Source: Dyadobacter sp. UC 10
Lineage (GTDB): Bacteria; Bacteroidota; Bacteroidia; Cytophagales; Spirosomataceae
Length of the DNA stretch: 64,000 bases
Assembly (NCBI RefSeq): GCF_008369915.1
Contig: NZ_VSRN01000001.1
Location: forward strand, 6,382,501 to 6,446,500
Direction of reading: 5' to 3'
The position numbers and the translations under genes are program-made. Shown here one piece after another: positions 1-64,000 of this stretch (position 1 is the stretch's first letter; every line of letters begins with the position of its first letter). Under the pieces are notes generated by a model. It did no database searches. It was not told where the DNA came from and saw nothing but the letters and a program-made list of their open reading frames with translations.

Positions 1-97
1 AGAAGGATAGCGGTTTGGGCTGGAGAAAGTCGGTGCTGCATCCGGCCATCAGGATTAGCCCGGTAGCCCAGGTCGAAATGAGAATGTATCTTTTCAT
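1..97 (-). CDS. SusD/RagB-type outer-membrane lipoprotein, N-terminus only
   Basis: The reverse strand from 97 reads MKRYILISTWATGLILMAGC, a lipoprotein signal peptide ending in the lipobox LMAGC, followed by STDFLQPKPLSF, where the window ends. The lipidated cysteine followed by a D-F-L-x-P-K-P stretch is the usual start of SusD/RagB proteins, which cap SusC channels at the cell surface and bind glycans. It lies 82 bases downstream of the SusC gene on the same strand, the standard susC-susD order. Only 32 residues are visible, so the SusD call rests on the signal peptide, this short motif and the position. Confidence 0.8.
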   Translation of the reverse strand, partial: MKRYILISTWATGLILMAGCSTDFLQPKPLSF

Positions 98-179
98 AGT
101 CATTGATTAAAAAACCGGGTTTTGAATGTTGCAGGCAATTGGCCCGCTCAGTTTTGTTGTAAAAAAGCCAGTGCAATAA

Positions 180-3100
180 TTACAATGTCAAGGTCAGGCC
201 CAGCGTCGCAATCCTGGGCGTCGGGGCACTGCTTTCGGGATCCCAAAAATTCCAGTTCCGTCCGTAAACTGCAGCGTTTCTCATACTAAAATAGGCTTTG
301 GCATTTTTGAGGGCCAGTTTCCCGGCCCAGGCAGCCGGAAGATTGTAGGCAACGGATATATTTTCAAGCCGGATGAACGACTTATCACGGTAAACACTAT
401 ACGAAGCACTTCCGTCACTTGAAGAAAGGCGCGCGTAATCATTGATCGCATTCGCCGGGGTCCAGTATGGCTGCGAATAGGCATTGACCCTGTCCATATA
501 GCCATTCTGGTTTTTAGCAGTGTTGAATGCACCCTTGTGGCCCCAGTAGGAATACATCATGAAAGACACGTCGAACCGCTTCAGCAATCGAAACTCATTC
601 CGGAAGGTCCATCTCAACCGCGGTTGGGTGTATCCCAGAAACTGCCTGTCCGCGTCTGTATATTTTCCATCCTCGTTCACATCCTGTAATTTGAAATCGC
701 CTGGCTTGACCCCATATTTTTTGGCAAGTTCCGCTTCGCTTTCCTGATACACTCCCAGTACTTTGATATCCCAGATCACATCCAGTGGCTGACCGATAAA
801 CCATTTATTGGTAATATCGTTGGGTTCGCGGGTGCCTGTCACGTTGCCCTGTGCGTCCAGGATATTTTCCTTGTCTCCATACAGGCTCACGATTTTGTTG
901 CGGTTTACGGAGACATTCAGGGTGGAATTCCAGGAGAAAAGCGGCCTGTTAATATTCACGGAAGTCAGATTCAATTCAATTCCCCTGTTTTGCAATTCGC
1001 CCAGATTGTCCCACACCGATTTAAAGCCGGTAACATCGGGCAGAGACCGCTGCACCAGCAAATTCGTGCTTGACATGGTATAGGCTTCCATGCTTCCGCT
1101 GATCCTGTTTCGGAACATGTTAAAGTCAAAGCCGAAATTGAGTGAAGACTTTTTTTCCCATTGCAGGTTATCATTACTCATGCGGTTCACATAAAGCATG
1201 GAAACCTGATTGAGCGTGCCTGTGGGAGATACATGGAGATATTTTCCGGTCACAAGATCTGAAATCGCTACATAGCGCCCGATATCCCGGTTGCCATTCA
1301 AACCATAAGACAATCTCAGTTTCAGATAATCAAGCCAGGGAGAACCAAAGAACTTTTCATCGCTCACAACCCAACCCAAAGCCGCAGCGGGGAAAGTAGC
1401 TCTCGGGTTCTTCTGGCCAAAAGCAGAATAGCCATCGCGCCGGAGTGAAAGCGTAAGCATATACCTACTTTTGAATGAATAGAATACGCGCGCCATCAAA
1501 GCGTCCGCCGTTCCATATTCGTCATTACTGGTGACAATAGGGTTGCCGCCTCCTCCAATGTTATGGTAGCCCAGCAGATCGCTCGGATCAAAATCGTTGT
1601 TCTCGATCTTGTCCTGCCAGCTTTGGTACTTTTCCATATTTGCCAGGAGCGTGACATCCAGTTCGTGCGACTTGAAAGTTTTTTTCCATTTGATAAGGTT
1701 GTCGATCTGCCAGTTATAGATATCCATCTGCTCTCTCTGCGCATAACCGCCGGCCTGCGCCCACTGCGGGCTTTTGGCAGATTGGTGATTGAAATAACGG
1801 TAACCTTCCAGTCGGGGAGAAAAGTTAGTCTGAAAAGTAATGCCGAAAGGCAGAGAAATCACAGAATAGAGTGTACTGATTAGCGTGTTATTGGCACTAA
1901 AACGATTGGTATAGGTCCGCGCCAACCCGGGGTTCAGCGCAATCTGATCATCCTGGGGGCTAAGCCTCAGGTTCCCTTTATCATCAAATTCAGAACCCCA
2001 GGGAGACGCATTTACCATGTAGTTCCAGGTAACGGGCACATAACCGTCGTCGCGGTTACTGAACTGGGTATTGATCCCTACTTTAAGAAATTTCGCGATA
2101 CGGGCATCCAGGTTTAGCCGCGACCGGAAAGTCCGGTACTTATCACCGACCACTATGCCCTCATTATCCAGGTAACCTAGCGATACATAGTAAGAAATGT
2201 CGTCGTTTTTCCCGGATATACTAACCGTGTAGTCTTTCTGAACCCCTTTTTGAAATACCTTTTTGTACCAGTCGATGGAACGCCCGGCGCCGTAGTTATC
2301 AATTTCTACCTGGTTCAGGTTCAGGCGGTTTAGCCAAGCAGTCGTCGGATCTCCCGTAGAACCGTCCAATGCCAGCCATTCATCCACCGACATAGAAGCG
2401 GGCAGGGATGCCGGATTGGTATATTTGAGCGGGTTTTGATTTGCATTCATGCTACGCTGGACATCCGCACGGAAAGCGAGAAAATCGTTGGCGTTATACA
2501 GCCTTTGGTGATTGGCAAGTGTCGTTATTCCGGTATTGACATTGAATGTGATCAGCGCCTTCCCGCTTTGCCCGCTTTTGGTAGTAATCAGGATCACCCC
2601 GTTTGCGGCCTTGGCACCGTACACAGCAGCCGAACTGGCATCTTTCAACACGTCAATAGTCTGAATATCATTTGGGTTGATATCGAGTAGCTGCCCGTAA
2701 TAAATAATACCGTCCAAAACGATCAACGGGTCTCCGTTTGCATTCAATGTATTGTTTCCACGAACCTGCAACGAGCTTGCAGGCTTGGCAGAAGTAGAAT
2801 AGCCGACATTAAGTCCGGCAGCATTGCCTCTCAGAATATCCTGAACGGAGGCTGGGTTCTCATTTTCAAGCCTGGCAGCGCTGATCTGGGATATAGCTCC
2901 GGTAAGGTCGCGTTTCTTCTGCGTGCCATAACCAACCACGACGATCTCTTCCAGCGTTTTATCGGCATCCTGCAAGATAATTTCAAGGCGTGTCTGGGCT
3001 TTTAGTTCGATTTCCCTGGTCTGAAAACCAACGAAGGAAAAAACCAGCCAATGTTCGGCATCTTCTAATTTCAACGTAAATGCGCCGTTTTCATCGGTAC

Positions 3101-3665
3101 TGGTTCCCTGGGTCGTACCTTTTACCATCACATTTACCCCGGTCAGGGCCTGACCATTTGCGTCCGTTACTTTCCCGGTCAACGTAATTTCAGCATCTAC
3201 AGCAGGCTGGCCGGCCGCTGAGGACACATTCCTCCCGGCGATCAGAGACTTTGTTGCAGCCGACGCCTGGTTTTGTAAGATGAGGATCTTCCTGTCCTCT
3301 ACGACATAATTGAACTTTGTCAGCTTGAAAATTTCGTCCAGTATGAATCTAAGCGGTTTGCGGCTGGCCGTAAAGGTCACCAGTGACCCGCTTTTAACCA
3401 CTTCCCCTCCGTACATGAACCGAAATCCCGTTTTGCCGGCTAGCTCCTCCAGTACTGCTTTTAAAGGAACGGCCTGAAATTTCACAGAGATCTCCCGGTC
3501 CAGAATTTCCTGTTCACCCACTGGCTGTGCATCTGGCGAGAATGCGGTGACGGTCAGGAGCAAAAATAGCACAGCAAGCCACTTCATAGTCGTTGCCACT
3601 GCAAAGACCGTTTTGACTGATAGATTTAAATACATAGATTTACCTGTGTTAGTTGTTACATACAA
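180..3665 (-). CDS. SusC/RagA family TonB-dependent outer-membrane transporter with STN domain
   Basis: This 1161-residue protein is a TonB-dependent channel of the SusC type, importing oligosaccharides or similar nutrients across the outer membrane. In order it shows a signal peptide (about 27-47), an STN domain (about 60-130), a CarboxypepD_reg-like domain (161-233), a TonB-box-like segment EEIVVVGYGTQKKRDLTGAI (239-258), a plug to about 365 and a long beta-barrel ending in TLGLTLTL. The STN domain is known in FecA-like receptors to pass a substrate signal to a FecR anti-sigma factor; the FecR gene and an ECF sigma gene lie just upstream on the same strand, so signalling to them is a sound inference. 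The first ATG is at 3665, but the internal ATG at 3635 gives a more usual N-terminus. The substrate cannot be read from this sequence. Confidence 0.93.
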   Translation of the reverse strand: MYVTTNTGKSMYLNLSVKTVFAVATTMKWLAVLFLLLTVTAFSPDAQPVGEQEILDREISVKFQAVPLKAVLEELAGKTGFRFMYGGEVVKSGSLVTFTASRKPLRFILDEIFKLTKFNYVVEDRKILILQNQASAATKSLIAGRNVSSAAGQPAVDAEITLTGKVTDANGQALTGVNVMVKGTTQGTSTDENGAFTLKLEDAEHWLVFSFVGFQTREIELKAQTRLEIILQDADKTLEEIVVVGYGTQKKRDLTGAISQISAARLENENPASVQDILRGNAAGLNVGYSTSAKPASSLQVRGNNTLNANGDPLIVLDGIIYYGQLLDINPNDIQTIDVLKDASSAAVYGAKAANGVILITTKSGQSGKALITFNVNTGITTLANHQRLYNANDFLAFRADVQRSMNANQNPLKYTNPASLPASMSVDEWLALDGSTGDPTTAWLNRLNLNQVEIDNYGAGRSIDWYKKVFQKGVQKDYTVSISGKNDDISYYVSLGYLDNEGIVVGDKYRTFRSRLNLDARIAKFLKVGINTQFSNRDDGYVPVTWNYMVNASPWGSEFDDKGNLRLSPQDDQIALNPGLARTYTNRFSANNTLISTLYSVISLPFGITFQTNFSPRLEGYRYFNHQSAKSPQWAQAGGYAQREQMDIYNWQIDNLIKWKKTFKSHELDVTLLANMEKYQSWQDKIENNDFDPSDLLGYHNIGGGGNPIVTSNDEYGTADALMARVFYSFKSRYMLTLSLRRDGYSAFGQKNPRATFPAAALGWVVSDEKFFGSPWLDYLKLRLSYGLNGNRDIGRYVAISDLVTGKYLHVSPTGTLNQVSMLYVNRMSNDNLQWEKKSSLNFGFDFNMFRNRISGSMEAYTMSSTNLLVQRSLPDVTGFKSVWDNLGELQNRGIELNLTSVNINRPLFSWNSTLNVSVNRNKIVSLYGDKENILDAQGNVTGTREPNDITNKWFIGQPLDVIWDIKVLGVYQESEAELAKKYGVKPGDFKLQDVNEDGKYTDADRQFLGYTQPRLRWTFRNEFRLLKRFDVSFMMYSYWGHKGAFNTAKNQNGYMDRVNAYSQPYWTPANAINDYARLSSSDGSASYSVYRDKSFIRLENISVAYNLPAAWAGKLALKNAKAYFSMRNAAVYGRNWNFWDPESSAPTPRIATLGLTLTL

Positions 3666-3712
3666 ACTCAGCGGCTTCTCTGGCCATTGTCAGTTTAAAA
3701 TCAGTTAACTGG

Positions 3713-3751
3713 TGCCCCTTTCTTGTTTGGCGATGAGGAGGGGCATTTTTT
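3713..3751. terminator. Hairpin between fecR and susC, possible terminator
   Basis: TGCCCCT (3713-3719) and AGGGGCA (3739-3745) can pair, and TTTTTT follows on the plus strand. Relevant transcription runs on the minus strand, where the hairpin lies just after the FecR stop but lacks a following T-run. It could attenuate read-through from sigma/FecR into susC; this is inference. Confidence 0.35.
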
Positions 3752-3759
3752 GGTTCCGG

Positions 3760-4785
3760 CTACCTCCCGCAGCCTTTACCAGTGACGGTTAGGGTTTCAT
3801 TTTGCTTTTTGAGGGTTAAATTGTTGACACGACAAACGTTTTCTAAAAATGCGACCGGATCGTCGCCAGCCTTCATTTCCCCGTAAAATACACAGTTGGC
3901 AAGATCACCTGTTGCGACGATCTGGTAAGGGGCTATTTTTTGTATGTCTCTGATTATATCTGCCAATCCAGTCCCTGCATAGCGAATATGCCCTTCACGT
4001 CGCCGTAGCAATTCATTCGCGTCGGGATACTCCCGCAGGCTAATTTTTTGAGAATCTGACTGAAACAGGGCTTGCTGAAAGGGTAATAGATTTAAGTCCC
4101 CGGAAGGTATGCTCTCGGCAGCCACAGAAACCTTTCCTGTCAGGACCGTAACCGTAGCTGACCGTTCGGCCTGATAGGCATTTATGTTAAATGAGGTGCC
4201 AAGCACACGGGTCGTTAAAGAGCCGGATTGTATCGTAAATGGACGTTTTGTATCCTTAATTACCTCAAAAAAGGCCTCACCATTCAATCTGACAGAGCGC
4301 TTACCTCCGGTGAATTCCTGCGGGTATTCGAAAGTACTCTGTGGTGCCAGCCAGATGCCGGTCCCGTCGGGCAAGACAAGTTTCTTTCGCTGATATCCGG
4401 TTGTGACCTTGCTCCATTGGACTTCATTTCCAAAAGGATCCAGCATCGTGAGAAGCGTCCAGGCCACACCGATCACCAATAAAATACTGGCTGCGTATTT
4501 AAATAATCGGGGAAGAAGCATTTTGCGGGGAGCTGCAGCAAGTTCCACTTCCCTGCCTAAACGCCTGTCGATCCTGTCGTAAATGGCATCCAGATGCGGA
4601 TGCTCCGGCAGGTCGGTTAGCTGATCGGCTTCCTGTGCGCCCCTCATTGCTTCCTCAATCAATTTTCGTAACTCCTGCTCATCCGCCACCTCAAAATGAT
4701 GAAAAAGCCGGCCTAATTCTGCCGGCATCAATGTGCCGTCCAGAAAGCTGGGGAACAGGTCGTGTATGCTTTTGGAACTTTTCAA
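3760..4785 (-). CDS. FecR family anti-sigma factor
   Basis: A 341-residue inner-membrane protein with a cytoplasmic N-terminal part of about 90 residues, one membrane segment (about 92-113, ending AWTLLTML), a periplasmic FecR domain (about 120-215, with VLPDGTGIWLAPQSTFEYP and VRLNGEAFFEV) and a C-terminal DUF4974-type domain (about 260-335). In the known scheme FecR holds its ECF sigma factor and releases or activates it when the STN domain of the partner receptor signals. It sits between the sigma gene (73 bases upstream) and susC (94 bases downstream), all on the minus strand. Length and domain order are normal for Bacteroidota. Confidence 0.93.
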   Translation of the reverse strand: MKSSKSIHDLFPSFLDGTLMPAELGRLFHHFEVADEQELRKLIEEAMRGAQEADQLTDLPEHPHLDAIYDRIDRRLGREVELAAAPRKMLLPRLFKYAASILLVIGVAWTLLTMLDPFGNEVQWSKVTTGYQRKKLVLPDGTGIWLAPQSTFEYPQEFTGGKRSVRLNGEAFFEVIKDTKRPFTIQSGSLTTRVLGTSFNINAYQAERSATVTVLTGKVSVAAESIPSGDLNLLPFQQALFQSDSQKISLREYPDANELLRRREGHIRYAGTGLADIIRDIQKIAPYQIVATGDLANCVFYGEMKAGDDPVAFLENVCRVNNLTLKKQNETLTVTGKGCGR

Positions 4786-4858
4786 AATGCTCTTTTTCTC
4801 CCTATATGCACAGCGTTTAAAAAGACACTACTCGTGTTGTAAAAAAATTTGAAAAAAT

Positions 4859-5452
4859 TTAAACAAAAATAGATAACAGGCTGAAAATGGAATCTTTATG
4901 CTGACTGAGGTACAAGCGCACACTGGCATTCGCTTTGATCAGATGATTGCTTACGGTGGAAGGAGAAATGCCCAAAATAATTGCAGCTTCTTCATAGCTC
5001 TGTCCCTGTAATTTGCAGAGATTGAACACTTGCCGCCGTTTTGGCGGAAGCTGCTGTATGGCTTTTTGAACCAGATTTTGCTTTTCACGGGAAAAGATAG
5101 CCTCTTCGAAGGCGACGAGTTCTTCTTTCATGTACCAATCAGATACCTGCTGTTGTAATCGCTTGTCCCGCGCCAATTCGCGGTAAAACTGGAAGACGAG
5201 ATTTTCGGCTACTTTATATAGCCAAGGTTTTATTGATAGCTCCGGGTCAATGGTCTGACGCTTTTCCCACAATTTCACAAAAGTTTCCTGCAACAAATCT
5301 TCCGCGACAGGCCCGGCTTTGGTCAATCTCAAAAGTCTTTTCAGCAAAGCATCAGCATACTTGTCATAAATATTCCGGAACGCCAGGTGATCACCTTCGC
5401 GAAGGCGCTCAATCAATAATTTCTCCTGTGTATTATCGTCTGAGAAATTCAT
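4859..5452 (-). CDS. ECF RNA polymerase sigma factor, Bacteroidota FecR-partner type
   Basis: A 197-residue sigma-70 family protein with only regions 2 and 4. Region 2 is seen as AFRNIYDKYADALLKRL and DLLQETFVKLWEKR (about 25-70); region 4 is the helix-turn-helix QLPPKRRQVFNLCKLQG then SYEEAAIILGISPSTVSNHL (about 135-175). It directs polymerase to promoters of its own regulon, presumably including susCD just downstream. It is the first gene of the sigma-FecR-SusC-SusD block. A promoter-like pair lies 62 bases or more upstream of the ATG at 5452. Confidence 0.93.
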   Translation of the reverse strand: MNFSDDNTQEKLLIERLREGDHLAFRNIYDKYADALLKRLLRLTKAGPVAEDLLQETFVKLWEKRQTIDPELSIKPWLYKVAENLVFQFYRELARDKRLQQQVSDWYMKEELVAFEEAIFSREKQNLVQKAIQQLPPKRRQVFNLCKLQGQSYEEAAIILGISPSTVSNHLIKANASVRLYLSQHKDSIFSLLSIFV

Positions 5453-5514
5453 ATTGTCCGGATTACATTAGTGTGTTAAATTCCTGCTCTGCTGGGAAGT
5501 ACTGATAAAGTTAA

Positions 5515-5545
5515 AAAAGATACCACCTACATTCCTCATACTCAA
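5515..5545 (-). promoter_or_regulatory. Promoter-like pair upstream of the ECF sigma gene
   Basis: On the minus strand TTG (5545-5543), a 20-base spacer and TATCTTTT (5522-5515) match the Bacteroidota TTTG-N19-21-TAnnTTTG pattern except for the last base. It lies 62 bases before the sigma factor ATG. Confidence 0.4.
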
Positions 5546-5651
5546 TACATATTATTCCCGCAGCCGGGTGGACAACATATTGCTGAGCATGCAGGGCCTT
5601 TTCTCATCGCTATGCAGGCTGCGGAATTATTGTGCTTCCCTGATAGCGCAC

Positions 5652-5682
5652 TTTGATGGTATTCGTTATTTGTTGATTTTTG
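5652..5682 (+). promoter_or_regulatory. Promoter-like pair upstream of the Kai-locus response regulator
   Basis: TTTG (5652-5655), a 19-base spacer and GATTTTTG (5675-5682) match TTTG-N19-21-TAnnTTTG with one mismatch. Transcription would start near 5689, which agrees with translation from ATG 5706 rather than from upstream in-frame starts. Confidence 0.4.
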
Positions 5683-5705
5683 CGGCACCACCTAACCCAG
5701 CCTCA

Positions 5706-6098
5706 ATGAGTGAGAAGATAGTGCTCTTAGCTGATGATGACAGCGACGACCGTTATTTCATAAAGCAAGCCATCATATCCTCCGGCCTGAGCATAAAATT
5801 AATAGAAGCCGAAAACGGTGCAGAACTGATCGCCTTGCTCAGCCATTCAACGCTCGCTATTTCGCTTATTATCCTCGACATGAACATGCCCAAAATGAAC
5901 GGCCTGGAAACTATTTCGGAAATAAAAGCCATGCAGCGAATTGCGTCCGTGCCCGTAGTGATGATTTCTACATCCCCGAGCCAGGATCTTCTAGATAAGG
6001 CGTATAAGGCTGGCGTTCAAAGTTTTATGCCCAAACCCAACACTTTCGAGGAATTTATTGACCTGATAAACTTTCTGAATAAGCAGTTTCTATCCTGA
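5706..6098 (+). CDS. Single-domain (CheY-like) response regulator
   Basis: A 130-residue receiver domain with no output domain. The acidic pocket is seen in LLADDDSDDR, the phospho-acceptor is D58 in LIILDMNMPKMNG, the conserved Thr/Ser is in VVMISTSPS and the lysine in FMPKPNTFEEF. ATG 5706 is chosen because the receiver fold starts there; the frame is open back to 5568, but that extra 46-residue segment does not look like protein and lies over the promoter-like pair. It is 107 bases upstream of the KaiC gene on the same strand, and a histidine kinase closes that operon, so it may be that kinase's target. Stand-alone receivers of this class are usual in Cytophagales. Confidence 0.9.
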   Translation: MSEKIVLLADDDSDDRYFIKQAIISSGLSIKLIEAENGAELIALLSHSTLAISLIILDMNMPKMNGLETISEIKAMQRIASVPVVMISTSPSQDLLDKAYKAGVQSFMPKPNTFEEFIDLINFLNKQFLS

Positions 6099-6205
6099 CT
6101 GTTCCTATTGGCCCCCAAAGTTTGTATCCGGAAACGTGGGCATGATATTTTTATCCAAACCTTTAACTAAAAAATGTACGGAACAGCATTGACATTATTT
6201 TCAAG

Positions 6206-7909
6206 ATGAGTATCGAATCCTCCAATTCAAAACATACGCTCACAGTTCTTCAAAAATCCCCAACAGGGATCCGTGGTTTAGATGAAATCACGGCGGGCGG
6301 CTTACCCAGCGGCAGACCTACCCTGATATGCGGAGCGGCAGGCTCGGGAAAGACGCTTTTTTCAATGGAATTTCTTGTTCACGGCGCTAAGCTTTACAAC
6401 GAGCCCGGTGTTTTCGTGGCATTTGAAGAAAAGTCGGAAGAACTAACTGTAAATGTCGCATCGCTCGGCTACGACCTTCAGCAATTACAGGCAGACAAAC
6501 TGATCAAGCTCGACCACGTACACATCGAACGAAGTGAAATTGAAGAAACAGGTGAGTATAATCTCGATGGGCTTTTTATCCGATTAGGCTACGCAATCGA
6601 TAGCATAGGTGCGAAACGTGTGGTTTTAGACACTATTGAAAGTCTTTTTTCAGGTCTTAACAATCAGGCAATCCTTCGTGCGGAGTTACGCCGGTTGTTC
6701 GAGTGGCTGAAAGAAAAAGGCGTTACGGCGATTATCACAGGTGAAAAAGGAGAAGCTTCTTTGACACGCCAGGGACTCGAGGAATACGTTTCTGATTGTG
6801 TAATCCTGCTTGACCATCGTGTAGAAAACAAGATTTCGACGCGTATCCTCCGTATTATTAAATACAGGGGTTCAGTTCACGGAACAAATGAATATCCATT
6901 CCTGATCGACGAAGAAGGTATTTCAGTGCTGCCGGTTACTTCTCTCGGGCTTAACAATCCAGTCTCCTCGGAAAGGATCTCTTCCGGAATTCCGGCCCTG
7001 GATAAAATGCTCGGCGGTGAAGGTTTTTTCAAAGGCAGCAGCATATTGGTGTCGGGTACTGCGGGAACGGGTAAAACCAGCATTGCAGGCAGCTTCATTA
7101 ATGAGGCCTGCAAAAATGGGCAGCGATGCATTTATTTCGCTTTCGAAGAATCTCCGCAGCAAATAGTCCGTAATATGCGCTCGATCAATATCGATCTTCA
7201 AAAGCATTTGGATAGTGGGGTACTGCTGTTCAGCGCTTCCCGGCCTACCCTGAACGGACTTGAAATGCACCTGCTTGCGATGACTAAACTCATCGACAAG
7301 TTCCAACCGGCGGCGGTGGTGCTGGACCCCATCACTAATCTGATCACAGTAGGCTCTGCCAGTGAGGTAAAAAGTCTGCTTACCCGGTTAATCGATTATT
7401 TGCAGGCTGCCGAAGTCACCGTTCTGTTTACTGCCCTAGCATACAATGAAAATAAAACCGAGCAGTCCGATGAAGGTATTTCTTCACTTGTGGACGCCTG
7501 GCTACTCGTGCGTGACATTGAGTTCAACGGGGAACGCAACCGGGGTTTATATGTAATGAAGTCACGAGGCATGAAGCATTCAAACCAGGTACGCGAGTTT
7601 GTCATATCTGACCAGGGACTCAAACTGGTGGATGTGTTCCTGGGCCCCGAGGGCGTATTGACAGGCTCGGCGCGGGAAACACAACAGCTTCTTGAAAAAA
7701 CAACCGTAGCATTGCGCGACCACGCAGTATCCAGAAAAGATCGCGAGATAGAACGCAAAAGGTTTGTCCTCGAATCAAAAATTGCCTCCCTGAAAGAAGA
7801 GTTCGAATCCTTACAGGAAGATCTGAACAAAAGCTATATAGAAGAGGAGCTGAAAAAAAACATCATGGAAGACAACCGGCAAGAAATTACCCGCAAGCGT
7901 GACGACTAG
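6206..7909 (+). CDS. kaiC: KaiC-like double-domain RecA-family ATPase
   Basis: A 567-residue protein with two KaiC domains. The first has Walker A GAAGSGKT (43-50) and the paired catalytic glutamates in AFEEKSEEL (E74, E75). The second has GTAGTGKT (284-291) and FAFEESPQQ (E314, E315). In cyanobacterial KaiC the second domain phosphorylates S431 and T432; the aligned stretch here, [12 protein letters not shown], has S426 and S427, so both hydroxyl acceptors are kept, with serine in place of threonine. The C-terminus differs: after about residue 491 there is a charged, Lys/Glu-rich coiled coil in place of the KaiA-binding tail. No KaiA gene is nearby. Two KaiB genes and a histidine kinase follow immediately. 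Phosphorylation or timing activity is inference; the family assignment is firm. Confidence 0.93.
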
Positions 7910-7934
7910 CCTAACTCCTTCATTACCAATCGAT

Positions 7935-8237
7935 ATGGAAGTACAAAAGGAAGAATTATGGGAGCTCAGGCTCTATGTTGCGGGAAAAACAGCCCGCTCG
8001 GTGACTGCTCTTACCAATCTGAAAAGATATTGTGAAGAACACCTCAAGGATAAGTACGTGATAGAGGTCATTGACCTGCTTGTTCAACCGCAATTAGCGG
8101 AAGGCGATCAGATCCTGGCAATACCAACGCTGGTAAAAAAGGTACCGGAACCAATACGCAAAATTATTGGAGACCTGTCAAATGAGGAAAAAGTGCTGGT
8201 AGGACTTAATATCCGCCCAGCCGCTAAAATCGAATGA
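7935..8237 (+). CDS. kaiB: KaiB-like protein, first copy
   Basis: About 100 residues, the size of cyanobacterial KaiB. It starts [20 protein letters not shown], matching the beta1 strand LYVAGxTxxS of KaiB, and keeps the hallmark stretch [20 protein letters not shown] followed by [11 protein letters not shown]. KaiB is a thioredoxin-like, fold-switching protein that docks on the KaiC first domain. The frame is also open from a GTG at 7899 overlapping the kaiC stop, but ATG 7935 aligns with the family start; it is 25 bases after kaiC. Of the two copies here this one is closer to canonical KaiB. Confidence 0.92.
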
Positions 8238-8551
8238 GCGAGTCGTCACAACAGTTTCTCGAAGCGGAAAGCGAAGCGGCCAACCATTACAGGCTCCGGT
8301 TGTTCATTACCGGTGCGTCAGCCAATTCGGTCCGCGCGGTTATTAATTTGAAAGAAATTTGTGAACGATACATCAGGGATCAATATACACTGGAAATCGT
8401 AGATGTACATCAGCAAAGATCAATTGCTGAAAAAGAACAGCTTATCGCGCTACCGTTACTGGTGAAGATAAGTCCGCTTCCAGAAAGAAGGCTCATAGGA
8501 GATATGTCGGACACGGCGAAAGTTTTGAAAGGGCTCGGAATTCCCCAATAA
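8234..8551 (+). CDS. KaiB-like protein, second, divergent copy
   Basis: A 105-residue KaiB-fold protein overlapping the first kaiB by four bases (ATGA), so the two are probably translationally coupled. It keeps [20 protein letters not shown] at the start and [20 protein letters not shown] further on, but has lost the Pro-Thr pair of the usual PTL motif and ends early after [10 protein letters not shown]. It shares the fold but clearly differs from its neighbour, suggesting a distinct partner or role, for example one copy for KaiC and one for the kinase. That division of labour is inference. Confidence 0.9.
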
Positions 8552-8555
8552 TGAG

Positions 8556-9863
8556 ATGAGTATAGTGAAGACTTACGATGAACTGATCAGAGAGAACCAG
8601 GAGCTTACAATGCGGCTGGAAGAAGCCACAGACACCATCACGGCCATTCGGACGGGCCAGGTGGATGCTTTGGTGGTCAATGACGGGGACCAGGGACTTC
8701 AGCTATACACGCTCAAAACGGCCGATCAGACCTACCGCGTTTTTATCGAGAAGATGAATGAGGGAGCCGTCACTTTGAATGAAGAAGGCATTATCCTGTA
8801 TTCCAATTCCATGTTCGCAACCATGGTGGACGCGCCGCTTTCAAAGGTAGTAGGCTCCCCGTTTGAGAATTTTGTAGCCGAAAGCGCAACCGCTGCCTAT
8901 AAGCACTTATTCAACGATGGCTGGAAACAAGACTCGAAAACGGAGCTGGCTATCAAAAAAAATAACATACTCATTCCCTGCCAATTGTCTGTCAACACCT
9001 TGCAGTTGGATGAAGGCCCGTCGCTAAGTATTATCGTCACCGATCTTACCTTTCAAAAAAACGTTCAGCATCTGCTCAAAGAAAATAACAGGCGGCTGGA
9101 AGAAATAAACGGAGAACTTGAAGCAAGTAATTACGACCTGCAGCAATTCGCGTCTGTCGCTTCTCACGATCTTCAGGAGCCGTTGCGAAAAATACTTATA
9201 TTTTCTACAATGCTCAAAAACAAGCATGAGGCCGAATTGCCGGTCGAAAGCCAGAAGCATTTGGAAAAGATCATTACCTCTTCACACCGAATGCGGACGA
9301 TGATTTCTGATATTCTTAATTATTCCCGGCTGTCTACCGAAGCAGGTAATTTTGAGCAGGTCAATCTGAAAGAGATAATTAATGAAGTTCTCGAAGATTA
9401 TGAAATACTCGTGAACGAAAAGAACGTTAAGGTCAAAATCGACGAATTCCCGCTCATTGAAGCCAACCGCGCACAGATCAAACAGGTGTTTCAGAATCTG
9501 ATCAGTAATTCCATCAAGTTTTCAAAACAGGACAAGCCACCGGTAATAGAAATTGCATGGGAAGCCAATCATGAATTACAGACAGCATCTGCTGATCACA
9601 ACGCAGTTTGCAATATCGTCATTTCTGACAATGGAATCGGCTTTGACAAGGCCTATCAGGAAAGGATATTCTCTTTGTTCGAAAGATTGAATACCAAGGA
9701 AAAATACGAAGGCTCCGGTATCGGCCTCGCGATCACCAAGAAAATCCTGGATAAACATAATGGCACTATTTCCGTGGAAAGTAAAGAAGGTGAAGGCGCA
9801 CGGTTTACGATCTGCCTGCCTGTTCGTCAGGAGAGGCGTACTTCACCAGAGATCAGCTTCTGA
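8556..9863 (+). CDS. PAS-domain sensor histidine kinase of the Kai-like operon
   Basis: A 435-residue soluble kinase beginning four bases after the second kaiB. An N-terminal helix (MSIVKTYDELIRENQELTMR) leads into a PAS domain (about 60-180, RVFIEKMNEGAVTLNEEGII), a short coiled coil, the HisKA H-box FASVASHDLQEPLRKI with phospho-acceptor H204, and a HATPase domain with N box NLISNSIKFS, DNGIGFDKAYQE and the GSGIGLAI G2 box. There are no membrane segments. Unlike cyanobacterial SasA it has no KaiB-like sensor domain, so any link to KaiC would need another contact. Its place at the end of the operon suggests it is the output or input kinase; the response regulator at 5706 is the nearest candidate partner. 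Confidence 0.93.
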   Translation: MSIVKTYDELIRENQELTMRLEEATDTITAIRTGQVDALVVNDGDQGLQLYTLKTADQTYRVFIEKMNEGAVTLNEEGIILYSNSMFATMVDAPLSKVVGSPFENFVAESATAAYKHLFNDGWKQDSKTELAIKKNNILIPCQLSVNTLQLDEGPSLSIIVTDLTFQKNVQHLLKENNRRLEEINGELEASNYDLQQFASVASHDLQEPLRKILIFSTMLKNKHEAELPVESQKHLEKIITSSHRMRTMISDILNYSRLSTEAGNFEQVNLKEIINEVLEDYEILVNEKNVKVKIDEFPLIEANRAQIKQVFQNLISNSIKFSKQDKPPVIEIAWEANHELQTASADHNAVCNIVISDNGIGFDKAYQERIFSLFERLNTKEKYEGSGIGLAITKKILDKHNGTISVESKEGEGARFTICLPVRQERRTSPEISF

Positions 9864-9904
9864 TCGTTAAAGCAAAAAATTTTGAGGTAAAATGTAATGC
9901 ATAG

Positions 9905-9935
9905 TTGACATTAAGAAACGTTTAGATTACATTTG
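9905..9935 (+). promoter_or_regulatory. Bacteroidota-type promoter for the membrane protein/XRE pair
   Basis: TTG (9905-9907), a 20-base spacer and a perfect TACATTTG (9928-9935) fit the primary sigma factor consensus TTTG/TTG-N19-21-TAnnTTTG. The ATG at 9961 follows 25 bases later. Confidence 0.6.
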
Positions 9936-9960
9936 AAAAACTTAATTTAAACATGCAGCT

Positions 9961-10446
9961 ATGGACAAATTACTCTTATTTCCCAGTGCATTTAAAAGAA
10001 ACGGCCTGCTGATGATCGCAGTCGGCATGGTTGGTTTGGCCGTGGCCAGTCAGGAAGGACTGATCAATGTATACCGGCTCCTGTTACCCGGCGACACCCT
10101 GTCCGACGGATCCTATCCCTACCCTTCCGATTTCTGGCAGAAAAACATAATTCTGGAATACACCTCGATTGCCCTGATGGTTTTGGGACTATTGTTCTTT
10201 TTTCTTTCAAAGGAGCGGGACGAATTTTTCTACAAGATCAGACTGGAATCTATCCAGTTCGCAATCCTATCGCAACTGCTGGTTGCAGGCCTGCTGTATT
10301 GTTTTTTCTATTTTTCAGGTAAATACCAGATGGAAAACACATTCACCGCAATTTTATCACTGAGCTTCGCAGGCTTCTGGATCACCTATATAGCGCGCTA
10401 CTATTACATCGTTCGGTTTCGGGCCGAAAAAGACTCACTGAATTAA
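9961..10446 (+). CDS. Hypothetical four-helix membrane protein
   Basis: A 161-residue protein with four clear hydrophobic segments (about 14-38, 61-82, 95-118 and 124-148) and an extracytoplasmic loop rich in Pro, Tyr and Ser between the first two. I do not recognise a named family. The XRE regulator starts seven bases after its stop, so the two are almost certainly co-transcribed from the promoter at 9905-9935. Membrane protein plus small XRE regulator pairs are common in bacteria, and the regulator often controls its own operon. Function unknown. Confidence 0.85.
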   Translation: MDKLLLFPSAFKRNGLLMIAVGMVGLAVASQEGLINVYRLLLPGDTLSDGSYPYPSDFWQKNIILEYTSIALMVLGLLFFFLSKERDEFFYKIRLESIQFAILSQLLVAGLLYCFFYFSGKYQMENTFTAILSLSFAGFWITYIARYYYIVRFRAEKDSLN

Positions 10447-10453
10447 CTGAACA

Positions 10454-10654
10454 TTGAAAAATACGCTTCGTGTTGAAAGAGCGATCCTGCGTGTGACACA
10501 GGCAGAGCTGGCCGAAAAGGTGGGCGTATCGCGCCAGGCAATCAATTCTATTGAAACGGGTAAATATATTCCGTCGACTATCCTCGCTATTAAGCTTGCC
10601 CGGGTATTCGACAAATCCGTGGAGGACATTTTCATCATCGAGCCACAAGACTGA
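10454..10654 (+). CDS. Small XRE-family helix-turn-helix regulator
   Basis: A 66-residue protein that is little more than one Cro/CI-type helix-turn-helix: TQAELAEKVGVSRQAINSIE then KYIPSTILAIKLARVF and a short tail SVEDIFIIEPQD. It resembles the compact YgzD-like regulators. The start is TTG at 10454, seven bases after the preceding stop; no ATG or GTG fits. It probably binds DNA as a dimer and may control the membrane protein gene before it. Confidence 0.88.
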   Translation: MKNTLRVERAILRVTQAELAEKVGVSRQAINSIETGKYIPSTILAIKLARVFDKSVEDIFIIEPQD

Positions 10655-10676
10655 TTAATCCTGTGGCTCGATAAAA
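10639..10676 (+). terminator. Hairpin at the end of the XRE gene
   Basis: CGAGCCACA (10639-10647) pairs with TGTGGCTCG (10662-10670), overlapping the XRE stop codon. No T-run follows on the plus strand, so it is a weak intrinsic terminator at best. It lies between two convergent genes. Confidence 0.4.
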
Positions 10677-10687
10677 AACTGATGTTG

Positions 10688-13225
10688 TTATTTAGCCGTC
10701 AATACATAATCCTCACCCGCTTCCGTCATGAAATCGAAAGCCGGCTTTGAATCAGTTTTTGCCTGACCTGAGGCAGTATGCAGCGTTTTGTAAAATGCAT
10801 TTGCATTTGCGCCTGTTGCGGGTTTCAGTTTCTTTCCGCTCAGTTTCAAAGCATTTGGCACACTTATCCGGCAATTTCCGCCCAGTTTGGAACGTACGGT
10901 CAGCTTCGATACTTTGCCCTTTTCCCAGGCGATATCAAGCTCAAACCCGCCTCTTGCGCGCAGTCCCTTCACTTCGCCGGTTGTCCAGTCGTCCGGGATC
11001 GCAGCGAGGACATTGATCACTCCATCGTGGCTTTGCAGCAGCATTTCGGTAATCCCCGAAGTCCCGCCAAAATTCCCGTCGATCTGAAAAGGCGGGTGCG
11101 CGTCGAGCAGATTGGGATAGGTACCTCCCCCGTTTGCGTAATTTGTTCCTTCAACGCCTGTCAGTTTTAACTGCTCGCGAATGAGCTTATAAGCATGATT
11201 TCCGTCCAGCAGTCTTGCCCAGGTATTGATCTTCCAACCTTTGCTCCAACCGGTACCTCCGTCGCCCCGCAACTCCATGGTTCTGCGCGCTGCATTTGCA
11301 TATGCAGGCGTATAAACCGGAGAAATCTGCCGACCTGGAAAAAGCCCGAACAGATGTGAAATGTGACGGTGCTCGGGTTCTGCTTCTTCCCAATCCTTGT
11401 ACCATTCCTGCAAATTCCCCTTTTTACCAATCTGCATTGGAAACAATTTACTCCGCTTTTCAATGAGCAATTTCCTGAATTCGGCATCACTTCCGGTGCG
11501 TTCGGACGCTTCGATCAGATTGGTAAAAAGATCCCAAATGATAGCCATATCCATGGTTGTCGCGACAGATACCGAGCCTTTATAACCTTTTTCGTCAATG
11601 AAAATATTTTCAGGCGTCGTCGCCGGGGATGTTATGAGCTTTCCGTTTTTATCCTCGATAAGCCAGTCGAGGCAGAATAGCGCCGCAGACTTCATAAGTG
11701 GGTACGCTGTTTTTGTCAAAAATTCCTGGTCTCCCGTAAATTGATAATGCTCCCACAAATGCTGGCAGAGCCACGCCCCGCCCATCGGCCAGTTGGCCCA
11801 CGAAGGACTTCCGCTGACGGGATCGGTCGTCGCCCAGATATCCGTATTATGGTGTAATGTCCAGCCTTTGGCCTTGTAAAAGTTCTTGGCAGCCTCCGTG
11901 CCCGTCACTTCGAGCTGGCTCACAAAATCAAGTAATGGCGTATGTAGTTCAGATAAATTGGCTGTTTCAACCATCCAGTAATTCATCTGGGTATTGATAT
12001 TGGTCGTAAAATTACTGCTCCAAGGCGGACGTACCTGGTTGTTCCAGATTCCCTGCAAATTCGCGGGGATACCACCCGGCCGGGAACTGGAGATAAGCAA
12101 ATATCTTCCAAACTGAAAGTAAAGTGATTCCAGTCCCGGATCTTTTGCGCCCTCGGTGTAATCTTTCAGGCGTTCATCCATGGGCTTGTCTGTCGCAGGA
12201 TTTCCATTCAGATGAAGGCTCACGCGATCGAAAAATTGATGATAGTCTGCCGTGTGCGCGGTTTTGAGTGCATCGAAATTTTTCGCAGAGGCCTTTTCAA
12301 GATATTGTTCGTTAAGGGCGGTTTCGTTCTTTCCTTCCTTGTCCGGGCATTTGTCAAATCCATTGAAACTGGTTGCCGCGGAAAGCAAAATCACCACATT
12401 GCTGGCATTGCGAACATGTACGCCTGCGCTGTCCGTGGTAACTTCTCCGTCTGCCTCCTTCACTTTGACCCGCAACTCGAATCGCATTCCCTTGCATTTG
12501 GAAGGATCGTTATAGGTCACAGGAATTTCCATGGTCTGCATATAGCTGGGATCCGTATGCGCAGGCGCTTGGCCTTTCATCGCAAGCTGATCTTTCGCAA
12601 TCGCTACGTTGGCGTGAACCAGCGGACTGCCTGTGGACGCAGTAAAGTTCAATGCCCCTTTTTTATTCGCTGTCAGTTTTATAACCATTACCTGGTCTGC
12701 TGCCGATATAAATATCTCCCTGCTGTAAGCTACGCCATCGATCGTGAAAGTTGTGGTTGAAACTGCATTGGAAATGTCCAGTTCGCGGCGGTATGCGGTT
12801 GGTGAACCGGATAATTCCTGCCTGATCATCAGGTCGCCCAGTGGTTCATACGATTCAGTAAATAACCCCTGAATTTTTTTAGTGAGCTCTTCTGCCAGTT
12901 TGTAATCCTCGTTTTCCAGCGCCTTTCTGACTTGTGGAAGATATTTGTAAGCCTCCGGGTTGGGGTTGTTATTCACAGGCCCTCCCGACCACAATGTTTC
13001 CTCATTCAGCTGGATCAGCTCTTCATTGACCCTTCCGAAAACCATCGCACCAATCCGTCCGTTTCCAACCGGCAAAGCCTCGTTCCAGTTTCGCGCGGGC
13101 TGTTTATACCATAGTTTAAGGTCTTGCTGGGCATTCACTTCCGTGAAATTCCCGGCTGCAAAAAGAGCGGTTATACTTAGCAGCAACCTGATTTTAGTCG
13201 CTTTTGACAGAAATAGTCTGAACAT
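10688..13225 (-). CDS. Secreted glycoside hydrolase family 95 alpha-L-fucosidase/galactosidase
   Basis: An 845-residue protein with a signal peptide (about 1-32, ending EVNAQ), an N-terminal beta domain starting [20 protein letters not shown] and GRIGAMVFG, a helical barrel and a C-terminal beta domain. The residues known to matter in Bifidobacterium AfcA (N421, N423, E566, D766) align with N409 and N411 in [11 protein letters not shown]539 in TTPENIF and D716 in FQIDGNFGG, so the enzyme should be active. GH95 enzymes invert alpha-1,2-fucosyl or alpha-L-galactosyl linkages of plant hemicellulose, pectin or host glycans. It begins seven bases after the beta-helix protein gene, in one operon. 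Confidence 0.93.
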
Positions 13226-13232
13226 TTTTATT

Positions 13233-15602
13233 TTATTTAAAAGAAACGGAAAGTGCTTGCAAAGATTGATTTCTAAAAAATTCTATATCTCCCTTCCCCA
13301 TCCAATTCACTTCCTGGAAGATATTCATCAGATCGGCCACGGTTTTCACCTCGCGTTTGTTAAGCGAGCGGATCACATCCCCTTTCTGTAATCCCGACCT
13401 CCCCAAAATGGTACCGCCCGGCAACGTTTCAACGATCACACCCTTTTCATCCGGAAGACCATAAGCCGACCTGTCACCCAAGCCTGCCACATTCCGTACC
13501 CTGCCGCCAAGCCACCCTATTTCATTTTTCGTCTGGCTGTCGGCAAAGCTGGTTATCTCCGGCAGCGGTACCATGGCCGCCTGCGATTTCAGCTCCGGCG
13601 AAACCACACCAAACTGATCCATTGGAAAATTGACAAACCCGACGGTCAGTGCGGGACTTCCCGGCTTGACCTGGTAATTTCCGGAAGCTGGATCGACGAA
13701 CATCGGATCTCCCGCCAGGCTATGCAAATCGGTTTTGTTGCTATGCGCTTGTTCAAGTGCGTTTTGGTCAGGGAAAAAGTTATAATCTACCTCCTTACCC
13801 CATTCTTTTATCTGAATCGGGAAATATGGTTTAGTGACCACATTCTTGCGGAACACATCCCCGCTGTTTGCAAACCACACATGCGGATGAAAAGAATTGT
13901 TGATCATAATATTATTTTCAACGATCCTGTTAAACCCTTCCCGCAGTTTGAGACCACCGTTCAGACAAAGATTATTATAAATATGGTAGTTGCTGCTGCC
14001 ATCGTCGAGATCGATGTCCCAGCCGTGATCGCAGCGGAAGCGGTTGTTAAGGATCACCGTGGTTTTAATGGCGTCAAGCCGGATCACCTCGGGATGATCT
14101 GCTGTCAACCGATCCATTAAACCACGGTCGGGGTGCCAGAAACGGTCCCTGCCCCAGGAATTGAAGGAGCCGTGATCGCCGGTTTCCAGTACGGTATTAA
14201 AAATGTCGTTGAACTCGATGATGTGCCCGCCCCAGGTCCCCTCGCTGATATTGATGCCCGCACGAGGGACATTGTAAATGGTGTTGTGACTTACGGTAAT
14301 ATCCATGCTCATGGAAATCTGTACCCCCGCAACCTGCTTTTCAACCTGCCCCAGCCCGTGCATCAGATTATTGTAAACCCTGCATCCGGAAGGGTGATTG
14401 TTGCTTTTTGGCCCCGGGCTCTTGTCGAGCTGCGCGTAAGGCACCGATTCATGATATTCAAAACTTGGCGAGCGCACAGCCGCGGGATCGCCGGCAAAGC
14501 AAACCGCGCTTGCTCCTATGTTCCGGAAATGGCAGCCCGAAACCTCGTTGTTTTTATTGTAGTTAGAAAAAAAGATACCATTGCCACCGATCGCATTGAA
14601 ATCGCATTGTTTAACAGAACAATTTTCCGCACCCTCCATGACTACCACGGCGCCTCGATAAATCGCCCAGTCGCTTCGCAGCAGCGGCTCTTTCGTGTCC
14701 ATAAAAGTGCGCAGGGTATGTGTCATTTCGAAACCCACCAGACTGATATTCTGCACCGGCACTTCCGCCGTGCCTCTGAATTCAAAAAGGTGACGGATTT
14801 GCGGAGCAAGTACTTTCACCTTTGAAAAATCGGTTCCGGCAGGCGCGTAGACGAAAAGTGTCCGCGTTTTTTTATCAAAATACCATTCGTTAATTGCGTC
14901 TAGTTCTTCCTGTACATTTTCGATGAAACGATATTTATCGTGCATCCCCATTTGCCGGTTATTCTGGTAGCCCCCCGACAACGTAAGAGTGCTGTCGGTA
15001 GGCTTTCCGATAACCTGGTAGTGGTAATCGCCCCATTCGTGCTTATGCATGGCGTGAACGTAAGCTCCTTCCGGATTTTTCCACGACCTGATCTTTTGGG
15101 GTGAAATAGCATCCGATGAAAAGCCGCCGAAGTGGCTGCTCGTAGAGTCGTAGTTTGGATAACGGGCCATTCTCAGCATTTTTCCATCCAAAAACAGCTG
15201 GTCATAAATGAGGGAAGCAGGTACCAGCGCTTTGCGGATATTGCCCTCACCTGCCGACCATTTCGCCACAATTTCCGTTGCGCCGCTGATTATCACCTTC
15301 TCGCCAGGAAAAGCTTTGAACACCACCTCCTGCCCATTTTTCCTTGTGTCCAGCGCGCCGAACACAATAGGCTTCGACAAGTAATATGTCCCCTGTCGCA
15401 AAAACACGGTGGTTTTCTCCGTTATGCTTCGAACTTTGTCGCGCGCGGCTTCTATCGTCGCAAGCGGCTTTTCCCGGGTACCCGGATTTTTATTATTTCC
15501 GCTTTTGGAAACATACAGCTCTGCCGCGCAGGCATTTATTGAAAGGAAAAGAATAAGTGTAAAAAACAGCAGTCCAGCGGGAAGGTTCAGGTGTCTTTTC
15601 AT
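13233..15602 (-). CDS. Secreted right-handed beta-helix protein with C-terminal PDZ domain, GH141-like
   Basis: A 789-residue protein with a signal peptide (about 1-27), then [20 protein letters not shown], a start typical of parallel beta-helix carbohydrate-active proteins, and many short helix rungs (about 60-620) with asparagine-rich turns such as [20 protein letters not shown]. The last 85 residues look like a PDZ domain: [20 protein letters not shown] then [12 protein letters not shown]. The overall build resembles GH141, a family containing an alpha-L-fucosidase used on rhamnogalacturonan II; the neighbouring GH95 enzyme supports fucose-linked chemistry, but this is inference. Its ATG overlaps the stop of the UvrA-like gene by four bases. 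Confidence 0.82.
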
Positions 15603-17878
15603 TTCTCCCTGCCATTTTGCGCCGTGGTTGCGCCTCTCAGGTACAAGCTTGTAATAGAACCTTCGGCACCCAGTAATTGTGTCGGGGTTCCTTCAAATAC
15701 TACTGCTCCTCCCTTTGTTCCCCCGTCCGGGCCCATATCAATGATCCAGTCTGCATTCTTGATCACATCGAGATTGTGCTCGATGACGATCATGGTATTG
15801 CCCGAATCGACCAGCCGGTTCATAATCGCAAGCAGGTGCGTAATATCCGACATATGCAGACCTGTGGTAGGCTCGTCAAGCACATAAATGCCGCTTTTCT
15901 TATGCAACTCGCTGGCAAGCTTGATTCGCTGACATTCACCTCCTGACAAGGTACTGAGCGGCTGCCCCAATGTCAGGTAATCCAGTCCCACGTCGCTCAT
16001 AGCCTGCAACTTGTTTCTGATATCTTTTTGTTTAAAGTAATCGAGGGACTGCAAAACAGTCAGTTCAAGTACATCTGAAATTGATTTACCATCGAGCTTG
16101 TAAGCGAGCACTTCTTCTTTAAACCGCTTGCCTTCGCAGATTTCGCAAGTTGTTTTGATCCCGTCCAGAAACGCGAGGTCTGTGTAGATTACCCCAAGCC
16201 CCTGGCAGTTTTCGCAGGCTCCCTGCGAATTGAAGCTGAACAACGACGCACTGACCCCGTTTTCTTTGGCAAAAGCCTTCCGCACATCATCCATTACGCC
16301 CGTGTAAGTTGCCGGGTTGGAGCGGGTGGAAGTCCCCACGGCCGATTGATCGATCACGATTGCTTTGGGGTGTTGTTTCAAAAATACGTGATTGATCAGT
16401 GAGCTTTTTCCCGAACCGGCCACACCTGTCACCACCGTAAGTACGCCTTCGGGAATATCCACACTCACATTCTGCAGATTGTTCACATTCGCCTTCTGTA
16501 CCGGTAACTTGCCTGATGACTTTCTGCTGTGCTGCTTGACCGGCAGCGACTGTTTGATGTGCCGCCCTGTAAGTGTGTCGGCTCGCACCAGTTCGTCAAA
16601 TGTGCCTTCAAAAACGATATTCCCACCCTTGCTTCCGGCGTGCGGACCTACGTCCACAATATGATCGGCCACTTTGATCACGTCCGGATCATGCTCGACT
16701 ACAATCACGGTATTACCCTTGTCGCGGAGTTTCCGCAACAGCTCATTCAGCCGGTGCACGTCCCTCGGATGTAAGCCTACGCTCGGCTCATCGAAGATAT
16801 ACATGACATCTATCAGGCTGCTGCTCAAATGCTTGACCATTTTTACCCGCTGGGATTCTCCACCGGATAATGTACTCGTTTCCCTATCCAGGCTCAGGTA
16901 ATCCAGGCCAATATCCACCAAATGCTGCAGCCTCTCCGACAGAGTTGCCACCATCGAAGCTGCTACCGGATCCTTGATATCATTAATCAGCGAAAGCAAA
17001 GTTGAAACTTCCAGTGCCGACATTTCGGCAATATTCATCCCTTTTATCCTACAACCCAAAGCAGCCTGGCTTAGCCTCGCACCTTTACACGCTGGGCAAG
17101 GTTTCAGGGCAATATAGGGAGCGACCATTTTTTGGGTGCGTTCCGAAAGTGTTTTAAGATCCCTTTTGATATACGACCTTTCAAATTTTTCAATAATCCC
17201 CAGGTAAGTCGCATTCATCGTACCGCCACCGATCTGCAGCTTGTACTTCAGATTCTTGCCGTACAGCAGCAGGTCCATTTCTTCCTCGGTAAAGTCCGAC
17301 AGCTTTTTATCATTGTCAAAAAAACCGGAACTAGCGTAACTGCTTTTTTCCCAGGCAGCAAATACCGGAACCTGTACCGCACCTTCGTTCAGCGACTTGT
17401 CCATGTCCAGAAAAGAGTCGGTCAATACCCCCATTTTCCTTCCCAATCCATTACATTCGCTGCACATACCCTGCGGATCGTTGAATGAAAATGCATTTGA
17501 ATTACCAATATGCGGGTCGCCGATCCTTGAAAAAAGCAGACGGAGCACAGGCGAAATGTCCGTGATCGTCCCCATTGTGGAATGCGAATTTCCGCCGAGC
17601 CGCCTTTGGTCCACCACGATGGCCATACTCAGATTTTCGATCGCGTCGGCATGTGGCTGGGCGTATTTAGGCAAAAAGTTGCGGATAAACATGCTGAAAT
17701 TCTCATTGAGCTGCCGTTGTGCCTCGGTGGCTATTGTGTCAAAAACAATGGAGGATTTGCCGGAACCTGAAACGCCCGTGAAGATGGTAATCTTCCGTTT
17801 CGGGATACTCAATGATACATTTTTGAGATTATTCTCACGTGCTCCACGAATTTCAATGTACTCCTGAAACCTATTCAT
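15599..17878 (-). CDS. UvrA2-like (class II) excinuclease ATPase
   Basis: A 759-residue tandem ABC ATPase of the UvrA family. Walker A motifs are GVSGSGKSS (35-43) and GVAGSGKSS (about 485-493); signature motifs are LSGGESQRVKMVKHL (about 338) and LSGGECQRIKLASEL (about 643). Zinc-binding Cys pairs are seen in CSECNGLG, CPACKGARLSQ and CENCQGLG with CEICEGKRF. Housekeeping UvrA is about 940 residues; this one lacks the UvrB-binding insert, which defines class II proteins linked to tolerance of DNA-damaging drugs. It is the first gene of a coupled operon with two secreted carbohydrate-active proteins, an odd pairing. It is not the sole UvrA of the cell, presumably. Confidence 0.92.
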   Translation of the reverse strand: MNRFQEYIEIRGARENNLKNVSLSIPKRKITIFTGVSGSGKSSIVFDTIATEAQRQLNENFSMFIRNFLPKYAQPHADAIENLSMAIVVDQRRLGGNSHSTMGTITDISPVLRLLFSRIGDPHIGNSNAFSFNDPQGMCSECNGLGRKMGVLTDSFLDMDKSLNEGAVQVPVFAAWEKSSYASSGFFDNDKKLSDFTEEEMDLLLYGKNLKYKLQIGGGTMNATYLGIIEKFERSYIKRDLKTLSERTQKMVAPYIALKPCPACKGARLSQAALGCRIKGMNIAEMSALEVSTLLSLINDIKDPVAASMVATLSERLQHLVDIGLDYLSLDRETSTLSGGESQRVKMVKHLSSSLIDVMYIFDEPSVGLHPRDVHRLNELLRKLRDKGNTVIVVEHDPDVIKVADHIVDVGPHAGSKGGNIVFEGTFDELVRADTLTGRHIKQSLPVKQHSRKSSGKLPVQKANVNNLQNVSVDIPEGVLTVVTGVAGSGKSSLINHVFLKQHPKAIVIDQSAVGTSTRSNPATYTGVMDDVRKAFAKENGVSASLFSFNSQGACENCQGLGVIYTDLAFLDGIKTTCEICEGKRFKEEVLAYKLDGKSISDVLELTVLQSLDYFKQKDIRNKLQAMSDVGLDYLTLGQPLSTLSGGECQRIKLASELHKKSGIYVLDEPTTGLHMSDITHLLAIMNRLVDSGNTMIVIEHNLDVIKNADWIIDMGPDGGTKGGAVVFEGTPTQLLGAEGSITSLYLRGATTAQNGREK

Positions 17879-18132
17879 TTAATCGGCCGGTTGGTGTTAG
17901 AAATGATCTTTGCAGGCTTAAAAGGAAAGCAGCCGCCAAACTTCCTGAAATTTTTCTGAAATGATTGTAATAAAAGTAAGAAATTGAAAAACCTGTAAAA
18001 ACAGGAAACGGCACGCGTAAAATCGCTGTTGCTTAAATAAGCGGCATCCGTTTTATAAAAATACCCGCATTCCACATTTTGTTAGCCGGCGTGTAACCCG
18101 GTATCAGCAATCTAAAATCCTTACTGCTACAT

Positions 18133-19218
18133 ATGAAATCAAAATTTTCTCTTCCGCTCTGGTCAATGGTCAGCCCCGTAATTGCCTGGGTGCTTTATTA
18201 TCTCAATACATTCTTTGAGTTCGGCGGTGCGTACGAGATGCTGCTTGCCGTCGCCCTTATCTCCGTAGTTTTAGCTGCAGTGCATCATGCAGAAGTAATC
18301 GCCCACCGCGTAGGTGAACCCGCCGGGACACTGGTCCTGGCCGTTGCCATTACCATTATCGAAGTGGCATTGATAGTATCTCTCATGCTCGCAGGCGGGG
18401 CCGAAACTGCAGCGCTGGCGCGGGATACCGTATTTGCGGCAATTATGATCATTTTGACAGGCATCATCGGATTATGCCTGCTAGTGGGTGGATTTAAATA
18501 CCAGGAGCAACATTTCGGCAGGTTCGGGGTCAGCGCCGCGCTTGTGACGCTTTCCGCCATATCGGTCCTCACGCTGGTATTGCCCAATTACACGACCAGC
18601 ATGCCAGGTCCGGTGTATAATACCAGCCAGCTGATTTTTGTTGCTGTCATTTCCCTGGTGCTATACGGTACTTTTGTGATGGTACAAACGGTCAGGCACC
18701 GGGCTTATTTCCTGCCAGAAGATATTGACACCAAATCAGAAATCCACGTCGACCCTCCTACCAACAAAGTAACCACGCTGAGTACAGTTTTGCTGCTGGT
18801 TTGTCTTGTCGCGGTGGTTTTGCTTGCTAAAATGCTGGCCCCTACCATTGAAAAAGGAGTAGTAGACCTGGGAGCGCCTGAATCGCTGGTGGGCGTAATC
18901 GTTGCAGCTGTGATCCTGCTTCCCGAAGGAATGGCGGCGCTCAGGGCGGCAAAGAAAAATAAACTGCAGATCAGCCTGAATCTCGCATTGGGATCGGCCC
19001 TGGCAAGTATCGGGCTTACTATTCCCGTGGTGGCGGTTGTCTCGATCGTTACCGGATTAAACATCACATTGGGTATTGATACCAAATCTACTCTCCTGCT
19101 TATCCTGTCCCTTTTTACCGTCGTCCTCACTTTCGGTACAGGTCGTACCACTATTATGCAGGGCGTTGTATTACTGGTCCTGTTTGCTGTTTACCTGTTT
19201 ACGACCATCGTACCGTAA
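18133..19218 (+). CDS. chaA: ChaA-type calcium/sodium:proton antiporter
   Basis: A 361-residue inner-membrane protein with about eleven hydrophobic segments in two homologous halves. Family motifs are seen in each half: HHAEVIAHRVGEPAGTLVLA then VAITIIEVALIV (about 54-85), and LLPEGMAALRAAKKNK then LALGSALASIGLTIP (about 262-300). The acidic Glu residues in these alpha repeats carry Ca2+ or Na+ exchange in the CaCA superfamily. It stands alone, divergent from the UvrA operon. Length is normal for ChaA. Confidence 0.93.
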   Translation: MKSKFSLPLWSMVSPVIAWVLYYLNTFFEFGGAYEMLLAVALISVVLAAVHHAEVIAHRVGEPAGTLVLAVAITIIEVALIVSLMLAGGAETAALARDTVFAAIMIILTGIIGLCLLVGGFKYQEQHFGRFGVSAALVTLSAISVLTLVLPNYTTSMPGPVYNTSQLIFVAVISLVLYGTFVMVQTVRHRAYFLPEDIDTKSEIHVDPPTNKVTTLSTVLLLVCLVAVVLLAKMLAPTIEKGVVDLGAPESLVGVIVAAVILLPEGMAALRAAKKNKLQISLNLALGSALASIGLTIPVVAVVSIVTGLNITLGIDTKSTLLLILSLFTVVLTFGTGRTTIMQGVVLLVLFAVYLFTTIVP

Positions 19219-19253
19219 ATTCTGCATCTTAATTTGGTTTACCATTTTTATAC

Positions 19254-19267
19254 TTGTAAATTTACAA
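19254..19267. promoter_or_regulatory. Perfect palindrome upstream of the DUF932-like gene
   Basis: TTGTAAATTTACAA is a perfect 14-base palindrome 22 bases before the ATG at 19290. Its position suits an operator, but no regulator is identified. Confidence 0.35.
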
Positions 19268-19289
19268 CTGTAAAAATAAAAATAAGAAA

Positions 19290-20267
19290 ATGACTTACAT
19301 CAGCGCACAGCCATTGTTCACCGATCAGTGGGACGATATCTGCTACCCGGTTAATCCAGTGTGGCTTTCGGACCTGCTGCCGGACTACGACATCACTGCG
19401 ACGGACCGTCAGCAGCTGGTGGTTGGTGAGCCGGGCGGAGGAAGGAAAACCATTTTCGGTATACAGAGCGCAAATTATACGATCATTCCCAACACGGTGA
19501 TCCGTGAGGTGATAGACCAGCTTTTTGGGAAAAATTACAAGCTTGAAATCAAACACACCACAACCGGTGAGTTCAGCATCAGTATCATCCTGCCGGAGGA
19601 ACTTTTGGTGGGACAGGAGAAATTGCAGCGGAGTCTGATACTCACCAATAGCTATAATGGAAAAACGCCGTTTAGCATTCAGGGACAAACTTTTACGGCA
19701 ATGCTCAGCCTGGCTGGCACGCCTGCAAGTAGCTTATACCGTGACATTTGCAAGAATGGCCTGATGGGCTGGGCGGATTCATTCGGCGGGATGAACGCTT
19801 ACAGGGACTGGCTTTTTAAGCCACAGACAAAGGATAAAAAGCGCCGGGACACCGAAATGAAGGGGCAGCAAAAGGATTCTCAAAACAGCAGGGAGCTTCG
19901 AAAAATACACCAGAGCAAGCTGACACCCGCGCTTTTTCAGAAACAACTCTATGATGCGCTTTCAAACCAGATCAGGCCGGAACAGTCCCTGACTGCGACC
20001 ATTTATGAGCGTTTCCAGGAGAAGACAGTAGCCAGGGCAGATGAAAACGTCCTCAAAAAACTGCCGATCCCGGTACAGCTGGCCAAGCAGGCCCAGGAAC
20101 GGCTCCGGCTCGAAGAACGGTTGCTGGGGACAAGTACTTCATACTGGCTGATTTACAACGCTGTAAACCATGCTTTGTTCAATGCGCGAAGCAGCCTGAC
20201 CCTCAACGACCGGTACAAGCTCGACGAACGTGTTTTTCACCAACTCGCGACCCAATCTTTCGCCTAA
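19290..20267 (+). CDS. DUF932-like protein
   Basis: A 325-residue soluble protein. An N-terminal alpha/beta region carries ILTNSYNGKTPFSIQGQTFT and the C-terminus ends with YWLIYNAVNHALFNARSSLT, a tryptophan/asparagine-rich helix. This arrangement resembles DUF932 proteins, usually found on phages and plasmids and of unknown biochemical role. A Lys-rich linker (about 183-210) separates the halves. The next gene (117 residues) follows after 65 bases. I see no signal peptide or membrane segment. The family match is by pattern only and could be wrong. Confidence 0.65.
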   Translation: MTYISAQPLFTDQWDDICYPVNPVWLSDLLPDYDITATDRQQLVVGEPGGGRKTIFGIQSANYTIIPNTVIREVIDQLFGKNYKLEIKHTTTGEFSISIILPEELLVGQEKLQRSLILTNSYNGKTPFSIQGQTFTAMLSLAGTPASSLYRDICKNGLMGWADSFGGMNAYRDWLFKPQTKDKKRRDTEMKGQQKDSQNSRELRKIHQSKLTPALFQKQLYDALSNQIRPEQSLTATIYERFQEKTVARADENVLKKLPIPVQLAKQAQERLRLEERLLGTSTSYWLIYNAVNHALFNARSSLTLNDRYKLDERVFHQLATQSFA

Positions 20268-20332
20268 GCGGTTGATTTAGAAGAATTCCCGTAAATGCAC
20301 AGCTTATTTAATGTAACACCAATTCATTTGCG

Positions 20333-20686
20333 ATGCACTCACAACAAATTTCAAAGGGCCTGGCTTCCATTTTAAATGCATTGTCCAAAGTCGACGGCAT
20401 GTTCCGGAACAAACAGTTTCAAAATGCCGGGGCAGCCAACAAGGTTGGCAACCAATCCGATCTGCCGGTATATGCGCATTTCATCCAGGAGAATATGCAC
20501 ATTCTTGGGCAAAATGCCGGTCTTCCGTTCAAATATGCCGGCCCGCAGCCTATCGTACTCAACGAGCTGACTGAAAGGAAGTTCTTAAACATTTTAAACC
20601 GCGTCGCGAATGGGCCGGCAGGGGTTTCCCGCCAGGAAAGGTTTTTTGTTCAGCAGGTTTGGTCCCTGATCGGTTCGAAACATTAA
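20333..20686 (+). CDS. Hypothetical protein, 117 residues
   Basis: A small soluble protein starting MHSQQISKGLASILNALSKV, with a Gln/Asn/Ala-rich middle and a helical C-terminus (LNELTERKFLNILNRVAN then QERFFVQQVWSLIG). I do not recognise a family. It follows the DUF932-like gene by 65 bases in the same direction and has similar base composition to its neighbours, so it is likely part of the same unit. Function unknown. Confidence 0.75.
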   Translation: MHSQQISKGLASILNALSKVDGMFRNKQFQNAGAANKVGNQSDLPVYAHFIQENMHILGQNAGLPFKYAGPQPIVLNELTERKFLNILNRVANGPAGVSRQERFFVQQVWSLIGSKH

Positions 20687-20799
20687 GCCAATTATCCCCG
20701 TCGCATTTGATCATTTTTTAACTCAATCAACTTTCCTCCCCTACCGACCTGCCGCTCCAAGCTGGCAGGCGGAAATTTTATTTTATAAACCGAACGAAT

Positions 20800-21204
20800 A
20801 TGGATAATCAAAAAAACCACGTCATACTTTGCGAAGACGACTTCCGTATGCTGAAACAGTTTGCCGAAAATTTTTCAGGCAGTAATGTGAATGAAATGTC
20901 CCTTTCCTATGAGCTCAACAGGGCGATCGTCGTTGAAAATGACGAATTGCCAGCAAAGAGTATCCGCCTCAATTCCCAGGTTATTGTGCGGGAACTCGCT
21001 ACCAACAAGGTACTGGAGTTCTCGATCGTAATGCCTGCTTACGCTGATATCCGTGAAAAGAAAATATCGGTACTGACCCCGATGGGCGCCGCGCTGATCG
21101 GGCTTTGCAAGGGAGAAACAGTGGAATGGAAAATGCCTGCCGGCCTGAAAAAATTTGAAGTACTCGATGTAATTCAAAATGCAGCGCAATACGACCAGGC
21201 CTAG
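20800..21204 (+). CDS. Rnk/GreA-like C-terminal domain protein
   Basis: A 134-residue protein with a short helical N-terminus and a GreA/GreB C-terminal-type FKBP-like domain: LNSQVIVRELATNKVLEFSI then KKISVLTPMGAALIGLCKGE and VEWKMPAGLKKFEVLDVI. It lacks the long GreA coiled-coil, like Rnk, the regulator of nucleoside diphosphate kinase that can touch RNA polymerase. Stand-alone copies are frequent in Bacteroidota. Its target here is unknown. The small membrane peptide gene starts 32 bases after it. Confidence 0.85.
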   Translation: MDNQKNHVILCEDDFRMLKQFAENFSGSNVNEMSLSYELNRAIVVENDELPAKSIRLNSQVIVRELATNKVLEFSIVMPAYADIREKKISVLTPMGAALIGLCKGETVEWKMPAGLKKFEVLDVIQNAAQYDQA

Positions 21205-21236
21205 TTGCTATTCTTTTAACATTTAAACAAAACCAA

Positions 21237-21362
21237 ATGAGCGCCGTGGTACCAGAAAGTGATAAGGAACGACGCCAGAACAATTTGCTCTTCGTGATGC
21301 TTTGCGCCCTGGCCCTGATCTCAGTTTACATTGTATTCTGCATACTGACGATCGTTTTTTAA
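21237..21362 (+). CDS. Small single-span membrane peptide
   Basis: A 41-residue open frame from ATG 21237 to TAA at 21362. The first 16 residues are charged (PESDKERRQNN) and the rest is one hydrophobic helix (LLFVMLCALALISVYIVFCI). It fits neatly between the Rnk-like gene and dedA, ten bases before the latter, in the same direction, which supports it being real. Positive residues before the helix predict the N-terminus inside. Function unknown. Confidence 0.6.
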   Translation: MSAVVPESDKERRQNNLLFVMLCALALISVYIVFCILTIVF

Positions 21363-21372
21363 AATTACCGGA

Positions 21373-22026
21373 ATGGAAATACTGAATCAAATAGTCGACA
21401 TTTTTTTACACCTGGACCAGCACCTGGGCCGGATTATTGAAGAGTATGGGGCTTTGACCTACATCATCCTGTTTATGATCATATTCGTCGAAACGGGTGT
21501 GGTAGTAATGCCTTTTTTACCGGGCGACTCATTGCTTTTTGCGGCAGGAATGATGGCTGCGAAGTACTCGGAGTCGCTCAATATCTGGCTGATCATCGGG
21601 CTGCTTCTGATTGCGGCCATCCTGGGGGATACTTGTAACTATTTGCTGGGAAAACGGTTTGGCGCGACCGCACTCCAGATGCGCATTTCCGGAAGACATA
21701 TAATCAAACCCGAGCATGTGGCGCATACGCACAGCTTTTATGAGAAATACGGGCCATCGACCATTGTCATAGCGCGTTTTGTACCGATTGTGCGGACACT
21801 GGCGCCGTTTGTGGCAGGTATAGGTGTGATGGACTACCGTATTTTTTTCAAATACAATGTGATCGGGGGAATACTCTGGGTTTTCAGCCTGACGCTGGCC
21901 GGCTATTTTCTGGGCAGTATCCCACTGGTCAGGGACAATTTTGAAAAAGTGATCATGGGCATCATTCTCTTGTCCGTTTTACCGATAATCTGGCAGCTTG
22001 TAAAGAAAAATCTCAGTCCTGCCTGA
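21373..22026 (+). CDS. DedA family membrane protein
   Basis: A 217-residue inner-membrane protein of the DedA/VTT family, proteins now linked to lipid-carrier flipping and membrane homeostasis. Family motifs are FVETGVVVMPFLPGDSLLFA (about 40-59, with the conserved Glu) and FVPIVRTLAPFVAGIGVMDY (about 136-155, with the conserved Arg), plus the FKYNVIGGILWV stretch. About five hydrophobic segments are visible. It ends just before a strong terminator at 22056-22094. Confidence 0.93.
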   Translation: MEILNQIVDIFLHLDQHLGRIIEEYGALTYIILFMIIFVETGVVVMPFLPGDSLLFAAGMMAAKYSESLNIWLIIGLLLIAAILGDTCNYLLGKRFGATALQMRISGRHIIKPEHVAHTHSFYEKYGPSTIVIARFVPIVRTLAPFVAGIGVMDYRIFFKYNVIGGILWVFSLTLAGYFLGSIPLVRDNFEKVIMGIILLSVLPIIWQLVKKNLSPA

Positions 22027-22055
22027 GCACTAATTTCCGTTTAAACCCTGAACCG

Positions 22056-22094
22056 GCACCTGGTTCCTTCGCGGGAATTCAGGTGCTTTTTTTT
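22056..22094 (+). terminator. Rho-independent terminator after dedA
   Basis: GCACCTG (22056-22062) pairs with CAGGTGC (22080-22086), with inner TTCC/GGAA pairing, and is followed directly by eight T. It ends the dedA transcript. Confidence 0.85.
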
Positions 22095-22152
22095 CATCCG
22101 GGTAAAAAAAACCTTTAATTCGATTACCTTATGCCATTAAATAGAGACGCAC

Positions 22153-22710
22153 ATGAAAAAATGGACATTGTTTTTGCTGATTCTGGCAGCATGCTCCCAG
22201 AGCTGTGGCTATAAAGAAAGGGAGGAAAAACTGACCCTGCGTGAACAGCAAATTGCAAAAACAGAACAAAAACTGATGCAATGGGAACAGCAGCTGACCG
22301 TGTGGGAAAAGGAATTGCAGGAGAAGAAGAAAAAGCAGCAGGAAGATTCCACAGCCATCACCGACTCGCTGCATGCCCAGCCGGTTACCGGTAAATGGGT
22401 CGTGAAAATGCGGTGCACGGAGACCAATTGCAGCGGCTCGGCAATCGGGGATTCTAAAACTGAAACCTGGGAAATTACGTATAGTAACAAGGGAATTGTC
22501 GTCAATGCTTTTGCCGGGAACGAACTCTCACGCATTTATAACGGTTCTTTTTCCCAAACCCAGCTGGAAGCCACAAACGGCCAGCCGGGATCCGAATCGG
22601 TGATGCGTGTGATATTGGAACTTAAAGAAAATAAAATGGAAGGTACCAGGGTAGTAGAGCGCACAGATTGTAAAATTCGCTACTCCCTCACGGCCGAAAG
22701 GCCGAAATAA
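22153..22710 (+). CDS. Coiled-coil lipoprotein of unknown function
   Basis: A 185-residue protein with a short signal peptide ending in a Cys-rich stretch (LILAACSQSCGYKE), so likely lipidated. Residues about 22-65 form a highly charged Gln/Glu/Lys coiled coil (REQQIAKTEQKLMQWEQQLT), followed by a beta-rich domain (about 78-185) with VTGKWVVKMRCTETNCSGSA. The two Cys in the beta domain plus a later one may form a disulfide. It starts after a terminator and the CPA2 antiporter begins nine bases after its stop, so the two probably form an operon. Function unknown. Confidence 0.82.
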   Translation: MKKWTLFLLILAACSQSCGYKEREEKLTLREQQIAKTEQKLMQWEQQLTVWEKELQEKKKKQQEDSTAITDSLHAQPVTGKWVVKMRCTETNCSGSAIGDSKTETWEITYSNKGIVVNAFAGNELSRIYNGSFSQTQLEATNGQPGSESVMRVILELKENKMEGTRVVERTDCKIRYSLTAERPK

Positions 22711-22719
22711 GCTAAACAT

Positions 22720-24894
22720 GTGCGTATGATTTCTTTGCTTTTAGTCGACCTTTCACTGCCCCTTAAAAACCCGGTCATCATCTTCTCGGTGGTGCTTTTT
22801 ATCATTCTTTTTGCCCCTATTCTTTTCAACCGGATCAAAGTACCGCACATTATCGGCCTGATCATTTCGGGGATGATCGTGGGCCCCTACGGATTGAACC
22901 TGCTGAGCCGCGATAGCAGCATCGTACTGTTCGGGACGGTGGGCTTGCTTTATATTATGTTCCTGGCCGGACTCGAAATCGATCTGGCGGAGTTCAGAAA
23001 AAACCGTAATAAAATCGTCGTTTTTGGACTTTTAACGTTTGTGCTGCCGCTCGTTTCGGGCACACTGGCGAGTTACTATATACTGGGTTACGGCTTTCTC
23101 TCCTCTCTGCTGCTGGCCAGTATGTTCTCAACCCACACGCTGGTCTCCTATCCGATCGCGAGTAAGTACGGCGTGACCCGCAACCGGGCGATCAATATGA
23201 CTGTCGGCGGCACGATGATCACCGATATTCTCGCACTTTTAATCCTCGCCGGAGTGGCCGGAATGTCCAAGGGGGACGTTTCACCGGCATTCTGGTTTCG
23301 GCTCGGGTTTTCTTTTATCGTCTTTGTCGCGGTCGTCCTTTTGCTTTTCCCTGTTATCTGCCGGTGGTTTTTCAAGCGTTTTGACGATAGTATCTCGCAA
23401 TACATATTCGTGCTGGCGATGGTCTTTCTTGCCTCTTTCCTTGCTGAGCTCGCGGGGGTCGAGGCCATTATCGGCGCGTTTTTTTCGGGACTTGTATTGA
23501 ACCGGTTCGTTCCGCATTCTTCCCCTCTGAATAACCGGATCGATTTTGTAGGTAATGCGTTATTCATCCCATTCTTCCTGATCAGCGTAGGGATGCTGGT
23601 GGATATCAGTGTTTTGTTCAAAGGCTGGGGCGCATTTAAGGTAGCTGGCGTAATCCTGGTCGTCGCACTCGCAAGTAAATATCTTGCTGCATGGCTTACG
23701 CAAAAAATATTCAGGCTTTCGGCTGATGAAGGTTTGATGATCTTTGGTTTGAGCGCCTCGCACGCAGCCGCTACCCTGGCCATCATTCTAGTGGGATACA
23801 ATATTATAGTAGGCGAATCGGCACTGGGTGAGCCGATCCGTCTCCTGGATGAGGACGTTCTGAATGGTACGATCGTATTGATCCTGGTGAGCTGCGGCGT
23901 AAGCTCGTTTGTTGTAGAAAAAGCTTCGAAAAAACTGGCGCTGTTGCAGGAAGAGGAAGTTTCCGAGGATTCCAGCTCTGATACCGACGAGAAAATACTA
24001 GTCTCCCTGTCCTATCCGGACATGATTGCAGATATGGTCGATTTCGGGATTATGCTGAAAATGAAACAGAGTGCCGTGCCACTTTACGGACTGCATATTG
24101 TAACTGACGAAGACCAGAAGCATGACTCGGCTTCGCACGGCAAAAAAATACTTAATAAAGCCGTAGAGCACGCGAGCGCATCCGAAAACACCTTGATACC
24201 CCTCACCCGCTACGACGCCAATATCAGCAATGGCATCACCTACACTATTAAAGAACAGCATATTACCGACGTGGTGATCGGGCTGCACCAGGATACAGAC
24301 CATAAAACCTTTCTTGGCCCGAAAATCGAAAATATCGTTAAACGGATTTTTGAAACGATTTATATATACAAACCGGCCCAGCCGTTCAATACACTCACCA
24401 GGATCGTGGTAGCTGTACCGCCGGCTGCCAGCACCGAGCCGGGATTTTTGCACTGGCTCAGCAAGCTGGTATCGTTCGGGAAAATGAGTTCATTGCCCAT
24501 TCATTTCTACGCGTCGGCTCAGACGATTAAAGCTACCAAAAGCATTATTTCGCGAAAAAGCGGAACGGTCGAAGCGCAATTCAGCATTTTCAACGAGTGG
24601 GACGATTTTCTGATTTTTTCGCGAGAATTAAAAATAAACGACCTTTTCGTGATTATTTCCGCAAGAAAAGCCTCGCCCTCCTACCTTCCCCAATTGGAGA
24701 AGCTGCCGTATTACCTGTCCCACTATTTCCACCAGCAGAGCCTGATCCTGATCTATCCGAAACAGCTTGAATCAGGTATTAACATGAGTGATATCGAGCA
24801 GGCAGACAGTGCGCTTATCGAAACGCTGTCGGACAAGCTGGGGTCGCTGGGTAAGGCGGCCAGGTACCTGCGGCGGATGCTGGGAGATAAATAA
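22720..24894 (+). CDS. CPA2 family cation:proton antiporter with universal-stress-like C-terminus
   Basis: A 724-residue protein: a membrane domain of about 12 helices (1-400), with PHIIGLIISGMIVGPYGLNL early and GVEAIIGAFFSGLVLNRF midway, typical of Na+(K+)/H+ antiporters of the CPA2/KefB class. A cytoplasmic region (about 425-724) starts ILVSLSYPDMIADMVDFGIM and resembles universal stress domains, with no TrkA_N Rossmann motif. It could exchange Na+ or K+ for protons; the ion is not readable. The annotated start is GTG 22720; ATG at 22726, two codons later, is equally likely. Confidence 0.9.
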   Translation: MRMISLLLVDLSLPLKNPVIIFSVVLFIILFAPILFNRIKVPHIIGLIISGMIVGPYGLNLLSRDSSIVLFGTVGLLYIMFLAGLEIDLAEFRKNRNKIVVFGLLTFVLPLVSGTLASYYILGYGFLSSLLLASMFSTHTLVSYPIASKYGVTRNRAINMTVGGTMITDILALLILAGVAGMSKGDVSPAFWFRLGFSFIVFVAVVLLLFPVICRWFFKRFDDSISQYIFVLAMVFLASFLAELAGVEAIIGAFFSGLVLNRFVPHSSPLNNRIDFVGNALFIPFFLISVGMLVDISVLFKGWGAFKVAGVILVVALASKYLAAWLTQKIFRLSADEGLMIFGLSASHAAATLAIILVGYNIIVGESALGEPIRLLDEDVLNGTIVLILVSCGVSSFVVEKASKKLALLQEEEVSEDSSSDTDEKILVSLSYPDMIADMVDFGIMLKMKQSAVPLYGLHIVTDEDQKHDSASHGKKILNKAVEHASASENTLIPLTRYDANISNGITYTIKEQHITDVVIGLHQDTDHKTFLGPKIENIVKRIFETIYIYKPAQPFNTLTRIVVAVPPAASTEPGFLHWLSKLVSFGKMSSLPIHFYASAQTIKATKSIISRKSGTVEAQFSIFNEWDDFLIFSRELKINDLFVIISARKASPSYLPQLEKLPYYLSHYFHQQSLILIYPKQLESGINMSDIEQADSALIETLSDKLGSLGKAARYLRRMLGDK

Positions 24895-24914
24895 GCAGCC
24901 TAGAATGGGTACTG

Positions 24915-25562
24915 TCAATACACCACAAAATTTTCATACACCTGCTGACCAGGCATTCGATAATAAAACCACATCGGTTTAAAAGTAAAAGTATACGTAA
25001 CCTCTCCCAGCTTAGGATCGTTTTCCTTCGAAATAAATTTCAGCGATGGAGGTATTCCATCCGTTTTCGGATCGTAAGTCGGCACAAGATTAAAGCCCTC
25101 CGGATCGAGATAAGCTGTTTGGTTGTCGCGAAGCATTGGAAAGTACGACGATGTTCCCTTAAATTTTAACAACATCGTGCCTTTTGCATCGTCCCAACTG
25201 TGGCTGATATTCGTCGGAAGTGCAATCCGGGTGTTCAGGGTGAACGCTCTTGCGGTTGGTGGAATGGTGTCGTTTGTGATGGCCGAGCCTCCGTAAAAAT
25301 TGACGAAGTCCTCAGAAAACACTAAAAACACGTTTTCTCGGTAAGTAATGTACTTCGGATCGAGCATCAGATCCTCAGTGCCGCTACTGCTTTCGCGGGT
25401 GGCCGCCGCTATATACAAAGGTTTCCTGCCTAAGAGATCAAGCACTTCGTCCTTGTCAAGCTTTGTGTCCCGGGTCTCCTCCTTGCCCACCTCCATATTC
25501 GAGCAGGAGCCGGCAAAAAGTGCGAAAACTATTAAATGGGTAAGTAAAAGGTACTTTCTCAT
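24915..25562 (-). CDS. Lipoprotein of unknown function
   Basis: A 215-residue protein with a lipoprotein signal peptide (MRKYLLLTHLIVFALFAGSC, lipobox FAGSC). The mature part has beta-strand patterns and aromatic residues, for example YITYRENVFLVFSEDFVNF, and ends TFKPMWFYYRMPGQQVYENF. I recognise no family. It is convergent with the CPA2 antiporter, only 20 bases away, and has no clear partner. It probably sits in the periplasm or outer membrane. Confidence 0.8.
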   Translation of the reverse strand: MRKYLLLTHLIVFALFAGSCSNMEVGKEETRDTKLDKDEVLDLLGRKPLYIAAATRESSSGTEDLMLDPKYITYRENVFLVFSEDFVNFYGGSAITNDTIPPTARAFTLNTRIALPTNISHSWDDAKGTMLLKFKGTSSYFPMLRDNQTAYLDPEGFNLVPTYDPKTDGIPPSLKFISKENDPKLGEVTYTFTFKPMWFYYRMPGQQVYENFVVY

Positions 25563-25787
25563 GCCGATAGATTTTTTGTTGAATTACCTTGAAATACCAG
25601 GACACATTTCCACTTCGGAACGCTGCCTGGAAAAGACATTATATTTTCTATTTTATAGGGATCACTTGTAATAACTTAATGGGAGACCGGCCTGGAAAAA
25701 GATTACCAATGGTCGTTTATTCAAAAAGTCAGTCACATTAAGAAGCCGGAAATAGTATGTCATTATATTTAGTACAATTTTATATGC

Positions 25788-27053
25788 ATGGCAGAAATAA
25801 ATAACTCCTCCGGCTACATTTGGAAGCGGTTCAGTTTAAACAGCTTTTCGGCTGTCGATTATCTTTTCGCATCTGCATTCACCCTCTATCTGGCCCTTGA
25901 AATGTATTACCTCTGCTTTCGGCAGGTCAGTCATTTCACAGATCTTTCTCTTTATTACGGGAGTGCCTCTAAAATACTCGACGGGCAGGTTCCTTACCGG
26001 GATTTTCATATCGAATACCCCATCCTGGCATTGATTCCGGTTGTCGTGCCCGAAGTTCTTAACCGCATTTTTTACGATACGATTGACGGCTACATATTTT
26101 GGTTTGCAGCACAAAATATCTCGCTGGGCGTGGCGGGAGGTTATCTGATTTCCAATATAGTCCCGGATAACCGCAAGCCGGTCGCGATCTGGTATTTTGG
26201 TTTGTTAATCATATCACTTCCCATCTTCCTGTTCCGTTTCGACCCGTTTACTGCCTTCTTAACCGCGGTATCACTCCGCTATTTAATTACGCGGCCATTT
26301 GTTTCCGGTTCGGCAATGATGGTTTCCATCGCGGCCAAATTGTATGCGCTGGTTATGATACCTTTTTTGGGATTATATTATCTGTTAAATAAATATTACA
26401 AAAAGCTGCTCATGCATGCAGCCGGTTTTGTGTCAATTCTTCTGATCATATTGGCTGCGTTTTTATGGATTGGAAGCAATGCGATAGATGATTTTCTGAG
26501 TAGCCATTTATTAAGAGGCATACACCTTGAAAGTGTCGCCGGGGGAATATTGCTGCTGTTTCAAAAAGCAGGTTTCACAGCTATTCATGTGGTGCACAAT
26601 TATGGTGCGCTGCATCTGGAAAGTAGCTGGTCGGCATATGCTTTGCAAGCTGTCAAGGTGCTCACGCCGTTGGCATTTTTTTTGGGGCTTTGCTTTATAG
26701 TCCGGATTTTCTGGATGCAATCAAAACAGCAGGGGCAAATTGCTATACAAACTTTAATACTGGCTTTTACCGTTCAGCTGCTTCTGTTCATTCTGCTAAA
26801 CAAAGTATTTTCTCCACAGTACCTGGTCTGGCTGCTGCCTTTGATTCCTTTCTGCAAAAAGAAAAACCGACTGATTTTTGCGCTTGCATGCATGTTGACG
26901 GTGATCATATTCCCGGGCCATTATGATGATCTGATCAGGATGAAAATGCCCATGATACTGATATTGAACCTTCGTAATACCCTGCTGATCTGGCTTTTGA
27001 TTGAGACGATAAGGGATTTAAATACGAGTATAAGTCAGGCTCATTCAGCCTGA
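25788..27053 (+). CDS. GT87/DUF2029-like polytopic glycosyltransferase
   Basis: A 421-residue integral membrane protein with about ten hydrophobic segments. The first periplasmic loop reads GQVPYRDFHIEYPILALIPV, matching the Asp and Tyr-Pro motif of the DUF2029/GT87 (GT-C fold) mannosyltransferases, which use polyprenyl-phosphate sugars. Later segments include FSPQYLVWLLPLIPF, also typical of this family. It stands alone between intergenic stretches. The sugar and acceptor are unknown. Confidence 0.82.
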   Translation: MAEINNSSGYIWKRFSLNSFSAVDYLFASAFTLYLALEMYYLCFRQVSHFTDLSLYYGSASKILDGQVPYRDFHIEYPILALIPVVVPEVLNRIFYDTIDGYIFWFAAQNISLGVAGGYLISNIVPDNRKPVAIWYFGLLIISLPIFLFRFDPFTAFLTAVSLRYLITRPFVSGSAMMVSIAAKLYALVMIPFLGLYYLLNKYYKKLLMHAAGFVSILLIILAAFLWIGSNAIDDFLSSHLLRGIHLESVAGGILLLFQKAGFTAIHVVHNYGALHLESSWSAYALQAVKVLTPLAFFLGLCFIVRIFWMQSKQQGQIAIQTLILAFTVQLLLFILLNKVFSPQYLVWLLPLIPFCKKKNRLIFALACMLTVIIFPGHYDDLIRMKMPMILILNLRNTLLIWLLIETIRDLNTSISQAHSA

Positions 27054-27138
27054 TATCTGACAAACGATCAATGCCATTTTCAAATCATAGACTGACTTCT
27101 GAGACAGGATTGTAAATAAATTCCGAAAAAATTTGCGA

Positions 27139-27178
27139 AGTCAAATGGCTACACATATATTCGTAGCCAAATAACTAC
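27139..27178. promoter_or_regulatory. Two operator-like repeats before the ArsR-type gene
   Basis: AGTCAAATGGCTAC (27139-27152) and AGCCAAATAACTAC (27165-27178) are direct repeats with three differences, spaced 26 bases start to start. TGGCTAC (27146-27152) and GTAGCCA (27163-27169) also form an inverted repeat. The last base is three bases before the ATG at 27182. This suits autorepression by the ArsR-type protein. Confidence 0.55.
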
Positions 27179-27181
27179 ATA

Positions 27182-27505
27182 ATGAATTTAAGAAGAGACG
27201 TTTTTCAAGCCATCGCCGACCCCACCAGGAGGGCAATTTTGATACTCCTGACGTCGCAGGGCATGACAGCAGGCGCAATTGCGTCCAATTTCGAAACGGC
27301 AAGACCTACCGTTTCAAAACATTTGCAGATACTTACGGAATGCGAGTTGCTTCAACAGGAACAAAGCGGCCGGGAAGTCTACTACCACCTTAATGCAAAA
27401 AAGATGAAGGAAATAGCCGATTTCATCGAACCATTCCGCAACATGTGGGACGATCGTTTCAATAAACTGGAAGCGATCATGAAGAGTTATAAATTAGGAG
27501 ACTAG
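27182..27505 (+). CDS. ArsR-family winged-helix regulator
   Basis: A 107-residue winged helix: [20 protein letters not shown], then [20 protein letters not shown] as the recognition helix and [20 protein letters not shown] as the wing. It lacks the CxC metal site of the metal-sensing ArsR proteins, so it is of the non-metal type that controls SRPBCC (AHSA1-like) genes. The SRPBCC and DoxX-like genes follow at once in the same direction, an arrangement seen in many Bacteroidota. Operator-like repeats lie just upstream. Confidence 0.93.
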
Positions 27506-27545
27506 GCCTGACCAATCGCAAAAATTAACACCAAACCAGCGAAAT

Positions 27546-28028
27546 ATGGAAAGAAAAACAAAAGTGCATGCCGAAGAAGGCAAACAGGAAATTGTAATTA
27601 CTAGAGAGTTTGATCTGCCCCTGGCGCTACTGTTTAAGGCTTATGTTGAGCCGGATATTGTGTCGCAATGGATGGGAACGAAGGTTCTGAAACTCGAAAA
27701 TAAGAAGCACGGCGCTTATCAGTTCGAAACTTCCGATCCGCAGGGAAATGTGATGGTCCGCATGAACGGGGTTTTCCCTGAATTTATCCCCGACCAAAAA
27801 ATCACGCGCACATTTGAAATGGAAAATACGCCCGCTTCGGCGATCCGATTCGCTGTGCAACTTGAATTTTTAGAATTTGAAAAAATAACAGCAGATACCA
27901 GTAAACTGACCATGCAAATCGTGTATAAATCGGTAGAACTCAGGGATCAGATGTTAAAAATGCCTTTTGCACAGGGTCTTAATATGGCACACAACAGACT
28001 ACAGCAAATCCTGAACAATTTAAAATAA
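27546..28028 (+). CDS. SRPBCC (AHSA1-like) domain protein
   Basis: A 160-residue Bet v1-fold protein of the START-like AHSA1 class: VITREFDLPLALLFKAYVEP then DIVSQWMGTK at the start, AYQFETSDPQGNVMVRMNGV in the middle and a long C-terminal helix. Such proteins bind hydrophobic ligands in a cavity, and the ligand is unknown here. It follows the ArsR gene by 40 bases and precedes the DoxX-like gene by six. Confidence 0.9.
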   Translation: MERKTKVHAEEGKQEIVITREFDLPLALLFKAYVEPDIVSQWMGTKVLKLENKKHGAYQFETSDPQGNVMVRMNGVFPEFIPDQKITRTFEMENTPASAIRFAVQLEFLEFEKITADTSKLTMQIVYKSVELRDQMLKMPFAQGLNMAHNRLQQILNNLK

Positions 28029-28034
28029 ACGACT

Positions 28035-28415
28035 ATGTCAAAGAGAAATAAAATCATTTATTGGATTGCAACAATCTGGCTTTCATTGGGAATGGTTTCG
28101 ACCGGAATTGTTCAATTGATTCCCATAGAAGAAGAAGTGGATATGATGGCGCATCTGGGTTATCCGCTTTATTTTTTAACGATTATCGGTGTCTGGAAAC
28201 TGCTCGGAGTTGTCGCAGTACTTATTCCCAGGTTTCCATTGGTAAAAGAATGGGCCTATGCGGGATTTTTCTTTGTCATGTCAGGCGCGGTGTGCTCGCA
28301 TATTGCGGCCGGCGACGCTGCGAAAGATTTTTTCGGGCCGGTATTGTTAATTGTTCTGACCTTCGTGTCCTGGTATTTCCGGCCTTCGGACAGGAAACTG
28401 GTCACTTTAAACTAA
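28035..28415 (+). CDS. DoxX-like four-helix membrane protein
   Basis: A 126-residue protein with four hydrophobic helices. The motif IYWIATIWLSLGMVSTGIVQ at the start and YFLTIIGVWKLLGVVAVLIP in the second helix fit the DoxX_2 family. It is the third gene of the ArsR-SRPBCC-DoxX operon. Members are linked to redox or oxidative stress in some bacteria, but no role is established here. Confidence 0.9.
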   Translation: MSKRNKIIYWIATIWLSLGMVSTGIVQLIPIEEEVDMMAHLGYPLYFLTIIGVWKLLGVVAVLIPRFPLVKEWAYAGFFFVMSGAVCSHIAAGDAAKDFFGPVLLIVLTFVSWYFRPSDRKLVTLN

Positions 28416-28459
28416 CAGCCGGAATTAGAACATAAATTACAACTACTTTAACCAGAAAT

Positions 28460-28521
28460 ATTCGTGCTTATTCGTGCATTAGTGGCAATACAAAGCCACG
28501 AATACACGAATAAGCACGAAT
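28460..28521. repeat. Long inverted repeat (17 bp arms, nested inner stem)
   Basis: ATTCGTGCTTATTCGTG (28460-28476) is an exact inverted match to CACGAATAAGCACGAAT (28505-28521). GTGGC (28482-28486) and GCCAC (28495-28499) form an inner stem. Repeats built on ATTCGTG are, as far as I recall, scattered between genes in Cytophagales. It may stop transcription of the DoxX operon or be a mobile repeat. Confidence 0.85.
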
Positions 28522-28537
28522 GAATTAGACTAGAAAA

Positions 28538-29104
28538 ATGAAAAACGATAAAAAACAATTGTCCGAAGACCAGGCTGCCATGCTGCTGGAAACATTGAAA
28601 GCGCGTTTCGAAAAAAACAAAAACCGCCACAAAGGTATTGACTGGGTGAAAGTTCAGGAAAAGCTGGAAGCCAGCCCCGAAAAGTTATGGATACTGGATG
28701 AAATGGAAGTTACCGGTGGTGAGCCGGATGTCATCGGATACGATCAAAAAGCCGGGCATTATATCTTTTGCGATTGTGCAACCGAAAGTCCGAAAGAACG
28801 CAGAAGCCTGTGCTACGACCGTGCTGCCTGGGAAGCCAGAAAAGCCAATAAACCGGAAAATACAGCGATGGATGTGGCGGCGGAAATGGGTATCGAGATT
28901 CTGAATGAGGAACAATACAATGAATTACAGCAGCTTGGCGAGTTCGACCTGAAAACTTCCAGCTGGTTGCAAACACCTGCTAACGTCAGAAAGCTGGGAG
29001 GCGCTATCTTCGGTGACCGCCGTTTCGGCAGGGTTTTCATCTATCACAACGGCGCCGACTCCTACTACGCCGCCAGAGGCTTCCGCGGCCTGCTGAAAGT
29101 ATAA
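28538..29104 (+). CDS. DUF4256 domain protein
   Basis: A 188-residue soluble protein matching DUF4256: LLETLKARFEKNKNRHKGID, LEASPEKLWILDEMEVTGGE, YIFCDCATESPKERRSLCYD and a C-terminal RRFGRVFIYHNGADSYYAAR. The domain is widespread and uncharacterised. It starts 17 bases after a long inverted repeat and has no linked partner. It ends just before a short period-10 repeat. Confidence 0.9.
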   Translation: MKNDKKQLSEDQAAMLLETLKARFEKNKNRHKGIDWVKVQEKLEASPEKLWILDEMEVTGGEPDVIGYDQKAGHYIFCDCATESPKERRSLCYDRAAWEARKANKPENTAMDVAAEMGIEILNEEQYNELQQLGEFDLKTSSWLQTPANVRKLGGAIFGDRRFGRVFIYHNGADSYYAARGFRGLLKV

Positions 29105-29120
29105 CGAAGAATACCACCAC

Positions 29121-29154
29121 CCAACCACCTCGAACCACCTCGAACTACTTAGAA
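29121..29154. repeat. Short period-10 repeat (A/T-C-T-x-C/A-GAAC units)
   Basis: Successive ten-base blocks CCAACCACCT, CGAACCACCT, CGAACTACTT and the start of AGAACGATAG share one pattern. A similar but longer array lies at 41181-41280. Confidence 0.55.
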
Positions 29155-29185
29155 CGATAGCTACCAATAACTAACCCCTGCCAAC

Positions 29186-29749
29186 TTAATCCTGTAACAG
29201 CGACCGGATTACGCGGCAGGGATTCCCGGCTGCGAACACATCCGCAGGAATATCTTTCGTAACAACACTCCCTGCCCCGATAATGGTACGGTCGCCGATC
29301 GTTACGCCCGGATTGATCACTGCGCTGCCTCCTACCCACACATCCTCCCCGATCGTGATCGGCTTGGCGAATTCCACGCCCGACGCCCTTGTAACAGGAT
29401 CAATAGGATGCGTGGCAGTATAAATCTGAACGTTGGGGCCAAAAAGGGTCCTGCTGCCGATCCTGACATAGGTAACATCCAGCACTACACAATTGAAATT
29501 AAAGAATACCCTGTCGCCAAAGATGATATTACTCCCGTAATCGCAGTAAAACGGGGGCTGCAGCCACAGATCTGTACCGGCGTTGGGAATGAGTTGCTTC
29601 AATAGGTCAGCTCTTTTTTCGGGCTCATCTTCGCGGCCGTTATTTAGTTCCAGCAGCAGCAGGCGCGTCCGCGTTCTTTCCTCTGTTAGCTCAGGATCAA
29701 GAGCGATGTACAACGCTCCGTCCAGCATTTTTTGCTTTTCTGTTTTCAT
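29186..29749 (-). CDS. Maltose O-acetyltransferase-like hexapeptide acetyltransferase
   Basis: A 187-residue left-handed beta-helix enzyme of the Maa/NodL/LacA family. It begins with the Mac domain (QKMLDGALYIALDPELTEER) and carries the catalytic histidine in YTATHPIDPVTRASGVEF, then hexapeptide repeats PITIGEDVWVGGSAVINPGV and TIGDRTIIGAGSVVTKDIPA. These enzymes acetylate sugars from acetyl-CoA. Length is normal. It is co-directional with the short-chain reductase upstream, 87 bases away, but no joint pathway is evident. Confidence 0.93.
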   Translation of the reverse strand: MKTEKQKMLDGALYIALDPELTEERTRTRLLLLELNNGREDEPEKRADLLKQLIPNAGTDLWLQPPFYCDYGSNIIFGDRVFFNFNCVVLDVTYVRIGSRTLFGPNVQIYTATHPIDPVTRASGVEFAKPITIGEDVWVGGSAVINPGVTIGDRTIIGAGSVVTKDIPADVFAAGNPCRVIRSLLQD

Positions 29750-29836
29750 GCCTTAATAATAGCAATAATTCAGGAAGGATCGACCGGGGCCGCATCCTTC
29801 CTGAAAACTGCGCTAACGATTAATTGCCCGGTAATG

Positions 29837-30577
29837 TCAGCAGTTAGCTCCTCCGTCCACGGTAAAGATCCCGCCGGTTGAGAACCCGCTTTCCGGATCA
29901 GCGAGATAGGCAACAAGAGCCGCGATTTGAGCGGGCTTACCATAAGCGGGGATCGCCATCAGGTTACGCTGAAAATCGGCATGTTCAGAATTTTCCGGGT
30001 TCATATCCGTGTTTGTAGATCCGGGCTGCACCAGGTTGACGGTAATCCCTCTGCCCCCCAAATCCCTCGCAAGCCCTTTTGTAAGCCCGACAAGCGCCGA
30101 CTTGCTCATCGAATAGAGTGTTCCGCCAGCCGCCGGCACCTTATCTGCCATATTGCTGCCGATGGTAATAATCCGCCCGGATTGCTCCATTTTCTGCGAC
30201 GCAAACAAACAAGCCTCCACAACAGCGCCGACATTGACCGCCATTGTCTGGTCATAATCCTCCATGATATGTTGCTCAAACGGCTTTCCGATGTAAATAC
30301 CCGCATTGTTCACGACAATATCCAGCTTGCCCCAGTTGGCAACAACCTGCTTCATCGCAGCACTGATTTCGCCTCTTTTTGCACTATCCGCCTGGAAAGC
30401 AGTCACCGTGAATCCGGCCTGACCAAGGTTACCGACCAGCGCCTCCGCTTTCTCCTTTCCATTTACATAAGTGAATGCAACTTTGGCACCTTCGCTGGCA
30501 AGACGTTCCACGACTGCCGCGCCAATCCCCCTGCTTCCGCCTGTTACAAAAGCAACTTTGTGATCCAATTTTTTCAT
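29837..30577 (-). CDS. Short-chain dehydrogenase/reductase, FabG-like
   Basis: A 246-residue classical SDR. The cofactor site is VTGGSRGIGAAVVERLASEG, the structural NNAG motif is VVNNAGIYIG, and the catalytic set is S in ITIGSNMADK with Y-x-x-x-K in LYSMSKSALVGLT. The basic residue after the first strand (NGKEK) suggests NADP. It is divergent from an HxlR regulator across a 95-base gap with a clear operator-like repeat, so its expression probably responds to that regulator. Substrate unknown. Confidence 0.93.
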   Translation of the reverse strand: MKKLDHKVAFVTGGSRGIGAAVVERLASEGAKVAFTYVNGKEKAEALVGNLGQAGFTVTAFQADSAKRGEISAAMKQVVANWGKLDIVVNNAGIYIGKPFEQHIMEDYDQTMAVNVGAVVEACLFASQKMEQSGRIITIGSNMADKVPAAGGTLYSMSKSALVGLTKGLARDLGGRGITVNLVQPGSTNTDMNPENSEHADFQRNLMAIPAYGKPAQIAALVAYLADPESGFSTGGIFTVDGGANC

Positions 30578-30602
30578 TTGTTTGATTTAAAAATTTACTG
30601 TG

Positions 30603-30610
30603 CAAAACTA
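30603..30610 (-). promoter_or_regulatory. -7 element of the SDR promoter
   Basis: The minus strand reads TAGTTTTG, a perfect TAnnTTTG. The place of a -33 element, about 20 bases upstream, coincides with the left arm of the HxlR-type operator. Confidence 0.45.
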
Positions 30611-30622
30611 GATTTAACTACC

Positions 30623-30630
30623 TAGATTTG
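30623..30630 (+). promoter_or_regulatory. -7 element of the HxlR-gene promoter
   Basis: TAGATTTG is a perfect TAnnTTTG. No good -33 TTTG is seen. The expected start of transcription near 30637 would lie inside the operator-like repeat. Confidence 0.4.
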
Positions 30631-30660
30631 TAAGTACTGATAAGATTGTTAAGTACTTAC
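30630..30660. promoter_or_regulatory. Operator-like inverted repeat for the HxlR regulator
   Basis: GTAAGTACT (30630-30638) and AGTACTTAC (30652-30660) are perfect inverted repeats with a 13-base gap, 22 bases centre to centre (two helix turns). Each arm contains the palindrome AGTACT, as expected for a winged-helix dimer. It lies between the two divergent genes. Confidence 0.7.
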
Positions 30661-30672
30661 ACAAATGTTAGT

Positions 30673-31020
30673 ATGAGAAAAGAGAGCTCAACAAACCTGG
30701 AAAACGAAACACTCATTAACGCGAATTGCGGCATTGCTTACGCGATCAACCTGATCGGTGGCCGGTGGAAAGTACCAGTCATGGCGCGGCTGATGCGCGG
30801 AACCATGCGTTACAACGAGCTGAGAAAAGACCTGCCGATGGTTTCGGAAAGGATTCTGATCCTGCAACTTAGAGAAATGGAAAAAGACGGGCTCATTAGC
30901 CGGAAGGTATATCCGGAAGTCCCGCCGAAAGTAGAGTACAGCCTTACCACGCTCGGTCTGAGCCTGGGCCCGGTGTTCGATTATTTGTCAGAATGGGGAG
31001 AGAAGAACCGGCCCGATTGA
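30673..31020 (+). CDS. HxlR-family winged-helix regulator
   Basis: A 115-residue HxlR/MarR-like protein: AYAINLIGGRWKVPVMARLM, then GTMRYNELRKDLPMVSERIL as the recognition region and DGLISRKVYPEVPPKVEYSL as the wing. One cysteine (NANCGIAYAIN) is at the place used by redox-sensing members. ATG 30673 is chosen because the longer TTG start at 30646 would lie inside the operator repeat. It is divergent from the SDR gene and likely controls both. The inducer is unknown; electrophile or redox stress is a reasonable guess. Confidence 0.92.
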   Translation: MRKESSTNLENETLINANCGIAYAINLIGGRWKVPVMARLMRGTMRYNELRKDLPMVSERILILQLREMEKDGLISRKVYPEVPPKVEYSLTTLGLSLGPVFDYLSEWGEKNRPD

Positions 31021-31082
31021 GGAGATTTTCTTCTTAATGCCTTTCTTTTGAGAATGTCATTTAAATCTTTGACCTAAAATCT

Positions 31083-32069
31083 ATGTCCCGCAGGTATATG
31101 ATGTTAATCAAAAAAATCCTTTGTCTGGTAGTCGTTTTCGTAAGTCTGGAAAATATTTCCCTCGCTCAGAAATCACCGCTCCGGGTGCTGATCGTCGACG
31201 GCCAGAACAATCACGAGCAGTGGCCGAAAATCACGGCTATGATGAAATACGATCTGGAACAGACTAAAAAATTTAAGGTAGATATCCAGCGTACCCGCTA
31301 CACCTGGCAAGGCGATAAATGGGTAGCGCAGTACCCGGTAAAAGGTGGCCCTGAAACCCAGGCATTTAAAGAGCCCAGAATGGATTCCGCATTTCACCCC
31401 AAGTTTTCAAACTACGATGTGGTGATCTGTAATTTTGGCTGGAATGCTGCGCCCTGGTCGGCGGCGGCACAGCAGGATTTTGAAAAGTTCATGAAAAACG
31501 GCGGCGGACTTGTCGTAATCCATGCTGCTAATAATTCCTTCCCGAAATGGCCCGCTTATAATCAGATGATCGGGCTGGGCGGTTGGGGAGATCGCACTGA
31601 AAAAGACGGTCCCTATGTTTATTATGACCAAAACAATAAGCTGATCCGCGATACCCAACCGGGAAAAGCAGGCTCACACGGCGCGCAGGCTGAATTTGTA
31701 ATTACAGTAAGAGATCCGAAACACCCGATCACGAACGGAATGCCGGAAAAATGGCTGCACAGCAAAGATGAGCTGTACGATCGCCTTCGCGGGCCAGCTG
31801 AAAACATGCAGGTACTTGCCACTGCATTTTCTCCGAAAAGCAATAACGGCACCGACCGCAATGAGCCGATGCTGATGACAATCCAATACGGAAAAGGCCG
31901 GATTTTCCATATGGCACTGGGCCACGCAGATTATTCGGTGGAATGCGCCGGATTTATCACTTGTCTGCTGCGCGGCACGCAATGGGCGGCTACCGGCAAG
32001 GTCGACATTCCTATACCGAAGGATTTCCCGACTGAAACTCAGGTAAGTCAGCGAAAGTTCGAGCAATAG
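31083..32069 (+). CDS. Secreted ThuA-domain protein
   Basis: A 328-residue protein with a signal peptide (about 6-28, ending SLAQ) and one ThuA domain, a class I glutamine-amidotransferase-like fold: PLRVLIVDGQNNHEQWPKIT, GGGLVVIHAANNSFPKWPAY, PKHPITNGMPEKWLHSKDEL and GRIFHMALGHADYS. ThuA proteins are tied to sugar metabolism in Bacteroidota, and some act in keto-sugar pathways, but no activity is settled. Starts at ATG 31098 or 31101 are also possible. It ends at a perfect bidirectional terminator. Confidence 0.9.
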   Translation: MSRRYMMLIKKILCLVVVFVSLENISLAQKSPLRVLIVDGQNNHEQWPKITAMMKYDLEQTKKFKVDIQRTRYTWQGDKWVAQYPVKGGPETQAFKEPRMDSAFHPKFSNYDVVICNFGWNAAPWSAAAQQDFEKFMKNGGGLVVIHAANNSFPKWPAYNQMIGLGGWGDRTEKDGPYVYYDQNNKLIRDTQPGKAGSHGAQAEFVITVRDPKHPITNGMPEKWLHSKDELYDRLRGPAENMQVLATAFSPKSNNGTDRNEPMLMTIQYGKGRIFHMALGHADYSVECAGFITCLLRGTQWAATGKVDIPIPKDFPTETQVSQRKFEQ

Positions 32070-32074
32070 GACAC

Positions 32075-32113
32075 AAAAGAAGAGGATCTGACTGGTTCAG
32101 ATCCTCTTCTTTT
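32075..32113. terminator. Bidirectional terminator with perfect 17-bp stem
   Basis: The arms at 32075-32091 and 32097-32113 pair perfectly around a five-base loop. The core is AGAAGAGGATCTGA with TCAGATCCTCTTCT. T-runs occur on both outer sides, so it can serve both the ThuA gene and the convergent giant gene. Confidence 0.88.
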
Positions 32114-32130
32114 TTTATTAAATCAGCGAT

Positions 32131-35100
32131 TTAGAAAAGCAGCAACTTTCGGCTGACGACCCCTTTTTTAGTCTGAATGCGTACCAGCAAAATGCCGGCA
32201 GGCGCGTGCAACAGGCTGAATGTACTTTTGTCTGAAACAGCCCAAACACGGCCCGTAAGATCGAAAACAGTCACTTTCTCTATTATTTCCTCCGTTTTAA
32301 TATGAGCCTGCCGCATGTCATCCGCCCAGACGATCAGGTCTGATTGAGCCGTCATAAACCTGACCGCCTGTATCCGTGAATGTTCTGTTTTTCCGTCAAA
32401 ATCAACCTGCCGCAGACGATAGTAATTGATGCCGGGAACGGGACTATTGTCTGCGAAACGGTAATCTTTCGTAGCGGCCACCGTTCCATAACCTTCACGG
32501 AATCCGATATCCTGCCAATTTAAACCGTTAGTACTCCGCTCGATATGAAACCCGGCATTATCAATTTCGGAGGCGGTGCGCCATTGCAACTGAACAGCAG
32601 ACCCAACCTGCTTCGCTTCAAATGCTGCCAGATCGACTGGTAAAGTGACATCATACACCAGCCTGATCGCATTGTCCGAATAATCAATCCGCCAGCGATT
32701 GCTTCCCGTTATTGTGGCAAAGGTGCCGGAAATTGCACTGGCACTCAGGATAATTACCTCATCGCCGTCAGCTGGAATATAGTTGGTGCTCAATTTCAAT
32801 GTGCCTCCCAGGGTAGCTGTGCCGAGCACTTCGATCTGATCGTAGTCCACACCTGCCACGCCCGGACCATTGATCTCAATATCCGTAATGCTATTGCTAA
32901 AATCCTTTGCCTCATCGAAAGTCAGTTTGCCGGGCGAATAACCCGGCGACAATGTTCCGCCTGCGTTCGAAAATCCGGCCGCAGCAATCCGGCCCGAGGC
33001 CTTGAAAATACCATTCGCATTATTGCTGAAATCCCCTGTTCCCTGCCGGGTAATCAGGTCTGCGATTGCGACAATACCTCCGATCGTGACCGTACCGGCA
33101 TTTGCGAAAATATTATCTTCCAGGAAGATCCCCTGAGCAGCATTGTCGACCCTGATAACTCCGCCTGCATTATTTTCAAAAGCCGCCTGGTTTCTGATTC
33201 CATAGGTTCCGACATGCGTTTTCGAACCAATCGTAACCGATGCCGCATTGGTAAAAGTGCCATTAAAATTGCGTAGTCCCGCCGCAGTGGTACGGTCGAT
33301 ATGAATGTGGCCTTCTTCATTATTTATAAAAGCGGCCTCATTAAAAATCCCGTGGACACCCACATTTTCCAAACCTCCGATGGTAATCAACGCATGGTTT
33401 GTAAACGTGCCGCCGGAACCATACAATCCCGTGTCCGTAGTTCGGTCGATGCGGATATGGCCGGAATTGTGGTTGAACGTAGCGCGGTTTACCAGCCCGT
33501 AGCGGCCTGCTGAGGCTTCTTCGCCGATGGTTATGTCGGCTTCATTGGTAAATGTGCCGGCCGGAACCGACAATCCAATATCCGTGGAATGATCTATCCG
33601 GATATGTCCGCCGGCTGAATTGGTGAAGGACGTGTGCGTTTCTATTCCCACCTCGCCCACCGAGGCAACTGCCCCGAGCGTGATCTCGCCCTCGTTGGTA
33701 ATGCCGGAATTGTTGGCCTTCTGAAAAATCCCTCCCTTATTCGCCCGGTCAATGCGCAGCGAGCCGCTTCCCAGGTTTTGGAAAACAGCGCTGTTCAGGA
33801 TTCCATAGTCGCCCACACTTTCATTTGCTCCAAACACCAGCGCACCGGCATTCGCAAAAGTCCCGATAACATTCGCCATCGCATTGGATGTACTGCGATC
33901 GACGCGGATGATACCGCCGGCGTTGTTTTGAACGTTACCCCTGCTTTCGATCCCTGAGGGGCCGACAGGCGCAGCTGAGCCAATGACAATATCGGCGTTA
34001 TTGTTAAAAGTGCGGAACGTAAAAATCGCATTCAATGTCGACCGGTCGATCCGAAGCTCTCCACGGGCATTGTTTTCGCCCGTATTATTTGTAAATGTAC
34101 CACCATTATACAAGCCATATTTTCCTACGCCCGCGATCGAGCCGATCGTAATCTGCCCGCTATTATCGAGGGTTCCGTTGGTGATACTAATCCCTTCCGC
34201 AGCCGTGCGGTCGATCCGGAGGACCGCGGCCGGCACGTTTTCGAATCGGGCAGCACCTACCACAGATAGTCCCGCGTGACCGCCGACGGCATTGCCGCCA
34301 ATCGCTACTTTTCCTGCATTTTTTAAATTTCCGGCTAAATGGTAGAATCCGACGCCAGCTGAACCGCCTGAGATATTATCAATCCGGATATCGCCGTTTG
34401 TATTGTTATCGAAAGCCGCCTCCGTCCAGATTCCATATCTGCCCACACTTCCTTTTCCGCCGATCACGATTAATGAAGCATTACTGATGCTGCCGGAAAT
34501 ATGGTGCAGCGCCATGTTTGCATTCCGGTCGATGTGGATTTCCCCGTTTTCAATGTTCTGGACAACAGCAACATTTTCAAAACCGGTTTTGCCGCCATTC
34601 GTGGCCTCACCAATAAAGATCTTGCCCTTATTCACAAACGTTCCGGCTGCATTGCGAATACCAAAATCATTTACCTGATCAATATGCAGCGCCCCGTCGG
34701 GATTATTGATAAATCCGCCCCAAACCGCCAGACCGGTACTTCCTGCGCTTTGGACATTCCCGATTTTGATCTCTGCATCATTAATAAATTGCCCCGAGGC
34801 CTGGTAAACAGCGTTTTCGCTCGCTCCGTTGACCTGAATATCGCCTCCCGGATTGTTATTGAATGCTGACAGATTTTCAATTCCCGTCTTGCCCACAGTC
34901 TGTTCTGCACCGATGACGATTGTACCTGAATTATTGAGTGTTGCCTGAATCGATTTGCTTTCGTCGGCATTATTCATCAAAGCCCGAAGTGCAGAACGAT
35001 TTATAGAAATCTGACTATTAACACTGTTAGTAAATATGGCATCGTTCCAGATGCCGTGATTACCAACACTTTCCTCTCTCCCGATTTTTATCACTCCCTC

Positions 35101-38100
35101 ATTCGTAAACGTTCCGGCTGCATTGTAGATACCAGTGTCCTCGGACCAGTCCACACTAACCTGTCCGCCTGATTTGTTAACTATATTACCCTGATTTACG
35201 ATACCATAACTACCTACACTCCCCACAGATCCCAAAACGATCAAGCCGCTGTTATTTATTTCTCCCAAATTATTGAACCCGGCCGTAAAATCGAGCGGTG
35301 AAGCCCCCGATTCCAGCGAACGGTACAATGCGCTGCCGTTGATCGTCAGTTTCGCCCCGGTATTGAGGGTAAGTGAAGTATTTTTTTCAATGAGAACCGA
35401 TTTGGCCGCAGCCGCAATCTGATCGCCTATTACAGGTTTCCTTTCAACAGCCGGAACCGTTACATCATCCCCTGCTGTGGGCACGCTGCCATCCTGCCAG
35501 TTACCTGCATTTGCCCAATCGCCGGACACATTGCCAGTCCAGATATCCGCCGCAGTTACAAATTCCGTGAACACAACCGGATTACCCGAATACGCACTTT
35601 CGCAGGCCGGAAGCGATTTTACCCGTGCTTTTAAATGGTAACTGCCAACTGCGAGGTTGCTAAATGCGTTGCTGTCAAACCAGTTATCGCCATTATCAAC
35701 GCTATATTCAAGTTCATCTTCCGAAGTCGCGTTGATCACGATCGAGCCGGTTGTTACCGGATAAGACGGCACTGTGACAGTCGGCGCGGCGAATACGGGC
35801 GGAATGCAGCATTTCGTCAGCGTAAGTTGCCACGGAAGTATCCGAACGCATTCATTTTCTTCATCCTCAACCCTGACAAAAAGAGCTTGAATACCTTCTG
35901 CCGAATTTTCGGTCGGGGTAAAAGAATTGGCTGTCGCATCAAATGTTCCGGCAGAAGTAGTTGCTTCTGCATCTGCGAAAATGCCCGTTATTTTCAATGC
36001 TGGCCCGTTACCTGTTTCAAATGCATCGACCAATGTTTCGCAGGTAGAAGTCAAGCCGGGAAGTAAAACGATTCCATGGTTCGTAACGCTTGGTATCGGG
36101 TTGCTTTTCGGAAACGAAATGACCCCGTTGTTGAGCAGTGTGCCGCTATTCAAATGCATATCCAGGGCAGTTAAAACCACGGATCCATTGTTCGTAAAAG
36201 TGCCTCTGTTATCGATATTACTGAGGATGAAAAGCTGCCCGCAGACCGCATTCGTCAGGGTCCCAATGCTTTGCAGACTTTCTGTCCCCTCTGCATTTCC
36301 CAAAGTAAGCTGCCCGGAATTCAGGATCGTACCCGGATTGTAAAGTCCCTCCATTTTCAGGCTCGCTCCATCCGCGATGGTGAGCGTTACATTTGCGGTC
36401 AGTTCCACGGTATGGGCCGCTGCCGTCCCGTCACCGATTACCGGCATATTTTCTGTTTCCGGGATCAGTACAAGGTTCTGCGGTCCCGGAACGGCCGTCG
36501 GCGACCAGTTGCACGGACTATTCCAGTCAGAACTTACCGCGCCGGTCCACGTGATAGCGCCCGTCGTAGTCACGGGCTGACAATCGTTTGTTCCGGTTCC
36601 TTTGATGGTAAACGTGTAACTGCCATTGATCACATCGTTGCTGTTAATGGTGATCGTAGCAGTTTTATCGCCGAGTGTCGTTGGGTCGAAACGTACCTCG
36701 AAAGTGCGATTTCCACCAGGAGATACTGAAAAGTTGTTGGGCTGCACCGTAATGGCGAAGTCCGGATCACCATTAATCGTCGCGTACGGGGGCCCGTCCA
36801 GCATCAGATCCGCAGAGCCGGCGTTTTCAATTGTAAAAGTGCGCATGATATGTCCCGCGTCAAAAAACTGTCCGCCGAAATCGGTATAATCAGCTGTGCG
36901 GGGCGAAGTATCTCCGTTCGGAATAATTTCATTGTTTCCTTTTATCAAAATTTCAGGCTCCGGTGTATTGTGCTGGAATGGTACCATTTGAATGCATTCC
37001 GCCCCGCTCAGCTTAATTTTTGCATAAAGTGTAATCACTTCATCAGGTAAGTCGCCCGGGACAAACGTGTTCGGGGCAGTGAATACACCCGCCGATTGCG
37101 TTCCTGCCTCATCCTGAAAAATCCCTCCGATCGTGGCATTGAAGTCGGTGCCATAAGTGAAAATCAGCGTCGATGTGGCATTTACGATCAATTGATTATT
37201 CGTAATATTACCAATCAGGCTTCCGTATTTAAGTATCCCATTGTTCGGAATTGGCGCTCCGTTATTACGCAATTGCCCGCCGATCAATAGGTAACCGTCG
37301 TTTTGAATATTACTAGTCTCCTGATTAATGACCCCTCCTGAAAACAACATGCTACCACAGATCTTGTTTTCCAGGGTTCCAGCTTCGGCGTTTGAAAATG
37401 CGGGCGACGAGCCCCTCGCCACAACTTTTGATGAATTAACAAATGAACCAGTATTCTGAATGCCCGTGTGGTCCGTGGCACCAGTGATTGTCAGACTCGC
37501 GTCGTTCGTGAATGAATTGTTATTAATGAAACCGATCACGCTAGTGTGATCGATCGTAATAGCTCCCGCCTTATTTTGAAAAATTCCGTTATTAACGAAC
37601 GCATATTGTTTTACCGCCAACGTTTCGGCAATTGCAATCAATGCCTCATTGATAAACGTGCCGCCATTTGCGAGCCCCGTTGCATCCGCCCGTTCAATTG
37701 AAATTTTCCCTCCTGTTTTATTAGCAAAATTTCCGTTGTTATTCAGGCCAATATTGGGCATTGTCACAGAACCTATCCGGATTTCGCCCTCGTTGGTAAA
37801 AGTGCCTCCATTATCCACGCCGTAGTAAGTTGCCGTCTCGATCTGAATCGTACCACCTGCGTTATTGGTAAAAGTACCTGTGTTGTCGATACCATAACTT
37901 ATCAACCCCCACGGCCCCTGCGGACCTTCTTTTTCAATAGTGATTTCACCGGAATTCGTAAATGTCCCATTGTCGTTCACTATTCCTGAACCATCCGAAC
38001 CAGTGGAATTATGGATAGCGGTATTTCCTGTTACATTATTATTGAAAATACCCTGATTGACAATACCATATGACCCCTCGTGTAACGTGATTTTTCCATT

Positions 38101-40587
38101 ATTCTCGACCGTACCCACATTCGAAAAAGGCGCGGCCTTCCCCAGGATCAAGTCCGTGCCTTTCACCGTGAGATCCCCTCCTTCGTTGACAGTCAGACTG
38201 GCTCCGCTTTGGACATATATGCTTTTGGCGAATGCATCTCCTTCAATCATCGGTTGATTATCTGACGGGTTGATAACCGTTCTTGACAACGCATCGGGTA
38301 CGCCGTTTGACCAGTTAGCTGCATCGGACCAGCTTGTGCCCACATTACCCGTCCATTGTGTTTCCCGGGCTGCATAACTGAACCCGACCATATACGTGCA
38401 AGCACTCCCCCCAAGCGTGATTTTTGCATACATCGTAATACTGGTTCCCGAAAAGTAATTGGGTACAAAGGTGTTGGGTGCAGTAAATTGGCCCGCTGAT
38501 TGAGTGCCTGCTTCATCTAAATAAATACCTTCTACATTTCCAGTAAACCCGCCTCCATATTCGAAAATATCTGGCTCGGCAGTTTGGTTTACGGAGATTT
38601 GATTGTTTGTCAGATTGCCTGCGAAGACGGCGGTACGCAGCACGCCGTCGTTGATAAATGTTCCATCGCTGTTAATTCTGGTAGTCATATACAACAGCCC
38701 CTTGTTCGTAACCGTTTTGGAACTATTATTCGTTAAGTCGCCCCGATAAATGTATACCCTGCCGCATGGTTCAATGGTAAATGAAGCATTGTTTACGATA
38801 GCATTGTTGCCGGGACTAAAAACTCCGCCCATCATGATTTGCCCGGCTGTACTGAAAGTCCCATTATTATTAATTCCCGCAACCGTCGCTAACCCAAAAT
38901 TGATAACTCCGCCTGCTTTGTTGTCAAAAGCCGCGTCGTTCCAGATCGCATTTCTTCCAGCCTTTTCCACATCCCCGGCTTCTATCCCGCCTTCGTTACT
39001 GAAACTCCCGGACGCATTAAAAATCGCCGATTCGGTTGAACGACTGATTTTTATACTGCCCGTGACCGCATTCGAAAATGTGCCCTGGTTTACAATGCCA
39101 TAATCGCCCACGCTGCCGGTGGCGCCAAGTTTGATTTCGCCCCGATTGACCACCGTACCCAGGTTGTTCAGTGCGGCGGTAATGTCTGATGGGGTATTAT
39201 ACAATTCGGAATCGTCGATCGCCAGCGTTCCCGTGGCTTCAATAGTCAAAGTCGCCTCCGCCTGTACGAGCAATGATTTGGCCCTCGCATTAACCCCCGC
39301 CGCGATCACCGGAGATGTATTTACCGCAGCAATCACCGCCGGCTGACCTCCTTGCGGAACGCCTGAGGTCCAGTTCCCGGCATCGTCCCAGGCCGAGCTC
39401 ACGGCGCCAGTCCACGTGGTACTTACGGCAATGGTAGTTTCGGTAATAAAAGTGCATCCGGCCCCTCCATCCATCAAAACCTTCGCATATAGCAGCTGGC
39501 CCTGGGTAATCGGTGATGCCGGTACAAACGTATTGGGCGCAGTAAAAACGCCGGCAGATTGTGTCGCCGCTTCATCGGTAAATATGCCTTCGATCGTACC
39601 TGAAAATGCCGGACCGTAAGAAAATAGCAATGACGCTTCGTGAACGATGATCAGCTGATTATTGACAATATTTCCGGCGACGTTATCGGGATTCAGGACA
39701 CCGTTATTGGTAAATGTCCCATTGTTTGTCAATGTGCTTTTGACCCGTACTAATCCACTGTTGACTACTGTTGCGGCCGTTTCATTGGCCAGATTGCCTC
39801 TAAATACCAATAACTGGGCACACGCTGCATTCGTCAGCGCTCCCTTGTTTTCCACCCCGTTTGAACCCACATCCGCAACACCGCCTATCGTAACCTTCCC
39901 TGCATTATCGAAAGTATTGCTGTTGTTCATCAACCCGCGCAAAGTGGACCGGTCGACGGTTATCATGCCGTCCGTATTATTTAAAAAAGCCCCGTCGTTC
40001 CAGATTCCGTGAAAACCGACCGGCTCTGCACTCCCTATATTGATTTCTCCTTCGTTCGCAAAGTCGCCCGACACGACATACAAACCAGTATCGGTGGTGC
40101 GGTCGATGCGAATTACCCCGTCGGGTTGATTTGTAAAAGCGCCCTGATTAGTGATGCCGTAGGCCCCTACCCCAGCCTCCGAGCCTATCACGAGCGTACC
40201 GCCATTGGTGACGGTGCCCAGGTTATTCAATGTTGAGCTGGCAGCGAATGGCGTAGTATAATCTGCTGATCCATTGAGTGTGAGGCTACTTCCATTCTCG
40301 ATTAGCAAAGAAGCCCCTACTTCCACAAGCACCGATTTGGCCGATGCTGAGGCGCTGCCCGAGATCGTGGGCGCGTGGGCAGCAGCGGGAATAATGACCG
40401 CATCGTCGGAACCGGGCACGCCATCCAACCAGTTTGCTGCTTTGTTCCAGTCCTGGTCAGTAGCGCCCGTCCAGGTAGTCTGGCCGAAGGCATATCCGGT
40501 CGTAAGTATCCAAATTGGCAAAATGAGCAGCAGCCGTCGTGTCATGCCCTGCATGGTTTCCGCGGGTTCAAGTATAGTTTGTTTCAT
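32131..40587 (-). CDS. Giant repeat-built surface/secreted protein with type IX-like C-terminus
   Basis: A 2818-residue protein. The signal peptide runs to about 36 (LLLILPIWILTTGYAFGQ); ATGs at residues 12 and 15 are alternative starts. Five modules start with W-T-G-x-x-x-x-x-W near residues 36, 390, 742, 1344 and 1679. Each is followed by arrays of 40-45-residue repeats of the form VGxYGIxNQGxFxN then IxIDRSTxxGIxNxxG, a likely beta-helix. An HYDIN-like beta domain sits near 1215-1330 and a GTLSPGYSPGKL stretch, seen in autotransporter-like proteins, near 2540. The C-terminus holds a fibronectin-like region (about 2649) and a Por/type IX sorting-like tail ending GVVSRKLLLF. It is probably secreted and cell-attached. 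Adhesion is a reasonable guess only. Confidence 0.88.
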   Translation of the reverse strand: MKQTILEPAETMQGMTRRLLLILPIWILTTGYAFGQTTWTGATDQDWNKAANWLDGVPGSDDAVIIPAAAHAPTISGSASASAKSVLVEVGASLLIENGSSLTLNGSADYTTPFAASSTLNNLGTVTNGGTLVIGSEAGVGAYGITNQGAFTNQPDGVIRIDRTTDTGLYVVSGDFANEGEINIGSAEPVGFHGIWNDGAFLNNTDGMITVDRSTLRGLMNNSNTFDNAGKVTIGGVADVGSNGVENKGALTNAACAQLLVFRGNLANETAATVVNSGLVRVKSTLTNNGTFTNNGVLNPDNVAGNIVNNQLIIVHEASLLFSYGPAFSGTIEGIFTDEAATQSAGVFTAPNTFVPASPITQGQLLYAKVLMDGGAGCTFITETTIAVSTTWTGAVSSAWDDAGNWTSGVPQGGQPAVIAAVNTSPVIAAGVNARAKSLLVQAEATLTIEATGTLAIDDSELYNTPSDITAALNNLGTVVNRGEIKLGATGSVGDYGIVNQGTFSNAVTGSIKISRSTESAIFNASGSFSNEGGIEAGDVEKAGRNAIWNDAAFDNKAGGVINFGLATVAGINNNGTFSTAGQIMMGGVFSPGNNAIVNNASFTIEPCGRVYIYRGDLTNNSSKTVTNKGLLYMTTRINSDGTFINDGVLRTAVFAGNLTNNQISVNQTAEPDIFEYGGGFTGNVEGIYLDEAGTQSAGQFTAPNTFVPNYFSGTSITMYAKITLGGSACTYMVGFSYAARETQWTGNVGTSWSDAANWSNGVPDALSRTVINPSDNQPMIEGDAFAKSIYVQSGASLTVNEGGDLTVKGTDLILGKAAPFSNVGTVENNGKITLHEGSYGIVNQGIFNNNVTGNTAIHNSTGSDGSGIVNDNGTFTNSGEITIEKEGPQGPWGLISYGIDNTGTFTNNAGGTIQIETATYYGVDNGGTFTNEGEIRIGSVTMPNIGLNNNGNFANKTGGKISIERADATGLANGGTFINEALIAIAETLAVKQYAFVNNGIFQNKAGAITIDHTSVIGFINNNSFTNDASLTITGATDHTGIQNTGSFVNSSKVVARGSSPAFSNAEAGTLENKICGSMLFSGGVINQETSNIQNDGYLLIGGQLRNNGAPIPNNGILKYGSLIGNITNNQLIVNATSTLIFTYGTDFNATIGGIFQDEAGTQSAGVFTAPNTFVPGDLPDEVITLYAKIKLSGAECIQMVPFQHNTPEPEILIKGNNEIIPNGDTSPRTADYTDFGGQFFDAGHIMRTFTIENAGSADLMLDGPPYATINGDPDFAITVQPNNFSVSPGGNRTFEVRFDPTTLGDKTATITINSNDVINGSYTFTIKGTGTNDCQPVTTTGAITWTGAVSSDWNSPCNWSPTAVPGPQNLVLIPETENMPVIGDGTAAAHTVELTANVTLTIADGASLKMEGLYNPGTILNSGQLTLGNAEGTESLQSIGTLTNAVCGQLFILSNIDNRGTFTNNGSVVLTALDMHLNSGTLLNNGVISFPKSNPIPSVTNHGIVLLPGLTSTCETLVDAFETGNGPALKITGIFADAEATTSAGTFDATANSFTPTENSAEGIQALFVRVEDEENECVRILPWQLTLTKCCIPPVFAAPTVTVPSYPVTTGSIVINATSEDELEYSVDNGDNWFDSNAFSNLAVGSYHLKARVKSLPACESAYSGNPVVFTEFVTAADIWTGNVSGDWANAGNWQDGSVPTAGDDVTVPAVERKPVIGDQIAAAAKSVLIEKNTSLTLNTGAKLTINGSALYRSLESGASPLDFTAGFNNLGEINNSGLIVLGSVGSVGSYGIVNQGNIVNKSGGQVSVDWSEDTGIYNAAGTFTNEGVIKIGREESVGNHGIWNDAIFTNSVNSQISINRSALRALMNNADESKSIQATLNNSGTIVIGAEQTVGKTGIENLSAFNNNPGGDIQVNGASENAVYQASGQFINDAEIKIGNVQSAGSTGLAVWGGFINNPDGALHIDQVNDFGIRNAAGTFVNKGKIFIGEATNGGKTGFENVAVVQNIENGEIHIDRNANMALHHISGSISNASLIVIGGKGSVGRYGIWTEAAFDNNTNGDIRIDNISGGSAGVGFYHLAGNLKNAGKVAIGGNAVGGHAGLSVVGAARFENVPAAVLRIDRTAAEGISITNGTLDNSGQITIGSIAGVGKYGLYNGGTFTNNTGENNARGELRIDRSTLNAIFTFRTFNNNADIVIGSAAPVGPSGIESRGNVQNNAGGIIRVDRSTSNAMANVIGTFANAGALVFGANESVGDYGILNSAVFQNLGSGSLRIDRANKGGIFQKANNSGITNEGEITLGAVASVGEVGIETHTSFTNSAGGHIRIDHSTDIGLSVPAGTFTNEADITIGEEASAGRYGLVNRATFNHNSGHIRIDRTTDTGLYGSGGTFTNHALITIGGLENVGVHGIFNEAAFINNEEGHIHIDRTTAAGLRNFNGTFTNAASVTIGSKTHVGTYGIRNQAAFENNAGGVIRVDNAAQGIFLEDNIFANAGTVTIGGIVAIADLITRQGTGDFSNNANGIFKASGRIAAAGFSNAGGTLSPGYSPGKLTFDEAKDFSNSITDIEINGPGVAGVDYDQIEVLGTATLGGTLKLSTNYIPADGDEVIILSASAISGTFATITGSNRWRIDYSDNAIRLVYDVTLPVDLAAFEAKQVGSAVQLQWRTASEIDNAGFHIERSTNGLNWQDIGFREGYGTVAATKDYRFADNSPVPGINYYRLRQVDFDGKTEHSRIQAVRFMTAQSDLIVWADDMRQAHIKTEEIIEKVTVFDLTGRVWAVSDKSTFSLLHAPAGILLVRIQTKKGVVSRKLLLF
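33050..35250 (-). repeat. C-terminal protein repeat array within the giant gene
   Basis: About fourteen copies of a 40-45-residue unit (about 120-140 bases) are visible, each with a Gly-rich turn such as VGNHGIWND, AGRYGLVNR or VGTYGIRNQ followed by a beta strand with IRIDRS or similar. Copies are diverged, so the array is ancient and not a recent tandem expansion. Confidence 0.8.
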
Positions 40588-40614
40588 TCCGTTGATTTTT
40601 AAATAACACCTAAA

Positions 40615-40645
40615 CCAGGCCCCGGGCGGCGTGCCCAGAACCTGG
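40615..40645 (-). other. GC-rich hairpin in the leader of the giant gene
   Basis: Arms CCAGGCCCCGGGC (40615-40627) and GCCCAGAACCTGG (40633-40645) pair at 10 of 13 positions. It lies between the end of the 89-residue gene at 40697 and the ATG at 40587. It could end the former or shape the leader of the latter. Confidence 0.35.
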
Positions 40646-40696
40646 CGATGAATGCCGTAATTGGCTTAACTATTTAACGCTGAGTAAATAATGTCA

Positions 40697-40966
40697 TTAA
40701 GGCTGTGCATACTGCGCTACGTCTTCGACCCGGAATTTGTTTAGTTCCACGATCGTCGCGTCGGGCCGCATCAGCGGGGGAATGGATTGAAGTACCTGCT
40801 CTTTGCTATCGAAATCGTAGATAAACCACATTTTGTGGACGCCATCCTTGCAGCCCCAATGTGCTTTGGAAATGATGTGGGAACCGGAGCTCAGGAAAAC
40901 ATTGATAACATGCATACAATCCGAAACCTTCTCGGAATGCGGGATTTCAACCAGGTAAGTCGGCAT
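40697..40966 (-). CDS. Hypothetical protein, 89 residues, ferredoxin-like fold predicted
   Basis: A small soluble protein: MPTYLVEIPHSEKVSDCMHV, then a strand-turn region with SKAHWGCKDGVHKMWFIYDF and a C-terminal helix and strand (IVELNKFRVEDVAQ). The alternation of strands and helices and the start PTYLVE suggest a dimeric alpha/beta-barrel or DUF4242-like fold, but I cannot assign a family. It has two Cys and several His, so metal binding is possible. No partner is evident. Confidence 0.72.
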   Translation of the reverse strand: MPTYLVEIPHSEKVSDCMHVINVFLSSGSHIISKAHWGCKDGVHKMWFIYDFDSKEQVLQSIPPLMRPDATIVELNKFRVEDVAQYAQP

Positions 40967-41281
40967 ATTTTTGAGGTTTTAAAGGTTTGTGATTATTATT
41001 TTTAAAAATTCAGATACCGGACCATCGCCTTCCGGGCGCAAGTACATGTGGTTTCATGGCTTATTTTGAATGACTGAATTAGTGAATGACCGAATGAATG
41101 GTACGCCGTGAAACGGGGAATAATTGAGCCGTCGTGGAGCGATCTGAGCTTCGGCTGAATAGCCAGAACTGTGTTAAAAGTTTCGAACAACTTCGAACCT
41201 GCGAACCCAATTCCAAACCACCCCAAGTTGCAAACCTAATTCCGACCAACTCCGAACCATCCCGAACTACCTCCACCCCCA
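40967..41281. other. Intergenic stretch, 315 bases
   Basis: No gene is supported here. The left part is AT-rich and may hold the promoter of the minus-strand gene ending at 40697. The right part is occupied by the period-10 repeat at 41181-41280. Confidence 0.7.
41181..41280. repeat. Degenerate period-10 repeat array
   Basis: Ten-base blocks recur with a TCGAAC/CCGAAC core: TTTCGAACAA, CTTCGAACCT, GCGAACCCAA, later TCCGACCAAC, TCCGAACCAT and CCCGAACTAC. The period holds over about 100 bases though the units diverge. It adjoins the stop of the zinc-ribbon gene and resembles the short array at 29121-29154. Confidence 0.65.
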
Positions 41282-41479
41282 TCAGAGCAGCAAATACCGC
41301 TTTTTGCAGATTTCGCATTCATAGTCATTTGGTTTTAAAGTTCCCAGAGATACTATTCCGGCGATCCGGCTGGCCAGGGATTTTTTATCAGACACAATCA
41401 GATTGCCCCCGCATACTGTGCAGCGGATACCGAAAATGTTTCTGGTAATTGTGATTTTATCCAGGTCAATCAGTGCCAT
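41282..41479 (-). CDS. Small zinc-ribbon-like protein
   Basis: A 65-residue open frame with two CxxC pairs: C20 and C23 in IRCTVCGGNLIV and C55 and C58 in NDYECEICKKRYLLL. This spacing fits a small zinc ribbon. A promoter-like pair lies just upstream at 41488-41519, which supports expression. I recognise no family and the gene is short, so it could be missed or absent in related genomes. Confidence 0.6.
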   Translation of the reverse strand: MALIDLDKITITRNIFGIRCTVCGGNLIVSDKKSLASRIAGIVSLGTLKPNDYECEICKKRYLLL

Positions 41480-41487
41480 AGCTTTCC

Positions 41488-41519
41488 CAAATGTGGCTTT
41501 GGTTTAGCTATCGGTCAAA
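41488..41519 (-). promoter_or_regulatory. Promoter-like pair before the zinc-ribbon gene
   Basis: The minus strand has TTTG (41519-41516), a 20-base spacer and CACATTTG (41495-41488), one mismatch from TAnnTTTG. The ATG at 41479 follows eight bases later, so the transcript would be nearly leaderless. Confidence 0.35.
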
Positions 41520-41612
41520 AATTTGGGACGAACGTGCGCAGTGCGGGACGAATTGCAGCATGTTTGGGATATCGGGCCCTGAATCCCTGAAGGGACTTTA
41601 TACCAGACTTGG

Positions 41613-41634
41613 AAAAAACCCCTACCAGGGGTTT
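41613..41634 (-). terminator. Terminator after the LytTR response regulator gene
   Basis: On the minus strand AAACCCCT, loop GGT and AGGGGTTT are followed by further T (TTTTTT in all). It starts five bases after the stop of the response regulator gene. Confidence 0.75.
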
Positions 41635-41639
41635 GTGGC

Positions 41640-42371
41640 CTAAATCCCAACAACCCGCAACAATTCTTCGCGATGTGATTTTCCTATCGGGACTTTTATT
41701 CCCTGAACTGATATCTCGGTTGGAAAAATATCTTCGATCAGGTTGATGTTCACAGAAAACCGACGGTGTACCCGCACGAAAACCGCTGGATCCAGCAGCT
41801 CTATGAAGTCATTGATCGTTGACCGTACCACAATTTTTTTCTGCGAAGACAAGTGAAGCAGCACATAATTGGCTTCACTTTCAAGATAAAGCAGCTCTTC
41901 GAAAAATATTTTCCTGAAAACATAACCGTCCTTGACGAACATGAAATTCCTGTGCTGGCCGGCTGAGGACCTGGCGGGCTTGACTTCCGCCGAAGTATTC
42001 GTAAAATTATTGAAAGCAATCTCGATCGCGGCGTACAATTCTTCTTTTGTGAACGGTTTGACAATGTATGCATGCGGTTTTACGCTTTTGGCACGGTCAA
42101 TCGTCTCGATATCGCTGTTGGCAGTGAGAAAAATAAATGGCAGCTTGTAAGATTCGTTCAGCTTTCCGGCCACATCGAAACCATCTTTTCGCCCTGCCAG
42201 CTGAATGTCAAGCAGTAGCAGGTCCGGCTTTTCGGTTTCGATCAGATCTATTGCTTCGGTGTAATTAATTGCCGGTCCGCAGTGCGCATAGCCCAGCTCC
42301 TCGAGCGTATTCAGGATAGTACGGGCAATGACCAGTTCATCTTCTACTACACCGATTTTTAAAGCTGTCAT
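41640..42371 (-). CDS. LytTR-type response regulator
   Basis: A 243-residue regulator: a receiver domain (about 1-125) with phospho-acceptor D55 in LLLLDIQLAGRKDG and a C-terminal LytTR DNA-binding domain (about 145-243, FVKDGYVFRKIFFEELLYLE, VRVHRRFSVNINLIEDIFPT). ATG 42371 is chosen because the receiver fold begins there; the frame is open to 42467 but this overlaps the kinase gene. It starts seven bases after the propeller kinase, its obvious partner. Its targets are not known. Confidence 0.94.
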   Translation of the reverse strand: MTALKIGVVEDELVIARTILNTLEELGYAHCGPAINYTEAIDLIETEKPDLLLLDIQLAGRKDGFDVAGKLNESYKLPFIFLTANSDIETIDRAKSVKPHAYIVKPFTKEELYAAIEIAFNNFTNTSAEVKPARSSAGQHRNFMFVKDGYVFRKIFFEELLYLESEANYVLLHLSSQKKIVVRSTINDFIELLDPAVFVRVHRRFSVNINLIEDIFPTEISVQGIKVPIGKSHREELLRVVGI

Positions 42372-42378
42372 GAATGGT

Positions 42379-45300
42379 TTAGTCTTGATTTTTCCGAATG
42401 TCGCGATTCGTAAAATTAACCGTAAAAGTGGCTCCGCGCTGTGTTTTGTAGTGAACTTTTCCGCCAATCTGCCTGCTCAGGTCGTTTATCAGCTGCAAAC
42501 CAAGCGTAGGCGTTTTTGATAAATCGAAATTTTCCGGCAGCCCGGGACCGTTATCCCGGTATAGCAACTCATATTTTCCTGCGTCCAGCAAACGGATTTC
42601 CAAATGAATCGTCCCGGCTTCCACATTTGTAAAGGCATATTTAAAAGAGTTGGAAAGCAGTTCATTCAGGATCAGGCCGAGCGGGACGGCCGAATCAATA
42701 TCCAGATTCAATTCAGGCACATTAACCGAAATATTGATTTCCTTTTGTCGCTGAAAGACACTTTGCACCTGCCGGCATAAGTCGCCGATAAAACGTTTCA
42801 GGTCTATTGTACTCAGGTTTTCGAGCTGGTAGAGGTTTTGATGTATCAATGCAATGCTCCTCACACGGTTTCGGCCCTCCTGCAATGCGCCCCTGGCGGT
42901 TTCGTCGGTCAGTGTTTTGCTTTGCAGTTCAAGCAAACCCGAAATGACCTGCAGGTTGTTCTTTACCCGATGGTGAATTTCCTTCATCAGCACATCCTTT
43001 TCGAGCAGTAAGGCAGATTGCTCCGCAACCGATTTTTTCAATTGCACGGTACGCTCGTTCACGATCTCTTCCAGCCTCTTTTTATCCCGGGCCAATTGTT
43101 TCAAGCGTAGGCGGATAATCAGGTAGACACCCATCGTAAACAGCACTCCGACCATCAGAATGAACCACCATTGCAGATAAGCCGGCTTTACGACCGTCAC
43201 CGGAATACTCAGTTCGCGTTTATTCCAGGCTCCCTCGCGATTTTGTGCCTTGATCCGCAGCACAAAGTTTCCGTAAGGCAAGCCGCTGATGCGCACAGAA
43301 TTTTCATTTATGTAGTTCCATTCGTTGTCAAGCCCCACAATCTGATAAGCGTAGCGGTGCCCTTTTTCTTTTGCAAAATCAAGCAGCTGAAAATCAAGTG
43401 TAAAAAATTTATCCTCCGGCTGCAATACAATCCGCTTGTCACGCAATATTTCCCGGGTCTTATTTACCAGTTCGTTCCGGGATCCTGCAAATTGATTGAA
43501 TGCGATGATCTGTAACGGAACATCCAGGCCAGCACTTTCTGTGCGGAAATCGCGGGGATCAAAACCATTTACTCCATTCAAACCTCCGAAAAACAACCGG
43601 CCCTCCCCAGTCTTGAATGAGGAAGTCCGGTTAAATTCATTGTGAGAAATACCATCGATGGTAGTGTAAGTGTTAATACTGAAATTTTGCGGGTTAAAAC
43701 GCACCAGGCCGTAATCCGTACTGATCCACAAATTTCCAAAAGAGTCGGATTCGATCCTGTACAGTACGTCGGAGGGAAAACCTGCAGTAATATTGAACTG
43801 CTGATACGCATTCGTTTTAGCGTCCCACCTGTACAAGCCTTCTCCGTTGGTAGCCAGCCAGAATATCCCGTCGGGATCCCGGTGCGCGTCGAACAGGCTC
43901 AGCCCATTCAGAAACTGAGACTGCGTTCTGGCGATTGAAAAGCCGGTATTGTTTTTGGCCGGATTGATTTTATACAAGCCATTCTCCGCTACCGCCCAGA
44001 CACCACCGCTTTTATCCCTGAAAAACCGGTAAACAAACTTAGCTTCCTGCTGACCTCTACCGGTTACTGGAACAGAGTCAATTTGATTGGTTTTTACATT
44101 AAAAACCGAAAATCCATCGGTACGGCCCAGGAGCAACATACTGTCATTCAAGGGGAACATGGACCAGATTTCGCTTCCCTGGCTGTTGGGATACGCAGTG
44201 ACGCGATTCATCAGGTCGTCGTATCTGGAAAGGGAGTATCCGCCGCTATACAAAGCGGATCCGTGTTTTACCAGTCCATAATTGATGTATTCTTGACGCA
44301 AAGCCTGCAAACGGCCACTGGTTTGGCTGAATGTATGCGTCCAAATATTTGCAACAACTTTTCCTGAGTTATCGGCATAAATGCCGCGCGCCTGGCTGTT
44401 CGGCTCGATGGATTGCTCACTGGTGGAAAAGTAGTGTTTGAACCGGTTCTTTTTGAGTGTCAGCTGCATTGCACCGAGGGAGGTACATACCCAGAGGTTT
44501 CCCAGTGAATCGGGAAAAAGCTGGTAGATAAACATGTTCTCAAATCCCTTTATCTCCGACTTATCGACCACCCGCAGAAATGCCTGCCGGTTCCACAGAT
44601 ACAAACCGTCGCTTGGAATATAAAATGCGGCTGCCGCGCCATTCAGGGAGGCGCATACCTGAAACCAGTAACGCCCTGCAACCTGATCCAGATAATGCTT
44701 GTCCGGCTCGGTTACGGGCAGCATTTTTCCTTCCGGTGTAACCTGATCGACCGCAAATCTCTCTGTGTTACCTGCGGTATTGTAAGTAATCAGCAACTCG
44801 CCATCCCGACCAAAACCAATTGGTAATGAGCGCAATACGTTTTCCTGCCTGAACGTATTAACGGTATCGGGGGTAACCATATACTGCGCTTTTTTGTTGT
44901 CAAGTTTCAGAACTGCTTTGCCGTTCATAAAAGTGGAAAAAGGGCCGGTGGTCCGGTGATTGGTCAGCGACTCCGTCTTTCCCCAATCTTTCATTTCCAG
45001 GCGTAGCCTGAAACCTTTTTTACTCGAATACTTCCAGTAGCGATACGGGAAAGCAGTCAAAATACTGATTTCGTCTGTGCCGTCATTGGAAATCCAGTAT
45101 ACGTCGCGTTCTTTAAAGGGTAAATTTGGGAATGCTTCCGTCAGCGTCTTTACTTCATGGGTCGACGCGTCCATTACATCCACTTTCCCATTCGTAATCA
45201 ACTGAAAGCCAGCGCTACCATATTGGATAAACAAACGATTGGCATCGTCTCTCGCAAGCTGTACCACTTTATTTTCCTGCAATTTGTGACGCTGCCTGGT

Positions 45301-45567
45301 GAAAAGCAGCGAGCGCTGGCCGTCGAAGCGGTTGAGTCCGTTGCGGGTCCCGAACCAGAGAAAGCCGGCAGAGTCCTGCACTCCGCAAAAAACCTCGTGC
45401 GAAGCCAACCCGCTTTCCACGGAAAGCAGCCGCTTGGTAATGGTATATTCAGAAGCCGGGCGCGGCATTTGAGCCTGGCCCCATATGCGCTGAGGGAGAG
45501 TCAGGAAAATCAGGCATAACACATACCGAAGAAAAGAATGCTTAACCCGTTCTGGAAAGGAGATCAT
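42379..45567 (-). CDS. Propeller-type sensor histidine kinase (HisKA_2), periplasmic sensor
   Basis: A 1062-residue kinase. A signal peptide (about 1-32) is followed by a two-component-regulator beta-propeller (about 45-690) with repeats like LWFGTRNGLNRFDGQ and LWISTDYGLVRFNPQ, a Y_Y_Y domain (about 690-785), a membrane helix (about 790-815), a coiled coil and the HisKA_2 H-box MKEIHHRVKNNLQVISGLLE with acceptor H865, then a HATPase domain (about 950-1055, NELLSNSFKYAF). The layout mirrors the sensor half of hybrid systems that detect glycans in Bacteroidetes, but here the regulator is a separate LytTR protein. The ligand is unknown. Confidence 0.93.
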   Translation of the reverse strand: MISFPERVKHSFLRYVLCLIFLTLPQRIWGQAQMPRPASEYTITKRLLSVESGLASHEVFCGVQDSAGFLWFGTRNGLNRFDGQRSLLFTRQRHKLQENKVVQLARDDANRLFIQYGSAGFQLITNGKVDVMDASTHEVKTLTEAFPNLPFKERDVYWISNDGTDEISILTAFPYRYWKYSSKKGFRLRLEMKDWGKTESLTNHRTTGPFSTFMNGKAVLKLDNKKAQYMVTPDTVNTFRQENVLRSLPIGFGRDGELLITYNTAGNTERFAVDQVTPEGKMLPVTEPDKHYLDQVAGRYWFQVCASLNGAAAAFYIPSDGLYLWNRQAFLRVVDKSEIKGFENMFIYQLFPDSLGNLWVCTSLGAMQLTLKKNRFKHYFSTSEQSIEPNSQARGIYADNSGKVVANIWTHTFSQTSGRLQALRQEYINYGLVKHGSALYSGGYSLSRYDDLMNRVTAYPNSQGSEIWSMFPLNDSMLLLGRTDGFSVFNVKTNQIDSVPVTGRGQQEAKFVYRFFRDKSGGVWAVAENGLYKINPAKNNTGFSIARTQSQFLNGLSLFDAHRDPDGIFWLATNGEGLYRWDAKTNAYQQFNITAGFPSDVLYRIESDSFGNLWISTDYGLVRFNPQNFSINTYTTIDGISHNEFNRTSSFKTGEGRLFFGGLNGVNGFDPRDFRTESAGLDVPLQIIAFNQFAGSRNELVNKTREILRDKRIVLQPEDKFFTLDFQLLDFAKEKGHRYAYQIVGLDNEWNYINENSVRISGLPYGNFVLRIKAQNREGAWNKRELSIPVTVVKPAYLQWWFILMVGVLFTMGVYLIIRLRLKQLARDKKRLEEIVNERTVQLKKSVAEQSALLLEKDVLMKEIHHRVKNNLQVISGLLELQSKTLTDETARGALQEGRNRVRSIALIHQNLYQLENLSTIDLKRFIGDLCRQVQSVFQRQKEINISVNVPELNLDIDSAVPLGLILNELLSNSFKYAFTNVEAGTIHLEIRLLDAGKYELLYRDNGPGLPENFDLSKTPTLGLQLINDLSRQIGGKVHYKTQRGATFTVNFTNRDIRKNQD

Positions 45568-45679
45568 TGGCTGGCTACCGGCTTGAATTGGTTGAGTATG
45601 CGGGCAAAGTAATCATAACAATTCAAAAGTCGGCTCCCGTCAGTTTCTGCTGAAAAGAATGCTGATTTTGCTATTCGAA

Positions 45680-47791
45680 CTACTCGAGGTAACTGCTTAA
45701 AACCGCGATAAACTGATTTTCTTCGAATGGTTTGGGCAGGATTTCATTCATTCCCGCCTCCCGGAACTGCGCAAGCTTTTGGCTGTCCGTAAAACCCGTA
45801 AAGCCAATCACCGGCACCCGCGATTTTTCTGCAATGTTGTGCGAGCGAATGCGCCTCGTCAATTCCTCCCCGTCCAGAACCGGCATGTCAATATCCGTAA
45901 TAACCATGTCATAGTTATTATTCTCAAACATTTCCAATGCTTTCTGACCGTTTTCGGCGAGATCGTAGGATGCGCCGAGCTTGTCGATGATCCGGCCGAT
46001 CAGGATCAGGTTGATTTTGGTATCGTCGGCGATCAAAAGCCTTTTTTCTTTGAAATTAAAATCAGACGGCGATTTTGCCAAAGTTTTGACCACTCCTTTA
46101 CCTGCAATTTCGGCCAACTTCAAAGGTAATCTCACCGTAAATTCAGACCCGACGCCCAATGCGCTCGTTACGTTGATTTGCCCGCCATACAGATCGACGA
46201 TGCGTTTACAGATCGGCAACCCAAGCCCGGTGCCGCTCTGCCGGATATGGGAACCTACGTTATCAACCTGGATAAAATCCTTAAAAATGGATCCCAAATG
46301 TTCCCTGGCTATTCCTACCCCGTTGTCTTTAATAGCGACAACCAGCGTTCCCTTTCCTTTTCCCTGACTCTCAAAACGCACTTTTATGGCGATATTCCCA
46401 CCTTCCGGTGTAAACTTGATCGCATTCATAATGAGGTTGATCACGATTTGCTTAATTCGAAATTGATCACCCAGCAGGCTTACATCCTTGTCCAAATCCA
46501 GATTGGGCGAAATCACGATTTTTTTTTCATTCGCCAGTACAGATAGCAAAGAAATTGTTTGTTGCACGAGGATTGCCGGCTGGAAAGGTTTGTCGACGAG
46601 ATTGATCTTCCCGCTTTCGAATTTTGAGAAATCCAGTATTTCATTCACCAGTGAGAGCATCATCTGAGATGCGCTTTTGATTGATTCGATGTTAACCTTT
46701 AAATCCCGGTCCACTTTTTCGGAATCGATGAGATTGGAAAACCCGATGATCGCATTCAAAGGCGTTCTGAATTCGTGCGTAACCTGTGCCAGAAAATCAC
46801 CTTTCCGCTTGCTTGCTTCCGCATTGAGATTTGCAAAATTGAGGATCGTGAGATCCTTTTTGTAAAGCCGGGCGAGATTAAAAATAATGATTACAGCCAG
46901 CAAAAACACCAGGACCACACTCGCCCACATCAACAGCCCCATTTCTTCCGACTTGGCTTTGGTAGAGGCGAGAAGCGATTTCCGCAAACCCTTTATTTCC
47001 TGCTCTTCCTGCGCTTTGATCTCCCGCAGGGCGTTTTGCAGGTTGGCAAACAAAAGGCTGTTTACCGACAACAGTTGCTGCTCCGCCTTTCCCAGCTCGC
47101 GCCTTGCCTTTTCAATGGCATCATGGTTTTCGAAAGAGAAAGGTGCGGGCATTAGTTTCAGCGAATCCTGCCAGATAACCGTGTTGTTATGTGTTTTTAC
47201 TACACTGTTTTCAGGCTCCTTGTCACGGATCGCGTCCAGAACCCTTCTAACCAGCCTTCGCTTGACCCTTTTTTCGACCACCGCAACAGTATCCACTTTT
47301 TCAGTTTTTCTGCCGGAACCTGCGCTTCTCTCTGTGCCCGGCTTAACCGAAGATCTGTCGTTAACTTCAGTCAATGAAAACGAAAGCAGGCTGTCGACCA
47401 TCAAACGCAAATTTACAAACTCCTGATTTTTCAGCTGTTTATTGAAAATCAGTCTGGAAAGCGATTTTTCCCTTATTTCCCGCTCCGCCTGATACTGACC
47501 GAGAATACCGATGACCGTCTGCAATTGTTTCGTGTATGCTTTGATATAAGCTGAATCCTGCGTGACCACAAAAAACCGGCTGTTATTTTCTGCCGAATAA
47601 AGTATTGCAATACAGGTATCCAGCTTGCGATAATTATCTTTTTCGAGCTCCAAGACCTGAATATTCGTTCGGATCGTCTCGGACTTAGAATTGGTAAGCA
47701 CCAGGACAAAGGCAAAAATCGCCAGCAAAATCGTGAGCACGGCAGTCCAGGCAAACGTCGCCCGCGAAACAGTGGGTAAGGCATTCTTCAT
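45680..47791 (-). CDS. Hybrid sensor histidine kinase with C-terminal receiver
   Basis: A 703-residue kinase with a membrane helix (about 12-32), a CHASE3-like helical periplasmic part (about 35-280) interrupted by a basic segment (KRVKRRLVRRVLDAIRDKEP), a second helix (about 283-306), HisKA with VTHEFRTPLNAIIGFSNLID (H339), a HATPase domain (about 440-550, NLIMNAIKFTPEGG, GTGLGLPICKRI) and a receiver (about 580-700) with D633 in MVITDIDMPVLDGEE. It likely relays to a histidine phosphotransfer protein elsewhere. A TACATTTG -7-like element lies on the minus strand at 47872-47865. It is 112 bases upstream of the propeller kinase but not clearly co-transcribed. Confidence 0.93.
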   Translation of the reverse strand: MKNALPTVSRATFAWTAVLTILLAIFAFVLVLTNSKSETIRTNIQVLELEKDNYRKLDTCIAILYSAENNSRFFVVTQDSAYIKAYTKQLQTVIGILGQYQAEREIREKSLSRLIFNKQLKNQEFVNLRLMVDSLLSFSLTEVNDRSSVKPGTERSAGSGRKTEKVDTVAVVEKRVKRRLVRRVLDAIRDKEPENSVVKTHNNTVIWQDSLKLMPAPFSFENHDAIEKARRELGKAEQQLLSVNSLLFANLQNALREIKAQEEQEIKGLRKSLLASTKAKSEEMGLLMWASVVLVFLLAVIIIFNLARLYKKDLTILNFANLNAEASKRKGDFLAQVTHEFRTPLNAIIGFSNLIDSEKVDRDLKVNIESIKSASQMMLSLVNEILDFSKFESGKINLVDKPFQPAILVQQTISLLSVLANEKKIVISPNLDLDKDVSLLGDQFRIKQIVINLIMNAIKFTPEGGNIAIKVRFESQGKGKGTLVVAIKDNGVGIAREHLGSIFKDFIQVDNVGSHIRQSGTGLGLPICKRIVDLYGGQINVTSALGVGSEFTVRLPLKLAEIAGKGVVKTLAKSPSDFNFKEKRLLIADDTKINLILIGRIIDKLGASYDLAENGQKALEMFENNNYDMVITDIDMPVLDGEELTRRIRSHNIAEKSRVPVIGFTGFTDSQKLAQFREAGMNEILPKPFEENQFIAVLSSYLE

Positions 47792-48092
47792 GCTGAATCT
47801 GACTTATTTATCATTGAGGGCAGCAATTTTCATTCATTTCTGCGGACTAGCAAAAATCCGTCAGCAAATGTAACTGCTTTGAATTAATTGTAACCATGAA
47901 AATGATCATAGTTCGCGGTTGTGAAATGTACTTTCCGACTGCGTTTTACTGATCTTACAATTTGATGCCGGATCAGGGCAGAATGCCGGCTGGCCTGGTT
48001 GCGGCTGTGCTTTTCAGGTACCAGCATCCGGGCCGAGAAGAGATGAAAGCGAATAGATTAAAACAGTAAGATGCAGGATTAGGTCAGCATTT
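47792..48092. other. Intergenic stretch, 301 bases
   Basis: No gene is supported; short frames on the plus strand (up to 34 codons) have no recognisable features. It holds the upstream region of the hybrid kinase (minus strand), with a TACATTTG element at 47872-47865, and the downstream end of the esterase gene. Confidence 0.6.
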
Positions 48093-49787
48093 TCAGCGTT
48101 GCGGCAGCGTAAACTGCAGGCGATTAGTCCAGATCGCCTGGTGATCAAATTCACGGCTGTATTCATCCAGAAGAGATGAGCGGCTTTCTTCTACCGAGGC
48201 GTTATGAACCATTTTGCCATTGATAAACACCTGCACCGGGCGACCGAAATCGACCATTTCGGGTGACAAATAGATCGCGACTGACTTCACGCCGGAAGTT
48301 GTCAGCTCAAAACGGTTATTGGCATACGATGCCTGCACCGCACCCGAACGACGGGGAAAGGCAAATGCATTCGAAGTGCTATCCAACAAAATTTCCGGCT
48401 TGACGACCTCTCGCCAGCCAGTAACCGCAGTATTCACTTCCTTATGCCAGGACGCCCTTGCCTCCAATGTATCCAACCCGGTGATTTCCAGCCAGTCGCT
48501 GCGACCATGCCTCGTGTCATCGCATTCCCAATACAACGCGGGCTGAAACGGATTCCGTTCTTTGCTTAACAAGTTTTCAAACAGCTTGCGGTAAGCTTCC
48601 TTAACCGTACTGTCCCGGGAAACGATCATATAGGAGTGGTTTCGATTTCCCGAGATCTCGTGATTCTGCCAGTCCACGCCCAGCTGTTTAGCCAGACTTG
48701 TTATCGCTCTGTGACCTTCCAACGGAAAATAATAATCGAGATCCGTGGAGATATTATAGAAAGACCGGTTTACGCCATTTTTCAAAAAAGTACCTCCTGT
48801 GCGCACCTCCGGCCTATTATTTACACCCGCAAAGCCAGCAAACAACCCAGGCTGCTTCATCAGGTACGAAAAAGCCCCTGTCGCCCCATTCGAATGCCCG
48901 GCCACATATACGCGACGGTCGTTGACCGGGTACATTTTCTTGATTTGTCTGACCAGCTGAGGAACAAGATCAAACCCATCATCAGGCATCATCCAATTGT
49001 ACCTGCTGGTACTGTAAGGGAAAACGGCGATCATTCCGAATTGTAACGCCTGCTCTGCAAACTCCCGGCCAAAGAAATTGACTCCAATGCTGTCCGCCAC
49101 TTCCCGCAACATCGTTTGGCGCCCAACGGCCCCATGCAATACGACGATCAGCGGATAGCTTTTATTCGAATCGAAATTCGGCGGCAGCTGCACCAGGTAA
49201 GGAAATTCAAGCGTATCTGATAGTTTGATCCACGCATATGCGTACCGGCCTGCATGGGAATCGGAGTGCTTTGGCGACTGTTTTTGGATTTCCTGATACA
49301 GCTGTGCTGCCGAAGGGATTTGCCTGAGTGAATCGAGATAGCCAGCCGTTTCGCCGAGGAGTATCTGCTGACTGTTCCTGAAAGGCAAACTCGCTTTGAT
49401 CCGTTGCTGCCGCTCCTCTTCACGCAGCTCATCGACCCGCTGCATTAACTTCAGCCAGCGGGGATCATCCCGCAACCAGTCGAAATTGTTATTATAAGAC
49501 GCTTTAACGGCTATGTCAGAATTGACGACCTGTGTCACGTAATACAACGCCAGATCGGCATTCCGGTCGTGGCTGGCAAAAATCGCGGCGTTGAGCAGGC
49601 GCCAGTTCTTTTCGGCAGGAACGGCTTCTCCGGCTTTCAGTGCCCAGTGGACGGCAGCTTTCCAGTCCGCGCGCCCTGCGCTCGCAATCATGCTATCCAT
49701 TGCAGGGACCCTGGATTGGGCAAAACAAGTGGTCGAAAACAGGCTGCACAAAGCACATCCAATCAGCAAAAAAAAGACAGGTTTCAT
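48093..49787 (-). CDS. Secreted alpha/beta-hydrolase (PHB depolymerase/esterase-like) with helical N-domain
   Basis: A 564-residue protein with a signal peptide (about 1-24, ending TCFAQ), a helical TPR-like region (about 30-130) and an alpha/beta-hydrolase domain (about 185-410). YPLIVVLHGAVGRQTM is the oxyanion strand, YVAGHSNGATGAFSY carries the nucleophile S299 in GHSNG, and the late His is probably in ISGNRNHSYMIV. A C-terminal beta domain (about 415-564) follows. This resembles esterases of the polyhydroxybutyrate-depolymerase/feruloyl-esterase class. Substrate unknown. It stands alone. Confidence 0.85.
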   Translation of the reverse strand: MKPVFFLLIGCALCSLFSTTCFAQSRVPAMDSMIASAGRADWKAAVHWALKAGEAVPAEKNWRLLNAAIFASHDRNADLALYYVTQVVNSDIAVKASYNNNFDWLRDDPRWLKLMQRVDELREEERQQRIKASLPFRNSQQILLGETAGYLDSLRQIPSAAQLYQEIQKQSPKHSDSHAGRYAYAWIKLSDTLEFPYLVQLPPNFDSNKSYPLIVVLHGAVGRQTMLREVADSIGVNFFGREFAEQALQFGMIAVFPYSTSRYNWMMPDDGFDLVPQLVRQIKKMYPVNDRRVYVAGHSNGATGAFSYLMKQPGLFAGFAGVNNRPEVRTGGTFLKNGVNRSFYNISTDLDYYFPLEGHRAITSLAKQLGVDWQNHEISGNRNHSYMIVSRDSTVKEAYRKLFENLLSKERNPFQPALYWECDDTRHGRSDWLEITGLDTLEARASWHKEVNTAVTGWREVVKPEILLDSTSNAFAFPRRSGAVQASYANNRFELTTSGVKSVAIYLSPEMVDFGRPVQVFINGKMVHNASVEESRSSLLDEYSREFDHQAIWTNRLQFTLPQR

Positions 49788-49904
49788 CAGACCGGCAAAA
49801 TTCTAAGAGGAACGATTTCAAACAGGTTGAAAAGTACTGTTTGAATAGTCGAAAGATGCCGGAGGGAAATTAATGTTGCATGGAAGATGGCGGCCATTCC
49901 ATTA

Positions 49905-50318
49905 TTATTTCACGAAATCCTCGCGCATCGGCGTAAACAGATCGATCAGAACCCCCGGCTCTTTGCAAACCGCTCCATGCATTACATTGGAAGGGATATA
50001 GTAACCGTCGCCGGCTTTCAGTAATTGTTTTTTGTCGCCGATTGTAATCTCAAAAACGCCGCTTTCGACATAGCTCATCTGCGTATGTACATGTTTATGC
50101 ATTGCCCCGATGCCGTCCTTTTCAAATTCGATCTTTACCATCATCATGGTTTCGTCGTAGGACATTATTTTCCGTTTCAACCCGCCGCCCAGGTCCTGCC
50201 AGGGAATGTCTGCGTCAACGATAAACTGTTTCCCTTTTGCCGCCGAGGCTGGCGAAGACTGCGCGAATGAGTGACCGGACATGAAAATCAGAAATAAAAT
50301 GATTGCTGTAAACCGCAT
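49905..50318 (-). CDS. Exported cupin-domain protein
   Basis: A 137-residue protein with a signal peptide (about 1-19, ending GHSFAQ) and a single cupin barrel. Metal-binding residues are visible in GAMHKHVHTQMSYVESG (His, His, Glu) and NVMHGAVCKEPG (His). Small exported cupins are often of unknown role. A TACATTTG element on the minus strand at 50340-50333 may be its -7 box, 14 bases before the ATG. It is divergent from nhaA. Confidence 0.9.
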   Translation of the reverse strand: MRFTAIILFLIFMSGHSFAQSSPASAAKGKQFIVDADIPWQDLGGGLKRKIMSYDETMMMVKIEFEKDGIGAMHKHVHTQMSYVESGVFEITIGDKKQLLKAGDGYYIPSNVMHGAVCKEPGVLIDLFTPMREDFVK

Positions 50319-50469
50319 ATTATTTTTTTAAACAAATGTAAAACCAAAAGTAAGCGCAAATACGGGTATTTTATGTCTTGAAGCAGCAAGAAAGCGTCCC
50401 ATTCGAACCGAATACGCAGCCTCTGAATGATTTGAGAAAAAGCGTTGAAGTCGAATCAACGCATGGCAT

Positions 50470-50503
50470 ATTGCCTTTCCGTAAATTTTGGCAACTATAT
50501 TTG
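50470..50503 (+). promoter_or_regulatory. Promoter for nhaA
   Basis: ATTG (50470-50473), a 22-base spacer and a perfect TATATTTG (50496-50503) resemble TTTG-N19-21-TAnnTTTG with a slightly long spacer. ATG 50534 follows 30 bases later, which argues against the longer TTG start at 50378. Confidence 0.5.
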
Positions 50504-50533
50504 CCCGGAGCAACAACTTTCCTTCTTCAAAAC

Positions 50534-51841
50534 ATGGCAAAAACCCCCATCGATAGAGTAATGAAGCCCGTGAGCAAGTTTATTCACCAGGAATATACCA
50601 GCGGCATTGTCCTCTTTCTGTGCGTGGTAGTGGCACTGATCTGGGTAAACTCTCCATTTGGAGAATCATATCACCATGTCTGGGAAACCAGCCTGTCCGT
50701 AGCTTTTGCCGGAAAAGCCTTTGATCACGAGCTGCATATCTGGATTAACGACGGGCTGATGGCCATCTTTTTCTTCGTCATCGGTCTCGAACTGAAACGG
50801 GAATTTATGGCAGGTGAGCTATCCAGTTTAAAAAAAGCGTCACTGCCGATGGTAGCCGCACTCGGCGGAATGCTGGTGCCTGCTGCCATTTATTACATTT
50901 TCAATCAAGGACTAAGCTCCTCAGGTGGCTGGGGAATCCCGATGGCGACCGACATTGCATTCGCTTTGGGGCTGCTTTCGCTGTCCGGCAAAAATATCCC
51001 TACTTCTGTTAAAGTTTTCCTGTCAGCACTGGCCGTGGCCGACGACCTGGGCGCCGTTCTGGTAATCGCCTTTTTCTACACGGCACACATCGAATACAGC
51101 TATTTAATGTTCGGCGCTGGATTTTTAGTCTTGCTCGTCGGCGGCAACTTGCTGGGGATCAGGCATACTCTATTTTATCTTCTTATCGGCATTGCGGTTT
51201 GGGCCTGCTTCCTGTTTTCAGGAGTCCATGCTACGATAGCCGGTGTACTGGTTGCCTTCACAATACCCGCCCGGACCAAAATCAATGAAGTTGAATATCT
51301 GGAGCAAATCCATTCCCAGGCCCGGCAGTTTGAAGTAGCGATCCCGCTGCACGGCCCGCTGATGACCTCCGATCAGCATCATATTATCGAAGAAATCAAA
51401 AGGGTAAGTATTGATGCGCAAACCCCTCTCCAGAAAATAGAATACGGCCTGCATCCATGGGTTGCTTTCCTGATCATGCCTTTATTTGCAATTGCCAACT
51501 CGGGTATGCACATTGGCAGCGACTTTTTTTCAGCCCTCTTCAACCCGGTAAGTGCCGGCGTGATGGTAGGGCTGGTCGTGGGCAAGCTTGTCGGCGTGTT
51601 TGGCTTTACCTGGCTGATGGTCAGAATGGGCATCGCCGACCTGCCGAGGATGGTAAACTGGAAACATATTTTTGGTGTGGCATTGCTGGCCGGCGTCGGG
51701 TTCACCATGTCTTTGTTTGTGACTAATCTGGCATTTGCCGACCAGCAGCATATTGAAGCCGCCAAATACGGTATCCTGCTCGCATCACTGGTTTCGGGTG
51801 CCGCCGGGATCATTTATCTGCGGTCGATCTCCAAAACCTGA
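50534..51841 (+). CDS. nhaA: NhaA sodium:proton antiporter
   Basis: A 435-residue inner-membrane antiporter with about twelve helices. Family motifs include FFFVIGLELKREFMAGELSS, GGWGIPMATDIAFALGLLSL and ALAVADDLGAVLVIAFFYT, the last holding the two adjacent Asp of the ion site (D163/D164 in E. coli). ATG 50534 was chosen because it starts MAKTPIDRVMKPVSKFI just before the first conserved helix and follows the promoter. The loop before the last three helices is long (about 245-300), as in many Bacteroidota. TrkH follows 63 bases later. Confidence 0.95.
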   Translation: MAKTPIDRVMKPVSKFIHQEYTSGIVLFLCVVVALIWVNSPFGESYHHVWETSLSVAFAGKAFDHELHIWINDGLMAIFFFVIGLELKREFMAGELSSLKKASLPMVAALGGMLVPAAIYYIFNQGLSSSGGWGIPMATDIAFALGLLSLSGKNIPTSVKVFLSALAVADDLGAVLVIAFFYTAHIEYSYLMFGAGFLVLLVGGNLLGIRHTLFYLLIGIAVWACFLFSGVHATIAGVLVAFTIPARTKINEVEYLEQIHSQARQFEVAIPLHGPLMTSDQHHIIEEIKRVSIDAQTPLQKIEYGLHPWVAFLIMPLFAIANSGMHIGSDFFSALFNPVSAGVMVGLVVGKLVGVFGFTWLMVRMGIADLPRMVNWKHIFGVALLAGVGFTMSLFVTNLAFADQQHIEAAKYGILLASLVSGAAGIIYLRSISKT

Positions 51842-51904
51842 CCAGCAAACGAACTTCCTGATTAAATATTCGACCCAGTTGTTCTCCAATTAACTGCTAT
51901 TTGA

Positions 51905-53674
51905 ATGAACGAAAAAGTACGGTATCTGAGGAAATGGCTTGACTACATTTTACTTGGAGTGAGCCTGCTGTGTTCCATTGTGATCGTTTTTCATCTGGGC
52001 TACAACAGCGATCCGGAGGTTGAAAAGCTCACTAACCGGATCCTTGAATGGTGCTTTCTGTTCTTCGCAGTGGCGCTGGCTCTCAAAACATTCACCGTAT
52101 TTTACAGCAAATCGTCGGTTATATCCAGAACCGGAGAGGCGGTTTTGTTACTGTACTTTATAGCTGTCATCGTCGCCGACAGCTATCATTTTGCTGGCAA
52201 AGACGGAACAGAGCTTGTCAAACCGGAATGGATGTACCTGGGCATTTTTGCCATTTTTATCATTGAAGTTTCGAAGCAAACACTCTTTTTCGATCAGTTT
52301 TATTTCAACCCGACATTACTTTTCGTACTCAGTTTCCTGCTGCTGATCCTGATCGGCACCGCGCTTTTATTATTACCGAAATCGACCTATGACGGGCAGC
52401 TCAGTTTCATAGATGCGCTGTTTCTGGCGACGAGTGCGGTTTGTATCACAGGATTATCCGTGGTCGATATTGCATCCGAGTTTACCGGTTTCGGTCAAAC
52501 GGTACTACTTGTCCTGGTTCAGATCGGCGGGTTGGGGATTATGACGTTTACCGGCTTTTTCGGCTACTTTTTTTCAGGCGGGTTTTCTTATAAAAATCAG
52601 CTGATGTTTACCGAATTGATTGGTGAAAATAAAGTCAGCTCGGTGATTTCTACTTTATACAAAATCATCCTCGTTACATTCACTTTTGAAATTGCAGGCG
52701 GCATCCTCATTTACCTGAGTCTTGATGCCGGCGATTTTGCAAATCCGGGCGAGCGGCTCTATTTCACCGTTTTTCACGCAGTTATGGCATTCTGTAATGC
52801 GGGATTTTCTACATTATCCGATGGCCTTAACCATACCGGGTTGCGGTTCAATTACAGCCTACAACTCTCTGTCATTTTGCTTTACGTCATGGGCGGACTT
52901 GGCTTCGGCATTATTTTCAATACTTACGAGTGGATCAGGCGGTGGATTTTCAATGCCTACCACAAGGTGAGGTTTGGCCGCCACTATGTACACCGGGCAC
53001 GGGTCATCGCCTTCAATTCCAAGATCATTGCTTACACCAGCTTTTACCTCATCATCTTTGGATTTCTGATCGTTCTTTTGCTTGAACGTAATCATACGCT
53101 CCTTGAACATGAAAGCTATTTCGGCAAAATGGTTACCGCGCTTTTTATCGGTACCAGCCCCCGCTCTGCCGGTTTCAATACAGTCGTCATGAGTGAACTC
53201 GCTTTTCCCACGGTCATGCTGATATTTTTGCTGATGTGGATCGGCGCAGCACCTGGATCCACGGGAGGCGGGGTTAAGGTTACCACATTTGCGCTGGCTA
53301 CCCTTAACATTTTCAGTCTGGCAAAAGGTAAAGACCGGATCGAAGTGTTCGGCAGAAAAATTTCGGACGATTCCATTTCGCGCGCTTTCGCGATTATTTC
53401 ACTTTCCCTGATTTTCCTGGGCGCAGCCATATTTACACTGGCAGTTACAGATCCCGAAAAAAATCTCTTATCGCTGGCCTTCGAAACCTTTTCGGCTTAC
53501 AGTACCACCGGCCTGAGCCTGGGAGTGACGCCGCACCTGAGCCAGGCAGGTCGATTGGTCATTATTGTAACAATGTTTGTCGGCCGGGTGGGCTCGCTCA
53601 CGCTTTTGATCGCGCTCGTCCGCAAAGCAAAACCCAACAACTACCAGCTTCCGGCTGAACAAATGAATTTTTAA
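51905..53674 (+). CDS. TrkH/KtrB family potassium uptake channel subunit
   Basis: A 589-residue membrane protein. Its four selectivity-filter loops are readable: AVCITGLSVVD (about 177), FCNAGFSTLSDG (about 296), SPRSAGFNTVV (about 420) and YSTTGLSLGVT (about 533), each with a central glycine. An N-terminal extension of about 110 residues with three extra helices precedes the core. It moves K+ (or Na+/K+) through the membrane when paired with an RCK regulator. The TrkA-type gene starts ten bases after its stop. Length is a little long for KtrB. Confidence 0.94.
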   Translation: MNEKVRYLRKWLDYILLGVSLLCSIVIVFHLGYNSDPEVEKLTNRILEWCFLFFAVALALKTFTVFYSKSSVISRTGEAVLLLYFIAVIVADSYHFAGKDGTELVKPEWMYLGIFAIFIIEVSKQTLFFDQFYFNPTLLFVLSFLLLILIGTALLLLPKSTYDGQLSFIDALFLATSAVCITGLSVVDIASEFTGFGQTVLLVLVQIGGLGIMTFTGFFGYFFSGGFSYKNQLMFTELIGENKVSSVISTLYKIILVTFTFEIAGGILIYLSLDAGDFANPGERLYFTVFHAVMAFCNAGFSTLSDGLNHTGLRFNYSLQLSVILLYVMGGLGFGIIFNTYEWIRRWIFNAYHKVRFGRHYVHRARVIAFNSKIIAYTSFYLIIFGFLIVLLLERNHTLLEHESYFGKMVTALFIGTSPRSAGFNTVVMSELAFPTVMLIFLLMWIGAAPGSTGGGVKVTTFALATLNIFSLAKGKDRIEVFGRKISDDSISRAFAIISLSLIFLGAAIFTLAVTDPEKNLLSLAFETFSAYSTTGLSLGVTPHLSQAGRLVIIVTMFVGRVGSLTLLIALVRKAKPNNYQLPAEQMNF

Positions 53675-53684
53675 CTGTAACACT

Positions 53685-54362
53685 ATGAAATACATCATAT
53701 TCGGATTGGGCAGTTTCGGCAAATCCCTCGCAGTACGCCTCACAGAACTAGGCCACGAAACCATCGGGGTCGACAACAATATGCAGAAAGTGGAGCAGCT
53801 GAAAGACCGCATTACGCACACGGTATGTATGGATTGTACCGATATGAATGCGGTCAGCTCCCTGCCCCTGCGAGATGCCGATTCTGTGATCGTGGCGATT
53901 GGGGAAGATGAACGCTCTTCACTGCTGGCTACTGCGTTGCTTAAACAGCTTATGGTGAAAAAGATCATCGGACGCGTCGTATCGGACCTTCAAAAAACCG
54001 TCCTGGAAGCCATGCAGATAGAAGAATACATTCTGCCGGAAGAAGAATCTGCCGAAAGGCTCGCCATGCGGCTCGATAACTCCGGCATCGTTGATTCTTT
54101 TAAAATATCTGAAAAATACAGTATTATCGAAACGAAAGTACCCGAGCGATATATAGGCATGACCCTCGCCGAAGCCGATCTGACAAACCGGTACAATGTG
54201 ATCGTGCTGACCGTTCTTACCCTTTCAAAAGAATCTGAAAACGGCCTGGCCAAAATATTCAAACGCGCCTCCGGAATAGCAACACCCAACACGCTCATGC
54301 AGGAAAACGAAGTGCTCGTCCTCTTCGGAGAATTAAAAGATATCGAAAAACTAATGCACTAA
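53685..54362 (+). CDS. TrkA/KtrA-type RCK regulatory subunit
   Basis: A 225-residue cytoplasmic protein with one RCK_N Rossmann domain (YIIFGLGSFGKSLAVRLTEL, VDNNMQKVEQLKD, CMDCTDMNAV) and one RCK_C domain (about 140-222, ETKVPERYIGMTLAEADL). It binds nucleotide (NAD(H) or ATP/ADP) and gates the TrkH channel. The single-RCK length is like KtrA and half that of E. coli TrkA. It closes the trkH operon. Confidence 0.94.
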   Translation: MKYIIFGLGSFGKSLAVRLTELGHETIGVDNNMQKVEQLKDRITHTVCMDCTDMNAVSSLPLRDADSVIVAIGEDERSSLLATALLKQLMVKKIIGRVVSDLQKTVLEAMQIEEYILPEEESAERLAMRLDNSGIVDSFKISEKYSIIETKVPERYIGMTLAEADLTNRYNVIVLTVLTLSKESENGLAKIFKRASGIATPNTLMQENEVLVLFGELKDIEKLMH

Positions 54363-54377
54363 TTTTTTATCAAAGAT

Positions 54378-54404
54378 CCCCGGGCTGAAGCACGGGGCAA
54401 TTGA
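54378..54404. repeat. Direct repeat copy 1 with palindromic core
   Basis: A 27-base copy starting CCCCGGGCTGAAGCACGGGG and ending CAATTGA. It differs by one base from the copy at 54502-54528. The first 20 bases form a hairpin. Such GAAGC-type repeats are, as I recall, common between genes in Bacteroidota. Confidence 0.85.
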
Positions 54405-54432
54405 TTTTGGAGGCTTCGCCTTTTTTGGGCCT

Positions 54433-54505
54433 GCGGCTGTGGGCCTTTGGCCCTGCCGCTTTCCTCCCTTCCTCCTTTTCTCCCTTTCCTCCCTTCCTCC
54501 TCCCC
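54433..54505. other. GC hairpin and 47-base pyrimidine tract between the repeats
   Basis: GCGGC...GGGCC and GGCCC...GCCGC form a short hairpin at about 54433-54459. From 54459 to 54505 the plus strand is entirely C and T (47 bases), a mirror-like tract that could form triplex DNA. No gene is supported between 54363 and 54533. Confidence 0.75.
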
Positions 54506-54528
54506 GGGCTGAAGCCCGGGGCAATTGA
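54502..54528. repeat. Direct repeat copy 2 with perfect palindromic core
   Basis: A 27-base copy starting CCCCGGGCTGAAGCCCGGGG, with 8-bp perfect arms around a TGAA loop, and ending CAATTGA. It lies six bases beyond the stop of the DUF2490 gene (minus strand, 54534) and may also end its transcript. Confidence 0.85.
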
Positions 54529-54533
54529 AATCT

Positions 54534-55220
54534 CTATATACTTACAAACCAGCCGATTGTCAGCCAGAATTGTTGTGCGTTTATTGATTTATTGAAATCA
54601 TTGACACGGTATTCTACGCCGAGCTCAATTTTGTTGTCATCAGTGGCATTGTAACCCAGAGCAAGCAACCCGCGAATTTCCAGATCCGCTTCTCCGTCGG
54701 CCCACAGCCCAAGATATTCGTTATTGAATTTTCCGTAAAACTCCTTCGGGTCGATTTGCTGACCGTTCAGCGGCCGTTCCAGGCCCAAACGATACCTTAA
54801 CCGAAATTCCGGAGCCTCTCCGGGACTGAAAGTTTCATCCGTCACGATACGGTGCGCGAGACTGAGCACTTCCAGATTTTTGACGTTGCTGAACTGCTGT
54901 ATGAGGCGGTGCGTGAAGCGCCGGTCTTCCAGCCTGACCAGGTACCCTCCGCCCAGCGAGTTGTCGGCCGAGACTTTCCTCGTAACCAACATGCTCAGGT
55001 CGGTCCGCTCATACCTTAACCTGCGGCTTTTGGCTACTTCCGGCTGTTTTTCAAAGAAAATCTGCCGCGTTTCCAGTTTGGTATTAAGCTTCCATTTATC
55101 TGCAAGCCTGATATTGACATTGATTTGGGGAATGGTCCCGGTCCTGTAATTTGCCTGCGAAAATACTGCCGCAGGAAGTACTGCAACCAGCAGACAGGTA
55201 AGCATGAATCTGCCCATCAA
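54534..55220 (-). CDS. DUF2490 family protein
   Basis: A 228-residue protein with a signal peptide (about 1-21) and a beta-barrel-like mature region. Typical DUF2490 features are INVNIRLADKWKLNTKLETR at the start, RLRYRLGLERPLNGQQIDPK in the middle and a terminal FWLTIGWFVSI with alternating hydrophobic residues as in an outer-membrane barrel. Function unknown. Its start overlaps the stop of the upstream gene by four bases, so the two are coupled. Confidence 0.88.
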   Translation of the reverse strand: MMGRFMLTCLLVAVLPAAVFSQANYRTGTIPQINVNIRLADKWKLNTKLETRQIFFEKQPEVAKSRRLRYERTDLSMLVTRKVSADNSLGGGYLVRLEDRRFTHRLIQQFSNVKNLEVLSLAHRIVTDETFSPGEAPEFRLRYRLGLERPLNGQQIDPKEFYGKFNNEYLGLWADGEADLEIRGLLALGYNATDDNKIELGVEYRVNDFNKSINAQQFWLTIGWFVSI

Positions 55221-55846
55221 TAGACCAGGTTATCTGTGTTGCGCTGAACCACCTCCATCACGCTCACGATACCGCCATCTTCTTCGGCAAGCACCTCAAA
55301 GTAACTTTCCTTTTTATCCCGGGAGCCTTTTAATATGAACTCATATCGGGTCAGGACACCAGTTGCGGCTTCATTCCCGCGTATGGATTCTTTCAAAGCG
55401 CTTTCTGTCCCCTTCCAATGAATCTGCGTTTTGACAATTTTGTACCGGGAAAAGGTCTTACCAAGGTTTTCCTTCAATTTCATCTGGCCCTCCGCACGCA
55501 TTTGCTTCATACCCGATAGTATTTCCACATCCTGAACATTCCCCGATTCATCGAACTCAATACTGTACCGCCTTCCCGAATACTTCAGTTTAGCCTCAAC
55601 CGAATTTCCGGTCAAACTTTCCTCGCCGTACCAATGGACTTTGGGTTTTTCAAATACAGCGGACACAAAATCAAGCGCTTTCTGCGGAACGGCGTTTGAC
55701 TTGATGCTGAATTCCCGTTCGTACTTTTTTTGCCCGGAACAAGGGATCGAAAGAAGCCACGCTGCCAGTCCGAATATGATGCTTTTGTAATAGCTGTTTT
55801 CAGTCACAACAATCCCATTTAGTGAATTACCAGCCAATATTAACAC
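55217..55846 (-). CDS. Hypothetical exported protein, PepSY-like strands
   Basis: A 209-residue protein with a hydrophobic N-terminus (about 18-38, SIIFGLAAWLLSIPCSG) that could be a signal or lipoprotein peptide. The mature part has beta strands and helices such as SNAVPQKALDFVSAVF and GRRYSIEFDESGNVQDVEIL, resembling PepSY-like domains. The assigned start is GTG 55846; GTG at 55807 is an alternative that gives a better signal peptide. Coupled to the DUF2490 gene. Function unknown. Confidence 0.78.
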   Translation of the reverse strand: MLILAGNSLNGIVVTENSYYKSIIFGLAAWLLSIPCSGQKKYEREFSIKSNAVPQKALDFVSAVFEKPKVHWYGEESLTGNSVEAKLKYSGRRYSIEFDESGNVQDVEILSGMKQMRAEGQMKLKENLGKTFSRYKIVKTQIHWKGTESALKESIRGNEAATGVLTRYEFILKGSRDKKESYFEVLAEEDGGIVSVMEVVQRNTDNLVY

Positions 55847-55952
55847 TTTCCCCCGGCCTTCCTCCCATTTCGGACCATTAGCAGACTTTTATGTAAATCA
55901 TTATTGACGGTTTCTTAATAAAATCAGGTGGAGGTTACTCGGGAATCAACGC

Positions 55953-58745
55953 CTAAATCCCGAATTTCCGCAGGTTATACACAAAACTCACCAGAAAATA
56001 CCGTCTCAAAACAACGCTCTGCACATCTTCCACATAAGTCTCCGTCGTGTTGCGTGACAGGCTGCGGTTCTGGTTCAGGATATCAAGTACATTGAGCTTT
56101 ATTTCACCTTGTTTTCCTTTCAAAAACTGCCGCGATAATGCAGCATTCCAGAGTGCAAATTTTTGGTTAAAACCTGAGCTGCGACCGGTGTTGCCGGTGT
56201 AGGTCAGGTCTGTACCGATCACAAAATTGAATGGAAGCTGCCAGTGCAGGTCCGCTGTCAGATATTGCGACCAGTACTGTGTATTCTGCTGCGGCAAAAG
56301 TGAATACTTCGCTTGCTGATAATTGAGCCGCGCCCCGAACCCGTAGTCCACCTTTCCATCAAAAGCCGATTGAATGCGGATTCCCTGGCCCAGCAGGGTC
56401 GTTTTCACCTCGTTTTTAAGGTTGTTGATCAAACTTTGTCCGGAAGACATATTGGCTTGTGTATGAAGGCTTAAACTAAATTTTAAGGCAGGAATATTCT
56501 TACTCCACGACAAAAAACTGTTCAGCGCCCAGAATCCCTGCGTGTTAACGGGCCTGGAAAAGCGGGCGCCCTCACCACTGATCGTACTCGCATCGTTGAT
56601 CCGGCTGTTGCTTTGATTGAGGTTTGCAAAAACAAAAAGACTGCGGTCGCCGCTATTCTTCGAGCTATTGTAGGTAAATGTCAATGTGTTATAATATTCC
56701 GGACGGAGCGCGGGATTCCCGCTTTTAGTGTCCAGCGGATTGGTATTGTCGATCACGGGCTGCAACTGCGTCACAGTTGGCGGGGCAATGCGCGTGCGAT
56801 ATTGCAGCCGCGCGCGGCGGTTGCCGGAAAAAGTGTAGCTGAACAATGCATTCGGCAACCAGTGAAAATACTGCTTGTCAATGCGTGAACCCGCTGACAA
56901 ATTATCGGAAACCTGGCCTGAGCTCTGCACATCAAAACCGAGTGTGTAGCTGAACCTGAGCCGCTGCGTCTGTAACGTTGCGCCCGCTTTATGCGCCACA
57001 AATGTGCCCGCAAAACGGTTTGTCAGCATGGAATCAGGAAATGAATAGCTATCAGTCTCTTCATTTTTATCAAAGACAAACCGGGACTGACGGTTTTGAT
57101 TGTTCAGCCAGGCGTACCTTACTTCCAGCTTCTGATGAAATGAAAGCGGCTCTGTGAAGGAAAAACTCAGGTTATTTTGCGCAGAAAAACTGTTCTGCCG
57201 GTTTTGCTGGTCGATGTCGCTGGCTACTTTTTCCAAACCCAGTGAATCGTAAAAGACATTCCGGGACTGATTGTAGCCTGTATTCCGCCCGTTTGACAAA
57301 ATCGTATTCAGGTTTGCGGACAATGTCCGGCCCAGCTTCCCGAATTTCCGCATGAAAATAAGATTGTTGTAGCCGTTTAAACCGTTTCCAGCAGATCGGT
57401 AATGCGTTTCCCCGGTATTCAAAGAGTCGCCGTCTCTGGAATAGGAATGATTACTTAGATCGCTGTTATAGCGCACATTTTGCCATGAAATGTTCGGCGT
57501 GAGACGAATGCTCGTCAAGGAATCCAGCTGAAATTCAAATCGTCCGTTAAATCGTTGATTGAATGCCTGATTTCGGTTATAATTGGCTTGATCTGCAAAA
57601 AAAGACTGGCCGGGTAGAATGTATTCGCGCCGGTTTTTCTGATCGGTGGTCGTGATCGCCTGATTGGCAAAGTAACTGGCCGATATTTCCGCCCTTTTTC
57701 CATAACGCAGTTTCCCGCCCTCGGCGCGGTAGTTGAACCCGCCCGCCCGCACTTCTGTCATGTTCGCCGGCGACTGGCTGTTTTCATTTCCGAAAGACCC
57801 CGGCTGACCAATAAACATCGGCCCGCCCATTCCGCCGCCGGGCAGGTTGCCGTTGCCGAGTGAGAAATTCTGCTGGTTCAAATTGTTAGCCTGACCCACC
57901 AGCGATATCTGCCTGCCAGGCCCGCCATTTCGGTTATTAAAACGGTTGAGACTTAGTTTTCCCTGATAACGCATTGCATTCGTTTCCGTATTCCGGCCGG
58001 CACCAATTGCATTTTGACCAAAATAACCTTTTCCCTTGTCCTTCTTGATCGTAATGTTGATCGTCCGCTCGCGGTCACCATCATCAATGCCGGAGAATTG
58101 CGACTGGTCTGAGGATTGGTCGTACACCTGCACCTTATCGACAATGTCGGCTGGCAGATTACGCGTCGCCATCTTCGGATCGTCCCCAAAAAACGGTTTT
58201 CCGTCCACATACACCCGGCGCACAGCCTGCCCGTTGCTTTTGATTTCCCCGTCACGTGACACTTCCACACCGGGCAATTTTTTGAGCAACTCTTCCAGCT
58301 GCGCATTCGGTTCGGTCTTGAAGGCATCCGCATTGAATTGCACCGTGTCACCTTTCATGCTCACCGGCGGCGCTTCCTGTTTGATCACCACTTCCTGCAA
58401 ATCGGTCCCCTGCTCGGTCATCCATAGTGTATCGAGGCTGACGGGATTGTTGCCGGTTATCTGAAAAAGCGCAGATTTGTTACGATAACCAATAAACGTG
58501 ATAAGCAAACGGTAACTTCCGGCAGACACATTTTTAAGACGGAATTTTCCGTCTCCCTCGGTAACATTTGCACTGACATAAGCAGAGTCGCGTTGCGTGA
58601 GGAGGGATACAGATGCCGTACGCAAAGGTTTTTTGCTGACCGAATCGAGAACAATGCCTGACACTTCCGCCCGGACAGTCGTTTTCTGTCCGGCGGCGGT
58701 GAGATGTGTCAGGATAAGGATGGCTAATAGTATGTTGATTTTCAT
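55953..58745 (-). CDS. TonB-dependent-type outer-membrane beta-barrel protein
   Basis: A 930-residue protein with a signal peptide (about 1-20), a CarboxypepD_reg-like domain (28-115, VSGIVLDSVSKKPLRTASVS), a plug (about 125-225, QLEELLKKLPGVEVSRDGEI, VRRVYVDGKPFFGDDPKMAT) and an OMP_b-brl_3-type barrel. A Gly/Pro/Asn-rich loop with GNGNLPGGGMGGPMFIGQPG sits at about 295-325. This class is near TonB receptors but usually has no clear SusD partner. The GLPGLI gene ends four bases before it on the minus strand. Its substrate is unknown; peptide or metal uptake are possible. Confidence 0.92.
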   Translation of the reverse strand: MKINILLAILILTHLTAAGQKTTVRAEVSGIVLDSVSKKPLRTASVSLLTQRDSAYVSANVTEGDGKFRLKNVSAGSYRLLITFIGYRNKSALFQITGNNPVSLDTLWMTEQGTDLQEVVIKQEAPPVSMKGDTVQFNADAFKTEPNAQLEELLKKLPGVEVSRDGEIKSNGQAVRRVYVDGKPFFGDDPKMATRNLPADIVDKVQVYDQSSDQSQFSGIDDGDRERTINITIKKDKGKGYFGQNAIGAGRNTETNAMRYQGKLSLNRFNNRNGGPGRQISLVGQANNLNQQNFSLGNGNLPGGGMGGPMFIGQPGSFGNENSQSPANMTEVRAGGFNYRAEGGKLRYGKRAEISASYFANQAITTTDQKNRREYILPGQSFFADQANYNRNQAFNQRFNGRFEFQLDSLTSIRLTPNISWQNVRYNSDLSNHSYSRDGDSLNTGETHYRSAGNGLNGYNNLIFMRKFGKLGRTLSANLNTILSNGRNTGYNQSRNVFYDSLGLEKVASDIDQQNRQNSFSAQNNLSFSFTEPLSFHQKLEVRYAWLNNQNRQSRFVFDKNEETDSYSFPDSMLTNRFAGTFVAHKAGATLQTQRLRFSYTLGFDVQSSGQVSDNLSAGSRIDKQYFHWLPNALFSYTFSGNRRARLQYRTRIAPPTVTQLQPVIDNTNPLDTKSGNPALRPEYYNTLTFTYNSSKNSGDRSLFVFANLNQSNSRINDASTISGEGARFSRPVNTQGFWALNSFLSWSKNIPALKFSLSLHTQANMSSGQSLINNLKNEVKTTLLGQGIRIQSAFDGKVDYGFGARLNYQQAKYSLLPQQNTQYWSQYLTADLHWQLPFNFVIGTDLTYTGNTGRSSGFNQKFALWNAALSRQFLKGKQGEIKLNVLDILNQNRSLSRNTTETYVEDVQSVVLRRYFLVSFVYNLRKFGI

Positions 58746-58749
58746 GATG

Positions 58750-59523
58750 TTATCGTCCTCCGTCTCCCGGCATCATTTTCTGCTGACGAAAATCGGCCAG
58801 CACTTTTTCACGGATCTCGTTCAGCTCTTCTTTGGAGATTTGCTGTGCGCCTGCCTGCGGCTCCACGTCTGCGGGATTTACCATTCTGGGCTGCACTTTT
58901 GTTGCTCTGATTTGTTCCCGCGCACCTTCAATCAAGAGTACCATGCCTTTTTCCGGCGTCAGCTCATGCACCGGCGAATAGGTGCCAGGTAACTCCTCGG
59001 TGATCCAGACGGCATAAGGCTCATTTTTAAACTTTACAATCGCCTTTTTACAAGGGTAACCTGCGATTTTTTTGGACTGACCGGTGAGCTGCCAACCGGA
59101 AACAGGTTCAATTGCAGATTCGCTTTTGTACGTTTTTGCATCCGGACCTTTCATACTCAGAAACGTGATCACCTTTTTTCCCGCCAGATCCAAACATTTA
59201 TATTCATCAAATGGCCGGCCCAGATTGGTCGTTCTGGGAGGCCCGCCATCTGGCGAGACGCGGCTTACAATTGTATTCTGATCATCCAAAACTTCTCTGA
59301 CATAATTTCCGGCAAACAGCGACTTTTGCCCGAACGTGCGTGAATCCGGAATGTCGGTTGGAAAATTCGGGTCGCCTGGCTTAATCCGCTCGCCATTAAT
59401 GACCATTTTCAGTTGCGACGGATCGATCTTGCGGACGATCTCGTAGCTGATCTGTCCCGAAAACTGTGCAAAAGCCTGCCCGGAGGCCAGCCATAATGCA
59501 GCCAGCAATAGTTTGATTTTCAT
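58750..59523 (-). CDS. GLPGLI family exported protein
   Basis: A 257-residue protein with a signal peptide (about 1-20, MKIKLLLAALWLASGQAFAQ). ATG 59523 is chosen because it starts this signal; the frame is open to 59580. The body is mostly beta strands, with YEIVRKIDPSQLKMVINGER, AGNYVREVLDDQNTIVSRVS and KIAGYPCKKAIVKFKNEPYA, in keeping with GLPGLI proteins. The C-terminus is charged and ends RQQKMMPGDGGR. The family is specific to Bacteroidota and uncharacterised. It is the first gene of an operon with the TonB-type barrel, divergent from the kinase. Confidence 0.9.
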   Translation of the reverse strand: MKIKLLLAALWLASGQAFAQFSGQISYEIVRKIDPSQLKMVINGERIKPGDPNFPTDIPDSRTFGQKSLFAGNYVREVLDDQNTIVSRVSPDGGPPRTTNLGRPFDEYKCLDLAGKKVITFLSMKGPDAKTYKSESAIEPVSGWQLTGQSKKIAGYPCKKAIVKFKNEPYAVWITEELPGTYSPVHELTPEKGMVLLIEGAREQIRATKVQPRMVNPADVEPQAGAQQISKEELNEIREKVLADFRQQKMMPGDGGR

Positions 59524-59646
59524 AGCATTCGCTTGTTTAGTTTTGATGTTCCAAAGGTGCGGGGAAGCTATGTTAAGCACTGGTATTTAGTGTTAAATAG
59601 TGTTACAGCCGCATCAAAACGGTATCCGGCAATGTAGCTTTGTAGT

Positions 59647-61068
59647 ATGAGCAGCGCCCGTATCCGTTTCATTTTCTGGCTGATGACCATTTGCATTGTT
59701 GCGATCAATGCATTTCAGGCTTATTGGCTGTTGACGACGTTCCGGCTCAACCGCTCGCAGTTTAAAGAAAGCGTTCAGGAAGCACTTTTTCGCGTCGTAG
59801 AGAAGGAACAGATTGCGCGGGCGGATGCTATGTTCAGCGAAGATCGCCAGAAACTGGGAGCGCCGGGCCCGCCGCCATTATCGCGTCCCAAGATGATCGT
59901 CAGAAAATTCAAATCGGGCGCCAACGCACAGACGCACCTTTATATAAGTTCAGGAGTTGAGGACGAAATCAAGGAAATAGCGCCGGGAGACACCCTTGCG
60001 AACAGGATTTCGAGAATGCTCGTGATGGGCTGGGCAGAAGGCGATCAGATCGATAAAAGAAAATTGTACAAAGCCTATCAGTCCGAACTTCGCCTGCGTG
60101 GGATTCAGGCTGCATTTCTGATCGATACCCTGCGCATCAGACCCAAAATCAGTGGAGAAAATACATTCTTTATTGATAACAAAATTGATGGTTTGAATTC
60201 GACGAAACAGTTTAAAACATTCGCCGTGCCCATTAATCCGGTCAGGCATTTGTTCGTGCAGGCGACATTTGATATGCCGTTTCTTTATTTGTTTAAAAAA
60301 ATGGGCGGCTTACTGGCGGCAAGTTTCTTTCTGCTAACCCTGACGACCGGCTGCTTCATTTATATGCTGCGAACGATTTTAAGGCAAAAACGGCTTTCGG
60401 AAATCAAAAACGATTTCATCAATAACATGACCCACGAGCTCAAAACGCCCATTGCAACGGTGACTGCCGCGGTGGAAGCGATGATGAACTACGGCGTGCT
60501 CGACCATCCTGAAAAAACAAAAAGCTACCTGTCCATTTCCCAAAACAACCTCGGGCGTCTTTCCGAACTGGTTGAAAAAGTGCTCGATATGGCTGTGGAA
60601 GACAAGCAGGACATGAAGCTGCACCGCGAGCCGGTCAACCTCCGCCAGCTGATTGCTGAAATTACCGAAAACTATCAGCTCAAAGCCACCAAGCCGGTTC
60701 AATTCGAGCATCATTTTACCGACAATGAGACAGTAACAGTAGACCGGATGCATTTCGCGAATGTGGTCAGTAACCTGGTCGATAATGCATTGAAATATTC
60801 GAATGAAGCCGTAACGGTGGTTTTTAAATTTAAAAATGAAGGTAAAACCTGGCAGCTGGCCGTAGCAGATAATGGGATCGGTATTCCAAAAAACCACCAG
60901 CAAGCTGTTTTCGACCGCTTTTTCCGTGTACCGACGGGTGATTTACACGCAGTAAAAGGTTTCGGTTTGGGCCTTGCTTATGTCCGCCAGGTAGTGGAGC
61001 GACATGGCGGCAGCATTGATCTGGTCAGTGAGCCGGGTAAGGGAAGTGAGTTTATACTGAAGTTTTAA
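59647..61068 (+). CDS. Sensor histidine kinase
   Basis: A 473-residue membrane kinase with helix 1 (about 9-29), a periplasmic sensor of about 190 residues, helix 2 (about 219-240), HisKA with NNMTHELKTPIATVTAAVEA (H263) and a HATPase domain (NLVDNALKYSNEA, ADNGIGIPKNHQQAVF, GFGLGLAYVRQVVERHGG). The sensor has an insert of basic and Pro-rich segments (LGAPGPPPLSRPKMI). It overlaps the regulator by one base and is divergent from the GLPGLI operon, which it may control. Confidence 0.93.
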   Translation: MSSARIRFIFWLMTICIVAINAFQAYWLLTTFRLNRSQFKESVQEALFRVVEKEQIARADAMFSEDRQKLGAPGPPPLSRPKMIVRKFKSGANAQTHLYISSGVEDEIKEIAPGDTLANRISRMLVMGWAEGDQIDKRKLYKAYQSELRLRGIQAAFLIDTLRIRPKISGENTFFIDNKIDGLNSTKQFKTFAVPINPVRHLFVQATFDMPFLYLFKKMGGLLAASFFLLTLTTGCFIYMLRTILRQKRLSEIKNDFINNMTHELKTPIATVTAAVEAMMNYGVLDHPEKTKSYLSISQNNLGRLSELVEKVLDMAVEDKQDMKLHREPVNLRQLIAEITENYQLKATKPVQFEHHFTDNETVTVDRMHFANVVSNLVDNALKYSNEAVTVVFKFKNEGKTWQLAVADNGIGIPKNHQQAVFDRFFRVPTGDLHAVKGFGLGLAYVRQVVERHGGSIDLVSEPGKGSEFILKF

Positions 61069-61745
61069 TGATGCCAAAAGTTTTACTCATCGAAGACGAA
61101 ACTGCATTGGGGATGATCGTCAAAGACAGTCTGACCTATCGCGGATTCACGGTCTTCTACGCCGAAAACGGGATTGCCGGGCTTGAACAGTTCGCATTAT
61201 ATCGCCCCGACATTGTCGTGGCCGATGTAATGATGCCGGATATGGATGGTTTTACGATGGCTGGAAAGATTCGCCAGCAAGACCCCAATGTGCCAATCAT
61301 GTTCCTGACTGCGCGCTCACAAACCGCCGACGTCGTCAAAGGTTTCGAGCTGGGTGGAAATGATTATCTCAAGAAACCGTTCAGCCTCGACGAGCTGGTT
61401 GTCCGTATTGAAGCCCTGCTCCGGCCGAGAAATGCAGCTAACTTTTCTCAGGAAGTTTTCAGAATTGGCAGATACACATTTGATCCGGCTAAGCAAAAAC
61501 TGTCACTTGATGGCCACGAAGCTTCTTTATCTCACCGTGAAGCAGAGCTGCTGCGTCGCTTGTATCAGCTGCGCAATCAGGTGCTGGAAAAAAACATGGT
61601 GCTTTTGGAGCTTTGGGGTGATGATTCTTTCTTCAACGGCCGCAGTTTGGACGTTTTTATAACACGCCTGCGTCGCTACCTTAAAGACGACCCGCAGGTA
61701 CAGATTGTCAACATTCGTGGTATCGGGTATAAGTTGATTTTCTGA
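61068..61745 (+). CDS. OmpR-family response regulator
   Basis: A 225-residue regulator: receiver (about 1-120) with D53 in VVADVMMPDMDG and the K in YLKKPFSLDEL, then a winged-helix output domain (about 130-225, RIGRYTFDPAKQKLSLDGHE, ELLRRLYQLRNQVLEKNMVL, DVFITRLRRYLKDDPQVQIV). Its start overlaps the kinase stop. The likely targets are its own promoter region and the divergent GLPGLI/TonB genes; that is inference. Confidence 0.94.
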   Translation: MMPKVLLIEDETALGMIVKDSLTYRGFTVFYAENGIAGLEQFALYRPDIVVADVMMPDMDGFTMAGKIRQQDPNVPIMFLTARSQTADVVKGFELGGNDYLKKPFSLDELVVRIEALLRPRNAANFSQEVFRIGRYTFDPAKQKLSLDGHEASLSHREAELLRRLYQLRNQVLEKNMVLLELWGDDSFFNGRSLDVFITRLRRYLKDDPQVQIVNIRGIGYKLIF

Positions 61746-61937
61746 ATATACCGGCAACATAGATGCCGCCTCCGACTTCCTTACCTCATCCCCTTTTTGC
61801 TCATTGCCAAATTTAATCATTAAATTGTCAGGCGCTTTCACGCCTTGTGCAATGCAGAATCTTCCTCAAATCAATGTATAGCGCCGGTCTGAGCACCAAA
61901 AGAGAAAAGTTAATTCAGATTACTAACCAGTTGAACA

Positions 61938-63275
61938 GTGACTTCAGTACAATCCTTCATGACCCGGATCATCGACAGAAATCCCGGCGAAAATGAATTC
62001 CACCAGGCAGTCCATGAGGTTGCAGAGACCATTATCCCCTTTATTCAGGACCATCCGCATTACCAGAAAGCCAAAATACTTGAGCGGATTACGGAGCCTG
62101 AGCGGGTCATTATATTCCGGGTACCCTGGATGAACGACCTCGGCGAAGTGGAGATTAACCGCGGATACCGTGTTCAGATGAACAGTGCGATCGGTCCTTA
62201 CAAGGGCGGGCTGCGTTTTCATCCGTCTGTCAACCTCAGTACGCTCAAGTTTCTAGCCTTTGAACAGATTTTTAAAAATAGCCTGACCCAACTTCCCATG
62301 GGAGGCGGTAAGGGAGGAGCTGATTTTGACCCAAAAGGTCGTTCTGACCGCGAGGTGATGTTTTTTTGTCAAAGCTTTATGACCGAGCTGTTTCGTCACA
62401 TTAGCTCGGATAATGATGTACCTGCCGGAGATATCGGGGTCGGTGCAAGGGAAATCGGGTTTATGTTTGGACAATATAAACGACTCAAAAATGAGTTTAC
62501 CGGCGTTTTGACAGGCAAGGGCGCAAGCTACGGCGGCAGCCTGATCCGCCCGGAGGCGACGGGTTACGGGGTTGTTTATTTTGTGGAACAAATGCTCAAC
62601 CAGCGGCGCGACAGTATCAAAGGGAAAAAAGTAGTTATTTCCGGTTCCGGTAACGTGGCTCAATATACGCTCGAAAAGTGCATGGAGCTGGGCGCAAAAG
62701 TGGTAACTCTTTCTGATTCATCAGGTTACATCTACGATGAGAACGGTATAGATGCAGAAAAGTTTGCCTACATCATGCATTTGAAAAATGAAACGCGCGG
62801 CCGGATCAACGAGTATGCTGACAGGTTCGGATGTGAATTTGTGGCCGGAAGAACTCCGTGGGAAATACCGTGTGACATTGCCTTGCCGAATGCTACCCAA
62901 AATGAACTTAATGCGGATGATGCCCGCCTGCTCGTTAAGAACGGCTGTATCTGTGTAGCCGAAGGAGCGAATATGCCGTGTACCCCGGAAGCCATTGAGG
63001 TATTTGAGAATCATGATATCCTGTACGCCCCGGGAAAGGCGGCGAATGCGGGCGGCGTGGCAGTTTCGGGTCTTGAAATGTCGCAAAACTCACTGCGCTT
63101 GTCGTGGTCGCGGGAGGAAGTAGATAAAAAATTGCAGGAGATCATGTTAAATATTCATTCGACCTGCCTGCGCTACGGCCGCCGGCCTGACGGGCGGATG
63201 AGTTACCTGCAAGGAGCCAATATCGGAGGCTTCGTGCGGGTAGCCGACGCCATGCTGGCGCAGGGACTGGTGTAA
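61938..63275 (+). CDS. gdhA: Glutamate dehydrogenase, NADP-type
   Basis: A 445-residue enzyme, the length of hexameric class I GDH (about 445-450). It interconverts glutamate with 2-oxoglutarate and ammonia. Key stretches are GPYKGGLRFHPSVNLSTLKF, LPMGGGKGGADFDPKGRSDR with catalytic K125, PAGDIGVGAREIGFMFGQYK and the Rossmann motif KKVVISGSGNVAQYTLEKCM. Its size and the GSGNVAQ fingerprint fit NADP-linked forms. The frame starts at GTG 61938; ATG 61959 is an alternative. It is monocistronic, closed by a strong terminator. Confidence 0.95.
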   Translation: MTSVQSFMTRIIDRNPGENEFHQAVHEVAETIIPFIQDHPHYQKAKILERITEPERVIIFRVPWMNDLGEVEINRGYRVQMNSAIGPYKGGLRFHPSVNLSTLKFLAFEQIFKNSLTQLPMGGGKGGADFDPKGRSDREVMFFCQSFMTELFRHISSDNDVPAGDIGVGAREIGFMFGQYKRLKNEFTGVLTGKGASYGGSLIRPEATGYGVVYFVEQMLNQRRDSIKGKKVVISGSGNVAQYTLEKCMELGAKVVTLSDSSGYIYDENGIDAEKFAYIMHLKNETRGRINEYADRFGCEFVAGRTPWEIPCDIALPNATQNELNADDARLLVKNGCICVAEGANMPCTPEAIEVFENHDILYAPGKAANAGGVAVSGLEMSQNSLRLSWSREEVDKKLQEIMLNIHSTCLRYGRRPDGRMSYLQGANIGGFVRVADAMLAQGLV

Positions 63276-63278
63276 CCA

Positions 63279-63319
63279 AAACCCCGGCATACATGCATCA
63301 ATGAGCTATGCCGGGGTTT
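63279..63319 (+). terminator. Hairpin terminator after glutamate dehydrogenase gene
   Basis: AAACCCCGGCATA (63279-63291) pairs with TATGCCGGGGTTT (63307-63319), a perfect 13-bp stem beginning three bases after the stop codon. A short AT-rich stretch follows. Confidence 0.8.
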
Positions 63320-63470
63320 AATTATTTGAGATAAAACACACGTAAGACATTAGGATTGGTACCTCGTAAACTTTATTGAAAACCTGGTGTTTTATCCGAC
63401 ATGTTTTTAACTGAATTCGATTACAAACTCAACTCAAACGCCTCTAACTTCCTTTAACACGATTAATCAA

Positions 63471-63881
63471 ATGTATTTCCTGAACCCACGCCTCGCCGCC
63501 GATATTTTTGATGGCGAATACATTATTGCCAATTTGGATACCGGTCTCTATTACAGTGTGCAGGGGGCGGCAGTTTCCCTACTTCAATGCCTCCCCTACT
63601 CCGATGTAAATCAAATTATTGAAGCTTTTTCAGGTACATTCCCGGAAAATGCAGCGATGATTGAGGAAGAATTAACTTCTATTTTCAGGGAATTGGTAAG
63701 CCAGGATGTTATCCGGCAGGATGAAGGGATTTTGCTGGAAAACGGTCCTGAATTTAGTGCTCCCGACGCCTATATTCCCGGGCGTTTTAACCGGTATGCA
63801 GATATGCAGGATCTGCTCATGCTGGACCCGATTCACGATGTGGATGAAAATGGATGGACAGTTCAAAGCACCAATAGCTAA
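63471..63881 (+). CDS. PqqD-family protein with C-terminal extension
   Basis: A 136-residue protein. The first 90 residues are a PqqD-like winged helix (YIIANLDTGLYYSVQGAAVS then LLQCLPYSDV, and MIEEELTSIFRELVSQDVIR), the fold that binds leader peptides in RiPP pathways. The tail carries MQDLLMLDPIHDVDENGW, a motif I associate with PqqD proteins next to asparagine synthase or HprK-like genes in Bacteroidota. It is followed 12 bases later by another frame that runs off the window. No precursor peptide is visible here. A role in peptide modification is inference. Confidence 0.87.
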   Translation: MYFLNPRLAADIFDGEYIIANLDTGLYYSVQGAAVSLLQCLPYSDVNQIIEAFSGTFPENAAMIEEELTSIFRELVSQDVIRQDEGILLENGPEFSAPDAYIPGRFNRYADMQDLLMLDPIHDVDENGWTVQSTNS

Positions 63882-63893
63882 AATTCAGGCACT

Positions 63894-64000
63894 TTGAATC
63901 CAGTTGCTTATTTCGACAACGTGCTATCGTTGTTCGACTCACTTTCTTATGTGCATACCGATCAGCTGAAACTGGCTGACAGGACAATCCATTTGCGTAC
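63894..64000 (+). CDS. Partial CDS at the window end, possibly of the PqqD operon
   Basis: An open frame from TTG 63894 (MNPVAYFDNVLSLFDSLSYV, then HTDQLKLADRTIHLR) runs without stop to the edge, 35 codons. It is 12 bases from the PqqD gene in the same direction, as expected for a linked gene. Too little is visible to name it. A kinase, nucleotidyltransferase or asparagine synthase would fit the neighbourhood, but that is a guess. Confidence 0.5.
   Translation, partial: MNPVAYFDNVLSLFDSLSYVHTDQLKLADRTIHLR

Follow-up and report, generated by a model that had tools for sequence, protein, structure and literature searches.

How a Kai system that lacks KaiA could take in its signal and pass on its output is the question raised by a locus of Dyadobacter sp. 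UC 10, analysed here in a window of 64,000 nucleotides (the whole stretch of DNA studied). Five genes are present on the + strand, and the reading that we favour, with a probability of about 0.6, is that they specify a KaiBC system of the KaiC2 type, which acts as a timer or as a switch responsive to energy state and signals through an output kinase of its own. The genes are:

5706..6098, + strand, stand-alone receiver, 130 aa from its ATG (Pfam Response_reg, 76.5 bits)
6206..7909, + strand, kaiC, KaiC2 type, 567 aa (Pfam, NCBI model, structure-chain match)
7935..8237, + strand, kaiBa, first-position KaiB, 100 aa from its ATG (Pfam, tree; predicted ground state)
8234..8551, + strand, kaiBb, second-position KaiB, 105 aa (Pfam, tree; predicted fold-switched, thioredoxin-like state)
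8556..9863, + strand, PAS histidine kinase, 435 aa (Pfam, motif search)

The re-derived coordinates reproduce the spacing given in an earlier note on this DNA (107 bases from receiver to kaiC, 25 from kaiC to kaiB, −4 between the two kaiB genes and 4 from kaiB to the kinase), and its operon bounds are nearly right, except that there is no start codon at 5652, the receiver ATG lying at 5706. The same note's description of a KaiA-less operon is borne out by the genome, in which no KaiA match is found at E ≤ 1. The only KaiB matches in this genome are the two operon copies, and it encodes one double-domain KaiC, its remaining KaiC matches being weaker and partial.

The class of the KaiC protein can be read from its motifs, the following of which were located by motif search (with alignment for the Glu pairs and serines), and the tail by alignment with Rhodobacter (Cereibacter) sphaeroides KaiC.

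6332..6355, + strand, CI Walker A, GAAGSGKT, residues 43-50
6425..6430, + strand, CI catalytic Glu pair, residues 74-75
7055..7078, + strand, CII Walker A, GTAGTGKT, residues 284-291
7145..7150, + strand, CII catalytic Glu pair, residues 314-315
7481..7486, + strand, Ser426-Ser427, equivalent to R. sphaeroides Ser413-Ser414
7676..7906, + strand, C-terminal tail, residues 491-567

The features of the KaiC2 subgroup, as set out in the part of Schmelling 2017 (PMC5520375) drawn on here, include two serines at the phosphosites and no R-linker in CI. The Dyadobacter protein has the two serines, two ATPase domains (the Pfam KaiC ATPase family matches in two stretches, 367.9 bits) and a tail in keeping with the roughly 50-aa C-terminal extension expected of KaiC2, which aligns with the R. 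sphaeroides chain 8dba as far as residue 548. It scores over the cut-off of NF006799 (747 against 408 bits) and fails TIGR02655, the cyanobacterial clock KaiC model (352 against 546 bits). The earlier note had all of the motifs intact, which they are, and overlooked the tail. Residues 16-548 align with R. sphaeroides KaiC, coiled-coil tail included, at 640 bits, the listed chains that come from elsewhere reaching at most 374 bits. Eight R. sphaeroides residues are named as an allosteric path in the portion of PMC10076222 used here, and six of them are kept by our hand numbering from the alignment (S413, S414, W419, Y436, V449 and R450, corresponding to S426, S427, W432, Y449, V462 and R463); L438 is M451 in the Dyadobacter protein. 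Position 421 of R. sphaeroides is given as Val in that paper and is Leu in both KaiCs by hand count. The tail is not universal, since the KaiC of one two-KaiB locus (L055) is only 476 aa long. Because the KaiC is KaiC2-like, with a tail that aligns with that of a published KaiA-free hourglass KaiC, the operon is of a type already known.

The closest described system is that of R. sphaeroides, where KaiB and KaiC form a KaiA-free hourglass and the KaiC tail stands in for KaiA (Pitsawong 2023, PMC10076222, in the sections cited). Shared with Dyadobacter are a tailed Ser-Ser KaiC, the absence of KaiA, a KaiBa-type KaiB and a downstream kinase with an N-terminal element followed by PAS; R. sphaeroides differs in having one KaiB, an HWE-type kinase, a plasmid location and a phototrophic lifestyle, whereas Dyadobacter adds KaiBb and has a HisKA kinase. 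The sequence is compatible with an ATP/ADP-driven phosphorylation cycle and a coiled-coil dodecamer as in R. sphaeroides. The Rhodopseudomonas palustris proto-clock shares gene order and a PAS kinase, as far as it is described in the part of Ma 2016 (PMC4794148) cited here, which gives kaiC-kaiB-PAS kinase and names one kaiB. The different wiring that the earlier note proposed for a non-photosynthetic lineage is too narrowly drawn, because R. palustris and R. sphaeroides KD131 (kaiC-kaiB-HWE kinase, on a plasmid) show kaiC-kaiB-kinase too. For Bacteroidetes, the relevant passage of Schmelling 2017 (PMC5520375) reports KaiB2- and KaiC2-like proteins only. With the Synechococcus KaiABC-SasA-RpaA clock Dyadobacter shares the KaiB and KaiC families and the catalytic motifs, but it has no KaiA, and its KaiC has the Ser-Ser pair and the C-terminal tail.

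The order kaiC-kaiB-kaiB-kinase is kept far beyond this strain. Exactly two KaiB genes follow kaiC in 71 of the best 80 of at least 563 cross-phylum KaiC2 loci, ranked by their similarity to A5 with Pararhizobium in the first row, a choice that makes the 80 a set of close KaiC2 relatives only. In Bacteroidota, 40 genomes had a KaiB match: one is the window's own, 35 yielded 37 stretches, and four were left out, G177 and G217 for being cut short and G363 and G364 for falling below the cut-off. There were 74 matching family genomes, from which 30 further stretches were taken. In one search 8000 candidates only were scored, and the locus set carries some redundancy (one contig is represented by both L072 and L157, and certain Dyadobacter loci may have been counted twice).

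The earlier note would have been refuted by a gene order confined to this strain, and for four of the genes it is not so refuted, since kaiC-kaiB-kaiB-kinase is so widely conserved. The receiver carries the following motifs (acidic DDD at 10-12, the phospho-acceptor Asp in ILDMNMP from 56, ISTS from 87 and the Lys in MPKP from 108), and its position varies. Among 15 other same-genus stretches with the operon or a remnant, counted by eye, it lies upstream of kaiC in seven, downstream of the kinase in one and upstream of the kinase, with kaiC lost, in one, and is absent from six; it is upstream in one (L168) of five further Dyadobacter-named loci. A fixed five-gene order is thus rejected, and the receiver is an optional neighbour of the operon.

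Both KaiB proteins exceed the Pfam KaiB cut-off of 27 bits (KaiBa 94.7, KaiBb 83.2; the receiver and first KaiB were submitted with a short run of additional upstream codons), and both fall below the cyanobacterial clock KaiB models TIGR02654 and NF006798 (cut-offs 145 and 110; KaiBa 97 and 101, KaiBb 74 and 76). The earlier note reported two copies correctly and missed that, to judge from the sequences, they belong to two old, separate orthologous families with a fixed order. A single change in the tree parts 119 first-position from 119 second-position KaiBs, which rejects a recent duplication, and KaiBa and KaiBb of one locus share on average 45% identity. The nearest solved chain to KaiBa is R. 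sphaeroides KaiB (93 bits). Pairwise scores suggested Legionella KaiB as an orthologue of KaiBb, which the tree does not support; the L. pneumophila 4kun fragment is not established as such because it forms a long branch outside both paired clades, in a tree that took in this fragment and left out Thermosynechococcus vestitus KaiB-4 (8ubh). The three switch prolines were tried as a discriminator and rejected, as both copies here, like both families, keep them (100, 100 and 100% of 119 for KaiBa; 100, 100 and 96% of 119 for KaiBb). In two loci (L045 and L050) the kaiBb slot holds an 82-aa frame with no KaiB similarity.

The two proteins of this operon are predicted to rest in opposite fold states. 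The AF-Cluster recipe gives a ground-state model for KaiBa and a fold-switched, thioredoxin-like one for KaiBb (pLDDT 66), the AF2 models having middling pLDDT (66 and 70) with 11 sequences behind each. The training set of AF2 consisted of solved structures, presumably including KaiB. The 50 rows listed for KaiBb contain no KaiB in the ground state, an absence that by itself excludes nothing. Because its three switch prolines are kept, KaiBb may still change fold.

The kinase carries SHDLQEP (H-box) from residue 203, NLISNS from 314, DNGIGF from 358 and GSGIGL from 386, and its parts are:

8556..8759, + strand, N-terminal kai-linked element, residues 1-68, with AIRTGQVDALVV from residue 30, then the PAS lead-in
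8742..9050, + strand, PAS domain, residues 63-165 (Pfam)
9138..9338, + strand, HisKA, residues 195-261 (Pfam)
9468..9827, + strand, HATPase_c, residues 305-424 (Pfam)

Pfam scores are 88.9 bits for HATPase_c, 48.6 for HisKA and 29.5 for PAS_9 (cut-off 27). A PAS kinase does replace the KaiB-fused SasA, as the earlier note had it: unlike SasA, the kinase contains a PAS domain and gives no Pfam match to a KaiB-like one, and the two KaiB matches in the genome are free genes. What that note missed is the element in front. The first 60 residues find one match at E ≤ 1 in their own genome, against 58 for HisKA, and the element occurs in the same 72 of 222 related family genomes as KaiB, a count uncorrected for descent, where it lies 6-33 nt behind the KaiBb match. 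It is almost confined to kai-gene neighbourhoods in the genomes searched. The outputs behind it elsewhere are kinases, GGDEF-EAL, HD or sigma-54 proteins, and three of 20 scanned output proteins (L105, L110 and L133) have no PAS by Pfam. Detection used the 60-residue query and alignment A6 in place of a strict regular expression, which proved too narrow. That expression matched 98 of 136 loci, comprising 88 of the 118 two-KaiB loci, 9 of the 17 single-KaiB loci and the only locus with more than two.

On the favoured reading the operon could work as follows, the biochemistry of KaiC and KaiBa being carried over by analogy from R. sphaeroides. The KaiC A-loop would be held open, allowing KaiA-free autophosphorylation on Ser426 and Ser427, and the coiled-coil tail would speed dephosphorylation. 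KaiBa would rest in its inactive ground state, slowly switch fold and bind the CI ring, where it would accelerate ATP hydrolysis, and KaiC would dephosphorylate when ATP/ADP falls; a slow switch combined with such dephosphorylation would make KaiC an hourglass reset by cell energy and not a free-running clock. The Dyadobacter host is not known to be phototrophic, and a day/night ATP/ADP cue is therefore not given. The element and PAS of the downstream protein may read the state of the KaiC-KaiB complex and drive the histidine kinase here and, in some relatives, the free receiver. KaiBb would be a second, mainly fold-switched KaiB, most likely a standing KaiC binder or a competitor of KaiBa or, in addition or instead, a helper that presents KaiC to the kinase.

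The likeliest alternative has no timer at all: KaiC phosphorylation would report energy charge, or a stress state, to the kinase in real time, which we consider a serious possibility short of an even chance. Record names place the cassette in hosts such as Pedobacter, Mucilaginibacter and Pseudomonas, none of which is known to be phototrophic, and this fits a sensor. So do the tracking of ATP/ADP by R. sphaeroides KaiC phosphorylation and an ATPase that is not temperature-compensated (PMC10076222, in the part cited), and the partial accounts in which KaiC2-KaiB2 of Synechocystis is reportedly believed to act independently of the clock and a link to stress is given for the kai operon of Legionella. 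On the other side, kaiC contributes to the fitness of R. palustris when the environment is rhythmic (Ma 2016, PMC4794148, in the part cited), and a KaiB fold switch that takes hours, according to the passage cited from PMC11551320, would impose slow dynamics in any case.

It is also conceivable, if rather unlikely, that KaiBb is a detached SasA-type sensor, a protein locked in the thioredoxin-like fold that docks on KaiC CI against KaiBa and directly controls the neighbouring kinase. A separate KaiBb would then do the job of SasA's fused N-terminal domain, and the idea is compatible with the energy-reset timer. Unlike the SasA sensor, KaiBb is a free gene (NF006800, 32.6 bits; cut-off 342); SasA and generic thioredoxins score about equally in the KaiBb model comparison; and no KaiB-kinase fusion occurs among the Bacteroidota frames, the longest with KaiB over cut-off being 199 aa. 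One-KaiB R. sphaeroides and Sinorhizobium still carry an element-bearing output protein, which shows that the link between element and KaiC does not require KaiBb. An ordinary kaiC2-kaiB2 operon with a generic PAS kinase and a meaningless recent kaiB duplicate is improbable, for while the operon type has been described (including in PMC4794148) and kaiCBB named in a genome paper (PMC5944118), in the portions of both cited, the second kaiB is an old family by tree and identity and the kinase is not generic by its first 60 residues.

New here are the two KaiB families, the opposite folds predicted for the two copies of this operon and the kai-linked kinase element; a literature search of openly licensed PMC articles found no description of the two families or of the element. 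SasA homologues outside cyanobacteria lack a KaiB-like domain, and stimulation of such kinases by KaiC has on this ground been argued to be very unlikely (Schmelling 2017, PMC5520375, in the passages cited). The element is a concrete, deletable candidate for coupling KaiC to output in many phyla and with several outputs, and a same-operon KaiB pair with opposite predicted fold states provides a naturally occurring test case for fold switching. More tentatively, and on balance doubtfully, KaiC2 operons may be a portable timing cassette in which KaiBa is a slow fold-switching timer, KaiBb is its thioredoxin-like partner with the switch made permanent, and the element with PAS is a dedicated reader of the KaiC-KaiB state before varied outputs (several histidine kinase types, c-di-GMP enzymes and a sigma-54 activator). 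On that view R. sphaeroides, with its single KaiB, would have a cut-down variant of the common two-KaiB form. A kaiCBB of Thiodictyon syntrophicum, with two kaiB genes beside kaiC, is mentioned in passing, with a diguanylate cyclase, in the section cited from PMC5944118, and in an uncultured Thiodictyon locus (L172) GGDEF-EAL lies behind the same kai-linked element.

The five genes that the earlier note described in the window (a receiver, kaiC, two kaiB genes and a PAS kinase) are present by gene calls, Pfam and motifs. The receiver is a real gene, but it begins at the ATG at 5706 and not where that note had placed it, and its tie to the operon is loose. The claimed absence of KaiA is borne out, with no match in a search of the strain's own 6.9 Mb genome, where the only KaiB copies found are the two in the operon. 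Nearest named proteins assign the window to the genus Dyadobacter. Upstream, on the reverse strand (180-5452), lie genes whose translations resemble an outer-membrane receptor, FecR and an ECF-type sigma factor; behind the kinase (9961-10446) is a 161-aa protein without a Pfam match, found at this position in just one of the same-genus stretches compared, L082 (256 bits). The features discussed below are:

7935..8237, + strand, KaiBa, the first-position KaiB
8234..8551, + strand, KaiBb, the second-position KaiB
8556..9863, + strand, histidine kinase, whose residues 1-68 form the kai-linked element

Among the matches listed, R. sphaeroides supplies the closest solved KaiC by sequence (8dba; 640 bits over residues 16-548), and chains from other sources reach at most 374 bits. 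The match covers the C-terminal tail, which is a 12-helix bundle in R. sphaeroides KaiC, and alignment places Ser426-Ser427 at the phosphosites. Pitsawong 2023 (PMC10076222) reports that R. sphaeroides KaiC is phosphorylated without KaiA, that dephosphorylation is almost abolished without the coil, that KaiB binding raises ATPase activity 7.5-fold, and that the state of the protein is set by ATP/ADP; its authors assign the tail mainly to KaiC2, the Ser-Ser group, and name eight allosteric-path residues, six of which are kept in the window KaiC (alignment, hand numbering). How a Kai system can do without KaiA has thus already been answered in print for a close homologue. The earlier proposal of different wiring in a non-photosynthetic lineage is supported in part.

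The operon class itself has been described, by De Luca 2011, Ma 2016 (PMC4794148), Schmelling 2017 (PMC5520375) and Pitsawong 2023 (PMC10076222), and the name kaiCBB appears in one genome paper (PMC5944118). Searches of the openly licensed literature, outside which most subscription papers lie, turned up no description of two orthologous KaiB families in a fixed order, of opposite predicted states of KaiBa and KaiBb, or of the kai-linked element. Two testable general features go beyond what the single window showed.

KaiB and KaiC are termed rare in Bacteroidota in a Dyadobacter species paper (PMC11573002); KaiB exceeds the cut-off in 38 of 392 Bacteroidota genomes and is matched in 37 of 48 Dyadobacter genomes. 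KaiC passes the score limit in 59 of 67 Bacteroidota stretches fetched, and within 2.5 kb downstream of kaiC exactly two KaiB are found in 46 of these, one in 11 and none in two. Among the best 80 of at least 563 loci across phyla (named records, close KaiC2 relatives), 71 have two KaiB, one has more (L124), seven have one (two of them, L113 and L156, near a contig end) and one, L160 from Ignavibacteria, has none. By NCBI ranks these 80 fall in Pseudomonadota, Bacteroidota, Thermodesulfobacteriota, Methanobacteriota (Methanoperedens), Planctomycetota, Myxococcota, Rokuibacteriota, Nitrospirota, Balneolota, Ignavibacteriota, Verrucomicrobiota, Acidobacteriota, Chloroflexota, Cyanobacteriota and Lentisphaerota, with two lacking assignment. 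The kaiC-kaiBa-kaiBb cassette is also carried by archaeal Candidatus Methanoperedens genomes (L116, L119, L146), and at L105 a two-KaiB cassette with a hybrid kinase sits on a 615-kb Pararhizobium qamdonense plasmid typed as conjugative.

On a tree of 272 KaiBs, built with two programs, a single state change is enough to set the 119 first-position copies apart from the 119 in second position (SH-aLRT 58-95 on the separating edges), and a smaller tree gives the same split (87 versus 87, SH-aLRT 87-93). The KaiBs of R. sphaeroides and Sinorhizobium fall on the KaiBa side. Mean identity is higher for KaiBa (0.695) than for KaiBb (0.501), and in 99% of locus pairs the two KaiBa resemble each other more closely than the two KaiBb do.

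The first gene after the last KaiB commonly opens with a conserved stretch running into PAS, with the consensus LRxRLxEAEETLxAIRxGEVDALVVxGxxGxQVFTLxxADxxYRxLxExMxEGA. Residues 1-60 of the window kinase have a single match in their own genome at E <= 1; HisKA has 58 at E <= 0.001. The element segment is present once each in 72 of 222 family genomes, exactly those in which KaiB exceeds the cut-off, and lies 6-33 nt behind the KaiBb match; this count includes G424, a same-genus genome that has lost kaiC and has a broken KaiB, and at whose locus (L083) the receiver and element-bearing kinase are still adjacent. An alignment of the element, used as query against the 392 Bacteroidota genomes, gave 33 matches. 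All 29 strong ones lie at kai loci as judged by KaiB match positions (27 within ~80 nt of KaiB, two at 281 nt), and four borderline partial ones lie away from kai loci; the query found no element in the nine other genomes where KaiB exceeds the cut-off, in two of which (G177, G217) the KaiB match is itself cut short. The element is present in 25 of the 26 genomes or records from which named loci came, with 26 matches in total, 25 at the kai locus and one elsewhere in G628 (coordinates mapped by hand); no match came from G626, where kaiC is not followed by a KaiB.

Behind this constant front the output changes. The C-terminal parts of 20 output proteins scanned for domains comprise HisKA, HisKA with receiver, HisKA_2, HisKA_3 with or without receiver, HWE, GGDEF-EAL (L172), HD (L149, L169), a sigma-54 activator (L182) and, in L138, PAS alone; PAS was not detected in three of the 20 (L105, L110, L133) at the thresholds used. 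A constant front, a changing back and co-occurrence with kai together suggest, on these comparisons of sequence, that the front element may read the KaiC-KaiB state.

Several loci are unusual. In L067 and L073 (G184, G357) KaiB has no KaiC as a neighbour: it is flanked by a kinase (396 aa) and by a receiver-bearing hybrid kinase (917 aa), and kaiC was not found within the 10-kb stretch. In the tree, an orphan KaiB from a 39-kb Hymenobacter tibetensis plasmid (L107) falls on the KaiBb side; it adjoins a response regulator and a PAS protein, and the stretch has no annotated kaiC. The kaiBb slot of L045 and L050 (G130, G234) is filled by an 82-aa frame in which no similarity to KaiB was detected and which overlaps both neighbours by 4 bases, and the KaiC proteins at these two loci are short (488 and 513 aa).
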